From contig NZ_JACEOG010000001.1 of assembly GCF_013868155.1 (NCBI RefSeq), forward strand, positions 62,001-126,000: a DNA stretch of 64,000 bases, written 5' to 3'. The notes under the pieces were generated by a model. It searched no databases. It was not told the DNA's origin and saw only the letters and a program-made list of their open reading frames with translations. Made by a program: the position numbers and the translations under genes. Below are positions 1 to 64,000 of the stretch, piece after piece (position 1 is the stretch's first letter; every line of letters starts with the position of its first letter). This DNA is from Aeromicrobium phoceense. Its GTDB lineage: Bacteria; Actinomycetota; Actinomycetes; Propionibacteriales; Nocardioidaceae.

Positions 1-3000
1 GTCGCCACCGCCCGCGGACGGCATCTGCACCGTCACGCCGTGGCGCGAGGCGACCGCCTGGACCGCGGCGTCGATGGCCGCGTCGACGTCGCCCGCCGAG
101 GCGATCGACGCCTCGCCGAACGCGCCGCCGCGGACGCTCTGGCCCTCGCGGGTCACCATGGCCAGCTCGGCCAGGACGTGCGAGGCCCAGCCCGAGCCGA
201 GCTGCCACGCACCGGTGACGCGCTCGGCGACGGCCGACTGCTTGCGACCCGTCGGGCCGAGCACCTTCTTGAGGTGGTCACCGAAGGCCTCGGCCAGGAC
301 CGGGCCGAACGGCTTGTAGGTGCGCGCGAGGGCGTCGACCTGACCGCCCAGCGTGACGATGTCCGCCTCCGCGGCGCCGTCGATCGCGCCCAGCGACAGC
401 TCGCCGCCGAGGTCGATCAGCAGCTGGTTGCGGCGGCTGGACGCGCCGTCGGTCAGCGACTCGATCGTGTCGGCCGCACCGAGCTGGTCCAGGTGCAGCT
501 TCGTCCACCACGCGATGAGGACCTTCGTGGCATCGGCTGCCGAGAAGGGCAGGTCGGCGGCCGTCTGCGTGGCGGGTCCGCCGGCAGGAGCAGCCGCGGG
601 GGCGGCGGCCTGCTGCGGCGCGCTGGTCTCGACGGTCGACTCGGGGGCCTCGTCCTCCACCGGCGCCGGGTCCTCGTCGGTCCCGTACACGGCAGCCGCG
701 TCGCGCTCGACGTTCAGCACCTCGACGCTCGGGTAGCCGGGCAGCTTCAGCGTGCCGGCCGCCAGGTTGGCCACGGTCGGGGCCGAGCCGACGCCGACCT
801 CGACGAAGCGCTCGACGCCCAGGCCACCCTCCTCGACGGGGGTGAACATGAGGTCCTGCGTCTCGATCCAGCGCACGGGGCTGGCGAACTGCCAGGCCAG
901 CAGCTCGATCAGCAGGTCGCGGCACAGCATCCCCGGGTCCTCCGACCGCGGGACGGTGGTGCCGACGTACTCCTCGACCTCGCGGATGAAGTCCTCGTCC
1001 AGGCTGAACGGCTTCGGCACGAGGTTGGGGACGTAACGGCCCTCGAGGATCGACGGGTCGATCGAGGGCGGCAGCAGCTCCTGCAGCTTGTGACGGAAGT
1101 CCGGCACGCCGCCGTGCAGCACGCGGCTGTGGAACGGCACGTCGATGCCGGGCACGAGGATGAACGCGGCCTTGCCGCCGAACCGGTCGCGGCGCTCGGC
1201 CACGTCCTTCTCCAGGACCTCGAGGCCCCGGACGGTGCCGGCGATCGCGTACTGCGAGCCCCGCATGTTGTAGTTGACGATCTGCAGGAACTCGCCCGAC
1301 GCCTCACCGAGGCCCTCGACGTAGTCCTTCACCTCGTCGTCGGCCAGGCCGATCTGCGAGGGACGGATCGCCGCGAGGCGGTAGTCGCTGCGGCCCTTCT
1401 CGTCACGCGGCACGAGCGTGTGCATGACCGAGCCGCGCTGGAACACGACCTCGACGACGGCCTCGAGGCTGATGACGCCCGAGACCGCGGCGAGCGCGTT
1501 GTACTCGCCGACCGAGTGGCCGGCCAGGACCGCGCCGTCCACGAACGCGCCGCCCTCACGGAGCTCGGCCATCTGGGCGGCGCCCAGCACGGCCATCGCG
1601 ACCTGCGTGAACTGCGTCAGGTAGAGCACGCCGTCGGGGTGGTGGTGCGTGACGCCGCGGACGGTGAGATCGGTCGGGTTGTCGCGGACGACGGTCAGGA
1701 TCGAGAAGCCGAGCGCGGAGCGGGTGTGCTTGTCGGCACGGTCCCAGACCTCGCGCGCGGCGGGGCAGCGCTGGTAGCCGGCCATGCCCATGCCGGGGCT
1801 CTGGATGCCCTGACCGGGGAAGGCGTAGGCGGTGCGGGGCGCGTCCAGCACGGCCGAGGCGGCCATGACGATCTCGCCCTCGGCACGCACGGTGACGTCC
1901 AGCACCTCGCGGCCGTGGGACAGGCCGACGCGGTCGGCGCGGACCTCCACCTCGGCACCCGGAGCGACCGGGGCCATGAAGCGCGTGGTCCAGCCGGCGA
2001 TGCGGCGTCCGGTCTCGTCGGAGACCGCGTGCTGCGCGGCGGCGGAGGTCCACATCCCGTGCACGATGGGCGCGCCGAGCCCGGCCAGGCGGGCGGCGGC
2101 GACGCTCGTGTGGATCGGGTTGTGGTCGCCGGTGACCGAGGCGAACGCGCCGAGGTCGGACGGGGCGGTCACGGTCACGCGGGCGCGGGTCCGGCGCGGG
2201 GTGTCCTTGACCTCGTCGTCGCCCAGGACGTCACCCGCACGAGCGGGGTCGGCCAGCGAGGCGGCGCCCGTGCGGCCGCGGATCGCGAACCGCTCGCGCA
2301 TCGTGGCGACGTCGCCGACGGTGACGTCGACGGTGACGACGCGGCCGTACTGCGACTCCTCCACCCCCGTCAGGGCGGCGCGGATCCCGAGCGAGGTGCG
2401 CTCCGTCGGCAGCGCCTGGGCGGTGATCGCGTGATCGAGATGGACCAGGTCGAGCATGCCCTCGACGACGGGGACGCCCTCGGCGTTCCGGGCGTCGCCG
2501 ATCACGGCGAAGACCGCGGGCCAGGCCAGTCCGACGAGCACGTCCGGCACGCGGTGGCGGCCGAGCACGAGCGGCCCGGCGCTGACGGCGGCGTGGTCGG
2601 CGGCCAGGTCCGGGTCCCAGTCGACGTCGAGGTGCGCGACGCCGTCGGAGACCTCCGGCAGGCTGCCGGCGACGGCACCGCTGACGATCTGGGCCATGGC
2701 GGACACGGCGGCGTCGGTGGTGACCACCGGGGCGTGGCCGCGCGCGGCGCCGGACGGCACCTCGATGCGCAGCGTCAGCTCGCGGCCGTGACCGAGCGGC
2801 ACGGTGAGGTCGGCGGCGGAGTCGCCCGAGGCGACGAGACGGGCGCCGGTGGCGGCCTGCTCGGCGGAGTCGGTGTCGGTCAGCACCCACTCGGCACCGA
2901 GGCGGTGCACGGGGTTGGTGACGGTGCGGCCCGCCCAGACCACGTCGGGGGCGGCCAGGACCACGGCGAGCGGGGCGGCGAGACGGCTGTCGCCCTCACG

Positions 3001-5727
3001 GCGGCGAGCCGGCACGCGCTGCGGGGCGCGGCCCGAGGCGAGCAGGGCGTCGACCGCGGCGTCCTCGAAGCGCTGCAGCAGCTCGGCGACGGGCTCGTCG
3101 ACGCGGGTGATGCCCCCGACGCTGGCCGTGCCGGGGATGATGCAGACCTCGTCGGCCCCGTAGCGCGGGTCGTGCGCCTGCCACAGGGAGTCCGAGCGCC
3201 ACCAGCGACGCACGTCGGCGTCGACGACCGGCACGAAGTTCACGGGCTTGCCGGCCCGGCGGCAGACCTCGACGAAGAACGCCTCGTCGGCCGGGTGCAG
3301 GGTCACGGAGGAGGCGTCGGGGTACGCCGCGAGCAGGCGGTCGAGGGCGGCCGGGCCGTCCTCGACGTCGGTCGGCTCGGCGAAGAGCGTGGCGATCTCG
3401 CCACGGTCCTGCTCGGCGAGGCGGGCCTCGGCGCGCTGCGCCAGGGCGTGGAACCGGTCGCGCAGCGACACGTCGAGCCACTGGGCCGAGCCGTCGGCAG
3501 CGGTGCCGGAGAGCTCGACGAAGCGGCCGAGCCAGCGGGCGTAGGTCATCGCGGCGACGTCGCCGAAGTACGGCTTGGCGGTGCGGTCGAGGGCCTCGAC
3601 GATCTCGTCGCGGCGACGGGCGACCGCGTCGGCGTCGCCGGCGACCTCGTCGAGGAGGCGGCCGGTGCGCGAGGCGGGGTTGTCGATCTCGTGGATGTCG
3701 GCGCCGAGCTGGCTGCGGCCCGAGGCCATGCCGTTCTTGGCGGTGCCGGCGCCGACCCAGGCGCCGGTGCCGCGGGTCTCGACGAGCATCTGCTTGACCT
3801 CGGGGGCCGTCGTGGCCTCGAGCGTCGCCATGGCGGCGGTGCCGACGAGGATGCCGTCGACGGGCATGTCGGGGAAGCCGTGGCGCTGGGCCCACGTGCC
3901 GGTCAGCCACGCGGCCGCGGCGTCGGAGGTGCCGATGCCGCCGCCGACGCACAGCACGACGTTCGACTGGGCGCGCAGCTCGCCGTAGGTGGCCAGGATC
4001 AGGTCGTCCAGGTCCTCCCACGAGTGGTGGCCACCGGCGCGGCCTCCCTCGACCTGCACGATGACGGTGCGGTCGACCTTCTTGGCGATCGCGAGGACCT
4101 CGCGGATCTGGCGCACCGTGCCGGGCTTGAACACGACGTGCTCGATGCCGGCCTCGGTCAGCTCGTCAACGAGGGCGACGGCCTCGTCGAGCTCGGGGAT
4201 GCCGGCCGTCACGATGACGGCGTCGATCGGGGCGCCGGCGGCGCGCGCGCGCTGGACGAGCCGGTTCTGGCCCAGCTGCAGGCGCCACAGGTAGGGATCG
4301 AGGAAGAGCGAGTTGAACTGGTAGGTCGCGCCCTCGTCGAGCAGCGAGTCCAGCTCGGCGATGCGGGCGTCGAAGATCTCCTCGGTCACCTGGCCGCCAC
4401 CGGCGAGCTCGGACCAGAAGCCGGCGTTGGCCGCGGCGGCCACGATCGGCGCGTCCACGGTGGTGGGCGTCATGCCCGCGAGCAGGATCGGCGACTTGCC
4501 GGTGGCGCGGGTGAACGCGGTCTCGACCGAGGTGGAGCCGTCGGGCAGCGTCACGAGGCGCGGCGCGAAGGTGGACCACGCGACCGGGACGGCGGGGCGA
4601 GCGCCGGTGATCGTCAGCTCGCGGTGGCCACGACGCGGCGTGGGGGCCACCAGGCCGACGCCGCGCGAGCGGGTCTCGGCGGCGGTGAGGCGCGAGGCGA
4701 GGTCGCCGGGCCCGAGGTCGAGGACCCACTCGGCTCCGGCGTCCAGTGCGGCGGTGACGTCGACGACCCAGTCGACCGGGTCGATGATGGCGCGCTGCGT
4801 CGCGTGGCGGGCGTGCTCGGCGTCGATGCCGATGCGGGCCGCCCACTCGGCCACGAGGTCGGCCGTCTCGGCGAGGTCGGGGTGGTGGAACGCGAGGGCG
4901 GACTCGACCGGCTCGATCACCGGGGAGAACGGCGCACCGCCGGTGACCTTGCGCTCGCGCTCGTCCTTCTCGTCGGCGGCCACCTGCTCGAGGCGGGCGG
5001 TGGCGGCGGCGAGGGCCGCGGACGGACCGGACAGCACCACGGAGCGGCGCCCGTTGCGGATGTGGCAGACGGCGCCGGTGCCCTCGACGATGGCGGCGAC
5101 GCGCTCGGGGACGACTCCCGAGACGGCCAGCATCGTCTGTCCGAGCAGCCCGCGGCGGCGGCCGACGACCTGCGCGGCGGCACCGACCAGGCGGGCCAGC
5201 GCGAGCACCTCGACGTCCGGGACGCCGGCGAGCGCCTCAGCGGCGAGGACGCCCTGCGAGTGGCCGGCCACGGCGACGGGCGGGTGGGCGGCGACGTCGA
5301 GACCCTGGCGCGTCAGCGCGCGCAGACCGGCGAGCTGCGCGAGGGTGATGCCGGGGACCGAGGCGGCCGGGGCCGTGACGTCGGCACCGGCGGGCAGGCC
5401 CGGGGCGTCGTCGTCCTCGGCGGACTCGCCGACGGCGAGCACGTCCACCCACGCCACGGGGTCGAAGGCGACGCCCGCACGGGCGAGCTCGGTGGCCACG
5501 GGCGCCAGCATGCGGTCCGAGCGGCGCACGAGGTCGGCGACGTCGGCGTCCAGCGCGAAGTCGCGGACGAGGTCGGCCAGCGGGCCGAGCCAGTCCCCGC
5601 CCTGTCCGCCGAAGACCAGGGCCCACGGCGTGCCTGAGCGCAGGTCGTCGAGCAGGCTGTCGGTGCGGCGGTCGCGGGAGGTCGGGGCGTGGAACACAGA
5701 GGTGTCGAGCGTCGTCATGTCATCCAT
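1..5727 (-). CDS. fas: Type I fatty acid synthase, N-terminal 1909 residues (runs off the left edge)
   Basis: Large multifunctional enzyme for de novo synthesis of fatty acyl-CoA from acetyl- and malonyl-CoA. The minus-strand frame is open from an ATG at 5727 (or the in-frame ATG at 5718) to base 1. Visible in order: acyltransferase with GHSQG near residue 155; flavin-type enoyl reductase with a GGGIGT glycine motif near 595; hot-dog dehydratase with GDHNPIH near 1200; malonyl/palmitoyl transferase with GHSVGEYNAL near 1403; an Ala/Pro linker; and an acyl-carrier segment with DGASSRRNQL, whose first Ser (about 1763) is the likely phosphopantetheine site. This is the actinobacterial FAS-I order. 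Ketoreductase and ketosynthase domains expected after the carrier lie outside the window. Two tandem palindromes precede the start and probably control it. Identification is secure; the exact start is not. Confidence 0.96.
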   Translation of the reverse strand, partial: MDDMTTLDTSVFHAPTSRDRRTDSLLDDLRSGTPWALVFGGQGGDWLGPLADLVRDFALDADVADLVRRSDRMLAPVATELARAGVAFDPVAWVDVLAVGESAEDDDAPGLPAGADVTAPAASVPGITLAQLAGLRALTRQGLDVAAHPPVAVAGHSQGVLAAEALAGVPDVEVLALARLVGAAAQVVGRRRGLLGQTMLAVSGVVPERVAAIVEGTGAVCHIRNGRRSVVLSGPSAALAAATARLEQVAADEKDERERKVTGGAPFSPVIEPVESALAFHHPDLAETADLVAEWAARIGIDAEHARHATQRAIIDPVDWVVDVTAALDAGAEWVLDLGPGDLASRLTAAETRSRGVGLVAPTPRRGHRELTITGARPAVPVAWSTFAPRLVTLPDGSTSVETAFTRATGKSPILLAGMTPTTVDAPIVAAAANAGFWSELAGGGQVTEEIFDARIAELDSLLDEGATYQFNSLFLDPYLWRLQLGQNRLVQRARAAGAPIDAVIVTAGIPELDEAVALVDELTEAGIEHVVFKPGTVRQIREVLAIAKKVDRTVIVQVEGGRAGGHHSWEDLDDLILATYGELRAQSNVVLCVGGGIGTSDAAAAWLTGTWAQRHGFPDMPVDGILVGTAAMATLEATTAPEVKQMLVETRGTGAWVGAGTAKNGMASGRSQLGADIHEIDNPASRTGRLLDEVAGDADAVARRRDEIVEALDRTAKPYFGDVAAMTYARWLGRFVELSGTAADGSAQWLDVSLRDRFHALAQRAEARLAEQDRGEIATLFAEPTDVEDGPAALDRLLAAYPDASSVTLHPADEAFFVEVCRRAGKPVNFVPVVDADVRRWWRSDSLWQAHDPRYGADEVCIIPGTASVGGITRVDEPVAELLQRFEDAAVDALLASGRAPQRVPARRREGDSRLAAPLAVVLAAPDVVWAGRTVTNPVHRLGAEWVLTDTDSAEQAATGARLVASGDSAADLTVPLGHGRELTLRIEVPSGAARGHAPVVTTDAAVSAMAQIVSGAVAGSLPEVSDGVAHLDVDWDPDLAADHAAVSAGPLVLGRHRVPDVLVGLAWPAVFAVIGDARNAEGVPVVEGMLDLVHLDHAITAQALPTERTSLGIRAALTGVEESQYGRVVTVDVTVGDVATMRERFAIRGRTGAASLADPARAGDVLGDDEVKDTPRRTRARVTVTAPSDLGAFASVTGDHNPIHTSVAAARLAGLGAPIVHGMWTSAAAQHAVSDETGRRIAGWTTRFMAPVAPGAEVEVRADRVGLSHGREVLDVTVRAEGEIVMAASAVLDAPRTAYAFPGQGIQSPGMGMAGYQRCPAAREVWDRADKHTRSALGFSILTVVRDNPTDLTVRGVTHHHPDGVLYLTQFTQVAMAVLGAAQMAELREGGAFVDGAVLAGHSVGEYNALAAVSGVISLEAVVEVVFQRGSVMHTLVPRDEKGRSDYRLAAIRPSQIGLADDEVKDYVEGLGEASGEFLQIVNYNMRGSQYAIAGTVRGLEVLEKDVAERRDRFGGKAAFILVPGIDVPFHSRVLHGGVPDFRHKLQELLPPSIDPSILEGRYVPNLVPKPFSLDEDFIREVEEYVGTTVPRSEDPGMLCRDLLIELLAWQFASPVRWIETQDLMFTPVEEGGLGVERFVEVGVGSAPTVANLAAGTLKLPGYPSVEVLNVERDAAAVYGTDEDPAPVEDEAPESTVETSAPQQAAAPAAAPAGGPATQTAADLPFSAADATKVLIAWWTKLHLDQLGAADTIESLTDGASSRRNQLLIDLGGELSLGAIDGAAEADIVTLGGQVDALARTYKPFGPVLAEAFGDHLKKVLGPTGRKQSAVAERVTGAWQLGSGWASHVLAELAMVTREGQSVRGGAFGEASIASAGDVDAAIDAAVQAVASRHGVTVQMPSAGGGD

Positions 5728-5740
5728 CGTGACACAAACG

Positions 5741-5777
5741 TGAGGCTTTCCTCATCTTTGGACTGAGGTTTTCCTCA
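5741..5777. promoter_or_regulatory. Tandem palindromic operators before fas
   Basis: Two near-identical inverted repeats, TGAGGCTTTCCTCA at 5741-5754 and TGAGGTTTTCCTCA at 5764-5777, lie 14 and 37 bases upstream of the fas ATG at 5727. Each has perfect 5-base arms round a T-rich 4-base centre. Start-to-start spacing is 23 bases, about two helical turns, so two repressor dimers could bind one DNA face. The regulator is not in the window; a FasR-type TetR protein is one possibility by analogy only. Confidence 0.7.
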
Positions 5778-5943
5778 TGTTTTGGATCACACCGAGCCGG
5801 CGCGCCGTGGCAGGTGTGACTGGTGGGGCGCTGCTCAAGTTGTAACTGATAGTTGCACACAGGATTGTTCACATGTGGGGACAACCTTTCCCCCAGTTCG
5901 TCATCTCACGGGACTTCTGTGCACGATTCAGCAGAAGAATGGC

Positions 5944-5976
5944 GAAGGCCCCGGGACCGAGGTCCCGGGGCCCTTC
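5944..5976 (-). terminator. Hairpin terminator after the thiolase-SDR operon
   Basis: GGCCCCGGGACC (5947-5958) pairs perfectly with GGTCCCGGGGCC (5961-5972), flanked by GAA/TTC that extends the stem past one bulged C. It begins 15 bases beyond the SDR stop and separates that operon from the fas promoter region. No long T-run follows, as is common in high-GC actinobacteria. Confidence 0.75.
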
Positions 5977-5990
5977 GTCGCAGTGAGTGG

Positions 5991-6746
5991 TCAGACGCCG
6001 CCGGTCAGCAGCAGCCCTCCATCGACGGTGAGGCACTGGCCGGTCATCCAGGCCGCGTCCTGCGAGAGCAGGAAGGTGGTGACGCCCGCGATGTCCTCGG
6101 GCTCGCCGAGACGCTTCAGCGGGTAGGCCGAGGCGACCTCCTCCTCGCGTCCCTCGTACAGCGCGCCGGCGAACCGGGTCTTCACGACGGCCGGGGCCAC
6201 GGCGTTCACGCGCACCGAGGGAGCCAGCTCGAGCGAGAGCTCCTTCGTGATGTGGATGACCGCGGCCTTCGACGCTCCGTACATGCCGATCATCGGGGCC
6301 GGCTTGAGACCGGCGACCGACGCGATGTTCACGATCGCACCGCCGTTGTCCTTGAGCGAGGCGTTGTAGGCCTTCTGCGCCCACGACACCGCGGCCAGCA
6401 CGTTGACCTCGAAGATCTTGCGGCCCGCGTTCAGGTCCATCTCGATCATCGGGCCGTACGTCGGGTTGATCCCGGTGTTGTTCACCAGGAAGTCCAGCCC
6501 GCCGAAGTGCTCGACGGCCTTCGCGACCGTCTCGTCCTGGTGGGCGGCGTCGTCGGCCGGACCCGCCACGTACGCGGCGTTGTCCGGGCCGAGCTCGGCC
6601 ACCGCGGCCTCGAGGGCCTCGGTCTTGCGCGCCGTGATGACCACCTTCGCGCCGTCGTCGACGAGGCGCTGCGCGACACCGAGACCGATGCCCCGCGACG
6701 CGCCCGTGACGATCGCGACCTTGCCGGCGAAACGACCTTCCGTCAC
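5991..6746 (-). CDS. Short-chain dehydrogenase/reductase
   Basis: NAD(P)-dependent oxidoreductase of the classical SDR family, 251 residues. TGASRGIG near residues 14-21 binds the cofactor, NNTG follows near 90, and the catalytic YGASK (Tyr-x3-Lys) lies near 155; the C-terminal VDGG is typical. The GTG start at 6746 overlaps the thiolase stop in GTGA, so translation is coupled. The frame stays open further upstream but that part is antiparallel shadow inside the thiolase. With a thiolase as partner, a 3-hydroxyacyl-CoA or 3-ketoacyl-CoA substrate is plausible, but the sequence alone does not fix the substrate. Confidence 0.93.
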   Translation of the reverse strand: MTEGRFAGKVAIVTGASRGIGLGVAQRLVDDGAKVVITARKTEALEAAVAELGPDNAAYVAGPADDAAHQDETVAKAVEHFGGLDFLVNNTGINPTYGPMIEMDLNAGRKIFEVNVLAAVSWAQKAYNASLKDNGGAIVNIASVAGLKPAPMIGMYGASKAAVIHITKELSLELAPSVRVNAVAPAVVKTRFAGALYEGREEEVASAYPLKRLGEPEDIAGVTTFLLSQDAAWMTGQCLTVDGGLLLTGGV

Positions 6747-7960
6747 GAGAGGCGCTCCAGCACCATGGCCATGCCCATGCCGCCGCCGACGCACATGGAC
6801 TCGACGCCGAACTGCTTGTCGTGCCACTGCAGCGAGTTGATCAGCGTGGAGGTGATGCGCGCGCCGGTCATGCCGAACGGGTGGCCCACCGCGATGGCGC
6901 CGCCGTTGACGTTGAGCTTGTCCATCGGGATGCCGAGCTCGCGGGCGGAGCCCCAGGCCTGGACCGCGAAGGCCTCGTTGATCTCGTACAGGTCGATGTC
7001 GTCGATGCCCATGCCGGCGTGCTTGAGCGCGGCGGGGATCGCCTCGACCGGGCCGAGTCCCATGATCTCGGGCGACAGGCCGGTGACGGCCGTCGACACG
7101 ATGCGCGCGAGCGGGGTCAGGCCCAGCTCCTTGGCGCGGGTGTCGCTCATGATCACCACGGCGGCTGCGCCGTCGTTGAGCGGGCAGGCGTTGCCGGCGG
7201 TGACGGTGCCGTCGGGGCGGAACACCGGCTTGAGGCTGGAGACGGCCTCCATCGTGGTGCCGGCGCGCGGGCCGTCGTCCTTGCTCACGGTCGTGCCGTC
7301 GGGCAGCGTGACGGGCGTGATGTCCTTGGCCCAGAAGCCCTCCTCGATGCGCTGCTCGACGAGGTTCTGGCTGCGGACGGCGAACTCGTCCTGCTCCTGG
7401 CGGCTCATGCCCAGGTGCTGCGCGACGTTCTCGGCCGTCTGTCCCATCGCGATGTAGAGGTCGGGCAGCTCGCTGTTGCCGCGGGGGTCGACCCACGTCT
7501 CGGCGCCACCCTCGGCGCGCTTGGCGGTGCGGGCGATCGCGTCGGCGAAGAGCGGGTTCTCGGTGCCGGGCAGGTCGGCGAAGCCGTTGCCGAACCGGCT
7601 CACGGTCTCCACACCCGCGGAGATGAAGGCGTCACCCTCGCCGGCCTTGATCGCGTGGAACGCCATCCGGGTGGTCTGCAGTGAGGAGGAGCAGTAGCGG
7701 TTGACCGTCACGCCCGGCAGGTGGTCCATGCCCGACAGCACGGCCACGGCGCGCGCCAGGTTGTGGCCCGCCTCGCCGGCCGGCTGGCCGACGCCGAGGT
7801 GCAGGTCGGTGAACTCCTTGCGGTCGACGCCGGGCACCTTCGCCAGCGCGGCCTCGATCATCTGGACGGTGAGGTCATCAGGACGCATGTCCTTGAGCGA
7901 ACCCTTGCCCGCGCGGCCGATCGGCGAGCGTGCGGTGGAGACGATGACTGCTTCGGGCAT
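6743..7960 (-). CDS. Thiolase (acetyl-CoA C-acyltransferase)
   Basis: 405-residue thiolase, which cleaves 3-ketoacyl-CoA to acetyl-CoA and a shortened acyl-CoA. Nucleophile Cys90 sits in NRYCSSS, the His motif in GGAIAVGHPFG near residue 355, and the second cysteine in CVGGGMGMA close to the C-terminus. The N-terminus (MPEAVIVSTARSPIGRA) resembles what I remember of mycobacterial FadA3, unverified. It is the first gene of a two-gene operon with the SDR and is divergent from a TetR regulator, with a palindrome in the shared 73-base gap that probably represses it. Confidence 0.95.
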   Translation of the reverse strand: MPEAVIVSTARSPIGRAGKGSLKDMRPDDLTVQMIEAALAKVPGVDRKEFTDLHLGVGQPAGEAGHNLARAVAVLSGMDHLPGVTVNRYCSSSLQTTRMAFHAIKAGEGDAFISAGVETVSRFGNGFADLPGTENPLFADAIARTAKRAEGGAETWVDPRGNSELPDLYIAMGQTAENVAQHLGMSRQEQDEFAVRSQNLVEQRIEEGFWAKDITPVTLPDGTTVSKDDGPRAGTTMEAVSSLKPVFRPDGTVTAGNACPLNDGAAAVVIMSDTRAKELGLTPLARIVSTAVTGLSPEIMGLGPVEAIPAALKHAGMGIDDIDLYEINEAFAVQAWGSARELGIPMDKLNVNGGAIAVGHPFGMTGARITSTLINSLQWHDKQFGVESMCVGGGMGMAMVLERLS

Positions 7961-7999
7961 GTTGTTGCCTTTCGGTGTGCCGGCGGCGAACCGCCAATG

Positions 8000-8017
8000 A
8001 CTAAGCGCTTGCTTAGT
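8000..8017. promoter_or_regulatory. TetR-type operator between thiolase and tetR
   Basis: ACTAAGC-GCTT-GCTTAGT is a perfect 7+4+7 inverted repeat, 40 bases before the thiolase ATG and just before the divergent tetR start. Read on the minus strand it contains AGCAAGCGCTTAGT, one mismatch from the KstR2 consensus AnCAAGnnCTTGnT as I recall it. It probably binds the adjacent TetR protein and controls both directions. Confidence 0.75.
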
Positions 8018-8045
8018 CTGTCATTCCTGCGTCATGCTGTCCACC

Positions 8046-8651
8046 ATGACCACCGACTCGGCGACCGGTCGCGACCGCTCCGCCTCGACGCGCGAGCGCC
8101 TGCTGGATGCGGCCGTCGAGGCCTTCGCCACCTCCGGATTCGCCGGCACGACGACCCGCGACATCGCCTCGCGCGCGGGGATGAGCCCCGCGGCCGTCTA
8201 CGTGCACCACGCGACCAAGGAGGATCTGCTGTTCGAGATCTCCCGGCGGGGGCACCGCTCGGCGGTCCAGATCATCGAGAAGGCCTCCCAGTCCTCCCCC
8301 GACCCGGTCGAGCAGGTCCGGAACATGGTGGCCGAGTTCAGCCGGTGGCACGCCGTGAACAGCCGCGTCGGTCGCATCGTGCAGTACGAGTTCGACGCGC
8401 TGACGCCCGAGCACCGGGCCGAGATCGCGGAGTACCGTCGGGCGATCGAGGCGCTCATGCGCGATGCGCTGGAGGCCGGCGTCGAGGCCGGCACCATGAC
8501 GGTCTCGGACGCGAAGGGCACCGCACTGGCGCTGCTGTCGCTCAGCATCGACCTCGTGCGCTGGTACCACCCGAGCGGCGCCACGACCCCCGACGAGATC
8601 GCCTCGCTCCACGGCGACCTGGCCCTGCGGATGGTCGGCGCCGCGGCCTGA
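8046..8651 (+). CDS. TetR/AcrR family regulator, likely of the thiolase-SDR operon
   Basis: DNA-binding repressor of about 201 residues. The N-terminal helix-turn-helix reads FAGTTTRDIASRAGMSPAAVY, split by the turn at RAGMS; the rest is all-helical ligand-binding domain. Its DLVRWYHPSG segment near the C-terminus resembles the VRWYRPGG segment I associate with KstR2, a CoA-thioester-sensing TetR. An in-frame ATG at 8034 is an alternative start; neither has a clear Shine-Dalgarno sequence. It is divergent from the thiolase with one palindrome between them, the usual layout of a local autoregulated repressor, so an acyl-CoA or CoA-linked ligand is inferred. Confidence 0.9.
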   Translation: MTTDSATGRDRSASTRERLLDAAVEAFATSGFAGTTTRDIASRAGMSPAAVYVHHATKEDLLFEISRRGHRSAVQIIEKASQSSPDPVEQVRNMVAEFSRWHAVNSRVGRIVQYEFDALTPEHRAEIAEYRRAIEALMRDALEAGVEAGTMTVSDAKGTALALLSLSIDLVRWYHPSGATTPDEIASLHGDLALRMVGAAA

Positions 8652-8667
8652 CCGTTGCGCGGGAGCG

Positions 8668-9870
8668 TCAACGACGCTCGATGGCCGTCAAGGGGGCCCG
8701 GCAGGCGAGCGCCACGACGGAGGCCAGACCCAGGACGGCCGCGCAGACCACGATGTTCCCGCGGCTGCTGATCACGTCGGCGAGGAATCCGCCCGTGGCC
8801 GTCCCGAGCGCCACCCCCGCCAGCCCCCCGGTGGATCCCCAGGCGAAGACCTCGGTGACCCGGCCCTCCGGAGCCGCCCTCCCCAGGAGCTCGTAGAACG
8901 CGGCGAACATCGGTGCCGCCGGGAGGCCCGCGAGCACGAGAGCCAGGCCCAGGGTGAGTGGAGTGGTCGCCGCCGCGACGACCAGGTGCGTGAGCGCCAA
9001 TGCGGCCAGGAACAGCGTCAGGCGCCGGGTGAGACGGCTCCCTCCCCCGGCACGCAGGTTGATGAGCCCGCCGGCGAGGCTCCCCGCGGACCACAGCCCG
9101 TAGAAGACACCGATCAGGTGCGAGGCGTCGAGTTGCGCGGAACGGCGCACCACCGCGACCTCGAGGATCCCGATCGCGATCCCCACCGTGAACGTCACGG
9201 CGACGAGGATCCACACCGTCGCCGGGAACCGGCTCGGGGTTCCCATCACCGGGCGGCTGGACCGCCGAGAGGCCGCACGGGACTCCGGGGTCAGGGCGAA
9301 CACCGCGGTGAGCACCAGGATCAGGCCGGCCGCCAGGATCAGGGCCTCGTCCGTCCCTCGCACCGTCGCCCAGGTCACCACCGTCAAGGGTCCGAGGATG
9401 TAGGTGATCTCCTGCAGCGAGGCGTCCAGGGACAGCATCCGGCTCAGGTCCACCGGCCCCAGGCGCTCATTCCAGATCGCCCGAGCGCAGACGGCCAGAG
9501 GTGGCTGGGCCAGGCCGGTGGCCGCCGCCAGGGCCACCGGCACCGCGGGACCGCTGCCGTGCGGCAGGGCGGCCAGCCCGATCATCATCGTCACGGCCAT
9601 CACGCTGACCATCGACAGCGGCACGGGCTGGCCCCACCGGTCGATGCTTCGACCGACGACCGGCGCCCCCACCGCCATCCCGAGCGCGAACGCGGCCGCC
9701 ATCAGCCCGCTCACCGTGTAGCTGAGGCCCAGGCTGAGGCCGTGCAGCACGATCACCAGTCCGAGCGCACCGGCCGGAACCCTGGCCAGGAAGCCGAGGA
9801 CCAGCGTCCGAACGGCGGCAGCCGGTAGTCCGAGAATCTGGGCGGTCGCCGGGCCACGCACCTCGGTCAT
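8668..9870 (-). CDS. Major facilitator superfamily transporter
   Basis: About 400 residues with roughly 12 hydrophobic membrane segments and an MFS loop motif (GRSIDRWGQ) after the second segment; a basic loop (SRAASRRSSRPV) separates the two six-helix halves. Probably exports a drug or metabolite; the substrate cannot be read. I chose the ATG at 9870 because CGAGG lies 8 bases before it; the frame extends upstream to 9894 and 9975, but those starts add non-homologous-looking residues. It converges on tetR with 16 bases between stops. Confidence 0.88.
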   Translation of the reverse strand: MTEVRGPATAQILGLPAAAVRTLVLGFLARVPAGALGLVIVLHGLSLGLSYTVSGLMAAAFALGMAVGAPVVGRSIDRWGQPVPLSMVSVMAVTMMIGLAALPHGSGPAVPVALAAATGLAQPPLAVCARAIWNERLGPVDLSRMLSLDASLQEITYILGPLTVVTWATVRGTDEALILAAGLILVLTAVFALTPESRAASRRSSRPVMGTPSRFPATVWILVAVTFTVGIAIGILEVAVVRRSAQLDASHLIGVFYGLWSAGSLAGGLINLRAGGGSRLTRRLTLFLAALALTHLVVAAATTPLTLGLALVLAGLPAAPMFAAFYELLGRAAPEGRVTEVFAWGSTGGLAGVALGTATGGFLADVISSRGNIVVCAAVLGLASVVALACRAPLTAIERR

Positions 9871-10041
9871 GACGACCTCGGTCGTCCGGTGCATCTCCCG
9901 AGGAGCGCGGGTGACCGCATGATCGTCACCTGGCACTCCTCCTGGACGCATCGTTTCCACGACCGGGTGAGCCACGTCACCCGTCGGTCGGGATCACCAT
10001 ACTTGAGTTCCGTTTCAACTTGGACGTCTCCGGGCGCGAAG

Positions 10042-10082
10042 AAAGGGCCCGCGACGCCGGGGGGATGCGTCGCGGGCCCTTT
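10042..10082 (-). terminator. Strong hairpin terminator after yceI
   Basis: AAAGGGCCCGCGACGC (10042-10057) and GCGTCGCGGGCCCTTT (10067-10082) form a perfect 16-base stem with a 9-base loop. On the minus strand it starts 15 bases after the YceI stop; the terminal AAA/TTT gives a short T-tract. Confidence 0.85.
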
Positions 10083-10097
10083 CGGACTGGGTGCAGG

Positions 10098-10634
10098 TCA
10101 GGCCTGCAGGACCGCCTCGGCGTTGATCTGCAGCGAGATCTTGTCGCCGATCATGACCTTGTCGCCCTCGAGCGGGATGTTGAAGTCGATGCCGAACTCC
10201 TTGCGGCTGATCTGACCGGTGGCCTCGACGCCGATGCGCGTGCCGCCCCACGGATCCTTGCCCTCGCCGAGGAACTCGACCGCGAGCTCGACGGGCTTGG
10301 TGACGTCCTTGATGGTCAGGTCGCCGGTGACGACGAAGTCGGTATCGCCCTTGCGCACGACGCCGGTGGACACGAACGTCATCGTCGGGGTGCTCTCGAC
10401 GTTGAAGAAGTCACCCGAGCGCAGGTGGTTGTCACGGTCGGCGGTGCCGGTGTTGATCGAGGAGAGATCGATCGTCGCGGTCGCGGTGGACGCGGTGACG
10501 TCCTCGCCGGTGACGATGGTGCCCTCGAACTTCTCGAACTTGCCGCGCACCTTGCTCATGATGTGGCGCACGGTGAAGCCGATCTCCGTGTGCGTGGGGT
10601 CCAGCTGCCAGGTGCCCGTGGTGATGTCGCTCAT
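10098..10634 (-). CDS. YceI family lipid-binding protein
   Basis: 178-residue YceI/lipocalin-like beta-barrel; family members bind polyisoprenoid or fatty-acyl chains. The start TWQLDPTHTEIGFTVRH is the characteristic family N-terminus, and the rest (DLTIKDVTKPV, GGTRIGVEATG) fits the fold. There is no signal peptide, so it should be cytoplasmic, unlike E. coli YceI. ATG at 10634 has GGAG upstream. It is divergent from a MarR regulator, with two related palindromes in the gap. Confidence 0.93.
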   Translation of the reverse strand: MSDITTGTWQLDPTHTEIGFTVRHIMSKVRGKFEKFEGTIVTGEDVTASTATATIDLSSINTGTADRDNHLRSGDFFNVESTPTMTFVSTGVVRKGDTDFVVTGDLTIKDVTKPVELAVEFLGEGKDPWGGTRIGVEATGQISRKEFGIDFNIPLEGDKVMIGDKISLQINAEAVLQA

Positions 10635-10667
10635 GAATTCTCCTGAAGTCTGTGGGTTCGATCATGC

Positions 10668-10718
10668 TGTTGATCGTTCAACAAGTTTGACTCTACAGCA
10701 TGATTGAACTTTCAATCA
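10668..10718. promoter_or_regulatory. Two MarR-type operators between yceI and marR
   Basis: TGTTGA-TCGT-TCAACA at 10668-10683 and TGATTGA-ACTT-TCAATCA at 10701-10718 are perfect inverted repeats with the same 4-base spacing and the shared core TTGA-N4-TCAA. Their centres are 34 bases apart, about three helical turns. They lie 34 bases from the yceI start and 28 bases from the marR start, so both promoters should be covered. Confidence 0.75.
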
Positions 10719-10745
10719 AGTCGTTGAAGATGTAAACTAGTTCAC

Positions 10746-11234
10746 ATGAGTGATCTGCCCATCGCCACCGTCAACGACACGCGCTGGCTCGACGAGACCC
10801 AACAGAGCGCGTGGCGCTCGTTCCTGGGCGGCACGACCGTGCTGATGGACCGCCTCGACCGCGACCTGCGCACCGAGCACGGCCTCTCGATGTCGGAGTA
10901 CGAGATCCTCGTGCGGCTCTCCGAGGCACCCGACCGGTCGATCCGGATGGCCGACCTCGCCGCGGCGCTGTCGCACTCGCGCAGCCGCATCACCCACACG
11001 ATCAGCCGGCTCGAGCGCGACGGCATCGTCCTGCGCATCCAGTGCGGCACCGACGGCCGCGGCGTCACCGCCGTGCTCACCGACAAGGGGTTCGAGCTGC
11101 TCGCCACCGCGGCCCACACCCATGTGCGTGGCGTACGCGAGTACCTGATCGACCAGTGCTCCGACGAGGACCTCGCGGCCACCAAGCGCGTGATGGACGC
11201 GATCCAGGACGCGATCGGCGGCCGCGTCTTCTAG
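10746..11234 (+). CDS. MarR family regulator
   Basis: 162-residue winged-helix regulator. Helix-turn-helix SIRMADLAAALSHSRSRITH is followed by the wing (LRIQCGTDGRGVTAVLTDKG), whose DGRG-x3-LT pattern is diagnostic for MarR. The divergent yceI gene and paired palindromes imply local control, probably lifted by a lipid, phenolic or oxidant ligand. ATG at 10746 fits the family N-terminus. Confidence 0.92.
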   Translation: MSDLPIATVNDTRWLDETQQSAWRSFLGGTTVLMDRLDRDLRTEHGLSMSEYEILVRLSEAPDRSIRMADLAAALSHSRSRITHTISRLERDGIVLRIQCGTDGRGVTAVLTDKGFELLATAAHTHVRGVREYLIDQCSDEDLAATKRVMDAIQDAIGGRVF

Positions 11235-11260
11235 GTCGCGGGACCGGCTCCTCGCATCCT

Positions 11261-11313
11261 GACGAGGTTTCGAGGCTTCGGGCGCGAAGCGCCCTCGCAC
11301 CTCAACCACCTCG
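11261..11313. repeat. REP-like palindromic intergenic element
   Basis: The gap between converging marR and ettA holds CGAGGTTTCGAGGC, an inner hairpin GGCGC-GAA-GCGCC (11281-11293) and CACCTCAACCACCTCG. Nocardioidaceae and relatives carry many intergenic copies of elements reading GGTTGAGGTG...CCTCGAAACC, from memory. Only one copy is visible here, so its repeated nature is inferred. Confidence 0.5.
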
Positions 11314-11346
11314 AGCGGTCGCCCGCAGAGCGAGCTCGGCCCTCGG

Positions 11347-13029
<1,683 letters not shown>

Positions 13030-13080
13030 GATGTCCCCCAGCCTAGCGAGAACACCGGCACCCCGGCCGACCGGCAGCGG

Positions 13081-14679
13081 TCAGCGGCCGGCGGTGGCCA
13101 GGCCGTTGCGCCAGCGGTCGTACCGGTCGAGTTCGCTGCGCAGCCGCGCGACGACGATGCGCTCGGTGGTGCGGTTGATCGCCTCGGTGAGCTTCTTCTC
13201 GGCCCGCGCACCGGCCCGGCGCGCGCCCACACCGCCCAGCCAGCGCGAGACCAGCGTCAGGATCACCCCGAACAGCAGTCCCCCGGCTACTAGCAGCAGC
13301 GGCAGGCTCAGGCCGAGGGGGCGCGGCGCACCCTCCCACGGGTCGGGCTCCACCAGGCCGAAGATCGAGGCCACGGCCCAGCCCGCTCCGGCGATGACGG
13401 CGAGGAACGTGAACCACTGGAGGGCGCCGACGGCGGTCCACCACAGCGGCTGGCGCTTGATGCCCAGGTCGACCCCGGCCACCGCCTCGTCGAGCTCGTC
13501 GATCACGTCGCGGGCACCCTCGCCCACGATCGCGTCGATCACCGAGGCGCGCCAGGGGCGCGACATGCCCTCGGTGGCCACCTCGGTGGCCTCACGCAGG
13601 GCCAGGTCGGCGCGGGCGCGCTGCACCGAGGGCGAGATGGGCATGGTGTCGGCGACCGCGTCGCGTGCCGAGCGGCCGAAGCCGAGCTCGCGCAGCGGGT
13701 CGTGGCGCAGCCGTCCCACCCAGCCGATCAGCGGCCAGTCGGTGGCGACGACGGCACGGCGGGCCATCGAGTCCTCCACGGCGTCGGCGATCTGCGGCAC
13801 GCCGGCACAGGCGACGAACGTCTCGACCAGGGAGTCGCGGACGGGGCGCTCGAGACCGGGCACCGGCTCGACTCCCCCGGCCTCGGCCAGCCGCCGGGCG
13901 ACCTGCCGGACGTCGCCGACGAGGCGCGCCTGCGAGGCCCGCTTGGACTTGATGCGCCGGCCGATCTCGGCCCGCAGCTCGGGCAGACCGGCGCCGGTGA
14001 CGGCACTCGTGGCGATGACGGGAACGCCCGCGAAGCCCTCGCGCTCGAGGATCAGCTCGAGGTCGTCCATGGCCATCTTCAGGTCGGTCTCGTTCAGCCG
14101 GTCGGCTTGGTTCAGCACCACCAGCGACGCGTCCGCGTGCGTGGCCAGCGGCGTGATGTAGCGCGCGTGGATCGCGGAGTCGGCGTACTTCTGCGGATCG
14201 AGGACCCACACGAACAGGTCGGCGTAGCGCGCGACGTGGTCGACGACCTCCTGGTTGGACGTGACGACCGAGTCGTGGTCGGGCAGGTCGAGCAGGACGA
14301 GCCCCTCGAAGGCGTCGTCGCGCGGGGCATCGAGCACGCTGCGACGGGTGATCTGGTCACGGCGGGCGACGCCGATCCAGTCGAGCAGCTCGGTGGCGCC
14401 GGCCGGCCCCCACGCGCAGGCCAGGGGGGTGGAGGTGGTGGGCCGCAGGTAGCCGACCTCGGCCAGCTCGAGCCCCGCCAGGCGGTTGAACAGCGAGGAC
14501 TTGCCCGAGCCGGTGGAGCCCGCGAGCACGACGACCGTGTGCTGGGTCGACAGGTCGAGACGCTCCTGGGCGTGCGTGAACGTGGCCTCGGCCGGACCCG
14601 CGAGGGCGGGATCGATCACGTCACCGGCGGCCTCGATGGCCGACTTCAGCGCAGTGACCCGCTCGTCCAACGCGCTCAT
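13081..14679 (-). CDS. Membrane-associated GTPase (YfjP/dynamin-like), copy 1
   Basis: 532-residue P-loop GTPase. G1 GSTGSGKSS at residues 54-62, G3 DLPDHDS at 131-137 and G4 NQADR near 181 are intact. A pair of hydrophobic segments near residues 420-440 and 455-478 (about 13250-13420) suggests a membrane hairpin, followed by a basic helical tail. Function is not established; bacterial relatives are linked to membrane remodelling or ribosome/septum functions. It lies 79 bases after a second GTPase of the same general design on the same strand, so the two may work as a heteromeric pair. Confidence 0.85.
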   Translation of the reverse strand: MSALDERVTALKSAIEAAGDVIDPALAGPAEATFTHAQERLDLSTQHTVVVLAGSTGSGKSSLFNRLAGLELAEVGYLRPTTSTPLACAWGPAGATELLDWIGVARRDQITRRSVLDAPRDDAFEGLVLLDLPDHDSVVTSNQEVVDHVARYADLFVWVLDPQKYADSAIHARYITPLATHADASLVVLNQADRLNETDLKMAMDDLELILEREGFAGVPVIATSAVTGAGLPELRAEIGRRIKSKRASQARLVGDVRQVARRLAEAGGVEPVPGLERPVRDSLVETFVACAGVPQIADAVEDSMARRAVVATDWPLIGWVGRLRHDPLRELGFGRSARDAVADTMPISPSVQRARADLALREATEVATEGMSRPWRASVIDAIVGEGARDVIDELDEAVAGVDLGIKRQPLWWTAVGALQWFTFLAVIAGAGWAVASIFGLVEPDPWEGAPRPLGLSLPLLLVAGGLLFGVILTLVSRWLGGVGARRAGARAEKKLTEAINRTTERIVVARLRSELDRYDRWRNGLATAGR

Positions 14680-14758
14680 CGCGCCACCGCCTCGGAAAGT
14701 GCAGGGTAGGCCGGTGTCGCGATTCGTGATTCGGAATGGTTCGCTCGCTGGCGCTCAC

Positions 14759-16486
14759 TCATCGAACCCTCCTCCCCCGGGGTGCGTCGACCGAGTCGAC
14801 CGCCGACTGGAGGCGCCAGTGCGCGGCCTCGAGGGCGTCGGGGTCGGGCAGCAGGTCGAGGTAGCGCTCGGCCTCGGACTCCAAGAGGTCCTCCAGTCGA
14901 CGGGAGAGGTCGCGCCCGGCCTGCTCGGCCAGCGCACGGACGGCCTGGTCGCCGAAGACAGCGTTGAGCACGGCCTGTCCGGCCGCGGCGGTGCCGCCCG
15001 CGATGCCGATCTCGGCGCCGGTGAGCCCAGCGGTGCCGGCGAAGACCACGACCATGAGCGTGACGCCCGTGGCGTTGACGCCGAGCGACAGCGCGCGGGC
15101 CTTGGACTTCTTGTCGGCACCCTGCTCGGCCACGAGCTCGAACACCGCCTCGCGCCACTCGCGCGCGATGCGCTCGGCACGGACCCGCACGTCGCGGGAC
15201 GCCCGGTCGAGGCCGCGCTGGCTGTCGAGCAGGACGTGCCCGGCCTCGGAGGCGTCCCACGCCCGCGCGACCTCCTCGGCCGCACGCTCGGCGCGGTCGA
15301 GGATCAGCAGGTGCAGGCCCGAGACGGCGGCCTCCTCGACCTCCTCCGGCGTGGTGGGCTTGCGCCGGAAGATCCGGTCGCGCCACGTGCCGACGGTGCG
15401 CTCGAGCTTGCGGAAGATCTCGCCGGAGCCGACGAAGTCCTGCCAGCGGGCCAGCACCTCGCCCCGCAGCATCGAGCCGTCGGTGGCGGCGGTCATCAGG
15501 TCGGCGTGCGACGCCAAGTACACCGACTCGACGTCCTTGCGCAGCTGCGCGGCCGCGTCGACCTGGCGCGTGAGGGCCGTCTCGAGCAGGCGGGACGACT
15601 CGATGTCGTGCAGGATCGCGCCCTGCAGGGTCTTGAGGACGATCTCGCGGCGCTGGGCCTCGTCGTCGGCGAGCGCGCGCAGCCACGAGACGACCGGGGC
15701 GACGTCATCGGGCGGCAGGACGCCCTCGGCGTCGGGCGTGGACTCGGGCACCGAGAACAGCGCGACGTCGGCCAGGCCGTGCTCGCTGAGCATCCGCGCG
15801 AGGTGACGGCGCACCTCGACGAGCGCCTCCGGCGACGTGCGGTCCAGCACCACGGCGATCGAGGCGCTCCGGTCGGCGGCCCGGCGCAGGTAGTCCCACG
15901 GGACCTGGTCGGCGTAGCGCGCCGCCGACGTGACGAAGAGCCACAGGTCGGCGGCACCCAGCAGCTGCTCGGCCATGTCGCGGTTGGTCTCGTCGATCGA
16001 GTCGAAGTCGGGGGCGTCGAGCACGGCCACGCCGGGCCACAGGGTGGAGCTGGCGATCTGGCGGATCGTGTTGGCGCGACGGCTGTTCGAGCCGGTGCGG
16101 ACGACCTCGGGAAGGATGCGACCCGACCGGAACCACTCGGTGTCGGCGGGGTGGTGGACCAGCACCGGGGTGCGGGTGGTGGGGCGCAGGACGCCCGTCG
16201 CGGAGACGCGCCGGCCGACGATGGAGTTGACCAGGGTGGACTTGCCGGCACCGGTCGAACCGCCCACGACGACCAGCAGCGGCGCACCGATGTGCTCGAG
16301 CCGGGGTACGACGTAGTCGCCGAGTTGCTCGGCGATCTCTCGTTGCAGTGCCCGGTCGCGCTCGACGCCGGGCACCTCGAGTTCCAAGGGCATGGAGACA
16401 ACGGCCGACGCCAGCGCCGACAGGCCCTGGAGCAAACCGTTCTCGACCATGGCCTCGCGCTGGGGAATTGCGGTCGGCTCAGTCAT
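14759..16486 (-). CDS. Membrane-associated GTPase (dynamin-like), copy 2
   Basis: 575 residues. G1 GSTGAGKST at 76-84 and G3 LDAPDFDS near 160; the G4 position reads VLDRTSPEA rather than NKxD, so base specificity may be relaxed. Long helical regions follow (alternating charged and Leu/Ala residues), then a hydrophobic hairpin near 465-505 (TGVTLMVVVFAGTAG, IGIAGGTAAAGQAVLNAVFG), giving the layout of bacterial dynamin-like proteins. First gene of the pair; ATG at 16486. Specific role unknown. Confidence 0.85.
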   Translation of the reverse strand: MTEPTAIPQREAMVENGLLQGLSALASAVVSMPLELEVPGVERDRALQREIAEQLGDYVVPRLEHIGAPLLVVVGGSTGAGKSTLVNSIVGRRVSATGVLRPTTRTPVLVHHPADTEWFRSGRILPEVVRTGSNSRRANTIRQIASSTLWPGVAVLDAPDFDSIDETNRDMAEQLLGAADLWLFVTSAARYADQVPWDYLRRAADRSASIAVVLDRTSPEALVEVRRHLARMLSEHGLADVALFSVPESTPDAEGVLPPDDVAPVVSWLRALADDEAQRREIVLKTLQGAILHDIESSRLLETALTRQVDAAAQLRKDVESVYLASHADLMTAATDGSMLRGEVLARWQDFVGSGEIFRKLERTVGTWRDRIFRRKPTTPEEVEEAAVSGLHLLILDRAERAAEEVARAWDASEAGHVLLDSQRGLDRASRDVRVRAERIAREWREAVFELVAEQGADKKSKARALSLGVNATGVTLMVVVFAGTAGLTGAEIGIAGGTAAAGQAVLNAVFGDQAVRALAEQAGRDLSRRLEDLLESEAERYLDLLPDPDALEAAHWRLQSAVDSVDAPRGRRVR

Positions 16487-16554
16487 CTCAGATCACTACG
16501 AATGGTAGTCGAGTCGACGCCCCCGGGCGTCCCATTCGACACTTGCGACACAGA

Positions 16555-16731
16555 TCAGGAGACGTCGAGCGGACGCGCCTCGTCGACCAGCATGACCGGG
16601 ACGTCGCGGCGAACCGGGTACGCGAGGGCGCATCCGTTGCACACGAGCTCGTCGGCCTGCGCGTCCACGAACAGGCCGGAGCGGCACTGCGGGCACACCA
16701 GGATCTCGACGAGGGCTGGATCGAGGTTCAC
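16555..16731 (-). CDS. Trm112-like zinc-ribbon protein
   Basis: 58-residue protein with two CxxC pairs (Cys13/Cys16 and Cys31/Cys34) and the family pattern LVCPQCRSGL...LVCNGCALAYPVR, ending in a VPVMLVDEA segment. Eukaryotic Trm112 activates methyltransferases; bacterial versions are generally small zinc proteins of unknown partner. GTG start at 16731 overlaps the DUF3499 stop in GTGA, so it is translationally coupled to it. Confidence 0.85.
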   Translation of the reverse strand: MNLDPALVEILVCPQCRSGLFVDAQADELVCNGCALAYPVRRDVPVMLVDEARPLDVS

Positions 16732-17078
16732 GGGACCACCGTAGCCGAGTCGTCGCGCACCAGCCGCAGCACGGGCGAGGCCTCGTCGGGGGTGTGCTCG
16801 GGGGCCGGGCGGCCGGCCTCGCGGACGGCCTCGGCGAGTGCGACCAGATCGTCGTGCGTGGGCTCGGGCTCGGTGAACTCCGGAGCCAGCCGCACGACGC
16901 TCCACCCCTGCGGCGCGGAGAGACGCTCGGCGTGTCGCGAGCACAGGTCGTACGCATGGGGCTCGGCATAGGTCGCCAGCGGACCGAGCACGGCCACCGA
17001 GTCGGCGTACACGTACGTCAAGGTGGCCACCGCGGAGTTCGGGCAGCCTGCGCGCGAGCATCGACGTTGCAGTCCCAC
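16728..17078 (-). CDS. DUF3499 family zinc-binding protein
   Basis: 116 residues. Cys7 and Cys12 (RRCSRAGC) with Cys46 and His49 (DLCSRHAE) make a likely zinc site. The sequence TLTYVYADSVAVLGPLATY is the actinobacterial DUF3499 hallmark. Function unknown. It usually travels with the metallopeptidase-like gene, DUF5719 and WhiB2, as here. Its start is divergent from the metallopeptidase-like gene, 49 bases away. Confidence 0.88.
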   Translation of the reverse strand: MGLQRRCSRAGCPNSAVATLTYVYADSVAVLGPLATYAEPHAYDLCSRHAERLSAPQGWSVVRLAPEFTEPEPTHDDLVALAEAVREAGRPAPEHTPDEASPVLRLVRDDSATVVP

Positions 17079-17127
17079 GAGGGCGAGGTTAACCCGCCGG
17101 CCCAGCCGCCCGCAGTAGGCTCACCGG

Positions 17128-17580
17128 ATGGCCAGCGAACCCGGACCCGCACCCGAGGTCCACGGCCCCCGCCCCGGCCGGGCGCGCGACCGTCGCGGCC
17201 GCGGTCCGCGGGGCGTGATGTCGCTGCCCGGCCCGCTCTCGCCGCGCGGGGCGCCGGCCCACCGCAACCCCCGCGAGGCCTTCGACGACCTCGTCGCCGA
17301 GGTGCTCACCCGGCTCGACCACCACTTCGCGCGCGAGCCCGACCACGTCGAGGTCGTCGTCGAGGAGGCTCCGCTGCTGCCGCCCGGCTGGGACGAGCCG
17401 GTGCCGCGCAGCATCGTGAACACGGCCCCCGGCGGCTTCCGCATCGTGATCTACCGGCTGCCCGTGGTCGGCCGATCCCGCACCGCCGCCGATCTCGAGG
17501 AGATGGTCTGGACCGTCCTGCTGACGCGGCTCGGCGAGGTCTGGCACCACGACCCCGAGGACCTCGACCCGCGCCTCTGA
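17128..17580 (+). CDS. Metallopeptidase-family (zincin-like) protein lacking HExxH
   Basis: 150 residues. After a basic Pro/Arg-rich N-terminus, the region from about residue 46 (NPREAFDDLVAEVLTRL) matches the small DUF1025/zincin-like fold. Where relatives have HE(I/V)xHH, this protein reads TVLLTRLGEVWHHDPEDLDP, so the first zinc ligands and catalytic Glu are missing. It is thus probably not an active protease. It is the only plus-strand gene in a minus-strand cluster and ends 7 bases from the converging DUF5719 stop. Confidence 0.8.
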   Translation: MASEPGPAPEVHGPRPGRARDRRGRGPRGVMSLPGPLSPRGAPAHRNPREAFDDLVAEVLTRLDHHFAREPDHVEVVVEEAPLLPPGWDEPVPRSIVNTAPGGFRIVIYRLPVVGRSRTAADLEEMVWTVLLTRLGEVWHHDPEDLDPRL

Positions 17581-17587
17581 GCGGCGC

Positions 17588-18910
17588 TCAGCGCACCGAG
17601 ACGCCCGGGGCGACCACCGAGACGGGCGCCGGGCGCACCGGCGTGGCGGCCACGCGGTCGCCGTCGGCCTGCCACGCCCCGGCCATCACCTGCTGCCCCT
17701 TCTTGGGCGTCAGCACGAGGTAGGCCGGTCGGCCCTCGGGCGCCGGGACGAGCGCCGAGGCGCCGGCCTGGAGCACCACCTGGCTCGTGCCGAGTGACTC
17801 CATCGAGGCCGAGAACGCCTCCACCTCGACCTCGGCCGCCTCCTTGCTCGTCAGCACGGTGCGCACTGCGGTGCCTCCGAGCCGGACGGGCACGATCGCG
17901 GGCCCGGCGAGCGAGGGAGCCGGCGCGATCCGCGCGACGTCGCCGTCGGTCTCGACCGTCGCCGAGGCCACCACCGGGAGGTCGGACGAGATCGCCAGCG
18001 AGGCGCGGTCGAGGTCGACCGAACCGGGGATCGCCACCACCCGCGTCGACTCGGGCTCGACCGCCACGTCCTCCAGCCCCTGGGCCGCGAAGGATCCCTC
18101 CGGGCCGCGCACCGCGACCGCGACGTGGGCCGTGGAGGTGCCGGGATTGACCAGGGCGAGGCGCGTGCCGTCGCCCTCGGGCAGACCGGCCAGCACCTGC
18201 TCGGTGGCGGGACCGGGTGCCGGCGTGAGGAGGTCGGCACCGCCCGGACCCGCGTCGAGGGCCATGGCCGTGAGCGAACCGCGCCGGCGGGACACGTGCG
18301 CCGCAACGGCTCCCTCGCCCGCGGCGACCTGGTCGACCTCGATCTCCCGTCGCTCCCCCGCCTCGACGACGAGACCCGAGGTGTCGAGCGACTGGATCGG
18401 GCCGTTCGTGCCCCACCACGTCAGGTCGGCGACGGCACGGTTCTCGCCGAGGTTGACCAGCGTGATCGTCGCGCCGGACCGTCCTCGGTCGCCGAGTCCG
18501 GTGAACCAGGCCTCGTCGACCACCGGCGGGCACGAGCCGAGCACGGCGTCGCCCCGCGTGGTTCCGGCGACGTAGCCGACCGAGCCGGAGCCCTCGCCGG
18601 ATTGCTCGAGCACGAGGGCGTCACCGCCCGGCTCGGCCGTGCGCCAACGGTCGGCCTGCGCCCACACGGGGTCGGCGGCCGCCTCCTTCGGGATGGGCCG
18701 GGCCACGGCCTCGGTGCCGGGCGCGACCTGGCCGGCGGCCACGGTCCAGCCCGATTGCACGGGGCAGGCCCAGACGGTCTGGCGCACCTCCACGGTCTGG
18801 CTGCCCCCGGCGACGACGGGCGGCTCCGGCTCGGGCACGAACCAGACCGCTCCGACGAGCAGGAGCGCGATCACGGGAAGGATGTAGCGCACGGGGAATC
18901 GCGTGGTCAT
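17588..18910 (-). CDS. DUF5719 family membrane-anchored extracellular protein
   Basis: About 440 residues. One N-terminal membrane segment (YILPVIALLLVGAVWFV, residues 8-24) then a long beta-rich extracellular region without enzyme motifs. The ATG at 18910 overlaps the glycosyltransferase stop in ATGA. The frame is open upstream to 19009 but that is shadow. In actinobacteria DUF5719 proteins sit directly after a large GT2 glycosyltransferase, so a role with that enzyme in an envelope polysaccharide is inferred. Function unknown. Confidence 0.85.
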   Translation of the reverse strand: MTTRFPVRYILPVIALLLVGAVWFVPEPEPPVVAGGSQTVEVRQTVWACPVQSGWTVAAGQVAPGTEAVARPIPKEAAADPVWAQADRWRTAEPGGDALVLEQSGEGSGSVGYVAGTTRGDAVLGSCPPVVDEAWFTGLGDRGRSGATITLVNLGENRAVADLTWWGTNGPIQSLDTSGLVVEAGERREIEVDQVAAGEGAVAAHVSRRRGSLTAMALDAGPGGADLLTPAPGPATEQVLAGLPEGDGTRLALVNPGTSTAHVAVAVRGPEGSFAAQGLEDVAVEPESTRVVAIPGSVDLDRASLAISSDLPVVASATVETDGDVARIAPAPSLAGPAIVPVRLGGTAVRTVLTSKEAAEVEVEAFSASMESLGTSQVVLQAGASALVPAPEGRPAYLVLTPKKGQQVMAGAWQADGDRVAATPVRPAPVSVVAPGVSVR

Positions 18911-21705
18911 GCGTCGTCCTCCTCGTCGGGCGAGGCCACGGTGCGGCGCACCGGCAGGGCACCCACGAACGCGCCGAGCCACGCCAGGACCCACAGCCCC
19001 GCGAGCCACGGGCGGGCGGGACCTGCCTCGGGTGCGGGCTCAGCCTCCACGTCGGAGGTCACCGACCACACCCGCGAGTCGGGCGAGTCGCTGCCCTTCG
19101 GGGCCAGTCCGGGGGCAGCGTCGATGCGGCGCGCGAGGTCCAGGTCCACGTCCGGGGCGTAGATGCTGTCGACCCCGAGCCGGGCCAGCTCGTCGACGTC
19201 GTCGCGCGTGGGCGTCGTGACGAGCGAGACGACCGTGTCGTGCAGCCGCTCCTCGCGCTCCGCGGTGGTGCGCAGTGCCTCCGCGCCGAGGTAGGGGCCG
19301 GGGCCGACGACCGCGTCGGCGACGATGCCGGACTCGGAGTCGCCGGTGAGGACGACCGTGGTGCCGGGACGGGCCGCCAGGAAGGCCGGCACCACCCGGG
19401 CGTCGCCGGACTCGAGCGGGTCGTCGATCCCCCGGACGACGAGCCAGCTGCCGGCCAGGATCGGGAACGCGGCGAGCAGGGCGATCGCGGGGCGCCGCCA
19501 GCGGCGGTGGCGTCGGGTGCGCAGGACGGGCCACGCGAAGAGCACGGCGGTGAGCAGGCCGCCCAGCCACAGCCCGGCACCCAGCCCGGCCCAGGCCCGC
19601 ACCGCGGGTGCGCCGGGGAAGGGCACGTAGGTCGAGACGGACGCGAGCAGTCCGGCGGCCAGGCCGACGACCGCGACGATCCAGGCGCCGGTGACCGAAC
19701 GACGGGTGGCCTCGGGCACGAGCGCGGCGACGGCCAGCACCAGCAGCGGCACCGCGATCCACCACGGCGCGGCCCCGGGTCCGCCGCCCGTCCCGGTGAC
19801 GACGTCCCACGCGGAGGCGGGCGCGTCGACGGGGTTGCCGGCCTCCCACCAGATGCGCCCCGAGAGGACGCGGTCGAGGAGCCACGGTCCGAGCAGCGCG
19901 GTGCCCACGACGGCGCTGAGCGCGAGGTACCGCGCGGCGGGACGCACCAGCAGGGCGCTGACCACGAGCGCCACGATCCCGAGCGCCCACGCGACGGGCG
20001 CGAACGCGGCGACGAGTGCGATCCACAGCCCGACGAGCACCGCTCGGGTCCACGTCGGCTCGAGCACGAGCCGCAGCAGGACGTTGGCGAACAGCGGAGC
20101 CACCACGAGCACGATCACCGTGCCGAGACGGCCGCCGGAGACCGCGCCGGTGACGGCGACGACGAGGCCGTAGGAGACGGCCCACGTCATGCGCACCCCG
20201 CGGTCGTCGCTGACGAGACGGCCGAAGCGGTGGGCCGTCAGGGCCGCGAACGGCACCGCCAGGACGGTGAGGATCCACGGGATCGCTCCGGGAGCGAACC
20301 ACGCGAGCAGACCGACCGCGGCGAGCGGGACCACGTAGGCGGGCGCGACGTCGGCGCTGCCGAGGCCGACCGCGTGCGAGCGCTCGAACAGCAGGCCCCA
20401 CCACGCCGTGACCGAGTCAGGGGAGGCGGGGAGGACCGGGCTGAACAGCTGGCCGGCGGCGACGGACCGAGCGGCGACGAGCGAGCCGACGAGGAGCACG
20501 ATGACCCAGGTCAGCCACGGACGGCGGCGCCACCACGGCGGCTGGTCGACGACGACCGGATCCTCCTCGTCGTCCTCCGGGACGCCGATCGTGCGCAGCC
20601 CGAGCGACTCGACGGACTCGGGCCGCACGACCGCCTGCATCGTGGAGGCGGCGAGGTCGAGGCCGTGCTGGTAGGGCATCCAGAAGGGTGCGAACAGGTC
20701 GCCGAGCTCGCGGTTGGAGCGCCGGACCAGCGGCTTGCGGCGGCGGCGGGCGGCGATCATGGGACCCGGGTTCGCGAACACCGTGACCATCGCCATGATC
20801 TCGCCGCGCGCCGACCGCAGGTCCTTGCCGACGACGAAGCCGAGGAACCGCAGCAGTGAGCCGAGGAACAGGCGGATGCTCATGGGGAGGAACCGCAGCG
20901 CGTCGCTGTTGGCCAGCATCGTGTGCAGCGCGGCGGCGCGGCGCTCGCCCGCGTGCTCGCGGACGCCCTTGCGCCGGACGCGCCGCTTGTTGCTGCTGGC
21001 CTCGGCGTGGAACACGATCGCTCGCGGCGCGGTGCGTACGCGGTAGCCGGCGCGGTTCGCGCGCCAGCCGAAGTCGATGTCGTCGAAGAACAGCGGGAGC
21101 CGGGGGTCGGTGCCGCCGAGGCTCTCCCAGACGTCGCGGCGCACGAGCATGCCGGCCGAGCCCACCGCGAGGACGTCGCGCGGGCGGTCGTGCTGACCCG
21201 CGTCGGGCTCGCCGGACTCGAGCATGGTCTCGCGCTGGCCGGTGCCGGTGACGGTGAGACCCACCTCGAGCAGGCGCTTCAGCGAGGGCCACTCCCGCAC
21301 CTTGGGGCCGACGACGCCGATGTCGGGATCGGCGGTGGCCTCGTCGAGGAGTCCGGAGAGGGCGTCGGGATCGCAGATCTGGTCGTCATGCAGCAACCAG
21401 ATCCAGTCGTAGGCCTCGGTCTCGGCCTCGAGCGCGGCGGCGACCTGCCCGCCGAAGCCGAGCCGCGGCGGTGCCTGGACGATCCGGCTCGCGCCGGCGT
21501 GGCCGGTCAGGAGATCGCGGGTGGCGGGGTCACTGTCGTCATGGACCAGCACGAGGTGGTCGGGACGGTGGTGGAGCCGGTCGAGCGAGGCCAAGGTCTG
21601 GGGCAGCCACCGCGAGCCGCGGTGGGCGACGAGGACGGCGACGACGGTCGGGGGGCGCGAACGCCACGCCGCGACCGGCTCGTCCAGGGGCTCGTCGTCG
21701 TGCAT
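18907..21705 (-). CDS. Family 2 glycosyltransferase with large C-terminal membrane domain
   Basis: About 932 residues. Residues 20-290 form a GT-A domain (VVAVLVAHRGSRWLPQTL at the nucleotide-binding start, LLHDDQ as the metal site, FFDDIDFGWR as the acceptor/catalytic region). From about 395 on there are roughly twelve hydrophobic segments with extracellular loops near the C-terminus. This resembles polyprenyl-linked sugar transferases of the actinobacterial envelope. Start at ATG 21705, followed by an acidic HDDEPLDEP; the frame upstream to 21855 overlaps whiB2 and is not used. It lies 56 bases after whiB2 and is coupled to DUF5719. Confidence 0.88.
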   Translation of the reverse strand: MHDDEPLDEPVAAWRSRPPTVVAVLVAHRGSRWLPQTLASLDRLHHRPDHLVLVHDDSDPATRDLLTGHAGASRIVQAPPRLGFGGQVAAALEAETEAYDWIWLLHDDQICDPDALSGLLDEATADPDIGVVGPKVREWPSLKRLLEVGLTVTGTGQRETMLESGEPDAGQHDRPRDVLAVGSAGMLVRRDVWESLGGTDPRLPLFFDDIDFGWRANRAGYRVRTAPRAIVFHAEASSNKRRVRRKGVREHAGERRAAALHTMLANSDALRFLPMSIRLFLGSLLRFLGFVVGKDLRSARGEIMAMVTVFANPGPMIAARRRRKPLVRRSNRELGDLFAPFWMPYQHGLDLAASTMQAVVRPESVESLGLRTIGVPEDDEEDPVVVDQPPWWRRRPWLTWVIVLLVGSLVAARSVAAGQLFSPVLPASPDSVTAWWGLLFERSHAVGLGSADVAPAYVVPLAAVGLLAWFAPGAIPWILTVLAVPFAALTAHRFGRLVSDDRGVRMTWAVSYGLVVAVTGAVSGGRLGTVIVLVVAPLFANVLLRLVLEPTWTRAVLVGLWIALVAAFAPVAWALGIVALVVSALLVRPAARYLALSAVVGTALLGPWLLDRVLSGRIWWEAGNPVDAPASAWDVVTGTGGGPGAAPWWIAVPLLVLAVAALVPEATRRSVTGAWIVAVVGLAAGLLASVSTYVPFPGAPAVRAWAGLGAGLWLGGLLTAVLFAWPVLRTRRHRRWRRPAIALLAAFPILAGSWLVVRGIDDPLESGDARVVPAFLAARPGTTVVLTGDSESGIVADAVVGPGPYLGAEALRTTAEREERLHDTVVSLVTTPTRDDVDELARLGVDSIYAPDVDLDLARRIDAAPGLAPKGSDSPDSRVWSVTSDVEAEPAPEAGPARPWLAGLWVLAWLGAFVGALPVRRTVASPDEEDDA

Positions 21706-21761
21706 GATCGCCACCCTAGGCGGTTGCCTCGAACCACCAGGTGTCGAAGGAGCGCTCTCGA

Positions 21762-22013
21762 TCAGGCGCGCTTCTTGAGCTTGCGACGCTCTCGCTCGGA
21801 CAGTCCACCCCAGATGCCGAAGCGCTCGTCGTGGGCCAGTGCGTACTCCAGGCACTCACCCTTGACGTCGCAGCTCAGGCACACACGCTTGGCCTCCCGC
21901 GTGGAGCCGCCCTTCTCGGGGAAGAACGACTCGGGGTCGGTCTGAGCGCACAGCGCGCGCTCCTGCCACATGAGCTCGGGGTCGTCGCCCTCGATCCAAC
22001 CGACTAATGACAT
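21762..22013 (-). CDS. whiB2: WhiB2-type iron-sulfur transcriptional regulator
   Basis: 83 residues from the ATG at 22013. Four cysteines (Cys22, Cys45, Cys48, Cys54; C-x22-C-x2-C-x5-C) bind a 4Fe-4S cluster, GIWGG follows at 66-70, and the basic tail RERRKLKKRA contacts DNA. WhiB2/WhmD is needed for septation in mycobacteria and WhiB for sporulation septation in Streptomyces. The longer frame to 22061 is rejected because a good promoter predicts transcription starting at the A of this ATG. It heads the glycosyltransferase-DUF5719 cluster. Confidence 0.94.
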   Translation of the reverse strand: MSLVGWIEGDDPELMWQERALCAQTDPESFFPEKGGSTREAKRVCLSCDVKGECLEYALAHDERFGIWGGLSERERRKLKKRA

Positions 22014-22049
22014 GTCTGTAATTACAGACGTCTGCCTGCCAAACGTCAA
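22014..22049 (-). promoter_or_regulatory. whiB2 leaderless promoter with palindrome
   Basis: On the minus strand TTGACG (22049-22044) is 17 bases from TGTAAT (22026-22021), and 7 bases after that comes the A of the whiB2 ATG, predicting a leaderless mRNA. There is no Shine-Dalgarno sequence. A perfect 16-base palindrome, GTCTGTAATTACAGAC (22014-22029), covers the -10 element and abuts the start codon, so a dimeric regulator could occlude the promoter. Confidence 0.75.
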
Positions 22050-22116
22050 GCCGAATAGCAAATGTCAGGCATTCCTCGGCGTGTCGCGACTCCAGGGACC
22101 GCGCTAGCGTCGAGGC

Positions 22117-22785
22117 GTGACCACGACTCTCGCCACCGTACTTCGCCCCACCCCCACCCCCGTGGTGACGTACTACGACGTCGGCACGGGCGAGCGCGTG
22201 GAGCTCAGCGGGGTGACGCTGGCCAACTGGGTCGCCAAGGTCGCCAACTTCCTCGTCGACGAGCTCGACGCCGGACGCGGCACCCGGATCCGGATCGGCC
22301 TGCCGAGTCACTGGCTGCGCTACGTGTGGATCCTGGGCGCCTGGCGGGTCGGCGCGGTCGTGACCGACGAGGCCGCCGACATCGGCCTGGCCGGACCCGA
22401 CCTCGAGGCCGCCGAGCCCGTGCGGCTCGCCGCCTCCCTGCGTCCCCTCGGGGGCCGGTTCCCCACCGAGCCGGACGGCTTCCTCGACGTCGCGGTCCAC
22501 GTCCCGTCGAGCCCCGACGTCTTCATCGACCTCGACCCACCGGCGCCGGACGACCTCGCGCTCGACCTCGGCGCGCGCACGGCGACGCACGCCGGGCTGC
22601 TCGCCGGTCCGGCTCTCGCCGACCGGATCGTGCGCGAGCCGCAGCCGGTCGCCGACGACGCCGCCGACCTCGCGGCGGCGCTCGCGGGAGGCGGCTCGCT
22701 GGTGATGGTCGCCGGCGGCGGACCCGACGACCTCGCGCGCATCGCGGCGCAGGAGCACGCGCGGCTCGGCGAGGAGGGACGGTGA
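22117..22785 (+). CDS. TIGR03089 family protein
   Basis: 222 residues, a conserved actinobacterial family without an assigned function. The N-terminal half (VELSGVTLANWVAKVANFL, then IGLPSHWLRYVWILGAWRVG) resembles the N-terminal region of AMP-binding acyl-CoA synthetases, but the ATP/AMP motifs (P-loop SGTTG and YGxTE) are absent, so it is not an active adenylating enzyme. Divergent from whiB2 (103-base gap) and 88 bases before wzm; ATG at 22117. Confidence 0.82.
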   Translation: MTTTLATVLRPTPTPVVTYYDVGTGERVELSGVTLANWVAKVANFLVDELDAGRGTRIRIGLPSHWLRYVWILGAWRVGAVVTDEAADIGLAGPDLEAAEPVRLAASLRPLGGRFPTEPDGFLDVAVHVPSSPDVFIDLDPPAPDDLALDLGARTATHAGLLAGPALADRIVREPQPVADDAADLAAALAGGGSLVMVAGGGPDDLARIAAQEHARLGEEGR

Positions 22786-22873
22786 CCCGGACGGCGATGG
22801 TCGGTGCCCTAGACTCGACGGGGCATCCGGGCCGCCCGCCGATGCCCGCGACTCATCACGACAGGAACCACGC

Positions 22874-23737
22874 ATGACCCCAACGGTCGACGACCCGCAG
22901 GCCCACGGCCTGACCCGGGTGGGCGGCCGACCCCCGCTGTCGGAATATCTGCGGGGCGTCGCGCAACGCAAGGACTTCATCGTCTCCCTGGCGAAGTTCC
23001 GCATCGAGGCCGAGAACCAGCGCCAGCGCCTGGGCATGCTGTGGATCGTCCTCAAGCCGATCCTCAACGCCGCGGTCTTCGGCATCGTCTTCGGCATCCT
23101 GATGGCCAGCACGAAGTCCGTCCCGGACTTCGTGGCGTTCCTGATCATCGGCGTGTTCATGTTCGAGTTCTTCTCCGCCTGCATGGGCAGCGGATCGAAG
23201 TCGATCACGTCGAACCAGGCGCTCGTGCAGAGCCTCGCGTTCCCCCGGATGGCACTGCCGATCTCGGTGGTCGTGCAGAAGTTCCTCCAGCTGGTGCCCA
23301 CGATCGGGCTGCTGATGATCTTCCTGGTCGTCATGGGTCACCTGCCCACGTGGAACTGGCTGCTGATGCTTCCGCTGACGGCCCTGTACTTCTTGTTCTG
23401 CCTCGGCGTCGCCCTCATCACCGCGCGGCTCACCGTGCACCTGCCGGACCTGTCGAACCTGCTCCCGTTCATCACGCGGTTCTTCTTCTACACGACCGGC
23501 ATCTTCTTCAGCTTCGACATCCGCTTCGAGGGCAACCCCTGGCTGCTGGACGTCGTCCAGTACCAGCCGCTCTACGCCTTCCTGAGCCTCTCGCGTGAGC
23601 TGCTGCTGGACTCGGACCCGCTGTACGACGTGCGGATGCAGTTCTGGCCCATCATCGCCGTCTGGTCGATCGGCCTGCTCGTGATCGGCACGGTCTTCTT
23701 CTGGGCCGCGGAGGAGCGCTATGGTCGCGTCGACTGA
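22874..23737 (+). CDS. wzm: Polysaccharide ABC exporter, permease (Wzm)
   Basis: 287-residue ABC-2 permease with six hydrophobic segments beginning near residue 55 (LWIVLKPILNAAVFGIVFGI) and an N-terminal amphipathic region. With Wzt it moves undecaprenyl-diphosphate-linked polymer across the membrane; mycobacterial relatives export the galactan of arabinogalactan. AGGAA precedes the ATG at 22874. Its end overlaps wzt by 17 bases. Neighbouring LCP ligases support wall-polymer export. Confidence 0.92.
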   Translation: MTPTVDDPQAHGLTRVGGRPPLSEYLRGVAQRKDFIVSLAKFRIEAENQRQRLGMLWIVLKPILNAAVFGIVFGILMASTKSVPDFVAFLIIGVFMFEFFSACMGSGSKSITSNQALVQSLAFPRMALPISVVVQKFLQLVPTIGLLMIFLVVMGHLPTWNWLLMLPLTALYFLFCLGVALITARLTVHLPDLSNLLPFITRFFFYTTGIFFSFDIRFEGNPWLLDVVQYQPLYAFLSLSRELLLDSDPLYDVRMQFWPIIAVWSIGLLVIGTVFFWAAEERYGRVD

Positions 23738-24497
23738 GTCCCACGAGACCTCCGGCACCGACGAGGAGCGTCGCCCCGTCGTCGTCGTGCAGGACCTGCA
23801 CGTCGAGTACCGCGTCTTCGCCACCGGCAAGCGCGCCACCGATGCCGACCGCGGCGGGCTGCTGCGCCGCGCCAAGCGGACCCGCACCGTGCACGCCCTC
23901 AAGGGCATCTCGTTCACCGCGTACGAGAACGACAGCATCGGCGTGATCGGCTCCAACGGCTCGGGCAAGTCCACCCTGATGCGCGCCATCACCGGACTCA
24001 CCCCCGCCACGCGCGGCGCCATCTACGCCAGCTCGCGCCCGAGCATGCTCGGCGTGGGCGCGGCCCTCATCAAGCCCCTGTCCGGGCAGCGCAACGTCAT
24101 CCTGGGCGGCCTGGCCCTGGGCTTCTCCAAGGCCGAGATCGAGGAGCGCTACGAGGAGATCGTCGACTTCGCCGGCATCCGCCCGTTCATCGACCTGCCC
24201 ATGCGCACGTACTCCTCGGGCATGACCGCCCGCCTGAAGTTCGCGATCGCCACGATCCGCAACCACGAGATCCTCATCGTCGACGAGGCGCTGGCCGTGG
24301 GCGACCGGAAATTCCGCAAGCGCAGCGAGCAGCGCATCCGCGAGATCCGCGACAACGCGGGCACGGTGTTCCTGGTGAGCCACTCGATGCAGTCGATCCG
24401 CGACACGTGCAACCGCGTGATCTGGATCGAGAAGGGCGAGCTGATGATGGACGGCGACCCCGACGAGGTCATCGCCGCCTACGAAGAGACGCGCTGA
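23721..24497 (+). CDS. wzt: Polysaccharide ABC exporter, ATPase (Wzt)
   Basis: 258 residues. Walker A GSNGSGKST at 77-85, signature TYSSGMTARL near 163, Walker B ILIVDEALAVGD, and H-loop SHSMQ. It ends soon after the ATPase core, so it lacks the C-terminal carbohydrate-binding domain of O-antigen Wzt proteins such as E. coli O9a; export should not depend on a terminal cap. Translationally linked to wzm. Confidence 0.93.
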   Translation: MVASTESHETSGTDEERRPVVVVQDLHVEYRVFATGKRATDADRGGLLRRAKRTRTVHALKGISFTAYENDSIGVIGSNGSGKSTLMRAITGLTPATRGAIYASSRPSMLGVGAALIKPLSGQRNVILGGLALGFSKAEIEERYEEIVDFAGIRPFIDLPMRTYSSGMTARLKFAIATIRNHEILIVDEALAVGDRKFRKRSEQRIREIRDNAGTVFLVSHSMQSIRDTCNRVIWIEKGELMMDGDPDEVIAAYEETR

Positions 24498-24507
24498 CCC
24501 CAGCCCC

Positions 24508-24526
24508 CGCGCACTCACCGCGAGTG
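24508..24526. terminator. Short hairpin between wzt and LCP gene
   Basis: CGCACTC (24508-24514) pairs with GAGTGCG (24520-24526) across a 5-base loop, inside the 31-base gap between converging stops. It could end transcription from either side, but it is short. Confidence 0.45.
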
Positions 24527-24528
24527 CG

Positions 24529-25974
24529 TCAGCAGGACGCGGCGAGGTCCTCGGTGTTGTTGGCCTCGGTCGGCGACTTCGTGGTCGGCTCGGTGGTCGG
24601 AGCCTCCGTCGTCGCCTCGGTGGTCGGCGTGGCCGTCGTCGGCGACGACTGCTGGGCCTGCTTCTTCTGCTGGCGCTCGCTCTTGGCCACCAGCTTCGCC
24701 ACGTCGGCGCGGATCTGCTCGAAGTTCGGCGTGACCGTGGAGTACTCCGGCGGCACCACCGAGAGGGTGGCGATCTGGCGGTCCTTGGCCTTGAGGGCCA
24801 GGTCGCCGAACGCCCCCAGCTCCGAGGCGGGGATGTCGGTGCTGAGCATCTGGGCCGAGCTCGTGGCGATCTTGCCCGCGTTGAGCACGACCTGCTCGGG
24901 ACTCAGCTGCTCGAGCATCGCCTGCATGAGGCACTTCTGGCGGCCCATGCGTGTGTAGTCGTCGGACTGCACGCGGCTGCGCCCGTACCAGAGCGCCTCC
25001 TTGCCGTTGAGCTTCTGCTTGCCGGGCTGGATGTACACCTGCTTCCAGGCGTCGTCCTTGCCGAACATCGCGATGGGCTCCTTGATGTCCATCGTCACGC
25101 CGCCGGTGGCGTCCACGAGGCTGGAGAAGCCCTTCATGTTCACGAGCACGTAGTAGTTGACCTTGAGCCCGGTGACGCCCTCGACGGCCTCGAGCGTGGC
25201 GTCCAGGCCCGGGTCCTTGCTCTTGGGGTAGAGGTCGGGACGGCCGGATGCGGCCGTGTGCACGGCGTTCAGCAGGCACTCGGAACCGCAGTTGTAGCCG
25301 TAGGGGTAGACCGCCCGCATCGGGGAGTCCTCGGGGAACGGCACGTTCTGAAGGTTGCGCGGCAGCGACACCATCACGGGCACGCCGGTCTCGGCGTCGA
25401 TGCTGACGAGGTTGATCGAGTCGGGGCGCAGGCCGGTGCGGTCGTCGCCGGAGTCGGCGCCGAGCAGCAGGATGTTGTAGCGGCCCTGGAGGGGCGACTT
25501 CACCTCGGTCTCGTGGAAGACCTGCTCGACGACGTCCTTCGACGCGGTCACGGTGTTCCACCCCAGGTAGGTGGTCGAGGTGACCAGCGCGACGATCGTG
25601 ACGTTGATGACCGAGATCACCCCGAGGCGCCACCAGCCGAGGCTGCGGACGAGCGCGAGGCGCCACGCGTCGACGAACAGGAACATCCACCCGATCGCCA
25701 GGACGAGGCCGGCGACGCGGGCCACCTGCAGCACCGACGGATCGGTGAGCCAGTCGATGACCTGCGCGCGGTCGGGGCGGAACCGGAACCACATCACGAG
25801 CCCGGCGGTGATCGCGGCGACCCACAGGATCATCACGACCGCGCCCAGGCGGCGGGCGCCGGCGAGGAACTGGGCGATGCCCGGCCACACCACGGTGCCC
25901 AGGATCAGCAGCAGCGCACGGCGCAGCCCACCCCGCTGCGCGACCCGGGTGGGTCGTGTTCCCAGAGCGCTCAC
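24529..25974 (-). CDS. LCP (LytR-CpsA-Psr) wall-polymer ligase 1
   Basis: 481 residues from the GTG at 25974 (GGAG 10 bases upstream). Hydrophobic segments in the first 150 residues are followed by the LCP domain: YNILLLGADSGDDR, DSINLVSID, SLPRNL and later WYGRSRVQ, the pyrophosphate and polyprenyl-lipid binding motifs. LCP enzymes transfer wall polymers from undecaprenyl-PP to peptidoglycan. Cysteines in YNCGSECLLNAV and GRQKCLMQAM match LCP 2. A Thr/Pro-rich tail (about residues 440-470) ends in EDLAASC. The frame is open far upstream (27177), but that is shadow over LCP 2. Confidence 0.92.
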   Translation of the reverse strand: MSALGTRPTRVAQRGGLRRALLLILGTVVWPGIAQFLAGARRLGAVVMILWVAAITAGLVMWFRFRPDRAQVIDWLTDPSVLQVARVAGLVLAIGWMFLFVDAWRLALVRSLGWWRLGVISVINVTIVALVTSTTYLGWNTVTASKDVVEQVFHETEVKSPLQGRYNILLLGADSGDDRTGLRPDSINLVSIDAETGVPVMVSLPRNLQNVPFPEDSPMRAVYPYGYNCGSECLLNAVHTAASGRPDLYPKSKDPGLDATLEAVEGVTGLKVNYYVLVNMKGFSSLVDATGGVTMDIKEPIAMFGKDDAWKQVYIQPGKQKLNGKEALWYGRSRVQSDDYTRMGRQKCLMQAMLEQLSPEQVVLNAGKIATSSAQMLSTDIPASELGAFGDLALKAKDRQIATLSVVPPEYSTVTPNFEQIRADVAKLVAKSERQQKKQAQQSSPTTATPTTEATTEAPTTEPTTKSPTEANNTEDLAASC

Positions 25975-26066
25975 GCCGTTCCCTCTCCTGCCGACCGGTC
26001 GCCTGCGTGCGACCGACGCCCCATTAAACCCTCCGGTTCCCAATGCCGGGACATCGTGGGGTGGGG

Positions 26067-27509
26067 TCAGCAGCTCGCGTCGAGATCGGCGCTGCGGTTC
26101 GCCTTGCGCGGGTCCTTCTTCGTCGCCTCGCCGCCGACCTCGATCGGGGGCAGCTTCGCCGTGACGAGGGCCGACTTCTGGACCTCCTCGCGGGCCTCGG
26201 AGCTGCCCACGGCGTCCGAGACGAGGCGGCGGACCTTGTCGTAGTCGGGGTTGCCCGTGTAGATCACCGGCGGGACCAGCGAGACCGACGAGATCGGCTG
26301 GGACTTCGTCTTGAGCGCGAGATCCATGAAGACGCTGAGGTCCTGGCGCGGGATGCTCGTGTGCAGCATCGCCGAGCTGGAGGTGGCGATGTCCTGCATG
26401 TTCGTGATGACCTTCTGCGGGTTGAGCTGGCGCACCATCGCGTTCATGACGCACTTCTGGCGGCCCATCCGCGACCAGTCGTCGTTCTCCACGCGGGAGC
26501 GGGCGTACCAGAGGGCCTTGTCGCCCGACAGCTTCTGCTCCCCCGCCTCGATGTATCCGCGGATCGGCGAGCCGATGCCGCCGATGGCGGTGCGCTCGCG
26601 CACGTTGATCTCCACGCCGCCGACCGCGTCGATGAGCTTGGAGAAGCCCTTCATGTTCACCAGCGCGTAGTAGTTGAGCTTCAGGCCCGTGATCGTCTCG
26701 ACGGCGTCCATCGTGGCGTCGATGCCCGGCTCCTTCGAGTCGAACAGGTCGGCGTGGTCGTTGGCCCACGTGTTCACGGCGTTGAGGTAGCAGCCGTCGC
26801 AGTCGAACCCGTTCGGGAACTCCTGGCGCATCGGCGAGCCCTTCGGGAAGGGGACGTTCTCCAGGTTGCGCGGCAGACCGATGAGCACGGCCTTGCCCGT
26901 CTCGGCGTCGATGCTGGCGACGTTGATCGAGTCGGGGCGCATCCCGGAGCGGTCCTTGCCCGAGTCGGTGCCCATGAGCAGCACGTTGTAGCGGCCGTCG
27001 TGCGGCTTGGAGACGGTGTTGGAGGCGAAGACGGTGTCGGTGAAGCCGTTCATCACCGACACGGTGTGCGACGCGAAGAACAGCACGGCGGCCGTGCCGA
27101 CGACGAGCGCGGCGTGGAACGCCGTGGAGATCGCCAGGTGCTGGCGCGCGAGCTCGCGGGGGCGACCCAGTCGCCACGCGTCGACGATCAGCGCGACCCA
27201 GCCGATCGCGAGTGCCACGAGCAGCCAGCGACCCAGGCTCAGCAGCGCGGCGTTGGTGGCCAGCGAGAAGACGAACTGGCGGTCCATCATCGCGAGCGCG
27301 AGGCCGATCACGAGGACGGCCAGCACCGCGAGCCAGATCCGGATCGCGATCCGGCCGACGCGCTTGTTGCCCTGGACGAGCTGGGCAGAGCCGGGCATCA
27401 CCAGGGTCATCGCGGCGAGGGTCAGGGCGCGCCGGAATCGGATCCTGGCGGTGGCGCTCGCCGGGTCGGCATAGGTGCCGCCCAGGGCGCTCGTGCGGTC
27501 GTGGTGCAT
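26067..27509 (-). CDS. LCP (LytR-CpsA-Psr) wall-polymer ligase 2
   Basis: 480 residues from the ATG at 27509 (GAGG 9 bases upstream; the frame to 27623 is rejected). Several N-terminal membrane segments, then YNVLLMGTDSGKDR, DSINVASID, GLPRNL and WYARSRV. It is a tandem paralogue of LCP 1, almost equal in length, with the same cysteine layout (FDCDGCYLNAV, GRQKCVMNAM) and a matching end, ADLDASC, though without the Thr-rich tail. Ninety-two bases separate it from LCP 1. The paired extracellular cysteines suggest disulfides. Confidence 0.92.
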   Translation of the reverse strand: MHHDRTSALGGTYADPASATARIRFRRALTLAAMTLVMPGSAQLVQGNKRVGRIAIRIWLAVLAVLVIGLALAMMDRQFVFSLATNAALLSLGRWLLVALAIGWVALIVDAWRLGRPRELARQHLAISTAFHAALVVGTAAVLFFASHTVSVMNGFTDTVFASNTVSKPHDGRYNVLLMGTDSGKDRSGMRPDSINVASIDAETGKAVLIGLPRNLENVPFPKGSPMRQEFPNGFDCDGCYLNAVNTWANDHADLFDSKEPGIDATMDAVETITGLKLNYYALVNMKGFSKLIDAVGGVEINVRERTAIGGIGSPIRGYIEAGEQKLSGDKALWYARSRVENDDWSRMGRQKCVMNAMVRQLNPQKVITNMQDIATSSSAMLHTSIPRQDLSVFMDLALKTKSQPISSVSLVPPVIYTGNPDYDKVRRLVSDAVGSSEAREEVQKSALVTAKLPPIEVGGEATKKDPRKANRSADLDASC

Positions 27510-27639
27510 CGGTGTCCTCACGGTGGGGAAGAGTCCGTAGGTTTCCTCAGTATCAAGCGCGCCCGGGCGATCCCCGGGAGGACGCGCCGATGCCCGGCCG
27601 AGGGAATCGCCACGTGGCGCCACGCGGTACCTTCACCCC

Positions 27640-28713
27640 ATGCCCCCCTCAGGTCCCAAGGATCCGGACGGATACGACTGGCTGTACCAGGACGAGTCCG
27701 GTCGACCCGCGTCGCGCCCGTCGGCCTCGGGCTCCGCGGTGCCTCCGCCGAACCTGCCCCCGCCCGGGTCCGGCAAGCGCGGGGCCAAGCCCCCGAAGGA
27801 GCCCAAGCCTCGCGGCCGCCTGCGCCTGCTGTGGCTGATCCTGGTGGCCTGGATCGCCTTCCTGGTGATCGTCCCGCTGGTCGCGTGGTCGAAGGTCACC
27901 AAGGTCGACGCCACCCCCGACGGCGAGCGCCCGCAGGACGAGGCCACCACGTGGCTGCTGGCCGGCACCGACAAGCGCCCCAAGGACAAGTCCCGTGGTC
28001 GCACCGACACGATCCTGCTGCTGACCTACGGCGGTGGCGGACCGTCCGTGCTGACCTCGATCCCCCGCGACTCGATCGTGGACATCCCCGGGCACGGCCG
28101 CACGAAGATCAACGCGGCCTATGCGTTCGGCGGCCCGCCGCTGCTCGTCGAGACCATCGAGAGCGAGACCGGCCTGCGGGTCGACGGGTACACCGAGATC
28201 GGCTTCACGGGCCTCGAGGACGTCGTCGACGCCCTGGGCGGCATCGAGGTCTGCCCGAAGGACGACATCAAGGACAAGGACGCGAAGCTCGACATCGAGA
28301 AGGGCTGCCAGGAGGTCGACGGCAAGACCGCCCTGGCGTACTCCCGCTCCCGCAAGGCGTTCGCGAGCGGCGACATCGCCCGTGGCCAGAACCAGCGCGA
28401 GGTGATCGGCGCGATCGGCGACGCGGCCCTGTCCCCCGCCACCGTGCTGAACCCCTGGACGTTCACCCGGGTGGCCACCACCACGGCCGAGTCGATCGCC
28501 GTGGGCGACGACGTGTCGATGTTCTCGTTCGCCCGCTTCGCGTGGAAGCTCGGCAAGGCCATGGGCGGCGACGGGCGCAGCTGCACCGTGCCCATCGCGG
28601 ACATGTCGGTGCAGTGGGACCGCGAGCGAGCCGTGGAGTACTTCGGTCACCTCAAGAACGGCACCACCGACGAGCTGGGCGACCTGTGCACCAAGGACGG
28701 CCTGCGGAGTTGA
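27640..28713 (+). CDS. LCP (LytR-CpsA-Psr) wall-polymer ligase 3
   Basis: 357 residues. A Pro-rich cytoplasmic N-terminus is followed by one membrane segment (LLWLILVAWIAFLVIVPLVAW, about 63-83) and an LCP domain: TTWLLAGTDKR, GRTDTILLL, SIPRDSIVDIPG, KINAAYAFGG and LAYSRSRKA. It is a shorter, single-span LCP of a different subgroup from its divergent neighbours, with the core Asp and Arg residues present. ATG at 27640; 130 bases separate it from LCP 2. It converges on the lipase with 3 bases between stops. Confidence 0.92.
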   Translation: MPPSGPKDPDGYDWLYQDESGRPASRPSASGSAVPPPNLPPPGSGKRGAKPPKEPKPRGRLRLLWLILVAWIAFLVIVPLVAWSKVTKVDATPDGERPQDEATTWLLAGTDKRPKDKSRGRTDTILLLTYGGGGPSVLTSIPRDSIVDIPGHGRTKINAAYAFGGPPLLVETIESETGLRVDGYTEIGFTGLEDVVDALGGIEVCPKDDIKDKDAKLDIEKGCQEVDGKTALAYSRSRKAFASGDIARGQNQREVIGAIGDAALSPATVLNPWTFTRVATTTAESIAVGDDVSMFSFARFAWKLGKAMGGDGRSCTVPIADMSVQWDRERAVEYFGHLKNGTTDELGDLCTKDGLRS

Positions 28714-28716
28714 GGC

Positions 28717-29904
28717 TCAGCCCGCGAACGCCGTCTCGGTGAACGCGGCGACGTGCTTGGCCGAGCGGTCGATCACGTCGGTGTGCTCGGCTCCGCGGTA
28801 CCTGCGGTAGGTCAGGTCGAGCCCGCGTGCGCGGTAGGCCTTGGCCAGGGAGTCGGTCAGGACCTGCGGCACGACGCTGTCGGCCGTGCCCTGGATCACC
28901 AGGATCGGCCCACGGATCTCGGGGAAGCTGGGGTCGTTCGCGTCGAGCTGGCCCCGGATGAGATCGGCATCGGCGTTCCTGGCAGCGAACCTCGTCATGG
29001 GCGCGACGCCGAAGCGGTCCGCGGCGAGCAGGTCGACGAGGCAGTCCTTGCTCACGCGGGGGTAGAGGGCGACGCCCTTGTCGTTCAGCAGCTTGCCGAC
29101 CGGGATCTGGCCGGGGTAGGCCACCTCGAGCCCGCGCAGGATCATCGCGACGAGCGCGGCCGGCACGGCGACCTCACCGGACAGGCCCACCTCCGCGGCC
29201 AGCGACATGTGCGACGGCGGCGCGAAGGCCAGCGTGCCCACCACGTCGAGCTCGCGGGCGTAGTGCGGCGCCATCGAGCTGGCCCACAGGGCAGCATGGC
29301 CTCCCTGCGAGTGGCCGGCCGTCATGACGCGCTCGCTGACGTCGGAATCCAGCTGACGGGCGGCGCGCACGATGTCGAGCACGGCGCGGCCTTGGGAGGC
29401 GCCGATCAGGTACGGGTGGTCGCCGGGGGTGCCGAGACCCTCGTAGTCGGTGGCCACGACCACGTGGCCGGTGTCGATCCAGCGCTGGAGCCGGGTGGTC
29501 GAGGTGCCGATTGCGGCGGGGTCGGCGATGGAGGAGTCGGCGCGCGTGGGGGCGCACTGGTCGGCGATGCCCGTGGTGCCGTGGGCCCACGTGACGACGG
29601 GCCTGCCACCCTTCGGGGCGGGTCCCTCGGGGATCGCGACGAAGCCCGAGGTGGCCACGGTGTCGCCCTCCACCCCCTGCTGCGCGTAGAGGACCAGCTG
29701 GACGTCGGCCTGCTCCAGTCCCATCGCGCCCTCGAGCTCGCGCGACCAGATGAGGTCGCCGTGCGTGTACGAGGAGAGGTCGGTGGGCGGGGTGTAGAAC
29801 GCCGCGTCGGCCGGCGCCGCGAGCGGCTCCTCCTCGCTCGTGCACGCCGCGGCCGACAGGAGCAGGGCGGCACCGGCGAGGACCGAGCCGAATCGACGAA
29901 TCAC
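28717..29904 (-). CDS. Secreted lipoprotein lipase (LIP family)
   Basis: About 395 residues from a GTG at 29904. N-terminal RRFGSVLAGAALLLSAAAC is a lipoprotein signal with lipid-modified Cys. The alpha/beta hydrolase domain has the nucleophile in GHSQGGHAALW and an oxyanion region at TWAHGTTG; the late Asp is probably in GTADSVVP and the His in AEHTDV. This matches the secreted triacylglycerol-lipase family (Candida lipase A type) found in actinobacteria. It should act on extracellular glycerides or esters. The upstream frame to 29979 lacks a signal peptide and is rejected. Confidence 0.88.
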   Translation of the reverse strand: MIRRFGSVLAGAALLLSAAACTSEEEPLAAPADAAFYTPPTDLSSYTHGDLIWSRELEGAMGLEQADVQLVLYAQQGVEGDTVATSGFVAIPEGPAPKGGRPVVTWAHGTTGIADQCAPTRADSSIADPAAIGTSTTRLQRWIDTGHVVVATDYEGLGTPGDHPYLIGASQGRAVLDIVRAARQLDSDVSERVMTAGHSQGGHAALWASSMAPHYARELDVVGTLAFAPPSHMSLAAEVGLSGEVAVPAALVAMILRGLEVAYPGQIPVGKLLNDKGVALYPRVSKDCLVDLLAADRFGVAPMTRFAARNADADLIRGQLDANDPSFPEIRGPILVIQGTADSVVPQVLTDSLAKAYRARGLDLTYRRYRGAEHTDVIDRSAKHVAAFTETAFAG

Positions 29905-30013
29905 GCCGTCATCGTACGGGCGCGAGCCGCACCCGCGGGCCCGATCGAGGGGACCACCCCGCGGGCGGGCCGGTGCCAACTCCCGACACCGTCCCGCCCA
30001 CGAGGCGCCTCGC

Positions 30014-30199
30014 TCACGGGGCGTCGGCCCGTCGCGCTCGCACGGCCCGCGCCACGATCTCCCACGTCACGGCCGCAGCCACCAGCACGACCGCCACCGG
30101 GACGAAGTCCCTGACGTTCGAGTCCGGGGACTCGGCTCCCTGGTTGAGTCCCATCCAGTACAGGCCGAGGGCGAAGACCAGCGCGACGGAAGTCCTCAT
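30014..30199 (-). CDS. Small membrane protein (61 aa)
   Basis: Two hydrophobic stretches, TSVALVFALGLYWMGL near residues 3-18 and FVPVAVVLVAAAVTWEIVA near 33-51, with a basic C-terminal tail. A near-perfect Shine-Dalgarno sequence (AGGAGG) sits just before the ATG at 30199, which is why I call it real. Third gene of an apparent operon, 46 bases after the next small membrane protein. No family recognised. Confidence 0.65.
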   Translation of the reverse strand: MRTSVALVFALGLYWMGLNQGAESPDSNVRDFVPVAVVLVAAAVTWEIVARAVRARRADAP

Positions 30200-30245
30200 C
30201 AATCCTCCTCCCTCACTCGGCTCACCCTGCCCGGGCGACGGAGGC

Positions 30246-30425
30246 TCACGTCGACTTCCTCGCCTTGCGGCGTCGCAACGCACCGAACAGCAGGTCGCCG
30301 ATGCCGACGCCGACCAGGCAGGCGAACGCGAGGCTCCAGTCGGCCGCCTCCCGTTCGGTGAAGAGGAGAACGGAGGCGCCCAGAGCGGCCGCGATGACCA
30401 GGTATCCGCCAAGGATCTTCAGCAC
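30246..30425 (-). CDS. Small membrane protein (59 aa)
   Basis: Two hydrophobic segments, LGGYLVIAAALGASVLLF near residues 5-22 and WSLAFACLVGVGIGDLLFGAL near 30-50, then a very basic tail RRRKARKST. GTG start at 30425 overlaps the stop of the secreted protein by 7 bases (GTGCTGA), so it is translationally coupled to it. No family recognised. It resembles the next gene only in size and layout. Confidence 0.65.
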   Translation of the reverse strand: MLKILGGYLVIAAALGASVLLFTEREAADWSLAFACLVGVGIGDLLFGALRRRKARKST

Positions 30426-31312
30426 GAGACCACCTTGGCAGTGACGAGGGCCGGACCGATGACGCGGAACTTCGCCTCGGCGCACTTCTTCGCCTTCGCG
30501 GCCTTCTTGAAGGCGCTGCGCAGCTTGTTGAAGTACAGGTTGACGGCCACGGCGCACACGGCGCGCGCCGCCAGGCCCGGCGGGCTCGAAGCAGGCACCT
30601 TCCCGCACAGCGTGCTGATGCCGGCGCCGATCGAGGAGCTCATGGCCTTGGCGATCCTCGCCGTGTCCTTCTTGCCGAACTTCACGCAGACTGCGGTGCC
30701 CAGACTGCAGAACTTCACCTTCGGGTCGGCGACCACCGGGTACGCGACGTCGCGGGTGCGGTGCTCGACGACCTGGCGGACGGTGCTGCCGCGCAGCTCG
30801 TAGCGCGTGGGGACGTGACGCCCCCTCGCGTCGACGGCCCACGGACGCTCGACCTGCGCCACCACGACCCCGTCCTTGCCGATGAGGTCGATCCCGCCGT
30901 CGGGCGCCGGCCGCGGGGAGACGTCGCCGCGGAGCCCGAAGTCGTAGGTGGCCGGAGCGGCCGCCGAGTCGATCCCGATCAGCACTTGGGTGCCCGTGGC
31001 CGTGGGCGCGACCGCGAGGCTCGCGTCGCGGGACGCGGACAGGTGGAAGCGACCGTCGACCCTGGTCGCCGTGCCGGAGGCCGGCAGCTGCAGCGCGACG
31101 GACGCACCACCCGCTGTCTCGATCGGCACCCGGCCCCGCCTCACCGCCCCTGTGGGCGACTCCGCGAGCGGGACGGCGTCCTCGACCAGGGCGATCTGGC
31201 CGAGGCGGTCCTCGACGGTGGCGCGCTCACCGGCCTGTGTCGGTGGCAGGGCTGAGAGTGTGAGAGCGGCCGTGGTGGCCACGACCGCGAAGGTCCGACT
31301 GACGATGTGCAT
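30419..31312 (-). CDS. Secreted protein of unknown function with 'YPVVADP' motif
   Basis: 297 residues. Signal peptide MHIVSRTFAVVATTAALTLS then PPTQAGE, with cleavage near residue 28. The middle is beta-rich; DVAYPVVADPKVKF near residue 200 is a motif I have seen in many secreted actinobacterial hypotheticals. The C-terminal 90 residues are Cys- and Lys-rich (six Cys in all), suggesting disulfides. No catalytic motif seen. ATG at 31312 has GGGGGA upstream. First gene of an operon with two small membrane proteins and its own promoter and palindrome. Confidence 0.75.
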   Translation of the reverse strand: MHIVSRTFAVVATTAALTLSALPPTQAGERATVEDRLGQIALVEDAVPLAESPTGAVRRGRVPIETAGGASVALQLPASGTATRVDGRFHLSASRDASLAVAPTATGTQVLIGIDSAAAPATYDFGLRGDVSPRPAPDGGIDLIGKDGVVVAQVERPWAVDARGRHVPTRYELRGSTVRQVVEHRTRDVAYPVVADPKVKFCSLGTAVCVKFGKKDTARIAKAMSSSIGAGISTLCGKVPASSPPGLAARAVCAVAVNLYFNKLRSAFKKAAKAKKCAEAKFRVIGPALVTAKVVSC

Positions 31313-31356
31313 GAATCCCCCGATTCGATGATGGGCAAGCCCGGTTGAACGATCGA

Positions 31357-31390
31357 AGCACAACTTATTGTGCTCGATGGGCCGCGTCAA
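31357..31390 (-). promoter_or_regulatory. Promoter and operator of the secreted-protein operon
   Basis: Minus-strand TTGACG (31390-31385) is 17 bases from TAAGTT (31367-31362). A perfect inverted repeat AGCACAA-CTTA-TTGTGCT (31357-31374) covers the -10 element, 45 bases upstream of the ATG at 31312. This looks like a repressible promoter; the regulator is not identifiable here. Confidence 0.65.
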
Positions 31391-31438
31391 GCACCGATCC
31401 ACAGGCACCGATTCGCACGGGCCGGGGACAGGACGAGC

Positions 31439-32188
31439 TCAGGTCACGCGCTGCAGCCAGCGCACCCGCGACACCCCGGGCCCGGGGAAGAGCCGCAGCG
31501 CGCCGAGCAGGATCACGCCGGCGATGATGCCGTCCATGAACCAGTGGTTCGCGGTGACCGTGACCACCACGATGGTGATCACGGCGTGCCAGATCGCCAA
31601 CTGCCGCACCGGCCCGCCGGCCGTGCGCGCCACGACCACGGCGATCAGCACGGCCCATCCCACGTGGAGGCTCGGCATCGCCGCGAACTGGTTCGCCACC
31701 GCGCCGCTCGCGCCGTCGTAGGCGGACGGGCCGTAGACCGTCATCGTGTCGGTATAACCCAGCGCGGGGAACATCCGCGGCGGCGCCAGGGGGAACGCGA
31801 TGTGCAGCACGACGGCGACCGCGGTCTGCAGGATGATCAGGTTGCGCGCCCAGCGGTACTCCACCTCCGGCCGACGCAGGAAGCCCCAGACGAGGAAGGC
31901 CACCGTCACGGGGAAGTGCACCGCGACGTAGTACGTGTTGGCCAGCTGGAGCAGGTCCACCGTCGGCACGAGGTCCTGGATCCACGCCTCACTCGGCAGC
32001 CGGAGCGCGCGCTCCACCCCGTTCACCGCGTGGGCGTTCGCCAGCGCGGTCGCCTCGGCGTCCATCGACAGCAGTCGTCCCGTGCGGTAGAGGAGGTACA
32101 CCGCTGCTAGCAGGACCAGCTCGAAGGCGGCCATGAGGGACCAGTCGCGCACGCGCACGACCACCTCGGAACGCCGGGAGAGGGCCAT
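31439..32188 (-). CDS. PAP2 family membrane phosphatase
   Basis: 249 residues with about six membrane segments. PAP2 motifs: PLAPPRMFP (C1-like, without the usual KxxxxxxRP), MPSLHVGWA (C2 with catalytic His) and ANHWFMDGIIAG (C3 His and Asp). It belongs to the inositolphosphotransferase/Aur1-like side of PAP2. Probably removes or transfers phosphate from a lipid at the outer face of the membrane; substrate unknown. ATG at 32188 with only weak upstream GAGAG. Confidence 0.87.
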   Translation of the reverse strand: MALSRRSEVVVRVRDWSLMAAFELVLLAAVYLLYRTGRLLSMDAEATALANAHAVNGVERALRLPSEAWIQDLVPTVDLLQLANTYYVAVHFPVTVAFLVWGFLRRPEVEYRWARNLIILQTAVAVVLHIAFPLAPPRMFPALGYTDTMTVYGPSAYDGASGAVANQFAAMPSLHVGWAVLIAVVVARTAGGPVRQLAIWHAVITIVVVTVTANHWFMDGIIAGVILLGALRLFPGPGVSRVRWLQRVT

Positions 32189-32265
32189 TGACCCAGACTC
32201 TCAAACCACACCCGGTAGGAACACCCCTAGACGCCCCGGGGATCACCCTGATCCAGAGGAGCCGA

Positions 32266-33435
32266 TCAGAGCGTGGACTGGATGCCGGCCAGTAGCTGGC
32301 GCGCCATCACGATGCGCTGCACCTGGTTCGTGCCCTCGTAGATCTGGGTGATCTTCGCGTCGCGCATCATCCGCTCGACCGGGTAGTCGCGCGTGAACCC
32401 GTAGCCGCCGAGCAGCTGGACGGCGTCGGTGGTCACCTGCATCGCTGTGTCGGAGGCGAAGGCCTTCGCCGCAGCGCCGAAGAACGTGAGGTCCTTGTCG
32501 CCGCGCTCGGACCGACCGGCGGCCGCGTACGTGAGCTGTCGCGCGGCCTCGATCTTCATGCCCATGTCGGCGACCATGAACTGCAGGCCCTGGAAGTCGG
32601 CGATCGGCGTGCCGAACTGCTTGCGCTCCTGGATGTAGCCCAGCGCGTAGTCGAGCGCGCCCTGCGCCACGCCCACGGCCTGCGCGGCGATCGTGACGCG
32701 GGTGTGGTCGAGCGTCTTCATGGCGATCGCGAAGCCCTCGCCGACCTCGCCGATGATCCGGTCGCCGGGGATCCGCACGTTGTCGAAGTAGACCTCGCGG
32801 GTGGGCGAGCCCTTGATGCCGAGCTTCTTCTCCGGCGCGCCGAACGAGACGCCCTCGTCGGACTTCTCCACGACGAACGCGGTGATGCCCTTCGTGCGCT
32901 TGGACGGATCGGTCTGCGTCAGGACGGTGTAGTACTCGGACTCGCCCGCGTTGGTGATCCAGCGCTTCGTGCCGTTGATGATCCAGTCGTCGCCGTCGCG
33001 CTTGGCCGTGGTCTTCTGGTTGGCCGCGTCAGAGCCGGCCTCCGGCTCGGACAGGCAATAGCTGAAGAGGCCCTCGCCGCGCGCGAGCTTGCCCAGGTAC
33101 TTGGCCTTGATCTCCTCGTTGCCGCCGATCTGCACCGGAAGCGATCCGAGCTTGTTGACCGCGGGGATCAGCGAGCTGGAGACGCACACGCGGGCGACCT
33201 CCTCGATGACCAGGACGGTGGCCAGCGCGTCGGCACCGGCGCCGCCGTACTGCTCGGGCACGTGCGGCGCGTGGAAGTCGGCCGCGATGAGGGCCGCGTT
33301 CGCCTCGCTCGGGAAGCGCGGCGCCTCGTCGACGTCGGCGGCGTGGGGGGCGATCTTCGCCTCGGCCACGGCGCGCACCGCCTCGCGGATCGCCTGGTGC
33401 TCCTCGGACAACGCGAAGAAATCGGACACGCTCAA
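32266..33435 (-). CDS. fadE25: Acyl-CoA dehydrogenase (FadE25-like)
   Basis: 389-residue FAD-dependent acyl-CoA dehydrogenase, forming trans-2-enoyl-CoA and passing electrons to ETF. Catalytic base Glu367 in QIYEGTNQVQ; FAD and substrate motifs YCLSEPEAGSDAANQ and WITNAGES present; C-terminal GGYGFTRDYPVER typical. I assign FadE25 mainly from context: in mycobacteria fadE25 also lies next to purE-purK. Substrate chain length is not deducible. Confidence 0.9.
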   Translation of the reverse strand: MSVSDFFALSEEHQAIREAVRAVAEAKIAPHAADVDEAPRFPSEANAALIAADFHAPHVPEQYGGAGADALATVLVIEEVARVCVSSSLIPAVNKLGSLPVQIGGNEEIKAKYLGKLARGEGLFSYCLSEPEAGSDAANQKTTAKRDGDDWIINGTKRWITNAGESEYYTVLTQTDPSKRTKGITAFVVEKSDEGVSFGAPEKKLGIKGSPTREVYFDNVRIPGDRIIGEVGEGFAIAMKTLDHTRVTIAAQAVGVAQGALDYALGYIQERKQFGTPIADFQGLQFMVADMGMKIEAARQLTYAAAGRSERGDKDLTFFGAAAKAFASDTAMQVTTDAVQLLGGYGFTRDYPVERMMRDAKITQIYEGTNQVQRIVMARQLLAGIQSTL

Positions 33436-33509
33436 CTCCCGGACATCGAAAAGGTAGGAACTCCGCGCATCCTACGCCGGGCCCTCGGTGCCTCCGGGCC
33501 CCGGGGAAG

Positions 33510-34211
33510 TCAGTGCCGTTCCAGCGCCTCCACGATGAGCCGGCCGAGCTCGACGGGCTTGGTGAACTGCGGCCAGTGACCCGTGGGCAGGTCGACGTAC
33601 TCGACGTCGCGCACCCGGGCGAGCTCGCCGACCCACGGCTCGCCGGCCTCGATCGCGTCGCGCAGCACCTGCGAGGGGAACTCGCAGCAGATGACCGTGG
33701 CCGGGACCTCGAGTCGCCGCTCGTCGGTGAGGGTGATGCCCTCGGTGGCGACGCCCTTCGGCTGGGGAATCGCCCGTGCGATGAAGTCGGCGCGGAGCTG
33801 CTCGTCGAGGTCGACCAGGTCCATCTCCATGAACTCGTCCCACGGCGGCAGCGGGATGTCGTCGCCGTCGGCCGGGAGCTCCTCGTTGATCGCCTGGCCC
33901 TCGGCCGGCGGACCTGAGTCGACGTAGACGTTCCGCGCGAGCCGGTCGGGGCGGACGTCGGCCACGCCGTGGATCACGGCGCCACCGCCGGAGTGCCCGA
34001 CGAGCACCACGTCACCGTCGAGCGCGTCGACCTGCGCGGCGACGAAGTCGATGTGGTCGCGCAGGCCGATACCGGCGCGAGGCGCGTCCCGGGACTCCAG
34101 CCCGGGAAGCGTCAGCGGGTGGACGCGGTGGCCGGCCTCGACGAGCTGGGGCGTGACCGCGTCCCACGAGGAGGCATCGAGCCAGAACCCCGGAACGAGA
34201 ACGATGTCCAT
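33510..34211 (-). CDS. Alpha/beta hydrolase
   Basis: 233 residues, compact alpha/beta-hydrolase fold. Oxyanion start LVPGFWLDASSW, nucleophile Ser in VLVGHSGGGAVIHG near residue 95, and probable catalytic His in TGHWPQFTKP near the C-terminus. Family contains esterases and haloalkane-dehalogenase-like enzymes; substrate unknown. No signal peptide, so cytoplasmic. Inserted between fadE25 and purE. Confidence 0.87.
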   Translation of the reverse strand: MDIVLVPGFWLDASSWDAVTPQLVEAGHRVHPLTLPGLESRDAPRAGIGLRDHIDFVAAQVDALDGDVVLVGHSGGGAVIHGVADVRPDRLARNVYVDSGPPAEGQAINEELPADGDDIPLPPWDEFMEMDLVDLDEQLRADFIARAIPQPKGVATEGITLTDERRLEVPATVICCEFPSQVLRDAIEAGEPWVGELARVRDVEYVDLPTGHWPQFTKPVELGRLIVEALERH

Positions 34212-34242
34212 GCTCGGACCATACGCGCTCGTCCGGACGAAC

Positions 34243-34731
34243 TCAGTGGCCGCGGACGGCGGCGCCCTTGGCGCGTGCGGCGTCGGCCAGCGACGCCTGG
34301 AAGTCGACCATCTTCGCGGTCAGCTCCGGGTCTCCGGCGGCGAGGATGCGGATGGCCAGCAGCCCCGCGTTCCGGGCGTTGCCGATCGCGACGGTGGCCA
34401 CGGGGACGCCCGCGGGCATCTGCACGATCGAAAGCAGCGAGTCCATGCCGTCGAGGTACTTCAGCGGGACCGGTACGCCGATCACAGGCAGTGGCGTCAC
34501 CGCGGCGAGCATGCCCGGCAGGTGGGCCGCTCCCCCGGCGCCCGCGATGATGACCTCGAGCCCGCGCTCGTGGGCCGTGCGGCCGTACTCGAGCATCTCG
34601 TCGGGCATCCGGTGCGCCGAGACGACGTCGGCCTCGTACTCCACGCCGAACTCGGCCACGGCGGTGGCGGCGGCCTCCATCGTCGGCCAGTCCGAGTCGG
34701 ACCCCATCACGATCCCCACGCGCTTCGTCAT
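34243..34731 (-). CDS. purE: N5-carboxyaminoimidazole ribonucleotide mutase PurE
   Basis: 162 residues, class I PurE, which converts N5-CAIR to CAIR in purine synthesis. [10 protein letters not shown] (substrate-binding Ser/Asp), SAHRMPDEM with the catalytic His, and [12 protein letters not shown] are diagnostic. ATG at 34731 overlaps the purK stop in ATGA, so the two are co-translated. The longer upstream frame is shadow over purK. Confidence 0.97.
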
Positions 34732-35864
34732 GCCTGGACTCCGTCCGTCAGCAGTGCAGCGCTGTGCCGGGCCCGGCGCAGCACGTCCTCGAGCTCCTCG
34801 CCCACGGCGGTGACGTGGCCGACCTTGCGGCCGGGCTTGACCGCCTTGCCGTAGAGGTGGACCTTCACGTCGGGCTCCGCCGCGAGCGCCACCTCGCGCT
34901 GGGCGGCCAGGTCCTGCACCGCACCACCGAGGATGTTGACCATGACCGACCACGGCTGCCGCGGCGTGGTGGAGCCGAGTGGCAGGCCGGTGACGGCACG
35001 CAGGTGATTCTCGAACTGGCTCGTCACCGCGCCGTCGATCGACCAGTGCCCCGTGTTGTGCGGGCGCATGGCCAGCTCGTTCACCAGCACGCGGTCGTCG
35101 TCGGTCTCGAACAGCTCGACCGCCAGCATCCCGACGACGTCGAGCTCCTCGGCGATCGTGCGGGCGATGTGGCGCGCCCGGGCCTCGAGCGCGGGGTCGA
35201 GGTTCGGCGCGGGGGCGATCACCTCGGAGCAGACGCCGTCGACCTGACGCGACTCGACGACCGGGTAGTCCACGATCTCGCCCGTGGCGCTGCGGGCGAC
35301 CTGGGCCGAGAGCTCGCGCCGGAACGGCACCAGCTCCTCGACCAGCAGCTCACCCGGCGCACCGAAGGGCTCGTCGAGATCGGCGGCCGACGCGACCTTC
35401 CAGACGCCCTTGCCGTCGTACCCGCCCCGAGCGGTCTTGACGATGGCGGGGAAGCCGAAGTCCTCGACGTCGGCGGGCTGCTCGACCGCGGCCCACCGCG
35501 GGCACGGCACGCCCAGCTCGGTGAGGCGGCGCCGCATGACGAGCTTGTCCTGGGCGTGGATAAGCGCGTCCGGGCCGGGACGGCACTGGTGCCCCTCCTG
35601 CGCGAGCGCCCGGAGGTGCTCAGGTGGGACGTGCTCGTGGTCGAAGGTCACGACGGGCGCGTCCTGCACGGCGGCGCGGAGGTCGTCGAGGTCGGTGTGC
35701 GACCCGACGCGGTGGTCTCCGATCACTTGGGCCGCCGACACGTCGGGACCCTCGGCGAGCAGGCACAGCCGCAGCCCCAGCGCGATCGCGGGCGGTTGCA
35801 TCATCCGGGCCAGCTGGCCTCCGCCGATCACGGCGACGTCGCGGCCGGGAGCTTCGTGCGTCAC
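34728..35864 (-). CDS. purK: N5-carboxyaminoimidazole ribonucleotide synthase PurK
   Basis: 378-residue ATP-grasp enzyme making N5-CAIR from AIR, bicarbonate and [15 protein letters not shown] at the N-terminus, [22 protein letters not shown] (ATP-binding) and [14 protein letters not shown] (metal site and family signature). Upstream of purE in a two-gene operon; its product is the PurE substrate. ATG at 35864 follows the family N-terminus. Confidence 0.97.
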
Positions 35865-35910
35865 GGCGCCAGCCTAGAGCGCTCCCGGCGCGCACGGTGG
35901 CGGAGGGCGC

Positions 35911-36897
35911 TCAGCGCGACCGGAAGGTGCGTCGCTCGGTGACCGTGATGGGCGAGAGGTGCCCGAAGCCCTTGATCGGGCGCGGCGGCAGGGCGCGGGT
36001 GTCGAACTGGTCGCCGAGCGTGTCGGCCGTCTGCTGGTCGACGAGCACGCGGTTCGCGCGGGCCACCTGCGAGAGGCGGGCGGCGAGGTTGACCGGCGGC
36101 CCGAAGACGTCACCCAGGCGACTCAGCACCGAACCCGTGGCCAGGCCCACCCGGACGTCGGGCAGCTTCGCGCGGGCGCCGATCGCGGTGATGATGTCGA
36201 GCGAGATCCGCGTGGCCTTGACCGGGTCGGGGTGCACGAACAGCATCGCGTCGCCGAGCGTCTTGATGACGCGGGCGCCGGCCGCGGTGATGAGGTCGCC
36301 GCAGCGGGTCTCGAAGTCCTCCACCACCGACGCGAGGGAGGCCTCGTCGAGCCGGTTCGACAGCGCGGTGAAGCGCGTCATGTCGGCGAAGCCCACGGTC
36401 ATGTCGGTGGAGAGCAGGGCCTGGTCGTTCTCGCCGAGGGCGGTGAGCCGGGCGGCCGCGGCCGCGAGGTGACGTCGCCAGACGTGCACCATGAGTCGCT
36501 CGAAGCCCGGCACCGAGCTCTGCGCCAGCTCGAGCGCCGCGTCGGCGCGGCTGTCGGACTTGCCGCGCACGATGTCGGCCTCGAGCTGGTCGACCAGGAT
36601 CGTGACCTGCCAGTCCGCCAGCCGCGACATCGTCTGCCCCAGGGCCCGGGTCAGCCGGAAGACGGTCTCCTCGTCGAGGATCTGGTGCTCCATCGCGGTG
36701 GCGACGATCGCCACGGCGCTGACGTCGGCATCGCCGAACGCCATCTCCGAGCCCGGGTCGGGGAAGCCCAGGTTCCGCCACAGCCGGGCGGCCTGCTCGG
36801 GGGTGAGGCCGCCGCGCTCGGCGGTCTCCGCGTTCGTGTAGTGCAGCTGCTCCGCCAGGATGACGTCGACCAGCTGCTGGTCGTCAGGACTGCTCAT
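35911..36897 (-). CDS. Class III adenylate cyclase, catalytically complete
   Basis: 328 residues. An all-helical N-terminal domain (about 1-155), starting with a helix-turn-helix-like LTPEQAARLWRNLGFPDPGS, precedes one class III cyclase domain. All canonical residues are visible: metal-binding Asp172 (GFADMTRF) and Asp216 (TLGDAM), adenine-selecting Lys212 and Asp263, and transition-state Asn270 and Arg274 (PPVNLAARL). It should therefore make cAMP as a homodimer. The layout recalls soluble mycobacterial cyclases such as Rv2212. Its start lies 14 bases inside the upstream PH-domain gene. Confidence 0.92.
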   Translation of the reverse strand: MSSPDDQQLVDVILAEQLHYTNAETAERGGLTPEQAARLWRNLGFPDPGSEMAFGDADVSAVAIVATAMEHQILDEETVFRLTRALGQTMSRLADWQVTILVDQLEADIVRGKSDSRADAALELAQSSVPGFERLMVHVWRRHLAAAAARLTALGENDQALLSTDMTVGFADMTRFTALSNRLDEASLASVVEDFETRCGDLITAAGARVIKTLGDAMLFVHPDPVKATRISLDIITAIGARAKLPDVRVGLATGSVLSRLGDVFGPPVNLAARLSQVARANRVLVDQQTADTLGDQFDTRALPPRPIKGFGHLSPITVTERRTFRSR

Positions 36898-37396
36898 CGC
36901 GGCGCGCCTCGGGTGCGTGGGACTCCAGCACGAGCCGCGAGATGCGGCGGTGGAAGTCCTCGATGTGGGGGATGTCGTGCAGGTGCAGGCCCTCCTGCTG
37001 GCTGGCGTCGTGGATGATCAGCGTGCCGCAGCGCAGCACACGGTCGATCACGCCCTTCTCGTAGGCCACGTCGTTGATCCGCGCGAGCGGGATGATCCGG
37101 CCGCTGCGCGTCAGGATGCCCTTCTGCTCGATCAGCCGCCGGTTCGTGAGGGTGTAGGTCCACGTGAGCCAGCGCAGGAACGGCAGCAGCGTGCCCCAGA
37201 CGAACAGCACCGCCAGCACCACGATCCCGGCCAGGCGCGGGGTGCCGCCACCGGAGTCGCCGACCGCCCCGGCGAAGTACCCGCCGACGAGCATGATGGC
37301 CAGGCCGACGAGGAACGGCACGATGAGCACCTTCAGGTGCGTGCGGGTGTCGGCCTCGACCGTCTCGTCGTCGAGCAGGAGCTTCTCGGACAGCAT
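36884..37396 (-). CDS. PH-domain membrane protein (bPH2/YdbS type)
   Basis: 170 residues. Two hydrophobic segments (VLIVPFLVGLAIMLVGGYFAG and IVVLAVLFVWGTLLPFLRWL, both within residues 20-80) and then a bacterial PH domain with YTLTNRRLIEQKG and IPLARINDVAYEKG, typical of DUF304/bPH2. Function unknown. ATG at 37396; the frame upstream to 38230 is shadow over birA. A similar membrane protein lies next to birA in mycobacteria. It overlaps the cyclase gene by 14 bases, so the two are likely coupled. Confidence 0.87.
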   Translation of the reverse strand: MLSEKLLLDDETVEADTRTHLKVLIVPFLVGLAIMLVGGYFAGAVGDSGGGTPRLAGIVVLAVLFVWGTLLPFLRWLTWTYTLTNRRLIEQKGILTRSGRIIPLARINDVAYEKGVIDRVLRCGTLIIHDASQQEGLHLHDIPHIEDFHRRISRLVLESHAPEARRDEQS

Positions 37397-37431
37397 GCGG
37401 CCATGATCCCACGCCGCGCCCCCGGCCCGGG

Positions 37432-38214
37432 TCACACCGGGCGCAGGTGCGTCACGTCGCCGGCCGACCACGGGACGCCGTCGACGACGAGGCACCCCGA
37501 CGGGTCGATCCCGGTCGCCTGGCCCACCACGTCGCTGCCGTCGGCGCGCTCGATGCGCACCTGCCGGCCGATCGTCGAGCAGGTCGCGAGGTAGTCCGCG
37601 GTGAGCTGCTCGGCGCCCGCCGGGTCTCGCCACAGCTCGAGGCGCTCGCGCAGCCGGTGCAGCAGCGCCACGAGGACCTCGTTCCGGTCGGTCGTGGTCG
37701 CGCCCTCCAGCAGCAGGGAGGTCGCCCGCTCCACCGGCAGGTCCTCGGCGGCCATCGCGACGTTGAGCCCGATGCCCACGATCGCGGCGGCCCCGGTGGG
37801 CGTCTCGACGCGCTCGACGAGAATCCCGCAGAGCTTGCGCCGGTCGTCCACGAGGACGTCGTTGGGCCACTTGAGCGCGGCCTCCACGCCCAGGTCGCGC
37901 ACGGTGTCGACGACGGCCAGCCCGGCGACGAGCGGGACCCACGGCCACCGGGTCGGCGGAACCTCGACGGGCCGCACGAGCGTCGAGACGGCGATCCCGG
38001 TGTATCGCGGCATCGTGAAGGTGCGGTCGAGCCGGCCCCGGCCCGCGGCCTGGTGGTCGGTGGTGTGGACCGTCCACTCCGGCGCGCCCGCGTGGGCGGC
38101 CTGCGCGAGGTCGGCGTTGGTGCTGGCGGTCTCGTCGGTGACGTGGACGTCGAACCCGTCGGCCTCCGCCCGCAGGCGATCGCGGTCGAGCGGGGCGAGG
38201 CGAGGTGGCTGCAC
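37432..38214 (-). CDS. birA: Biotin-[acetyl-CoA-carboxylase] ligase BirA
   Basis: About 260 residues. It activates biotin to biotinyl-AMP and transfers it to the carrier lysine of AccA3. GRGRLDRTF (58-66) binds biotinyl-AMP, KWPND is near 120, and IVGIGLNV follows. No N-terminal helix-turn-helix, so it is a monofunctional ligase and not a biotin-operon repressor. GTG at 38214 has AAGGTGG upstream. The frame runs on to 40290 but that is antisense to accD5. Confidence 0.94.
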   Translation of the reverse strand: MQPPRLAPLDRDRLRAEADGFDVHVTDETASTNADLAQAAHAGAPEWTVHTTDHQAAGRGRLDRTFTMPRYTGIAVSTLVRPVEVPPTRWPWVPLVAGLAVVDTVRDLGVEAALKWPNDVLVDDRRKLCGILVERVETPTGAAAIVGIGLNVAMAAEDLPVERATSLLLEGATTTDRNEVLVALLHRLRERLELWRDPAGAEQLTADYLATCSTIGRQVRIERADGSDVVGQATGIDPSGCLVVDGVPWSAGDVTHLRPV

Positions 38215-38255
38215 GGCCCCACCTTGGCACAGCGCGGCCGGACGCGACTCCGGCG

Positions 38256-38609
38256 CTACTGCGGCCCGAGCACCGCGTCGACCGCCGCCTCCGCCGGAGT
38301 GGGATCGACCCCGGGCTCCTTGAGTTCGACGAAGATGACGTGCGTCGCGGTCTCGCCGATGTTCTTCGCGTGGTGCTCCTGCGCCGGCAGCCACATGACG
38401 GTGTTGGCCTCGAGCTCCACCTCCATCTGGAAGTCCCCCGACATGAGGCGCCGCTTGAACGAGCTGAGGGTGTACATGACGCTGTCGGGGTGCTCGTGCG
38501 GCGTGGTCTCGTCGCCGGGGACGTCCGTGTACTCCAGCACGCGGACCTTCTCGTTCTCCAGGATCACTCGGTAGTGCGCGGGATTCGTCACCGTCGGATC
38601 GAGACTCAT
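38256..38609 (-). CDS. Cupin-domain protein
   Basis: 117 residues forming a single small beta-barrel cupin. [20 protein letters not shown] contains the first metal motif (His-x-His) and [19 protein letters not shown] the second. Small cupins of this kind bind a metal and may act as oxygenases, isomerases or sensors; the substrate is unknown. ATG at 38609 chosen over the longer frame (to 38759), which overlaps accD5. Divergent from accD5. Confidence 0.8.
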
Positions 38610-38690
38610 CCTTCGAGCATGGCACCGGTGCGCTCCCGGCGACAGGGGCTGGCACACCTGCCTTGATGCGAGGCCGGAATCCGCCCCGGT

Positions 38691-38703
38691 TAGGGTGTTC
38701 GCC
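38691..38703 (+). promoter_or_regulatory. Possible leaderless promoter of accD5
   Basis: TAGGGT (38691-38696) fits a TANNNT -10 element and ends 7 bases before the A of the accD5 ATG at 38704, the same geometry as whiB2. No Shine-Dalgarno sequence precedes the ATG. No well-spaced -35 element was found (TTGATG lies 22 bases away), so this is tentative. Confidence 0.35.
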
Positions 38704-40304
<1,601 letters not shown>

Positions 40305-40308
<4 letters not shown>

Positions 40309-40547
40309 GCGAGAACGAGGCCACCGAGACCCCGGAGCGCAAGCCCGTGCTCCGGGTCGTCAAGGGCGACCCGACCCCCGAGGAACTGGCGGCGCTCGTC
40401 GCGGTCGTGGCCGCGCGCAACGCCGCGGCAGCGGCCGCCGCTGCGGACGCCGAGCCGAGGCAGCGCAGCCAGTGGGGCCACCCGGTGCGCCAGCACCGCA
40501 CACCGCACCGCTTCGGCCCCGGCCAGTGGCGCGCCTCCGCGCTCTGA
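40305..40547 (+). CDS. accE: Acyl-CoA carboxylase epsilon subunit AccE
   Basis: 80 residues. [20 protein letters not shown] is the conserved core of the actinobacterial epsilon subunit, followed by Ala-rich sequence and a Trp/His-rich tail ([12 protein letters not shown]). Epsilon binds the beta subunit and raises activity of the AccA3-AccD5 complex. GTG at 40305 overlaps the accD5 stop in GTGA, ensuring co-translation. Confidence 0.92.
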
Positions 40548-40591
40548 GTTCGCACTGACGGTCGCGCCGGAGCGTGTGGAACGATCGGGGC

Positions 40592-41254
40592 ATGAGCCTG
40601 CGCCACGAGCCCGACGTCTCGCACGCCGACTGGTTCGTCCGGTCGGAGGCCGACTGGACCGTCCTCGCCACCCAGGGGCCGCCCGGCTTCGAGGCCTACG
40701 CGACCGTCCGCTTCGACGACGGCGAGTCCGTCTCGTACCGCAGCGACGACGAGGTCATGGCGCACGTCGTCCGGCTGGCCACCGCGCGCACCCGCACCCC
40801 CGAGGACGTGTTCTTCGGCCTCTGGGACGGCTGGGGCGAGCTGACCGACGCCGGCCGCGCCTACACGACCCTGCGCGGGAACTGGCTGCGCGACCTGTGG
40901 TTCCGGCCCACTCCCCCGCGGATCCGCCCCGCGTTCGACGACGACGTCCTGGAGGCGCCGAAGGTCGACCTCCACGGCGAGCGTGCCTACCTGCTGTTCC
41001 GCGGCGCGGCCACGAGTGTCGGCGACTGGGGAGCACGCCCCTACGACACCGACGTCGTCCGCACCCTGCCGCCCGCGTCGCTCACGTGGCCCGCCGACCG
41101 GGCCTGGTTCATCGCGGCCGACGTCGATCCGTCCTGGATGGTCGTGGGCGGCACGCAGGCCCTCGTCGACGCGATCCTGGCCGAGCCGGATCTCGACGCG
41201 GCGCCGGCCACGCACGGCGTCGTCCCCACCCTCACCCCCGAGGAGGACCGATGA
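40592..41254 (+). CDS. Conserved hypothetical protein between accE and maf
   Basis: 220 residues from the ATG at 40592. No signal peptide, membrane segment or known catalytic motif seen. Trp-rich and acidic, with segments HADWFVRSEADWTVLATQG, FGLWDGWGELTDAG and AYLLFRGAATSVGDWG, likely a globular alpha/beta protein. Its stop overlaps the maf start in ATGA, so they are co-expressed. I do not recognise a function. Confidence 0.72.
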   Translation: MSLRHEPDVSHADWFVRSEADWTVLATQGPPGFEAYATVRFDDGESVSYRSDDEVMAHVVRLATARTRTPEDVFFGLWDGWGELTDAGRAYTTLRGNWLRDLWFRPTPPRIRPAFDDDVLEAPKVDLHGERAYLLFRGAATSVGDWGARPYDTDVVRTLPPASLTWPADRAWFIAADVDPSWMVVGGTQALVDAILAEPDLDAAPATHGVVPTLTPEEDR

Positions 41255-41829
41255 GGTTCGTCCTGGCGTCGGCCTCGCCCGCCCGCCTCAGCACCCTGCA
41301 GCGCGCCGGCGTCGACCCCGAGGTCGTCGTGTCGGGCGTCGACGAGGACGGCGTCTCCGCGACGACGCCGGCGGAGCTGTCGACCGAGCTGGCGCGCCTG
41401 AAGTGCCGCGCCGTCGCCACCGACCACCCCGACGCCCTCGTGCTGGGCTGCGACTCCGTGCTGGAGTTCGACGGCCAGGTCCTGGGCAAGCCCCACGATC
41501 CCGACATCGCCCGCCACCGGTGGTACGCGATGCGCGGCAACGTGGGCGTGCTGCACACGGGTCACTGCCTGCGCCTGGGCTCCGACGAGGTCGTCCGCCA
41601 CGCGGCCACCCGCGTGCACTTCGCGAACGTCACCGACGACGAGATCGACGCCTACGTCGCCAGCGGCGAGCCGCTCCAGGTCGCCGGGGCCTTCACCATC
41701 GACGGCCTCGGCGCCGCGTTCGTGACCCGCATCGAGGGCGACCACCACAACGTGGTCGGCGTCAGCGTCCCCGCGGTGAGGGAGATGGCCCGCGACCTCG
41801 GCGTCGAGTGGACCTCCCTCTGGCGCTGA
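41251..41829 (+). CDS. maf: Maf family nucleoside triphosphate pyrophosphatase
   Basis: 192 residues. Maf/YhdE proteins hydrolyse non-canonical or pyrimidine NTPs to NMP and pyrophosphate. LASASPARLSTLQRAG is the phosphate-binding N-terminus (the usual SPRR reads SPAR), GCDSVLEFDGQVLGKP contains the catalytic Asp, and GDHHNVVGVSVP the C-terminal motif. maf follows accD5-accE in mycobacteria too. Coupled to the upstream hypothetical by ATGA. Confidence 0.92.
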   Translation: MRFVLASASPARLSTLQRAGVDPEVVVSGVDEDGVSATTPAELSTELARLKCRAVATDHPDALVLGCDSVLEFDGQVLGKPHDPDIARHRWYAMRGNVGVLHTGHCLRLGSDEVVRHAATRVHFANVTDDEIDAYVASGEPLQVAGAFTIDGLGAAFVTRIEGDHHNVVGVSVPAVREMARDLGVEWTSLWR

Positions 41830-41879
41830 CGTGGCAGCATGACCCCCGACGCATCGTCACTCGTCTCGGGGAGAGCACG

Positions 41880-43754
41880 TTGAAGAAGACCCTGTCCGTC
41901 GTCGGCTCGATCCTGCTGGCGGCCACCGCACTGAGCTGGCCCGCCGCCTCCGCACAGGAGGATCCCGCCGCCGACACCGCGATGATGCTGGTGATGGACG
42001 CCTCGGGCTCGATGGCCGAGCGCACCGGCGGCGGCTCCACCCGCATCCAGGCGGCGAAGGACGGCCTCGACGCGGTGATCGACGGCCTCCCCGACGAGCA
42101 GCGCGTCGGCTTCCGCGTCTACGGGGCGAGCGACGTCGCCGAGGACGACCCGGCGGCGTGCACCGACTCCGAGCGCATCGTCGACCTCGACACGGACAAC
42201 CGCGACGCGCTCCGCCAGGCCGTCGCCGACTACGAGCCCGTCGGCTGGACCCCCACGAGCCACGCCCTGCGCGAGGCGGCGAAGGACCTCGGCGACTCCG
42301 GCCAGCGCACGATCGTCCTGGTCTCCGACGGCGAGCCGACGTGCGACCCCGATCCCTGCGTCGTCGCCCGGGAGATCGCGAAGGACGGCATCGACATCCG
42401 CATCGACGTCGTCGGGTTCGACGTCTCCGGCGGCGCGAGGAAGACGCTGCAGTGCGTCGCCGACGAGGGCAACGGCACGTACTACGACGCGGACGACGCC
42501 GAGAGCCTGACCGACAGCCTGCGCGTCTCCTCGGTGCGCGCCTCGCGACCGTTCGACCTCACCGGCACCCCGGTGAAGGGCACGCCCACGGAGGACGGGG
42601 CTCCCCTGCTGGCGCCGGGTCAGTACACCGACACGGTCGCCGTCGGCGGGCCGTCGAACTACCGCGTCGCGCGGACGGCGCCCGACTCGACCGTCCACGT
42701 CGGCGCCGTGATCAGTGGCGTCAGCGGCGACCTCGGGGCATCCGCGACCCTGCGGACCAAGCGCATCGGCGGCCTCATGTGCTCGGGCTCCACCACGTAC
42801 GGCCTCGACATGTCCAGCCGGTCGCCGGTCTACTACGGCGGCGTCTCCAGCTGGGTGCGGGACGCCGACTCCGAGTGCCGCACCGACGACGAGCTCGGGG
42901 TGCAGGTGGAGCGCAGCGTCGGGCAGATCGAGGGCCGTCCGATCGAGCTGGCCGTCTACGAGGAGCCGCCCATCACCTCCGAACTCGCGCCCGGTGCCGC
43001 CGGAGGCGAGCCCGAGTGGGTCGCGCCGACGCCCGGCACGGCCACCGAGGCCGTCCCCGGCACGAGCATCGCCAGCGCGCCCGAGGTGGGGCCGGGCACC
43101 TACCAGTTGGACATCAGCGCCGGCGAGACGCAGGTCCTCGCGGTCCCGGTCGACTGGGGCGAGCAGGTGCGGGCCCAGGTCGACGCGAAGCTCAACGACG
43201 AGGTCCGCGACGCCGCGGCCATCGGTAGCGGGCTGGACGTCTCGGTCATCAACCCGTTGCGGCGCGACGTGACCATCAGCCTCTACGGGAACTGGCCCCA
43301 GGACTGGACCCGTGACCCGTGGGCGAACCTGCGCGAGAACATCGCGTTCCGCACCGGCGCGATGTCGTGGCCGCTGCACCCCGCGAACCGCGCGCAGAAC
43401 GACACCACCCGCGAGGGAGCCTCGCTGGCGGGGATGCACTACGTCGTCGTCAGCCTCAAGCTGCGCGGCGACGAGACCAACCTGCCCTACACGCTGACGC
43501 TCGACCGCGAGAACGTGCTGGGCGACGTCGCCCCCACGTACGCCGACGTCGACGGGCTGACAGCGCCGGTGGCCGACTCGCGCCTCGTCGACTCCCCCGT
43601 CACGGCCGCGGCGGAGAAGACCGACGACGCCGACACCCGGGCGGCTGCCGGCGCCGAGGACTCCGCCTCGCTGCTGCCGTGGGTGGTCGGCGGGGCGGTG
43701 GCCGCCCTGGTCCTCGCGGCCGGGATCGTCATGGTGCTCCGGCGCCGCCGCTGA
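41880..43754 (+). CDS. Secreted, membrane-anchored VWA-domain protein
   Basis: About 624 residues starting at a TTG (41880) with GGGGAG upstream. Signal peptide LKKTLSVVGSILLAATALS, cleavage after SAQ. A von Willebrand A domain follows with a complete MIDAS start D40-A-S42-G-S44, then beta-rich domains, and finally a membrane anchor (LPWVVGGAVAALVLAAGIVMVL) with RRRR tail. It should display a metal-dependent adhesion or binding domain outside the cell. Partner unknown. The frame is open further upstream over maf, which I reject. It ends directly against the converging SPFH gene. Confidence 0.87.
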   Translation: MKKTLSVVGSILLAATALSWPAASAQEDPAADTAMMLVMDASGSMAERTGGGSTRIQAAKDGLDAVIDGLPDEQRVGFRVYGASDVAEDDPAACTDSERIVDLDTDNRDALRQAVADYEPVGWTPTSHALREAAKDLGDSGQRTIVLVSDGEPTCDPDPCVVAREIAKDGIDIRIDVVGFDVSGGARKTLQCVADEGNGTYYDADDAESLTDSLRVSSVRASRPFDLTGTPVKGTPTEDGAPLLAPGQYTDTVAVGGPSNYRVARTAPDSTVHVGAVISGVSGDLGASATLRTKRIGGLMCSGSTTYGLDMSSRSPVYYGGVSSWVRDADSECRTDDELGVQVERSVGQIEGRPIELAVYEEPPITSELAPGAAGGEPEWVAPTPGTATEAVPGTSIASAPEVGPGTYQLDISAGETQVLAVPVDWGEQVRAQVDAKLNDEVRDAAAIGSGLDVSVINPLRRDVTISLYGNWPQDWTRDPWANLRENIAFRTGAMSWPLHPANRAQNDTTREGASLAGMHYVVVSLKLRGDETNLPYTLTLDRENVLGDVAPTYADVDGLTAPVADSRLVDSPVTAAAEKTDDADTRAAAGAEDSASLLPWVVGGAVAALVLAAGIVMVLRRRR

Positions 43755-44696
43755 TCAGCGGTCGGCCTCGGCCTTCCCCACCTGCGGCAGGACCACCGAG
43801 GTGCCGGCGCCGCCGGGCCAGCAGGAGAACCCGATCGGGACCTCCTGGCCGGCCTTGACCATCTCCTCGAGGGAGTCGAGGCACTTCGAGACGAGCACGT
43901 TCGGGTCGCGGGACACCGAGCCGGCCAGGTTCTTGTTGGCGAGGGCCTGTGCCTTCGCGGTGGCCTCGCGCTGCTGGGCGATCCGCGTGTTGGCGACCTC
44001 GGCCTGGTAGGCGTTGATCTTCTCCTGCGTCTGCTTGTCGAAGCGGATGATCGGCAGGATCACGCTGAGCACCTCGACGTCCTCGCCGACGCGCTCGGAC
44101 AGCGCCTCGTGCACCTGGGCCGAGTAGGCGTTCAGGTCCACGCCCGCCGAGGTGGTGGCGCCGTCGGAGCCGATCCCGGCCTTGACCGACTCCAGGGGGT
44201 CGTAGTCACCCAGCACCTCGTTCAGCGCGGCCTTGAGCTCGCGCGTGACGAGGGAGTCGCGGATGTTCTCCATCTGGCGATAGTCCTGGTAGAGCTCCTT
44301 GCCCGCCTCGAGGCGGATGCGCCAGCGGATCGTCGCGTCGACGCCCGAGGTGGAGCCGTTGCCGATGCGGATGTCGATCGCGCGGTCGGCGCCGGTGAAG
44401 TTGTCGGTCTGGATCGTGCCGTCGAGCTTGTTGACCTTCTGCCATGGCGCCTTCACGTGCAGGCCGTTCGACCACACGGCGACGGGTCGGCCGAACGACG
44501 TGACGACACCGATCTCCCGCGTCGGCACGATGGCGGTCATCGAGACCACCGCGACGATCACCGCGAGCAGGCCCAGCGCGACCGCGGTTGCGGTCGCCGG
44601 CGCGGACGGCTTGGACTGCGCCCGCAGGTGCCGACCCACCAGCACCGCGCCGACGACTCCTGCGACCAGACCGACCAAAACGAACAGGGTGAACAC
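43755..44696 (-). CDS. SPFH/band-7 (prohibitin-like) membrane protein
   Basis: 313 residues. Two hydrophobic segments (FTLFVLVGLVAGVVGAVLVG and VALGLLAVIVAVVSM) are followed by an SPFH domain beginning IVPTREIGVVTSFGRPV and a coiled, Ala/Gln-rich helix (QREATAKAQALANKN). Such proteins form large rings organising membrane microdomains. The protein continues with a Cys-containing tail (SKCLDSLEEM, FSCWPGG). ATG at 44696. Its stop TCA and the VWA stop TGA abut with no base between them. Confidence 0.87.
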   Translation of the reverse strand: MFTLFVLVGLVAGVVGAVLVGRHLRAQSKPSAPATATAVALGLLAVIVAVVSMTAIVPTREIGVVTSFGRPVAVWSNGLHVKAPWQKVNKLDGTIQTDNFTGADRAIDIRIGNGSTSGVDATIRWRIRLEAGKELYQDYRQMENIRDSLVTRELKAALNEVLGDYDPLESVKAGIGSDGATTSAGVDLNAYSAQVHEALSERVGEDVEVLSVILPIIRFDKQTQEKINAYQAEVANTRIAQQREATAKAQALANKNLAGSVSRDPNVLVSKCLDSLEEMVKAGQEVPIGFSCWPGGAGTSVVLPQVGKAEADR

Positions 44697-44831
44697 CGCT
44701 GTACCTCCCGAGAAATGTGCGACCGAACCGCTGAACCCTATCGGCCCGGAATGCGGATTCGGCCCCTATCCGTCTCAGGGAACGAAGAATTGGTCCACCA
44801 TTCAGGCTCGACGTGGGATCATGGAAGAACG

Positions 44832-45053
44832 ATGGCCACCTCACAGCGTCCGCGACGCCACCTCGCGAGCAGCCCTTTCCCGAAGAAGCCCGACGTGGCT
44901 GACGAGGTCTACGAAGTGGGCGCGCGCGTGTCCCACGACTCGTTCGGCCTCGGTCGCGTCCTCAGCGTCCAGGGCAAGAACTCGGCGCAGGTCGACTTCG
45001 GCAACGGAGCGGTGCACGTACCGCTTCCGTGCCGTTCGATGACCGCGCTCTGA
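44832..45053 (+). CDS. Stand-alone UvrD/PcrA C-terminal tudor-like protein
   Basis: 73 residues. A basic N-terminus is followed by VGARVSHDSFGLGRVLSVQG and AQVDFGNGAVHVPL, the small SH3/tudor fold seen at the end of UvrD/PcrA helicases, where it contacts RNA polymerase. Here it stands alone without helicase domains. ATG at 44832 lies 135 bases from the divergent SPFH start; stop 6 bases from the converging acyl-CoA dehydrogenase stop. Role inferred from fold only. Confidence 0.78.
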   Translation: MATSQRPRRHLASSPFPKKPDVADEVYEVGARVSHDSFGLGRVLSVQGKNSAQVDFGNGAVHVPLPCRSMTAL

Positions 45054-45059
45054 TCCGAA

Positions 45060-46226
45060 CTACTCGACCGGCAGGCCGAGCGAGCGTGCGATGAGCATGC
45101 GTTGCACCTCGCTCGTGCCCTCGCCGATCTCGAGGATCTTCGCGTCGCGGTAGAACCGCGCCACGGGGTACTCCTCCATGAATCCGTAGCCGCCGAACAC
45201 CTGTGTCGCCACGCGCGTCGCCGTCACGGCGGCCTCCGAGCTGTAGAGCTTCGCCACCGACGCCGCCTGCTTGAAGCGCTGGCCGGTGATCCCCGCGTCC
45301 TTCATCGCCGCCGCCTGGTAGGTCAGCGCGCGGGCCGCGTCCGCCATCACCTTGAGATCGGCGATCTGGAACGCCACGCCCTGCTTGCGCCCGATGGGGC
45401 CGCCGAACGTCTGGCGCTCCCCCGCGTACCGCACGCACTCCTCGAGGCAGGCCTCGATCAGGCCGACGGCCAGTGCGGCGATCGCGACGCGGCCGTCGTC
45501 GAGGGTCGCCAGGAACTGCGCGTAGCCGCGTCCCCGCTCGCCCAGCAGGTGGTCCTCGGGCACGCGAACGCCGCTGAAGCTGAGCGCGTGCGTGTCGCTG
45601 ATGTGCCAGCCGAGCTTGTCGTAGGGGGCCTCGGCCACGAACCCGGGCGTACCCGCCGGGATGACGATCGCCGAGATCTCCGGGCGCCCAGCGTCGCGGG
45701 TGCCCGTGCGCGCCGTGACCGTGACGAGTGACGTGATCTCGCTGCCGGAGTTGGTGATGAACTGCTTCGCGCCGTCGACCACCCACGAGTCCCCGTCGAG
45801 CACGGCCTTGGTGGCGGTGGCTCCCGCGTCCGAGCCGGCGCCCGGCTCCGTGAGGCCGAAGCCCGCCAGCGCCCGGCCGGCGACGAGGTCGGGCAGCCAG
45901 CGCTCCTTCTGCTCGGGCGTGCCGAACGTCTGGATCGGGTTGATGCCCAGTCCGACGCCCGCCTCGAGGGTGATGCCGATCGACTGGTCCACCCGGCCGA
46001 GCTCCTCGATGGCCAGGCACAGGCTGGTGAAGTCCGCGCCCGAGCCGCCGAACTCCTCCGGGGCGGTCAGGCCGAACAGCCCGAGGTCGCCCATCGCGCG
46101 CACGACGTCGACCGGGAAGTGGTGCTCCCTGTCCCACTGCGCCACGTGGGGCGCGATCCGCTCGGCGGCGAAGTCACGGACGACCCGCCGGAAGTCCTCG
46201 TGCTCACGAGACAGTTCGAAGTCCAT
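45060..46226 (-). CDS. Acyl-CoA dehydrogenase, short/branched-chain type
   Basis: 388 residues. Catalytic Glu369 in EIGEGTSEVQ, FGLTEPGAGSDAGATAT (FAD/substrate motif), FITNSGSEI, and C-terminal GGYGFMEEYPVARFYRDAK. The closest remembered types are isovaleryl/2-methylbutyryl-CoA dehydrogenases (FadE13/AcdH-like). It converts a short acyl-CoA to enoyl-CoA with FAD, ETF being the acceptor. A long palindrome ends 3 bases before the ATG at 46226, so it is under a dedicated repressor. Confidence 0.92.
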   Translation of the reverse strand: MDFELSREHEDFRRVVRDFAAERIAPHVAQWDREHHFPVDVVRAMGDLGLFGLTAPEEFGGSGADFTSLCLAIEELGRVDQSIGITLEAGVGLGINPIQTFGTPEQKERWLPDLVAGRALAGFGLTEPGAGSDAGATATKAVLDGDSWVVDGAKQFITNSGSEITSLVTVTARTGTRDAGRPEISAIVIPAGTPGFVAEAPYDKLGWHISDTHALSFSGVRVPEDHLLGERGRGYAQFLATLDDGRVAIAALAVGLIEACLEECVRYAGERQTFGGPIGRKQGVAFQIADLKVMADAARALTYQAAAMKDAGITGQRFKQAASVAKLYSSEAAVTATRVATQVFGGYGFMEEYPVARFYRDAKILEIGEGTSEVQRMLIARSLGLPVE

Positions 46227-46229
46227 GGA

Positions 46230-46255
46230 CGAAGGTTAACAGGCGTTAACCTTCG
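46230..46255. promoter_or_regulatory. Long palindromic operator of the acyl-CoA dehydrogenase
   Basis: CGAAGGTTAAC-AGGC-GTTAACCTTCG: perfect 11-base arms with a 4-base spacer. It contains GTTAA-N6-TTAAC, which is the motif I recall for the Streptomyces TetR regulator AccR of acyl-CoA carboxylase genes (from memory, unchecked). On the minus strand TAACCT sits 6 bases before the start ATG+3 region, so the operator also covers a possible leaderless -10 element. Confidence 0.78.
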
Positions 46256-46378
46256 CCACCGGGCCTAGTCCAAAAGGACCATCTTGGGATCGTCTCGCAG
46301 CAAAACGGACAATCTGTCCCACTTATTTCACTAGTCTCTCAGCGTAATTTAAGGCTGCATTACCAATCGAGGGACTTC

Positions 46379-46954
46379 ATGAGCACCACCCCGCCGTTCG
46401 ACCCCAACACCAACCCCAAGGCTGCTGCCAAGGCCGCGAAGGCCTACGCCAAGGCCACGCGCCCCTGGTTCAAGAAGAAGCGCTTCATTATCCCGATCGC
46501 CTTCGTCGCGCTGGCGATCGCTGGAAGCGCCTTGAGCGGCGGAGAGACTGAGCCCACTGACGAGAAGCCTGTCGCTGCCGCAGCCGAAACGACGACTGCC
46601 GCCAAGACCGAGAAGAAGCCCGCTGCGAAGAAGCCTGCCGCCAAGCCCAAGTGGAGGAAGGTCGCGGAACTCTCAGGGAGTGCTGACAAGCAGTCCGACA
46701 CCATCAAGCTCACGGGCGAAAAGGTCCGGCTCTCGTACGAGTTCAAGGACACGTCCGGGATGGACATGGTCGTCGGCGGCATCTACCTCCTCGACGAAGG
46801 CACCGATCTCATGTCGGACGGCGGAATCCCCGAGGTCATGATCTCCGAGGCTGGCAAGGACAGCACCATCCTGAGGAAGGACAAGGGCGAGTACTTCCTG
46901 AAGGTGACCGCGGCCAACGTGGAATACAAGGTGGTCCTGGAGGAGCTCAAGTAA
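46379..46954 (+). CDS. Membrane-anchored lipocalin-like/beta-sandwich protein of unknown function
   Basis: 191 residues. Ala/Lys-rich cytoplasmic start, one membrane segment ([17 protein letters not shown], about 36-52), an Ala/Lys/Pro linker, and an extracellular beta domain from [18 protein letters not shown] to YKVVLEELK. Similar domains occur in many actinobacterial and phage hypothetical proteins. Third-position GC and the upstream 120 bases are visibly lower in GC than the neighbours, suggesting transfer. GAGGGA precedes the ATG; a clear terminator follows. It interrupts the acc region. Confidence 0.78.
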
Positions 46955-46972
46955 ACCTGATCACTCGATTGC

Positions 46973-47007
46973 AAGGTGGCCCTTGTCCTACGGGACGGGG
47001 CCACCTT
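46973..47007 (+). terminator. Terminator after the 46379 gene
   Basis: AAGGTGGCCC (46973-46982) pairs with GGGCCACCTT (46998-47007); GTCC/GGAC extends the stem inside. It starts 18 bases after the stop and ends before the accA3 start. Confidence 0.75.
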
Positions 47008-47066
47008 CGCCGTTCCAGACCCTGCGCCATAGACTCGCCACTGCCGTTCAGACGCGAGGAGTATTC

Positions 47067-48827
47067 GTGAGCAAGCCCCTGCAGAAGGTCCTGGTCGCCA
47101 ACCGTGGCGAGATCGCGGTCCGCGTGATCCGCGCCGCGAAGGATTCCGGAATCGCCAGCGTGGCGGTCTACGCCGAGCCCGACCGTGACGCGCTGTTCGT
47201 GCGCCTCGCCGACGAGGCCTATTCGCTCGAGGGCTCGACCCCCGGCGACTCCTACCTGTCGATCGAGAAGATCATCGCGGTCGCCCAGCGCTCCGGCGCC
47301 GACAGCGTGCACCCCGGCTACGGCTTCCTGGCCGAGAACGCCGACTTCGCCCAGGCCGTCATCGACGCCGGGCTGATCTGGATCGGCCCGCCGCCGGCCG
47401 CGATCGAGAGCCTCGGCGACAAGGCCAAGGCCAAGCACATCGCGCAGATCGCCGACGCGCCGCTGGCGCCCGGCACCAAGGACCCGGTCAAGGACGCCGA
47501 CGAGGTCGTCGCGTTCGCGCAGGAGCACGGCCTGCCGGTCGCCATCAAGGCGGTCTTCGGTGGCGGTGGCCGCGGCCTCAAGGTCGCCAAGACGATCGAG
47601 GAGATCCCCGAGGCCTACGAGTCCGCCGTCCGCGAGGCCGTCAGCGCCTTCGGCCGCGGCGAGTGCCTCGTGGAGAAGTTCCTCGACAAGCCCCGTCACG
47701 TCGAGACCCAGTGCCTGGCCGACAGCCACGGCAACGTCGTGGTCGTGTCTACCCGCGACTGCTCGCTGCAGCGTCGCCACCAGAAGCTCGTCGAGGAGGC
47801 CCCGGCACCGTTCCTGTCCGAGGACCAGCTCGAGCGCCTCTACGCCTCCTCCAAGGCGATCCTCAAGGAGGCCGGCTACGTCGGCGCCGGAACCTGCGAG
47901 TTCCTCGTCGCCCGCGACGGCACCATCAGCTTCCTCGAGGTCAACACCCGCCTGCAGGTGGAGCACCCGGTCTCCGAGGAGGTCACCGGCATCGACCTCG
48001 TCCGCGAGATGTTCCGGATCGCCGCCGGCGAGGAGCTCGGCTACGACGACCCCGAGATCATCGGGCACTCGATCGAGTTCCGCATCAACGCCGAGGACGG
48101 CGGCCGCGGCTTCCTGCCCGCCCCCGGCACCCTGACCAAGTGGGCGCCCCCGTCGGGCCCCGGCGTCCGCCTCGACGCCGGCTACGAGGAGGGCGAGACC
48201 GTCCCGGGCGCGTTCGACTCCCTCGTCGCCAAGCTGATCGTCACGGGCCGCACGCGTGAGCAGGCCATCGAGCGCTCGCGTCGCGCGCTGGACGAGTTCG
48301 TCGTCGAGGGCATGCCCACGGTGATCCCGTTCCACCGCGACGTGCTCGACGACGCCGCCTACAACGCGTCCGAGGGATCGTTCGACGTCTACACGACGTG
48401 GATCGAGACCGACTACGACAACCAGCTCGAGCCCTACTCGGGCCCGTCCGAGACCGACGAGCCGGGCGAGCGCGAGCGCGTCACGGTCGAGGTCGGCGGC
48501 AAGCGCGTGGAGGTCGTCCTGCCGGGCGGCCTGGGCGCGAGCGCGGCTGCGACGGGCACCAAGAAGGCCAAGCGCAAGGCCGGCAAGTCGGCAGGTGCGG
48601 CCGCCAGCGGCGACTCGCTGACCTCGCCCATGCAGGGCACCGTCGTCAAGCTCGCCGTCGAGGAGGGCCAGGAGGTCGCCGAGGGCGACCTGGTCCTGGT
48701 CATCGAGGCGATGAAGATGGAGCAGCCGATCAACGCCCACAAGGCGGGCACCGTCACCGGCCTGTCCGCCGCCATCGGCGAGACCGTCGGCGCCGGCGCG
48801 GTCATCTGCGACCTCAAGGACGCCTGA
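47067..48827 (+). CDS. accA3: Acyl-CoA carboxylase alpha subunit AccA3 (biotin carboxylase + carrier)
   Basis: 586 residues. Biotin carboxylase domain (ATP-grasp): [19 protein letters not shown] start, [15 protein letters not shown], the Gly loop [10 protein letters not shown] near 170, and [20 protein letters not shown] with catalytic residues. After a Lys/Ala linker comes a biotinyl domain with EAMKMEQ, Lys550 being the biotinylation site. It carboxylates biotin for AccD5 and other beta subunits. GTG at 47067 is preceded by GAGGAG; longer upstream frame not needed. Confidence 0.96.
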
Positions 48828-48846
48828 GCCACACCGCACCACCCCG

Positions 48847-48875
48847 CGACGCCCCGGTCCTCGACCGGGGCGTCG
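48847..48875. terminator. Terminator after accA3
   Basis: CGACGCCCCGGTC and GACCGGGGCGTCG form a perfect 13-base stem with a 3-base loop (CTC). It lies 20 bases after the accA3 stop and 11 bases from the converging small-gene stop, so may serve both. Confidence 0.85.
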
Positions 48876-48886
48876 TCGCGTTCGGG

Positions 48887-49048
48887 TCAGCGCCCCAGGA
48901 TCCGGCTCAGCCACCCTCCCTGGACGCTGTCCTCGTGGCCGCCGCACCACTGGCCCGGCGGGGTCGCGGCCCTGACGGCCGCCACGTGCTGCCCGCAACC
49001 GGCCCAGGTCGTCTTGCCGCACGTCCGGCATCGCGTGGGACGACACAT
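48887..49048 (-). CDS. Small Cys-rich zinc-ribbon-like protein (53 aa)
   Basis: 53 residues with Cys2, Cys7, Cys10, Cys18 and Cys35; the start MCRPTRCRTCGKTTWAGCGQ is a recurrent actinobacterial small protein whose CxxC-x7-C pattern suggests metal binding. Its ATG shares a base with the stop of the upstream AhpD-like gene (TGATG), so it is translated by reinitiation. Function unknown; a redox or metal role would fit the neighbours. Confidence 0.75.
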   Translation of the reverse strand: MCRPTRCRTCGKTTWAGCGQHVAAVRAATPPGQWCGGHEDSVQGGWLSRILGR

Positions 49049-49437
49049 CAGGACGCCCCCTCCCCCGCCTCGAGCGCGTCCGCGAAGTCGCACACGGCGC
49101 TGTAGGCGCGCGCGCCGTGGATCGTCGCCGGGCCCCCGTGCATGAGGAACGTGACGCCGATGGCCTCGGCCGCCTCCTCGCGGGTGGCACCGGCGCGTAC
49201 GGCCGCCTGGGCGTGCGAGGCGATGCAGCCGTCGCACCCCTCGACCACGCCGATCGCGAGGGCGATCAGCTCCTTGGTCCTGCGGTCCATCGCGCCGTCG
49301 GCGAAGGCGGCACCGGAGAGCTCGGCGAAGCCGCGGTAGACGTCCGGGATCGCGCGACGCAGCTGGCGGTGCAGCGGCGACAGGTCCTTCAGGACGGCCG
49401 GTCCGTGCTGTCCGGACTCAGGGGCGGAGTGACTCAT
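49048..49437 (-). CDS. Carboxymuconolactone decarboxylase/AhpD-like protein
   Basis: 129 residues, all-helical. Glu66, Cys68, Cys71 and His75 (EGCDGCIASH) form the AhpD active-site set of a thiol peroxidase/reductase. Likely reduces peroxide, persulfide or another oxidised thiol. It is divergent from a DUF302-CsoR operon and the twin operators in the gap may control it too. ATG at 49437. Confidence 0.88.
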   Translation of the reverse strand: MSHSAPESGQHGPAVLKDLSPLHRQLRRAIPDVYRGFAELSGAAFADGAMDRRTKELIALAIGVVEGCDGCIASHAQAAVRAGATREEAAEAIGVTFLMHGGPATIHGARAYSAVCDFADALEAGEGAS

Positions 49438-49457
49438 TCGACACCTCTCGTTGCGGG

Positions 49458-49513
49458 TTGGCTGTATCCCCCCAGGGGGTTAAGATAGAGCCTACCGACG
49501 ACCCCCCAGGGGG
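49458..49513 (+). promoter_or_regulatory. Promoter with twin CsoR-family operators
   Basis: TTGGCT (49458-49463), a 17-base spacer and TAAGAT (49481-49486) form a good promoter. CCCCCCAGGGGG occurs twice, at 49468-49479 inside the spacer and at 49502-49513 just after the predicted transcript start, 34 bases apart. C-tract/G-tract inverted repeats are typical CsoR/CstR operators. A Shine-Dalgarno sequence (GAAGGGA) follows before the ATG at 49534. Confidence 0.8.
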
Positions 49514-49533
49514 ATCAAGAGAAGGGATGCACC

Positions 49534-49956
49534 ATGACGGACTTCACTCTCAGCGCGACCGTGCCCCAGCCCTACGAGCAGACGCTGGAGCGCGTCCGAG
49601 CGCTCCTGGTCGATGCGGGCTTCGGCGTGCTGACCGAGATCGATCTCCGGGCCACACTGCGCGCGAAGCTGGGTGTCGAGACCCCGCCCCGCGTGATCCT
49701 CGGCGCCTGCCGTCCCGAGCTCGCGCACCGCGCCCTGGCCACCGACCCGCGCATCGCGACGCTGCTGCCGTGCAACGTGGTCGTGACCGCGAGCGGCGAC
49801 GGCAGCCGGGTCGACGTCCTGGACCCCGCCGTCATGACCGAGCTGGGTTCGTCCGCCGAGCTCGACGAGGTGGCCGCCGAGGCACGTCGCCGGCTCACCG
49901 GCATGATGGACGCACTGGTCCACCACGAGGAGGTCGACGATGCAGCTCGAGCCTGA
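49534..49956 (+). CDS. DUF302 family protein
   Basis: 140 residues. The alpha/beta DUF302 fold: PYEQTLERVRALLVDAGFGVLTEID, then RVILGACRPELAHRALATD and LLPCNVVVTASGDG. Function unknown; DUF302 genes commonly sit in sulfide or persulfide (CstR-type) regulons. Two cysteines (in GACRPE and LPCNV) are at the usual family positions. Overlaps the next gene by 17 bases. Confidence 0.9.
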   Translation: MTDFTLSATVPQPYEQTLERVRALLVDAGFGVLTEIDLRATLRAKLGVETPPRVILGACRPELAHRALATDPRIATLLPCNVVVTASGDGSRVDVLDPAVMTELGSSAELDEVAAEARRRLTGMMDALVHHEEVDDAARA

Positions 49957-50200
49957 CGAGGTCAAGGCGATCGCCACCCGGCTGAAGCGGGCGAACGGCC
50001 ACCTCGCATCCGTGATCCGGATGCTCGAGGAGGGCACCGAGTGCGAGGACGCGCTCACCCAGCTCGCCGCGGTCAACAAGGCGATCGCGCGGAGCGGCTA
50101 CGCGCTCGTGTCGACCGGACTGCAGAAGTGCCTGGTCGAGGAGGGCCCCGACAGCGTCGACAGCAAGAAGCTGGAGAAGCTCTTCCTGGCGCTGGCCTGA
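49940..50200 (+). CDS. CsoR-family repressor, CstR-like (two Cys, no His)
   Basis: 86-residue all-helical repressor. Cys35 and Cys64 are 29 residues apart, as in the family, but the position four before Cys64, which is His in copper-sensing CsoR, is Gly60 (STGLQKC). It therefore lacks a copper ligand and matches the layout of persulfide sensors such as CstR. It should repress its own DUF302 operon through the twin operators upstream. ATG at 49940. Confidence 0.88.
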   Translation: MQLEPDEVKAIATRLKRANGHLASVIRMLEEGTECEDALTQLAAVNKAIARSGYALVSTGLQKCLVEEGPDSVDSKKLEKLFLALA

Positions 50201-50207
50201 GGCGGGC

Positions 50208-50645
50208 TCAGGAGGCGCGTCGGTCGCCCTCGCGCACGGCGGCGCGGATGTCGGGCGAGACGCCGGGCGTGGAGGCCGGGGCGTGGTGGTCGACCTCGCC
50301 GAAGGCCACGCCGGTGGCCCAGACGATCAGGGTGGCGAAGGCCCAGGTGCCCCAGCCGTCGATGTCGAAGCCCGGGCTCGGCACGATCGCATCGGTGAGC
50401 ACGAGTGCGAGCGCCGTGACGGCCAGTCCGCCGGCGATCGTGTAGACGCGGAGCCAGCCCGGACCGAGGAGGCGCAGCGCGAGGGTGCGCAGCACGACGC
50501 TCAGGACCGTGAACAGCACGACGGCCGCCACCCACCAGCCCAGCGTCAGCGTGAAGCCGTCGAGCACCCACGCGGCGACACCAAGGGAGACGGCATTGGC
50601 CACGGCGGCCGTGACGATCGTGATCCAGAGTCGCGCGCTCAGCAT
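50208..50645 (-). CDS. Four-segment phage-holin-family membrane protein
   Basis: 145 residues with four hydrophobic segments (starting ARLWITIVTAAVANAVSLGV) and a hydrophilic acidic tail. It fits the actinobacterial '4-TMS phage holin' family, a chromosomal membrane family despite the name; nothing phage-like is nearby. Function unknown. It ends 7 bases from the converging CsoR-family stop. Confidence 0.82.
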   Translation of the reverse strand: MLSARLWITIVTAAVANAVSLGVAAWVLDGFTLTLGWWVAAVVLFTVLSVVLRTLALRLLGPGWLRVYTIAGGLAVTALALVLTDAIVPSPGFDIDGWGTWAFATLIVWATGVAFGEVDHHAPASTPGVSPDIRAAVREGDRRAS

Positions 50646-50670
50646 GGGACGATCATCCCATCCGTGACCC

Positions 50671-53619
50671 TCAGAAGCCGAACCAGTCCGACTTCAGCCC
50701 GAACGCCCAGCGCGCGTCGACGCCCGTGATGGTGCGGCTCGCCTTGGAGCCCTGCAGCTTCAGCGAGACCACGCGGCCGCCCAGCGAGCCGTGACCGTTG
50801 CGCTTCGTCACCGTGATCGACGTCAGCTTCCCGATCGTCGGGTACTTCTTCTGGATCGCCGAGGCGCTCACCGCGTGGCTCCACGCGTGGTTTCGGTTGC
50901 CCGACCAGTTGTCCCACGGGTCACTGACCGCCTTGAGGTACGGCGTCGAGCCCTGGTTGGTGAAGCCGCCCGACGAGCTCGAGAACTGCGTCAGCGCCGG
51001 CGCACCCTGGTAGGTCAGGATCTTGCCCTTGGTCCCGAGGATCGCGTCGTTGGTGCGCTTCGTCTCGTCGGCGTACCCGCCGTAGACCTGGCACGAGACG
51101 GTGTCGCAGATGTCGTAGTGCCGCGACGACCCGAGGTAGCGCGAGCCGAAGGTGCGCGCGGCGACCGACTGCGCCTTGAGCGCCTCCATGCTCCAGCTCG
51201 ACGGCATCTCGCGAGCCACGACGCCGCGGACGTAGGCCTCGAGGCTCAGGACGTTCACCGTGTCGCGCGTGGTCTTCGTCGGCTTTGCGGAGCGGAGCGC
51301 GCCCCGGTAGGCGCGGGTGCTGCCGTTCGGCATCACCAACCGGATGGTCGCCGGGCCCTCGAATTGGGCGTCGGACTTGAACGTGCGGAACGCGTACCAG
51401 GCCGAGCCGGACTTGTAGGAGACCGTGTTCAGGCCGCGGTTGCTCGGGGCGGTGTCGATCGTCCAGTCCGAGACCGTCCGCGAACCCACCTTGGCGGGCA
51501 ACGCCTGGACGGCGTTGTTGGCCAGCGTGCGCAGCTTCAGCCCGCTCTGGTGCTTCACCTGGACCGAGTTCGTGGTGTCGGCCGAGACCTGCACGCGGAT
51601 CGTGGCGGACTTGAACGTCAGCTTCGTGCCCGGGTAGTACTTCTTGAGGATCGCGTCGTACTTCTGGCCGGCGCGGGCGCCGCCCTCGGCGCCGTACTGG
51701 CTCATCCCGATGCCGTGCCCGTAGCCGTGGCCCTTGAACGTCACCTTGCCGCCTGACGGCTTGACGACGTTGCGCGCCGAGGGGGCGGGCGCGGGGGCCG
51801 GCTTCGGTGCGGGCTTCGGCGCCGTGCTCGTCGCGCCCAGCGTGGCGCCGGCGGGGTAGGGCTTGGCCGAGTAGGCGCTCACGCGCTCCCCCGTGCCGGG
51901 CGAGAAGACCGAGACGCGCACCTGGTACTTGCCGCCCCGCTTCAGATTCTTGATAGCGACGGCGTTCTTGTAGGCCGTGACGTAGCGCTTCTTCGTCGTG
52001 CCGGTCTCCCAGTACATGACGCGGTAGGCCGGAGCGCCCGCCTGCGCCTTCCAGGCGAACCGCAGGCCCGTCGAGGTCCTCGTGGTCAGCTTGACGCCCG
52101 TGGGGGCCGTGAAGGCCCGCGTACGCGCCGTGGGCATGGGCTTGGCCGTGTAGGGGCTCACGCGCTTCTTGGCCGTCGGGTTCCACACCGACACCCGGAA
52201 CACGTAGGTGCGGCGCGAGTACAGGCCGGTGATCGTCGCGGACGTGGCGCCGACGTTGTAGTACTTCGCGCCGGCCGAGCTGCCCGTCGGCGAGACCATC
52301 ACCCGGTAGCCCGGAGCACCCGCGACGGCCGCCCAGGAGACCTTCGCCGACGTCGTCGACGCGGACACCTTGACCCCCTTGGGCGTCGCGTAGGTCTTGA
52401 TCGGGGCCGGGGCCGCCGTCGGGGCGCCCGCGGCCGAGGTGGCCTTGGAGACGTACGTGCTGGTGCGGTCGCGCAGGCCGCCGACGGCGCCGATCCACGC
52501 GTACCCGTACTTGCCGGGGCATCCGGTCGACGTCACGTTGCGGTGGCCGTTGATGACCGAGTACCGCTTTCCGCCGGTCGCGTAGGTGCCCTTCGGGTTC
52601 GCACCGAAGAACTTCAGCCGCCAGCCGGCGAGCCGCACGACCGCGGACTGCATCGCGGCGCTGGGCTTCACGTAGTCGAAGTGGCCCATCATCGAGATGC
52701 CCGTGGCGTACTGGTTCACCGCGTCGACGCCCGAGTGCGCGGCACGCACCTGCTTGGTCATGCCGCCCTTGCGGCCCTCGAAGATCTGGCCGAAGCGATC
52801 GACGAGGAAGTTGTAGCCGATGTCGCACCAACCACGGCCCTTGACGTGGTACGTCTGGTAGCTGCGCACGAGGCCCGCGGACTCGGACTTCGTGTAGGTG
52901 TTGGAGCCCGCCGTGTGGTGGATGACCACACCGAGGGCCTTGGGGCGGGTGACCGGGGCGCTGCAACTGGTGCCCGCGCCGGCCTTCCACTGCGCCCGCG
53001 TGATGATCGAGGGCATCGGCACGACCTTGGGGGTGCCGTCCGCGGCCACCGCCTCGGTGGTGCCTTCCTCCTCCTCGGAGAGGCTGTAGGACGCCGGGGT
53101 GACCGGCGTGACGACCTCGGGCTTGCCCGGGTCGATCGTCGTGACCTTGACGTCCTGGGCCGTGCCGGAGGCGGCCTTGACCTCGACGGCGACGCCATCG
53201 GCGGGAGCCTCGGTCCACAGCGGCGACGTCCCCGGGCGACCGCCGTCCGTGCTGTCCTCGACGTCGAGACGCTGCCAGTCGCTCCACGCGCCGTTCGTCC
53301 GCACCTGGACGCGCACCGTGACGTCGGCGGCGTCGGAGTCCGCGCCCCACGTGACGCCGACCATCCGGAACGGGTCCACGGTGGCGCGCTCGACGGCGTC
53401 ACCGTCGGCAGCGGGGTCGGGCTCGACGGCGGTCTGCTCGACCTCGACGGCCTCGGAGACCGGAGCGGTCGTGGTGGCCTCGGTGGGTGCCGTGGCGGCA
53501 GGGCGCGACACGACGATGTCGGTTCCGGCGGCCTGCGCGGGGGCAGGCAGCATCAAGCAGGCGCCGGCGACGGCGATCGTGGTCAGACCAATGCTGCAGC
53601 GGGTCAGCCAGGAATGCAT
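50671..53619 (-). CDS. Secreted amidase - FN3 - SpoIID/LytB fusion
   Basis: 982 residues. Signal peptide (1-30, cut after AQA); beta-rich region to 195; N-acetylmuramoyl-L-alanine amidase (about 203-390) with zinc ligands His234 (VIHHTAG), His359 and Cys367 (NGHRNVTSTGCPG); two FN3 domains (411-495, 504-588); Pro/Ala linker; and a SpoIID/LytB domain (620-982) with GHGYGHGIGMSQYGA at 630-644 and catalytic-type Glu804 in VAREMPSSW. SpoIID is a lytic transglycosylase for glycan stripped of peptides, so this protein may do both steps. In B. subtilis SpoIID the GHG motif comes after the Glu motif, here before it. ATG at 53619. Confidence 0.93.
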   Translation of the reverse strand: MHSWLTRCSIGLTTIAVAGACLMLPAPAQAAGTDIVVSRPAATAPTEATTTAPVSEAVEVEQTAVEPDPAADGDAVERATVDPFRMVGVTWGADSDAADVTVRVQVRTNGAWSDWQRLDVEDSTDGGRPGTSPLWTEAPADGVAVEVKAASGTAQDVKVTTIDPGKPEVVTPVTPASYSLSEEEEGTTEAVAADGTPKVVPMPSIITRAQWKAGAGTSCSAPVTRPKALGVVIHHTAGSNTYTKSESAGLVRSYQTYHVKGRGWCDIGYNFLVDRFGQIFEGRKGGMTKQVRAAHSGVDAVNQYATGISMMGHFDYVKPSAAMQSAVVRLAGWRLKFFGANPKGTYATGGKRYSVINGHRNVTSTGCPGKYGYAWIGAVGGLRDRTSTYVSKATSAAGAPTAAPAPIKTYATPKGVKVSASTTSAKVSWAAVAGAPGYRVMVSPTGSSAGAKYYNVGATSATITGLYSRRTYVFRVSVWNPTAKKRVSPYTAKPMPTARTRAFTAPTGVKLTTRTSTGLRFAWKAQAGAPAYRVMYWETGTTKKRYVTAYKNAVAIKNLKRGGKYQVRVSVFSPGTGERVSAYSAKPYPAGATLGATSTAPKPAPKPAPAPAPSARNVVKPSGGKVTFKGHGYGHGIGMSQYGAEGGARAGQKYDAILKKYYPGTKLTFKSATIRVQVSADTTNSVQVKHQSGLKLRTLANNAVQALPAKVGSRTVSDWTIDTAPSNRGLNTVSYKSGSAWYAFRTFKSDAQFEGPATIRLVMPNGSTRAYRGALRSAKPTKTTRDTVNVLSLEAYVRGVVAREMPSSWSMEALKAQSVAARTFGSRYLGSSRHYDICDTVSCQVYGGYADETKRTNDAILGTKGKILTYQGAPALTQFSSSSGGFTNQGSTPYLKAVSDPWDNWSGNRNHAWSHAVSASAIQKKYPTIGKLTSITVTKRNGHGSLGGRVVSLKLQGSKASRTITGVDARWAFGLKSDWFGF

Positions 53620-53735
53620 GGGGGAAGTCCATTCTGTGGCGGGTACAACTGTTGCTCATGTTGCAGGAGGAGCACCCGCATCAGACCACACTTTGAAAGG
53701 CCGTTCCACCAGTTCGGGTCTGACCTGCGAAACAA

Positions 53736-53757
53736 CACGCGTGTGATTACACGCGTG
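53736..53757 (-). terminator. Inverted repeat after lpdA
   Basis: CACGCGTGT-GATT-ACACGCGTG, perfect 9-base arms, lies 24 bases beyond the lpdA stop and is followed on the minus strand by TTGTTT. A terminator is the simplest reading; it could also be an operator for the downstream amidase-SpoIID gene, which starts at 53619. Confidence 0.55.
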
Positions 53758-53781
53758 GGGAGCCCAGATTCAAGTCACGCT

Positions 53782-55152
53782 TCAGACTTGGCGGTGCAGG
53801 CGGCGGGCCACCTCGCCGACGGTGCCGGACATCGACGGGTAGACGCTGAAGGCGTCGGCCACGTGGTCGACGGTGAGCGACGCCGACACCGCGACCGAGA
53901 TCGTGTGGATCAGCTCGCTGGCCCGGGGGCTCACCACGACGCCGCCGATCAGCGCGCCGATGCCCTGGCGCGCGTAGAGCTTGACGAAGCCGTCGTGGAT
54001 GCCCTGCATCTTCGCCCGGGGGTTCGCCGCGATCGGCAGGATGGCCGTGTCGACCAGCAGGCCCTGCTCGTCGATCTCGCGCTGGCCGACGCCCACGGTG
54101 GCGATCTCGGGCGAGGTGAAGATGTTGCTGGAGACCTTGCGCAGGTCGAGCGGGTGCACGGCGTCGCCGAGCAGGTGGGCCATCGCGATGCGCCCCTGCT
54201 GCGCCGCGACCGAGGCGAGCATGAAGACGCCGGTGCAGTCGCCGGCCGCGTAGACGCCCGGGATGTTCGTGCGCGAGACCTTGTCCACCGCGATGAAGCC
54301 GCCGTCGTCGGTGTCGATGCCGACCTCGTCGAGGCCGAGGTCGGCCGTGTTCGGGATGGAGCCGAGGGCCAGCAGGCAGTGCGATCCGGTGACCGTGCGG
54401 CCGTCGGTCAGCGTGACGACGACCTGGTCGCCCTCCCGGCGGGTGGAGGCCATGCGGGACTTCCCGAGCACGTTCATGCCACGGCGGGTGAAGACGTCCT
54501 CGATGAGGTTGGCGGCGTCGGGGTCCTCCCCCGGCAGCACCCGGTCGCGGCTGGACACGAGGGTGACCTCGGCGCCGAGGCCGTTGTAGGCGCTGGCGAA
54601 CTCCGCCCCCGTGACGCCGGAGCCGACCACGATCATGTGCTCGGGGAGCTCGCGCAGCGCGTACACCTGTTCCCACGTGAGGATGCGCTCGCCGTCGGGC
54701 TGCGCGTCGGCGCTGACCCGCGGGTGCGCGCCGGTGGCGATGAGGATGCCGTCGGCCGCGAGCCGGACTTCGCCGTCGGGCGTCGAGGCGATCACGGTGC
54801 GAGCGTCGGCGACGCGGGCGACGCCCGACAGGACGGTGACGCCGGCGGAGACCACGCGCTCGGCGATGTCGTCGGACTGGGCCGAGGCCAGGCGCAGGAC
54901 ACGGTCGTTGACGGAGGCCAGGTCGGCGCGCGGCGCCTTGGGCACCTCGACGCCGAGCTCGGCGGAGCGACTGACCTCGTGCAGGAGGTCGGACGTCGCG
55001 ATGAGGGTCTTGCTGGGCACGCAGTCGGTCAGCACCGTGGAGCCGCCCAGGCCGTCGCGCTCGACGAGCGTGACCTCGGCACCCAGCCGCCTGGCGACCA
55101 GCGCCGCCTCGTAGCCGCCGGGTCCGCCACCGATGATCACGACATGGGTCAT
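53782..55152 (-). CDS. lpdA: NAD(P)H-quinone reductase-like flavoprotein LpdA
   Basis: 456 residues of the pyridine-nucleotide disulfide oxidoreductase fold: FAD motif VVIIGGGPGGYEAALVA, NAD motif VVGSGVTGAEFASAY and YAAGDCTGVFMLA. The redox-disulfide region reads GGSTVLTDCVPSKT, with one Cys only, so it cannot be a lipoamide dehydrogenase. Mycobacterial LpdA (Rv3303c) has the same defect and acts as an NAD(P)H:quinone reductase. Alternative ATG at 55170. Last gene of the haem cluster; possibly a source of electrons. Confidence 0.9.
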   Translation of the reverse strand: MTHVVIIGGGPGGYEAALVARRLGAEVTLVERDGLGGSTVLTDCVPSKTLIATSDLLHEVSRSAELGVEVPKAPRADLASVNDRVLRLASAQSDDIAERVVSAGVTVLSGVARVADARTVIASTPDGEVRLAADGILIATGAHPRVSADAQPDGERILTWEQVYALRELPEHMIVVGSGVTGAEFASAYNGLGAEVTLVSSRDRVLPGEDPDAANLIEDVFTRRGMNVLGKSRMASTRREGDQVVVTLTDGRTVTGSHCLLALGSIPNTADLGLDEVGIDTDDGGFIAVDKVSRTNIPGVYAAGDCTGVFMLASVAAQQGRIAMAHLLGDAVHPLDLRKVSSNIFTSPEIATVGVGQREIDEQGLLVDTAILPIAANPRAKMQGIHDGFVKLYARQGIGALIGGVVVSPRASELIHTISVAVSASLTVDHVADAFSVYPSMSGTVGEVARRLHRQV

Positions 55153-55196
55153 GTCCCGATTGTCCCGCATGGCGGCGTCACCGCCCGCGGCGAGGG

Positions 55197-55856
55197 TCAG
55201 CGGGCGAAGCGCGGCAGCTGGGTGGAGAGCTCCGCGAAGAGCGCACCGTTGAGACCGAAGACCACCTTGACCTCCTCGACGACCCGCTGCTGGTCGCGGG
55301 CGGTCAGCGGGAGGGAGTCCAGGCTGGCGCGGTAGGCGTCCTTGTAGGGCTTCGGCTTGGGGACGGCCTCGAACTGGTAGAAGGCGATGCCCTGACCCTC
55401 GGGCAGGTCGAACGTGCGCGCGAGGATGCGGCCGATCGCCTGTCCACCCGACAGGTCGCCGAGGTAGCGCGTGTAGTGGTGCGCGACGAAAAGCGCGGGA
55501 TCGGCGGCCGAGGCCTCGATGCGCGCGACGTAGCGGTCGACGGCGGCGCTGTGCACCTGCGGCACGCCGGCACCACCGGACCAGAACGCGAGGTCGGCAT
55601 CGATCGCGGCGAGGCGGTTGATCGCGGGATCGATCACGGCGCCGGCGATGGGGTCGTCGGCCAGGCCGGCACCCACGGACTCGAGCGCGGCGTAGATCGG
55701 GCGCAGCATCGCCAGGTACTCGGTGTAGCCGGTCTCGTTCACCCGGCCGTCGAGCAGGCACGACATGAAGCTCGAGCCCTCGGCGTCCTTGTGCTCGGCC
55801 TGGGAGCCGTCGCGCATCTGCACGGACAGTCCGGTCTCGGTCGGCAGCACGGTCAT
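55197..55856 (-). CDS. hmuO: Haem oxygenase HmuO
   Basis: 219 residues. HmuO opens haem with O2 and electrons to biliverdin, CO and Fe2+. Proximal His22 (AEHKDAEGSSFM), distal GDLSGGQAIGR helix and FYQFEAV are diagnostic. ATG at 55856 has GAGAGG upstream; the longer frame adds an unlikely leader. It follows hmuV by 51 bases and its region holds a palindromic motif. Frees iron from haem imported by HmuTUV. Confidence 0.95.
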   Translation of the reverse strand: MTVLPTETGLSVQMRDGSQAEHKDAEGSSFMSCLLDGRVNETGYTEYLAMLRPIYAALESVGAGLADDPIAGAVIDPAINRLAAIDADLAFWSGGAGVPQVHSAAVDRYVARIEASAADPALFVAHHYTRYLGDLSGGQAIGRILARTFDLPEGQGIAFYQFEAVPKPKPYKDAYRASLDSLPLTARDQQRVVEEVKVVFGLNGALFAELSTQLPRFAR

Positions 55857-55892
55857 GGTCGCGCCTCTCTGTGGGGGTGTGGCTCCATGATA

Positions 55893-55925
55893 TGACACGT
55901 TGTCAGATCAAGATGACACTGTGTC
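55893..55925. promoter_or_regulatory. Paired TGACAC palindromes before hmuO
   Basis: TGACA-CGT-TGTCA (55893-55905) and GACAC-T-GTGTC (55915-55925) share TGACAC at a 21-base repeat distance. They lie 37-69 bases upstream of hmuO, the second inside the end of hmuV. They could bind a haem- or iron-responsive regulator; no partner is identified. Confidence 0.4.
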
Positions 55926-56699
55926 CGAAAGACCACGATGTGGGATGACGATCAGGTGACCGTCGGGAGCGGGCAGCACGTGCACGGCGATGCCGTACAC
56001 CGACTCGACGCGCTCGGGCGTGAGCACCTCGGCCGGCGTCCCCGCGCTGACGAGGCGTCCGCCGTCGATCATCGCGATGCGATCGGCACGGGCCGCCGCC
56101 AGCGACAGGTCGTGCAGGACCACGACGACGGCACGGCCGGCCGCGGCGAGAGACCGCGCGACGACCATGACCTCCTCCTGGTGGCGCAGGTCGAGGGCCG
56201 CGGTGGGCTCGTCGAGGAGCACCACGCCGGTGCGCTGCGCCAGCACGCGAGCCAGGGAAGCGCGGGCCTTCTCGCCGCCCGAGAGGGCCGTGAACGGCCG
56301 CTCCAGGAGGTGGGCGATGTCCGTGCGCTCGATGGCCTCGGCGATCGCCTCGTCGTCCTGCGCCGCCGTGGCGTGGCCGACCCAGGGATTGCGCCCCATC
56401 TCCACGACCTCGCGGACGGTGAACGGGAAGCTGACCTGGTTGGCCTGCAGGAGCACCGCACGGGTGCGCGCGAGCTCGCGCGCCGACCACTGCGCCAGGG
56501 GGCGGCCGTCGAGGCGCACGTCGCCCTCGGCGATCGGGACGTCACCGGTCAGGGCGCCCAGCAGGGTCGACTTGCCGGCACCGTTGGGGCCCACGAGCGC
56601 CAGCACCTCCCCGTGGACGACGTCGAGGTCGCCCCCGCGGACGATGTCGCGCCCGCCGAGGCGGCACACCAGGCCTCGGACCTCGTACGCCGCGGTCAT
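55908..56699 (-). CDS. hmuV: Haem ABC importer, ATPase HmuV
   Basis: 263 residues. Walker A GPNGAGKST at 37-45, signature LSGGEKAR near 143, Walker B GVVLLDEPTAALD and the switch His in VLHDLSLAA. A FecE/HmuV-type energy subunit. ATG at 56699 overlaps the hmuU stop (ATGA); ATG at 56705 two codons earlier is also possible. Driving haem uptake through HmuU. Confidence 0.94.
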   Translation of the reverse strand: MTAAYEVRGLVCRLGGRDIVRGGDLDVVHGEVLALVGPNGAGKSTLLGALTGDVPIAEGDVRLDGRPLAQWSARELARTRAVLLQANQVSFPFTVREVVEMGRNPWVGHATAAQDDEAIAEAIERTDIAHLLERPFTALSGGEKARASLARVLAQRTGVVLLDEPTAALDLRHQEEVMVVARSLAAAGRAVVVVLHDLSLAAARADRIAMIDGGRLVSAGTPAEVLTPERVESVYGIAVHVLPAPDGHLIVIPHRGLSDTVSS

Positions 56700-57736
56700 G
56701 CCCATCCCCCGGCCTTCGAGCGCGTCGCCCGGACGAGGTAGAAGAAGAACGGTCCGCCGATCAGCGAGGTCAGCAGGCCGATCGGCAGGTCGGAGCCCGG
56801 GACGATCGTGCGCGCGAGCAGGTCGGCCCACACGAGCAGCGCCGCGCCACCGATCACGCTCGCGATCAGGAGCGTGCGGTGCGAGGGGCCCAGCAGCATG
56901 CGCACGAGGTGCGGCACGACCAAGCCGACGAACGCGATGATGCCGGCGAACGCGACCGCCACGCCGGTCAGCAGCGCGACCAGCAGGATCGAGCCGATGC
57001 GCAGGCGCTCGACCCGCAGCCCGAGGTGGGCCGCCGTGCGCTCCCCCAGCGCCAGCAGGTCGTAACGGCGCGCCAGCAGGCACGCGACCACGACGGCGGG
57101 CAGGCCCACCGCGGCGACGATGAGGACCTCGCCCCAGCGCGAGCCGTTCATCGAGCCGAGCTGCCAGAAGACGATCTGCTCGCGCGAGCCGGTGTCGGAG
57201 GCGAACATCACCAGCGCGAGGCCGGCGCCGGCGAAGGCGTTCACGGCGATGCCGGTGAGCAGCAGGGTGACCACCTCGGTGCGACCGCCGACCCGGGCGG
57301 TGGCGTAGACCAGCACGGTGGCCGCGAAGCCGCCGGCGAACGCCAACACGGCGACGCCCCAGCCGCCCAGCGCGACGAACCCGAAGGACAGCGCGATGGC
57401 CGCGCCGAGGGCGGCACCCGCCGAGACCCCGACCACGCCGGGCTCGGCGAGCGGGTTGCCGAAGATCGCCTGCATGACCGCACCGGCCACGGCGAGGGTG
57501 GCGCCGACGAGCAGGCTCATCGCCACGCGCGGAAAGCGGATCTGCAGCAGCGTCTGCTCGACGATCATGTCGTCCGGGCGCCACGAGGTGTCGATGCCGA
57601 TGCCGTGCATCATCGCGCCGACGACGTCGCGAGGGCCGACGGGGAGCTGGCCCACCGAGGCCGACACGAACGTGCCGACGACCAGGAGGACGGCGAACCC
57701 GGCCAGCACCGTGGTGCGCCGGCCGGCGCTCACCAC
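56696..57736 (-). CDS. hmuU: Haem ABC importer, permease HmuU
   Basis: 346-residue FecCD permease with about ten membrane segments. Typical motifs are RFPRVAMSLLVGATLAVAGAVMQ, FGNPLAEPGVVGVSAGA, GLVVPHLVR and a C-terminal GGPFFFYLVR. GTG at 57736 follows the hmuT stop by 4 bases; a second GTG is at 57733. Together with HmuT and HmuV imports haem. Confidence 0.94.
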   Translation of the reverse strand: MVSAGRRTTVLAGFAVLLVVGTFVSASVGQLPVGPRDVVGAMMHGIGIDTSWRPDDMIVEQTLLQIRFPRVAMSLLVGATLAVAGAVMQAIFGNPLAEPGVVGVSAGAALGAAIALSFGFVALGGWGVAVLAFAGGFAATVLVYATARVGGRTEVVTLLLTGIAVNAFAGAGLALVMFASDTGSREQIVFWQLGSMNGSRWGEVLIVAAVGLPAVVVACLLARRYDLLALGERTAAHLGLRVERLRIGSILLVALLTGVAVAFAGIIAFVGLVVPHLVRMLLGPSHRTLLIASVIGGAALLVWADLLARTIVPGSDLPIGLLTSLIGGPFFFYLVRATRSKAGGWA

Positions 57737-57740
57737 CGCG

Positions 57741-58847
57741 TCACTTCTGGGCCTCGGGCACGTAGATCGCGCGGGCCAGCGCCTCGACGACGCCCGCGGA
57801 GCGGGGACCGAAGGACAGGACGTCGCCGTCGGACATGTCGACGAAGCGCTTGTTCTGGCCGGCGGGCGTCAGTGCGATCGCGGGCTTCTCGGCCAGCAGG
57901 CCGTCGACGCCTCCGGTGGACTCGAGGCCGTTCGTCATCACGAGGATGAGGTCGGGCTTCGCCTTGACCAGCGCCTCGTCGGTGAGCGGCTGCATGCCCT
58001 TCCAGCCCATCTCGTTCGCGACGTTCACGCCGCCGAGCGCGCCCACGAGGTCGCCCACGCCGGAGTCGTCGGCGAAGAGGTAGTAGACGCCGGAGTTGCC
58101 GCGCAGGTAGAGGAACACCATCCGCAGGCGGTCGGACTCCTGCTGCGGGACGAAGCGCTCCACCTCGGCCTTGGCCGTCTCGACGTCGGCCTCGATGCGG
58201 TCGGCGAGGGCCTGGCCGGACTCGGGCAGGCCGACGGCGGCGCCGACGTCGCGAGCCAGCTGGGCGGCCCCCTCGAAGCTGGCGTCGTTGTCGAGGAAGA
58301 TCACCGGCACGCCGGTGTCGGCGAGCTGCTCGACCACGTCGCGCGGGCCCATCGACCCGTCCGTGATGATCACGGTGGGCTTCTGCGCCATGACGGACTC
58401 CGCGTTGACCGCGTGTCCCTCGGCGGTGATGAGGGGGAGGTCCTCCGCGCCCGGGAAGTCGGTGGAGACGTCGCGCGCCACGAGCTGGTCGCCCAGGCCG
58501 AGGCCCCACAGCGAGGCCGCGATCGAGCCGGCCATGTCGAAGGCGACGATGCGCGAGGTGTCGGTGACGGTGACCTTGGTGTCGCCCGAGCGCACGTGGG
58601 AGACCACCGCCGCCGGCAGCTGCGGCTTCTCGTCCGTGGCGATCGGCTCGATGTGACGATCACGGAGCAGCGCGGTGCTGGGTCCGGTAATCTCCTTGGC
58701 CGGCTGCGACGCCTCGAGCTCGGACAGCGCCGGCAGGTCGGCACCGGCACCGGGGTCGCTGCCCGCCTCGTCGGGACCACAGGCCGTGAGCAGCAGCATC
58801 GACACAGCGGTCAGCAGCGCGGCGGCCGCGCGCACGGGCCGCGTCAC
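57741..58847 (-). CDS. hmuT: Haem-binding lipoprotein HmuT
   Basis: 368 residues. Lipoprotein signal (ALLTAVSMLLLTAC), then a periplasmic-binding-protein fold of the BtuF/HmuT class: RIVAFDMAGSIAASLWGLGLG, VIITDGSMGP and AIALTPAGQNKRFVDM. It passes haem from HtaA to HmuUV. GTG at 58847 overlaps the htaA stop (GTGA). The upstream frame to 60383 is shadow. Confidence 0.93.
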   Translation of the reverse strand: MTRPVRAAAALLTAVSMLLLTACGPDEAGSDPGAGADLPALSELEASQPAKEITGPSTALLRDRHIEPIATDEKPQLPAAVVSHVRSGDTKVTVTDTSRIVAFDMAGSIAASLWGLGLGDQLVARDVSTDFPGAEDLPLITAEGHAVNAESVMAQKPTVIITDGSMGPRDVVEQLADTGVPVIFLDNDASFEGAAQLARDVGAAVGLPESGQALADRIEADVETAKAEVERFVPQQESDRLRMVFLYLRGNSGVYYLFADDSGVGDLVGALGGVNVANEMGWKGMQPLTDEALVKAKPDLILVMTNGLESTGGVDGLLAEKPAIALTPAGQNKRFVDMSDGDVLSFGPRSAGVVEALARAIYVPEAQK

Positions 58848-61648
58848 GCGTCCACCCCGGGGGTCCGGCGGCGCATGACGAGCACCGTTCCAGCGATCGC
58901 CGCGAGCATCAGCAGGACCGTGGCGCCGATCCACACCAGCCAGTCGCGGGAGGCGGTCGGGGCCAGCGGGGCGATGGCGACGGCCGCCGCGTCGTCGGTG
59001 CCGGCGGCGGGCTGCGCCGCGACGGTGGCGCAGTCCTTCGCCACCGTGTACGTCAGCGTCACGGGATCGAGTGCCGCGCCGGTCTCGTAGTTCGGGAAGG
59101 CCGCGCTGCCGGCACTCGTGAGCGTGGCGGGGATGCCCGAGATCGTGACGGTCTGGCCGTTCTCGGAGACCGCGCCCGCGCCGAGGTCGAGGTCGGCGAA
59201 CGGGACGGCGGCGATCGTCCGGCGATCGTCCTTCCCGGCCATCGCCGCGTCCATCGTGCCGCCGGTGTAGTCGACTGAGAGCGTGGCGGACTTCGCGTCG
59301 GTCATGGTCACGGCGGGGTTCGCGATCGTGGTGTCGAGAGCTCCGTCGTGGCCCGTGAAGACGACGGTTCCGCCGAACTCCAGCTCGCCCGCGCGCGTCG
59401 TCTCGTCGAGCACTCCCTCGCCCTTCGACCAGGTGAACTCGGGCGTCTCGTACGAGGCGTCGCCCTGCGTGGTCCAGTCGCCGTTCGCGATCGAGCCGGA
59501 CACGTACGCACGGAACGACTCCTTGAAGCCCCAGTCGAGGCGGGCGTCGGAGAGCTCGCAGCCGACGATCCTCTCGGCCTCGGCGACGTCGATCACGATG
59601 CCGCGGTCGACCGAGCCCTGAAACGTCAGCGTGTGCTTCCCGGGCTCGAGCGTGGCCGGGATCGTGCCCTTCCACGTGGCGCGGCCCGCGGCGTCGGCGG
59701 TGACGTTCTCGGCCAGCACGATGGGTGCCGAGTAGAGCACCACCTTGATGCCGGTCTCGCCCGGAAGGAAGCCCGAGCCCGACGCGGTGACCTGGTCGCC
59801 GGCCCTCACCTCGTCCTGCTCGAGGGTGAGACCGGTGGTGGCGGGCGGGCTCGCCGGCGGCGTCCAGTCGTCGCTCGTGGTGGCCGCGACGACCGCGTTG
59901 GCCGCGCCACCGGAGGAGACCGATCCGACCGAGAAGGTCACGGGATCGAGCAGCGATCCAGGGGCGTAGAAGGCGCGGCCCTGGTAGGAGAACATCCCGG
60001 CGCCGGCAGCGGTGAGACGCGCCGGGGCACCGGCGTACCGGACCCAGCCGGACTCGGTCGAGCGCTGCGCGGCCGCGAGGTCGAGCGTGGCCAGGTCGAC
60101 GCGACCACGGCCCGTGAGGCTCGCGCTGAGCGTGGCCGAGGTTCCCGACGTGACGCGGACGGAGGGCTGCGAGATCGTCAGGTCGAGCGTTCCGTGGTGT
60201 CCGTGGAACTTCACGGCGCCCCGGTAGGACGTGGAGCCCTGGGCGCTCGGCGGCGTCGCCGTGGTGGAGGACTGTCCGAAGCGGTAGCCCGACCCGGTGG
60301 ACGACGCGCCACCCGAGACCGACACCGAGCCCTTCGCGATGGGGCCGGTGATGTACGAGCGGAAGCTGGCCTTGACGCCCCACGTCAGCTCGCCGGCGCG
60401 ACCGCCGCGGCTCCGGTCACCCTTCGACTGGGTGGCCTTGCCCGGCTGGGCGACGGGTGCCGTCTTCGGCGGAGCCGTGGCGCCCTTGACGGTGATGGTG
60501 CCGTTCAGCGGATCGAGCGCGGTCCCCGCGCCGTACATCGGCGAGCCGCTGTAGTCGAACATCGCCTCCCCGGCCCGGGTGAGGGTGACCGGCGCTCCCG
60601 CGATCGTGACGGCGTTGCGTGCGACCTTGGCGCGGCCCCGGAGATCGACCGTCGCGAACGCGAGGTTCCTCAGGTCGTTGCCCTCGCTGTCGCGGACGTC
60701 CGCGCGGAGCTCCGAGCGCTGGCCGTCGACGACGAGGCGCAGGTTGCGCACGGTGAAGTCCAGGACACCGTGGTGGCCCGTGAACCGCACGCCGCCGCTC
60801 GTGCGGACGTCGACGACCTTGGAGCTCCACGTGCCCGAGGCCGAGGTGAAGGTGGTGCGCGTGCCGTCGTCGGTGGCGGGCGCGAGCGCCTCGGCGGCTC
60901 CGGCGACGAAGTCCATCTTCAAGTAGTTGCGGAAGGACTGCTTGAGGCCCCAGGCGAGCGAGCCGCCCGTGACCTTCGCGTCGTTGGCCGGCGGAGTCGT
61001 GGGAGCGGGCTCGGTGGGCTCGGTGGGACCCGGCTCGGTCGGCTCGGGGTCGGTGGGCTCCACGACCGTCGCGAGCGTGAGCTGCGCGGACACCGGATCG
61101 AGCTCCGTGCCGGCCTCGTACATGGGCGAGCCCTCGTAGGAGAAGAGAGCCGCACCGGCCTGCGTGAGCACGGCGGGAGCGGCGGCGACGGTGACCTTGG
61201 CGCCGGAGGAGGTGACCCTGCCGGCGAGGTCCACGTCGGCGATCGCGATCCCGGAGCGGCTGTCGCCGTTGACCACGGCGTCGACCTCGAGCCGCGCGGA
61301 GTCGCCCGACGTCACGAGACGCGGCCGGGAGATCGTGAGGTCGAGGACGCCGTCGTGCCCCTCGAAGCGGACTGAGCCCTGAGCGGCGACATCGCTCGCG
61401 TCGCCCCACGTGCCCGTGGCCGCGGGGAACGTGAATCCGTCGGGCGCCGCGGTGGCCGGCGCACCGGTGGTGACCTCGCCGCGCGCGATCGGGCCGGTGA
61501 TGTAGTTCCGGAAGGACGTCTTCAGGCCCCACGAGATCGTCCCGGTGGTGACTTTTGTTCCAGCCTCGGCAGCATCCGCGCGGACGGCGGGAGCCGCCGC
61601 GACGGCCAGGACGGCGGCCAGCAGGACGCCCAGAACTCGCACGTGCAT
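58844..61648 (-). CDS. htaA: Cell-surface haem receptor HtaA with four Hta domains
   Basis: About 934 residues from the ATG at 61648 (944 from GTG 61678). Signal peptide, then three Hta domains, an Ig-like module (GLTLEQDEVRAGDQVTASG), a fourth Hta domain, and a membrane anchor (WLVWIGATVLLMLAAIAGTVLV) with basic tail. Each Hta domain has the Tyr in (F)R(N/S/A)Y, His in GH(D/H)G and a later Tyr before (G)xxLDP, the residues shown in corynebacterial HtaA to bind haem. It captures haem for HmuT. First gene of the htaA-hmuTUV operon; two DtxR boxes lie upstream. Confidence 0.94.
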   Translation of the reverse strand: MHVRVLGVLLAAVLAVAAAPAVRADAAEAGTKVTTGTISWGLKTSFRNYITGPIARGEVTTGAPATAAPDGFTFPAATGTWGDASDVAAQGSVRFEGHDGVLDLTISRPRLVTSGDSARLEVDAVVNGDSRSGIAIADVDLAGRVTSSGAKVTVAAAPAVLTQAGAALFSYEGSPMYEAGTELDPVSAQLTLATVVEPTDPEPTEPGPTEPTEPAPTTPPANDAKVTGGSLAWGLKQSFRNYLKMDFVAGAAEALAPATDDGTRTTFTSASGTWSSKVVDVRTSGGVRFTGHHGVLDFTVRNLRLVVDGQRSELRADVRDSEGNDLRNLAFATVDLRGRAKVARNAVTIAGAPVTLTRAGEAMFDYSGSPMYGAGTALDPLNGTITVKGATAPPKTAPVAQPGKATQSKGDRSRGGRAGELTWGVKASFRSYITGPIAKGSVSVSGGASSTGSGYRFGQSSTTATPPSAQGSTSYRGAVKFHGHHGTLDLTISQPSVRVTSGTSATLSASLTGRGRVDLATLDLAAAQRSTESGWVRYAGAPARLTAAGAGMFSYQGRAFYAPGSLLDPVTFSVGSVSSGGAANAVVAATTSDDWTPPASPPATTGLTLEQDEVRAGDQVTASGSGFLPGETGIKVVLYSAPIVLAENVTADAAGRATWKGTIPATLEPGKHTLTFQGSVDRGIVIDVAEAERIVGCELSDARLDWGFKESFRAYVSGSIANGDWTTQGDASYETPEFTWSKGEGVLDETTRAGELEFGGTVVFTGHDGALDTTIANPAVTMTDAKSATLSVDYTGGTMDAAMAGKDDRRTIAAVPFADLDLGAGAVSENGQTVTISGIPATLTSAGSAAFPNYETGAALDPVTLTYTVAKDCATVAAQPAAGTDDAAAVAIAPLAPTASRDWLVWIGATVLLMLAAIAGTVLVMRRRTPGVDA

Positions 61649-61711
61649 GGGCCGGTCGGCGCGTTCGAGCACGGTCACTCCCGTCGGATGGCGGTCAGGA
61701 TGCAGACCCGG

Positions 61712-61755
61712 TCAGGTCACCCTTACCTCATCACTATAAGGTGTGCCTTACCTAC
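61712..61755. promoter_or_regulatory. Two DtxR/IdeR-type iron boxes between the htaA genes
   Basis: Boxes TCAGGTCACCCTTACCTCA (61712-61730) and TAAGGTGTGCCTTACCTAC (61737-61755) each match 14 of 19 positions of TTAGGTTAGGCTAACCTAA when read on the reverse strand. TATAGT (minus strand, 61738-61733) between them is a likely -10 for htaA. Iron-bound DtxR/IdeR should repress both divergent htaA genes in iron-replete cells. Confidence 0.75.
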
Positions 61756-61798
61756 AGCGGCCGCCGGGTTGGGCGGCTTCCTTTCCGAAAGGATCTGC

Positions 61799-63409
61799 AT
61801 GTCTCCCCACACCTTGGTTCGCGGGCGTCGCCTGCTCGCCGGGACGACCGTCGCGGCACTGACCGCCGGCGTCCTCGCGCTCACTCCCGCCACGGCCCAG
61901 GCCGCCGAGTCGCAGACGATCGAGGACGGCTCGATCTCGTGGGGCCTGAAGGCGTCGTTCAGGAACTACCTGACCAGCCCGATCGCCCACGGCACGATCA
62001 CGCCCACCGCCCCTGCCACGGACACCGGCACCCAGACGGTCTTCCCGCAGGCCTCGGGCTCGTGGGCCGCCGGTGAGGCCTCGGTCGGCGCCAAGGGTGC
62101 CGTCAGGTTCTACGGTCACGACGGCGCGCTCGACCTCACCATCTCCGACCCGCGCATCGTCGTGGCCGGATCGGGTGCCCAGCTCGTCGTCGACGCCGTC
62201 GACAGCGAGGACGTCGCGCACGAGGACGTCGCGTTCGCCGACATCCAGCTGGCCGGTGCCGTGAGCTCCAGCCCCGTCGCCGTGACGATCACCGACGCGC
62301 CGACCACGATCACCGCCGCCGGCTCCGGTCTGCTCTCCAACCAGGGCTCGGCCTTCTACGCCCCGGGCACGGCCCTGGATCCCATCAGCGCGCAGCTCGA
62401 GGTCGCCTCGAAGCCGGCCGTCACCGTCTCCAAGGTGACGTTCGCTCCCGACGAGACCGCCACGGTCACCGTGAACGGCTCGGGCTTCGACCCGCAGGAC
62501 GTCATCGGGACACGGCCGCCCTTCGCCGGCCGGTCCGGCGGCGCGTACGTGGTCATCGGGTACTTCTCGGAGACGTGGCGTCCGTCCGCGGGCGCCCCCT
62601 CGTCGGCACGCAAGGTCGTCCAGCAGAAGTGGGCGCTCCCGGCGGGTCAGTTCGAGGACCTCTCCAGCGGTGGCGCGTTCGAGCTGAACGCCGACGGCAC
62701 GTTCGAGACCTCGTTCGAGATCAGCAAGGCGCTCCTGGACACCGTCCGGCAGGCCAACCCCGAGATGAGCGGCAGCTTCGGCATCTACACGTACCCCGGC
62801 AGCGGTGCCGCGAACCCGGCCTTCGAGACCTACACGCCCATCTCCTTCGTCCCCGCCGTCCCGGTGACGAAGAGCCTGTCCACCGCGTACGGCAGGGGTG
62901 GCACCGTGGGCGTCACCGCTCCGGTCGCCGGAACCGTCACCGTCGCCGGGCTCGGCAGCAAGGTCGTCGCCGCCGGTGGCACGGCCGCGTTCGCGGTCCC
63001 CAGGACGCAGACCGCGGGCACGAAGTCGTACCGCGTGACGTTCGCCCCCACCGACGCGAGCCTCACCGCTCCGGCGGCCACGACCGTCACCGTCAAGATC
63101 GCCAGGACCGCCGCCTCGAAGGGCAAGGTCAAGGTCACCCGCAAGCCCACGTCGAAGAAGAAGGGCCTGGCCGTCGTGTCGGTCAAGGGCGCCTCGGGCG
63201 CGGCCGCCCCGACCGGCAAGGTCAAGATCAAGCTGACCAAGGGCAAGAAGAGCAAGTACGTCACGGCCAACCTGTCGAGCGGCAAGCGCCTGGTGAAGCT
63301 GCCGAAGCTCGCCAAGGGCAAGTGGGTCGTCCGCGTCGCCTACTACGGCAACGCGAACTACACGCCGCGCGGCTACGTGAAGGCGGGCTCCTTCAAGGTC
63401 GCCAAGTGA
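61799..63409 (+). CDS. Secreted HtaA-type haem-binding protein with Ig-like repeats
   Basis: 536 residues. Signal peptide (to TAQA), one Hta domain (GSISWGLKASFRNYLTSPIA, FYGHDGALDLTISDP, FYAPGTALDPISAQL), an Ig-like module (VTVSKVTFAPDETATVTVNG), and Lys-rich Ig-like C-terminal modules (GKVKVTRKPTSKKKG). No membrane anchor or LPxTG seen, so it may be released or bound by its basic repeats, acting as a haemophore. ATG at 61799 has GAAAGGA upstream. Divergent from htaA and sharing its iron boxes. Confidence 0.9.
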   Translation: MSPHTLVRGRRLLAGTTVAALTAGVLALTPATAQAAESQTIEDGSISWGLKASFRNYLTSPIAHGTITPTAPATDTGTQTVFPQASGSWAAGEASVGAKGAVRFYGHDGALDLTISDPRIVVAGSGAQLVVDAVDSEDVAHEDVAFADIQLAGAVSSSPVAVTITDAPTTITAAGSGLLSNQGSAFYAPGTALDPISAQLEVASKPAVTVSKVTFAPDETATVTVNGSGFDPQDVIGTRPPFAGRSGGAYVVIGYFSETWRPSAGAPSSARKVVQQKWALPAGQFEDLSSGGAFELNADGTFETSFEISKALLDTVRQANPEMSGSFGIYTYPGSGAANPAFETYTPISFVPAVPVTKSLSTAYGRGGTVGVTAPVAGTVTVAGLGSKVVAAGGTAAFAVPRTQTAGTKSYRVTFAPTDASLTAPAATTVTVKIARTAASKGKVKVTRKPTSKKKGLAVVSVKGASGAAAPTGKVKIKLTKGKKSKYVTANLSSGKRLVKLPKLAKGKWVVRVAYYGNANYTPRGYVKAGSFKVAK

Positions 63410-63425
63410 CCTGAGTCCCCACCCT

Positions 63426-63459
63426 CCGAAGGCCCTCGTCCGTCGACGGGGGCCTTCGG
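63426..63459 (+). terminator. Terminator after the second HtaA gene
   Basis: CCGAAGGCC (63426-63434) pairs with GGCCTTCGG (63451-63459), with CGTC/GACG pairing inside. It begins 16 bases after the stop. Confidence 0.75.
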
Positions 63460-63499
63460 CGTTCCCGGGGGCCTGCCCCTCACCGCCACACTCCCCCGT

Positions 63500-63584
63500 C
63501 GCCGAGTGGCGCAAACCGGGGTCGCGAGTGGCGCAGAAACGCCCGCCACTCGGTGAGTGGCGGGCGACTTTGCGCCACTCGGCG
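63500..63584. repeat. Nested GAGTGGCG palindromic element
   Basis: Outer arms CGCCGAGTGGCGCAAA (63500-63515) and TTTGCGCCACTCGGCG (63569-63584) are a perfect 16-base inverted repeat. Inside, CGCCCGCCACTC/GAGTGGCGGGCG (63540-63551, 63555-63566) form a perfect 12-base hairpin with a 3-base loop, and CGAGTGGCGCAGAAA (63525-63539) is another unit. Located between converging genes; probably a dispersed actinobacterial intergenic repeat. Confidence 0.7.
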
Positions 63585-63599
63585 TTCAGGCGCGGCGGG

Positions 63600-64000
63600 T
63601 CAGGTGGCGGAGACGGCCGCGAGGACGAACCGCGTGGTGGTGTCGGCCGACGCGTGCCGGGCCGAGAGGGTGGCGTGCAGCAGCGAGACCGTGGCGTCGA
63701 CGTCGTCCACGACGAACTCCCCCTGGGCCACGCCGTCGACGAGGATCTGGCGCAGCACCTGCTCGACCGCGACGACGTGCTCGCGCATCGCCATGACCGA
63801 CTCGGGCGAGAGCATCGCCCGCAGCTCGGGGCCGAGGCCGATGTGGAAGTCCTTCGACGTGTCGACGTGGTGGCGCACGTACGTCTCGAGGCGCTCGGTC
63901 GGGGAGGTCCGGCTGGCGAGCGACTCGTTCAGCTCGGCGAGGTAGCGGGAGGTCTCGTCGGTCGCGAAGGCGACGACGACGGCCTCCTTGTCCTTGAAGT
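63600..64000 (-). CDS. TetR/AcrR family regulator, C-terminal part (runs off the right edge)
   Basis: About 133 residues of the ligand-binding domain. FKDKEAVVVAFATDET near the window edge is the end of a TetR helix-turn-helix (YYYFKDKEAL pattern); the DNA-binding N-terminus is outside the window. The rest is all-helical (SRYLAELNESL, HVVAVEQVLRQILVDGVAQ). Ligand and targets unknown. Confidence 0.8.
   Translation of the reverse strand, partial: FKDKEAVVVAFATDETSRYLAELNESLASRTSPTERLETYVRHHVDTSKDFHIGLGPELRAMLSPESVMAMREHVVAVEQVLRQILVDGVAQGEFVVDDVDATVSLLHATLSARHASADTTTRFVLAAVSAT

Follow-up and report, generated by a model that had tools for sequence, protein, structure and literature searches.

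A probable sulfane-sulfur regulon in Aeromicrobium phoceense pairing a CstR-like repressor with AhpD-like, DUF302 and Cys/His-rich proteins

Two-cysteine repressors of the CsoR family have been described in several small sulfide and persulfide operons. In Streptomyces coelicolor, ScCsoR (SCO0620) represses the genes for a persulfide dioxygenase, a TauE protein and a rhodanese (SCO0618-SCO0621); it occupies two sites at the dioxygenase promoter and is released by polysulfide, Cys37 being persulfidated and Cys66 needed (PMC7533328). CstR of S. aureus and E. faecalis and YrkD of B. licheniformis are likewise two-Cys sulfane-sulfur repressors, and their operons carry rhodanese, dioxygenase and SQR genes (PMC5480029, PMC9918477). 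The SUL module of Antarctic Arthrobacter plasmids joins a CsoR-type regulator and DUF302 to the complete set of dioxygenase, rhodanese and TauE genes, along with an MFS transporter (PMC6305408). In the literature searched, the CsoR family together with DUF302, or CsoR together with persulfide and MmpL, occurred only in that last paper, and no paper was found placing AhpD or MMPL in such a regulon.

Here, we describe a locus of Aeromicrobium phoceense that resembles these systems in its regulator and departs from them in the genes regulated. It shares with ScCsoR a CsoR-family repressor, predicted autoregulation, two cysteines 29 residues apart and two operators at the promoter, whereas its effectors would be an AhpD-like protein, a mini-protein and DUF302 instead of persulfide dioxygenase, TauE and rhodanese, and its operator reads A[AT]CCCCCnnGGGGG[AT]T rather than ATACCn6GGTAT. 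The rhodanese, dioxygenase and SQR genes of the CstR and YrkD operons are missing from it. Conversely, AhpD and the mini-protein are absent from the annotated stretch of the SUL module (L114), whose repressor is 52% identical. The sensor type is already known; it is the effector set that is new. The locus lies at 48887-50200 of the window, by which we mean the whole 64,000-nucleotide stretch analysed, with the mini-protein and AhpD-like genes annotated leftward and DUF302 and CsoR rightward:

48887..49048, minus strand: Cys/His-rich mini-protein, an ORF of 53 residues, its start sharing bases with the AhpD stop in TGATG
49048..49437, minus strand: AhpD/CMD-family protein (PF02627, E=4e-23; TIGR00778)
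49458..49486, plus strand: promoter-like TTGGCT-17 nt-TAAGAT towards DUF302/CsoR, read by eye, with operator 1 in its spacer
49468..49479, no strand: operator 1, CCCCCCAGGGGG inside TATCCCCCCAGGGGGTTA, exact match
49489..49518, minus strand: promoter-like TTGATC-18 nt-TAGGCT towards AhpD, read by eye, its spacer overlapped by operator 2
49502..49513, no strand: operator 2, CCCCCCAGGGGG, exact match, 34 bp from operator 1
49534..49956, plus strand: DUF302 protein (PF03625, E=1e-19)
49940..50200, plus strand: CsoR/CstR-family repressor with C35, G60 and C64 (PF02583, E=2.8e-19)

The gene content proposed in the initial annotation is borne out: Pfam assigns CMD, DUF302 and Trns_repr_metal to the divergent AhpD-like gene and the DUF302-CsoR pair, and the Cys-rich 53-residue protein has its open reading frame. 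The TGATG overlap couples the mini-protein translationally to AhpD, while the start of the CsoR gene and the end of the DUF302 gene share 17 nt. Between the AhpD and DUF302 genes lies a divergent region at 49438-49533, and it is here that both operators are found. In the whole genome of 3,270,508 bases, CCCCCCAGGGGG occurs exactly at these two places only, and the flanked pattern AWCCCCNNNNGGGGWT, with at most one mismatch allowed, has two credible places, which are again operators 1 and 2. A third flanked-pattern match, at C1:921177, was rejected as an operator on account of its broken core, as were the one-mismatch matches to CCCCCCAGGGGG or AWCCCCNNNNGGGGWT elsewhere in the genome, in which cores are broken or flanks missing. 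The description of the two operators as identical twins holds for the 12-nt cores, which are exact copies, but does not extend to the flanks (TATCCCCCCAGGGGGTTA versus CGACCCCCCAGGGGGATC).

Operator 1 fills the 17-nt spacer of the rightward promoter-like pair, and operator 2 comes after the probable rightward transcription start as judged from that pair, both as originally proposed; the overlap of operator 2 with the spacer of the leftward pair had been missed. Both pairs, being read by eye, score under the threshold of the consensus scanner, which reported no promoter or terminator over threshold at the locus. The nearest same-genus locus (L168), in which the repressor is 93% identical, the gene order identical and the twin CCCCCCAGGGGG sites also 34 bp apart, has the counterparts TTGGTT-17-TACGAT (rightward) and TTGAAC-18-TACGCT (leftward). 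Across all relatives operator 2 is preceded by a TTAGCA-like and followed by a TAnnnT-like hexamer in a register unlike that of the window, so the exact promoter use may have shifted between the relatives and the window.

Related loci (n=65) were collected by searching with the repressor protein, and 53 of them contain an operator pair of the general form NA[AT]CCCCCnnGGGGG[AT]TN, with centres 31-37 bp apart. A stronger test of non-chance than loci recovered through the repressor is a gene-blind search for the operator itself, for which the pattern AWCCCCCNNGGGGGWT was run against 59 related genomes with the reversed pattern as control. Of the 59 genomes, 17 gave matches, the window's included; not counting the latter, these fell at 21 separate places, mostly pairs, while the control gave a single match place in the same 59 genomes. 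Twenty of the 21 outside places were fetched, the remaining one, at a contig end, being left out, and all 20 lie at the module, beside CsoR, DUF302, AhpD, MMPL or dioxygenase genes; at one of them (L156) the gene is MMPL alone. Some arrangements vary. In an Aeromicrobium MAG (L072), four operators form two pairs, 34 bp apart within each, between AhpD and DUF302, inside the stretch of 160 bases (about 4330-4489) that leads up to the DUF302 gene. In another locus (L071), the usual pair gives way to two operator-like sites that lie further upstream of DUF302, around 4176-4209, and overlap each other at a distance of 16 bp, with a small ORF between.

The sensor question turns on the repressor's residues. 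Cys35, Cys64 and Gly60, named in the initial annotation, are confirmed in the sequence and in an alignment of homologues, where both cysteines are kept in 66 of 66 and the glycine in 65 of 66. The two cysteines, 29 residues apart, align with Cys37 and Cys66 of a S. angustmyceticus protein (L116) that is 49% identical to the window repressor, carries Gly where copper sensors have His, and resembles ScCsoR in its flanking genes and doubled operator; matched by layout and numbering rather than against the SCO0620 sequence, it is presumably the counterpart of ScCsoR. The protein of solved structure 7mq1, which we take to be E. faecalis CstR, has Asn at that position, where the window repressor has Gly. 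These comparisons lend good support to a repressor that would sense through Cys35 and Cys64 and act at both operators.

Membership of PF02583 and a G/C-tract operator are features that the locus has in common with the copper CsoR/RicR proteins of Mycobacterium, and the best NCBIfam match is RicR, though far under the cut-off; the repressor might on that account be read as a copper(I) sensor of a copper-stress set. We consider this very improbable and rejected it on residues, gene content and the presence of a separate copper CsoR. The Mycobacterium proteins have a Cys-His-Cys site and control copper genes, whereas here the site is Cys-Gly-Cys, the third copper ligand, His, being Gly in all but one of the homologues, and the module is without copper genes. 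Copper, moreover, does not need this repressor, since the genome has another CsoR (L011) with Cys-His-Cys in canonical spacing, adjoining CopZ/CopA-like (HMA-domain, P-type ATPase) genes. The earlier view that copper is an unlikely ligand is thereby upheld. Copper-type CsoR is near universal among 49 same-genus genomes, about half of which carry the present repressor, which marks it as accessory.

Evidence for a persulfide ligand comes from sister loci. In about 25 relatives, dioxygenase, rhodanese and TauE genes lie divergently across the same operators from the same repressor, which DUF302 mostly accompanies; among solved structures, the closest in sequence to their dioxygenase are the MBL-rhodanese proteins 3tp9 and 3r2u. 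More distant homologues on Arthrobacter, Streptomyces and Mycolicibacterium plasmids adjoin dioxygenase-like MBL proteins, rhodaneses, TauE or FAD oxidoreductases. Together with the invariant cysteines, the precedent of ScCsoR (PMC7533328) and the separate copper CsoR, these loci support the CstR-like (persulfide) reading first suggested, and we estimate a probability of about 0.75 that the locus is a regulon of the ScCsoR/CstR type that responds to sulfane sulfur (persulfide/polysulfide) and includes its own repressor among its targets. As neither the locus nor the genome has a dioxygenase orthologue (best MBL matches 28-33%), we infer the ligand from the relatives. The reported absence of rhodanese and sulfide oxidase stands for the locus, where no dioxygenase was found either, but it is a local absence: relatives have such genes under the same operators, and the genome has rhodaneses elsewhere. 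Control of persulfide dioxygenase, rhodanese or TauE genes by the repressor was not found in the window, and the genome contains no other operator. Our literature search returned no binding, induction or enzyme data for the repressor's clade.

A general thiol-oxidation or electrophile sensor, working through a Cys35-Cys64' disulfide and governing an oxidative/electrophile regulon with AhpD as a peroxidase, would fit the complete catalytic site of AhpD and the dispensability of dioxygenase and rhodanese in loci of the AhpD type. It has precedents in the two-Cys CsoR TTHA1953, which no longer binds DNA once a disulfide has formed (PMC10318464), and in S. aureus CstR, which also reacts with HNO (PMC5480029). 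Such a sensor is nevertheless unlikely, given that the sister loci put dioxygenase, rhodanese and TauE under the same operators with closely similar repressors, and that ScCsoR responds to polysulfide (PMC7533328).

The related loci share the repressor and usually DUF302, while the divergent genes vary. In the dioxygenase type these are rhodanese, MBL-rhodanese dioxygenase and TauE, often with MMPL; in the AhpD type they are AhpD and the mini-protein, MMPL again being frequent; loci of a third group carry MMPL and neither AhpD nor dioxygenase. On a Tsukamurella plasmid the order is that of the window (mini-protein, CMD, DUF302, CsoR), and several same-genus loci are pared down to CsoR, AhpD and mini-protein. 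In L112, a Tsukamurella plasmid locus that may represent a further type of module, the same repressor is accompanied by MMPL, DUF2892, DsbA-like and FAD/NAD(P) oxidoreductase genes.

MMPL is present in 46 of the 65 loci, in dioxygenase and AhpD types alike, which favours a persulfide-type sensor for which sulfane sulfur is only the alarm, the effectors exporting or repairing a specific compound (e.g., a lipid or acyl-thiol) and MMPL being the ancestral main effector. This seems quite improbable, as MMPL is lacking from the window, L168 and several of the minimal same-genus loci (CsoR, AhpD and mini-protein only); the window's genome yielded no MMPL orthologue, only paralogues of 27-38%.

Under the sulfane-sulfur reading, AhpD and the mini-protein might form an alternative route of persulfide clearance, probably reductive and oxygen-independent, that takes the place of dioxygenase and rhodanese, a suggestion we make tentatively and with some doubt. 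The replacement of dioxygenase by AhpD is suggested by their non-overlap, AhpD occurring in 20 of the collected loci, dioxygenase in 25 and both in none, a pattern that shared ancestry could also produce. At the genome level, an AhpD match was absent from 13 of the 17 dioxygenase-type genomes searched and only distant in three; N. jensenii has a close match, beside MMPL and the mini-protein. In the other direction, roughly half of the 22 AhpD- or MMPL-type genomes searched have a dioxygenase elsewhere; in the remainder, as in the genome of the window, there was nothing better than weak MBL or rhodanese matches. Because the repressor tree (86 residues) is poorly resolved, we claim no number of independent swaps.

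The AhpD site Glu-x11-Cys-x2-Cys-x3-His is complete (E56, C68, C71, H75) and is found in all 20 aligned AhpD homologues covering that region. Since the site is complete, a role as dithiol reductase or peroxidase is plausible; its four residues presumably act as in mycobacterial AhpD, from which we assigned their roles. No ahpC was seen within 47.5-52.5 kb of the window. In DUF302, whose nearest solved structure is 1j3m, C59 and C80 are invariant (52/52 homologues). The Cys and His residues of the mini-protein are C2, C7, C10, C18, H21, C35 and H38, all but C2 being invariant in 15 homologues; it matched no Pfam family, and its AF2 model (mean pLDDT 77) gave no significant fold match in the PDB. 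Its family has the conserved consensus MCRPxxCxTCGKTTWAGCGQHVxxVxxxVPxxQWCxGH and recurs in AhpD and dioxygenase types alike, often at the operon end.

We propose that the reduced repressor would bind the two C5-6/G5-6 palindromes, one over each putative divergent promoter, and silence both AhpD-mini-protein and DUF302-CsoR. On a rise in persulfide, Cys35 would acquire a persulfide or become bridged to Cys64 of an adjacent subunit, upon which the modified repressor would leave the DNA and all four genes would be made. Their products would handle persulfides or oxidised thiols, AhpD as dithiol reductase or peroxidase and DUF302 and the mini-protein as thiol or metal-thiolate proteins, until sulfane sulfur drops and newly made reduced CsoR shuts the switch. 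Such a regulon would suggest a class of ligand, open to experiment, for a large group of proteins that are annotated only as metal-sensitive regulators. A single stress would then connect DUF302, the CMD/AhpD-like proteins, an MMPL subfamily and the Cys/His mini-protein, all four of them poorly understood. The reduction of some same-genus loci to repressor, AhpD and mini-protein offers a very small system that could show how persulfides are handled without a dioxygenase.

Two features adjoin the locus. A G+C-rich inverted repeat, GCCCCGGTCGAGGACCGGGGC, at 48840-48885, terminator-like but without a T run, sits between the mini-protein gene and a convergent biotin carboxylase-like gene (46983-48827, plus strand). 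On the other side, a large secreted protein is encoded at 50671-53619 (minus strand); amidase-like and SpoIID-like sequence was recognised in it by eye, and it is unrelated to the regulon.
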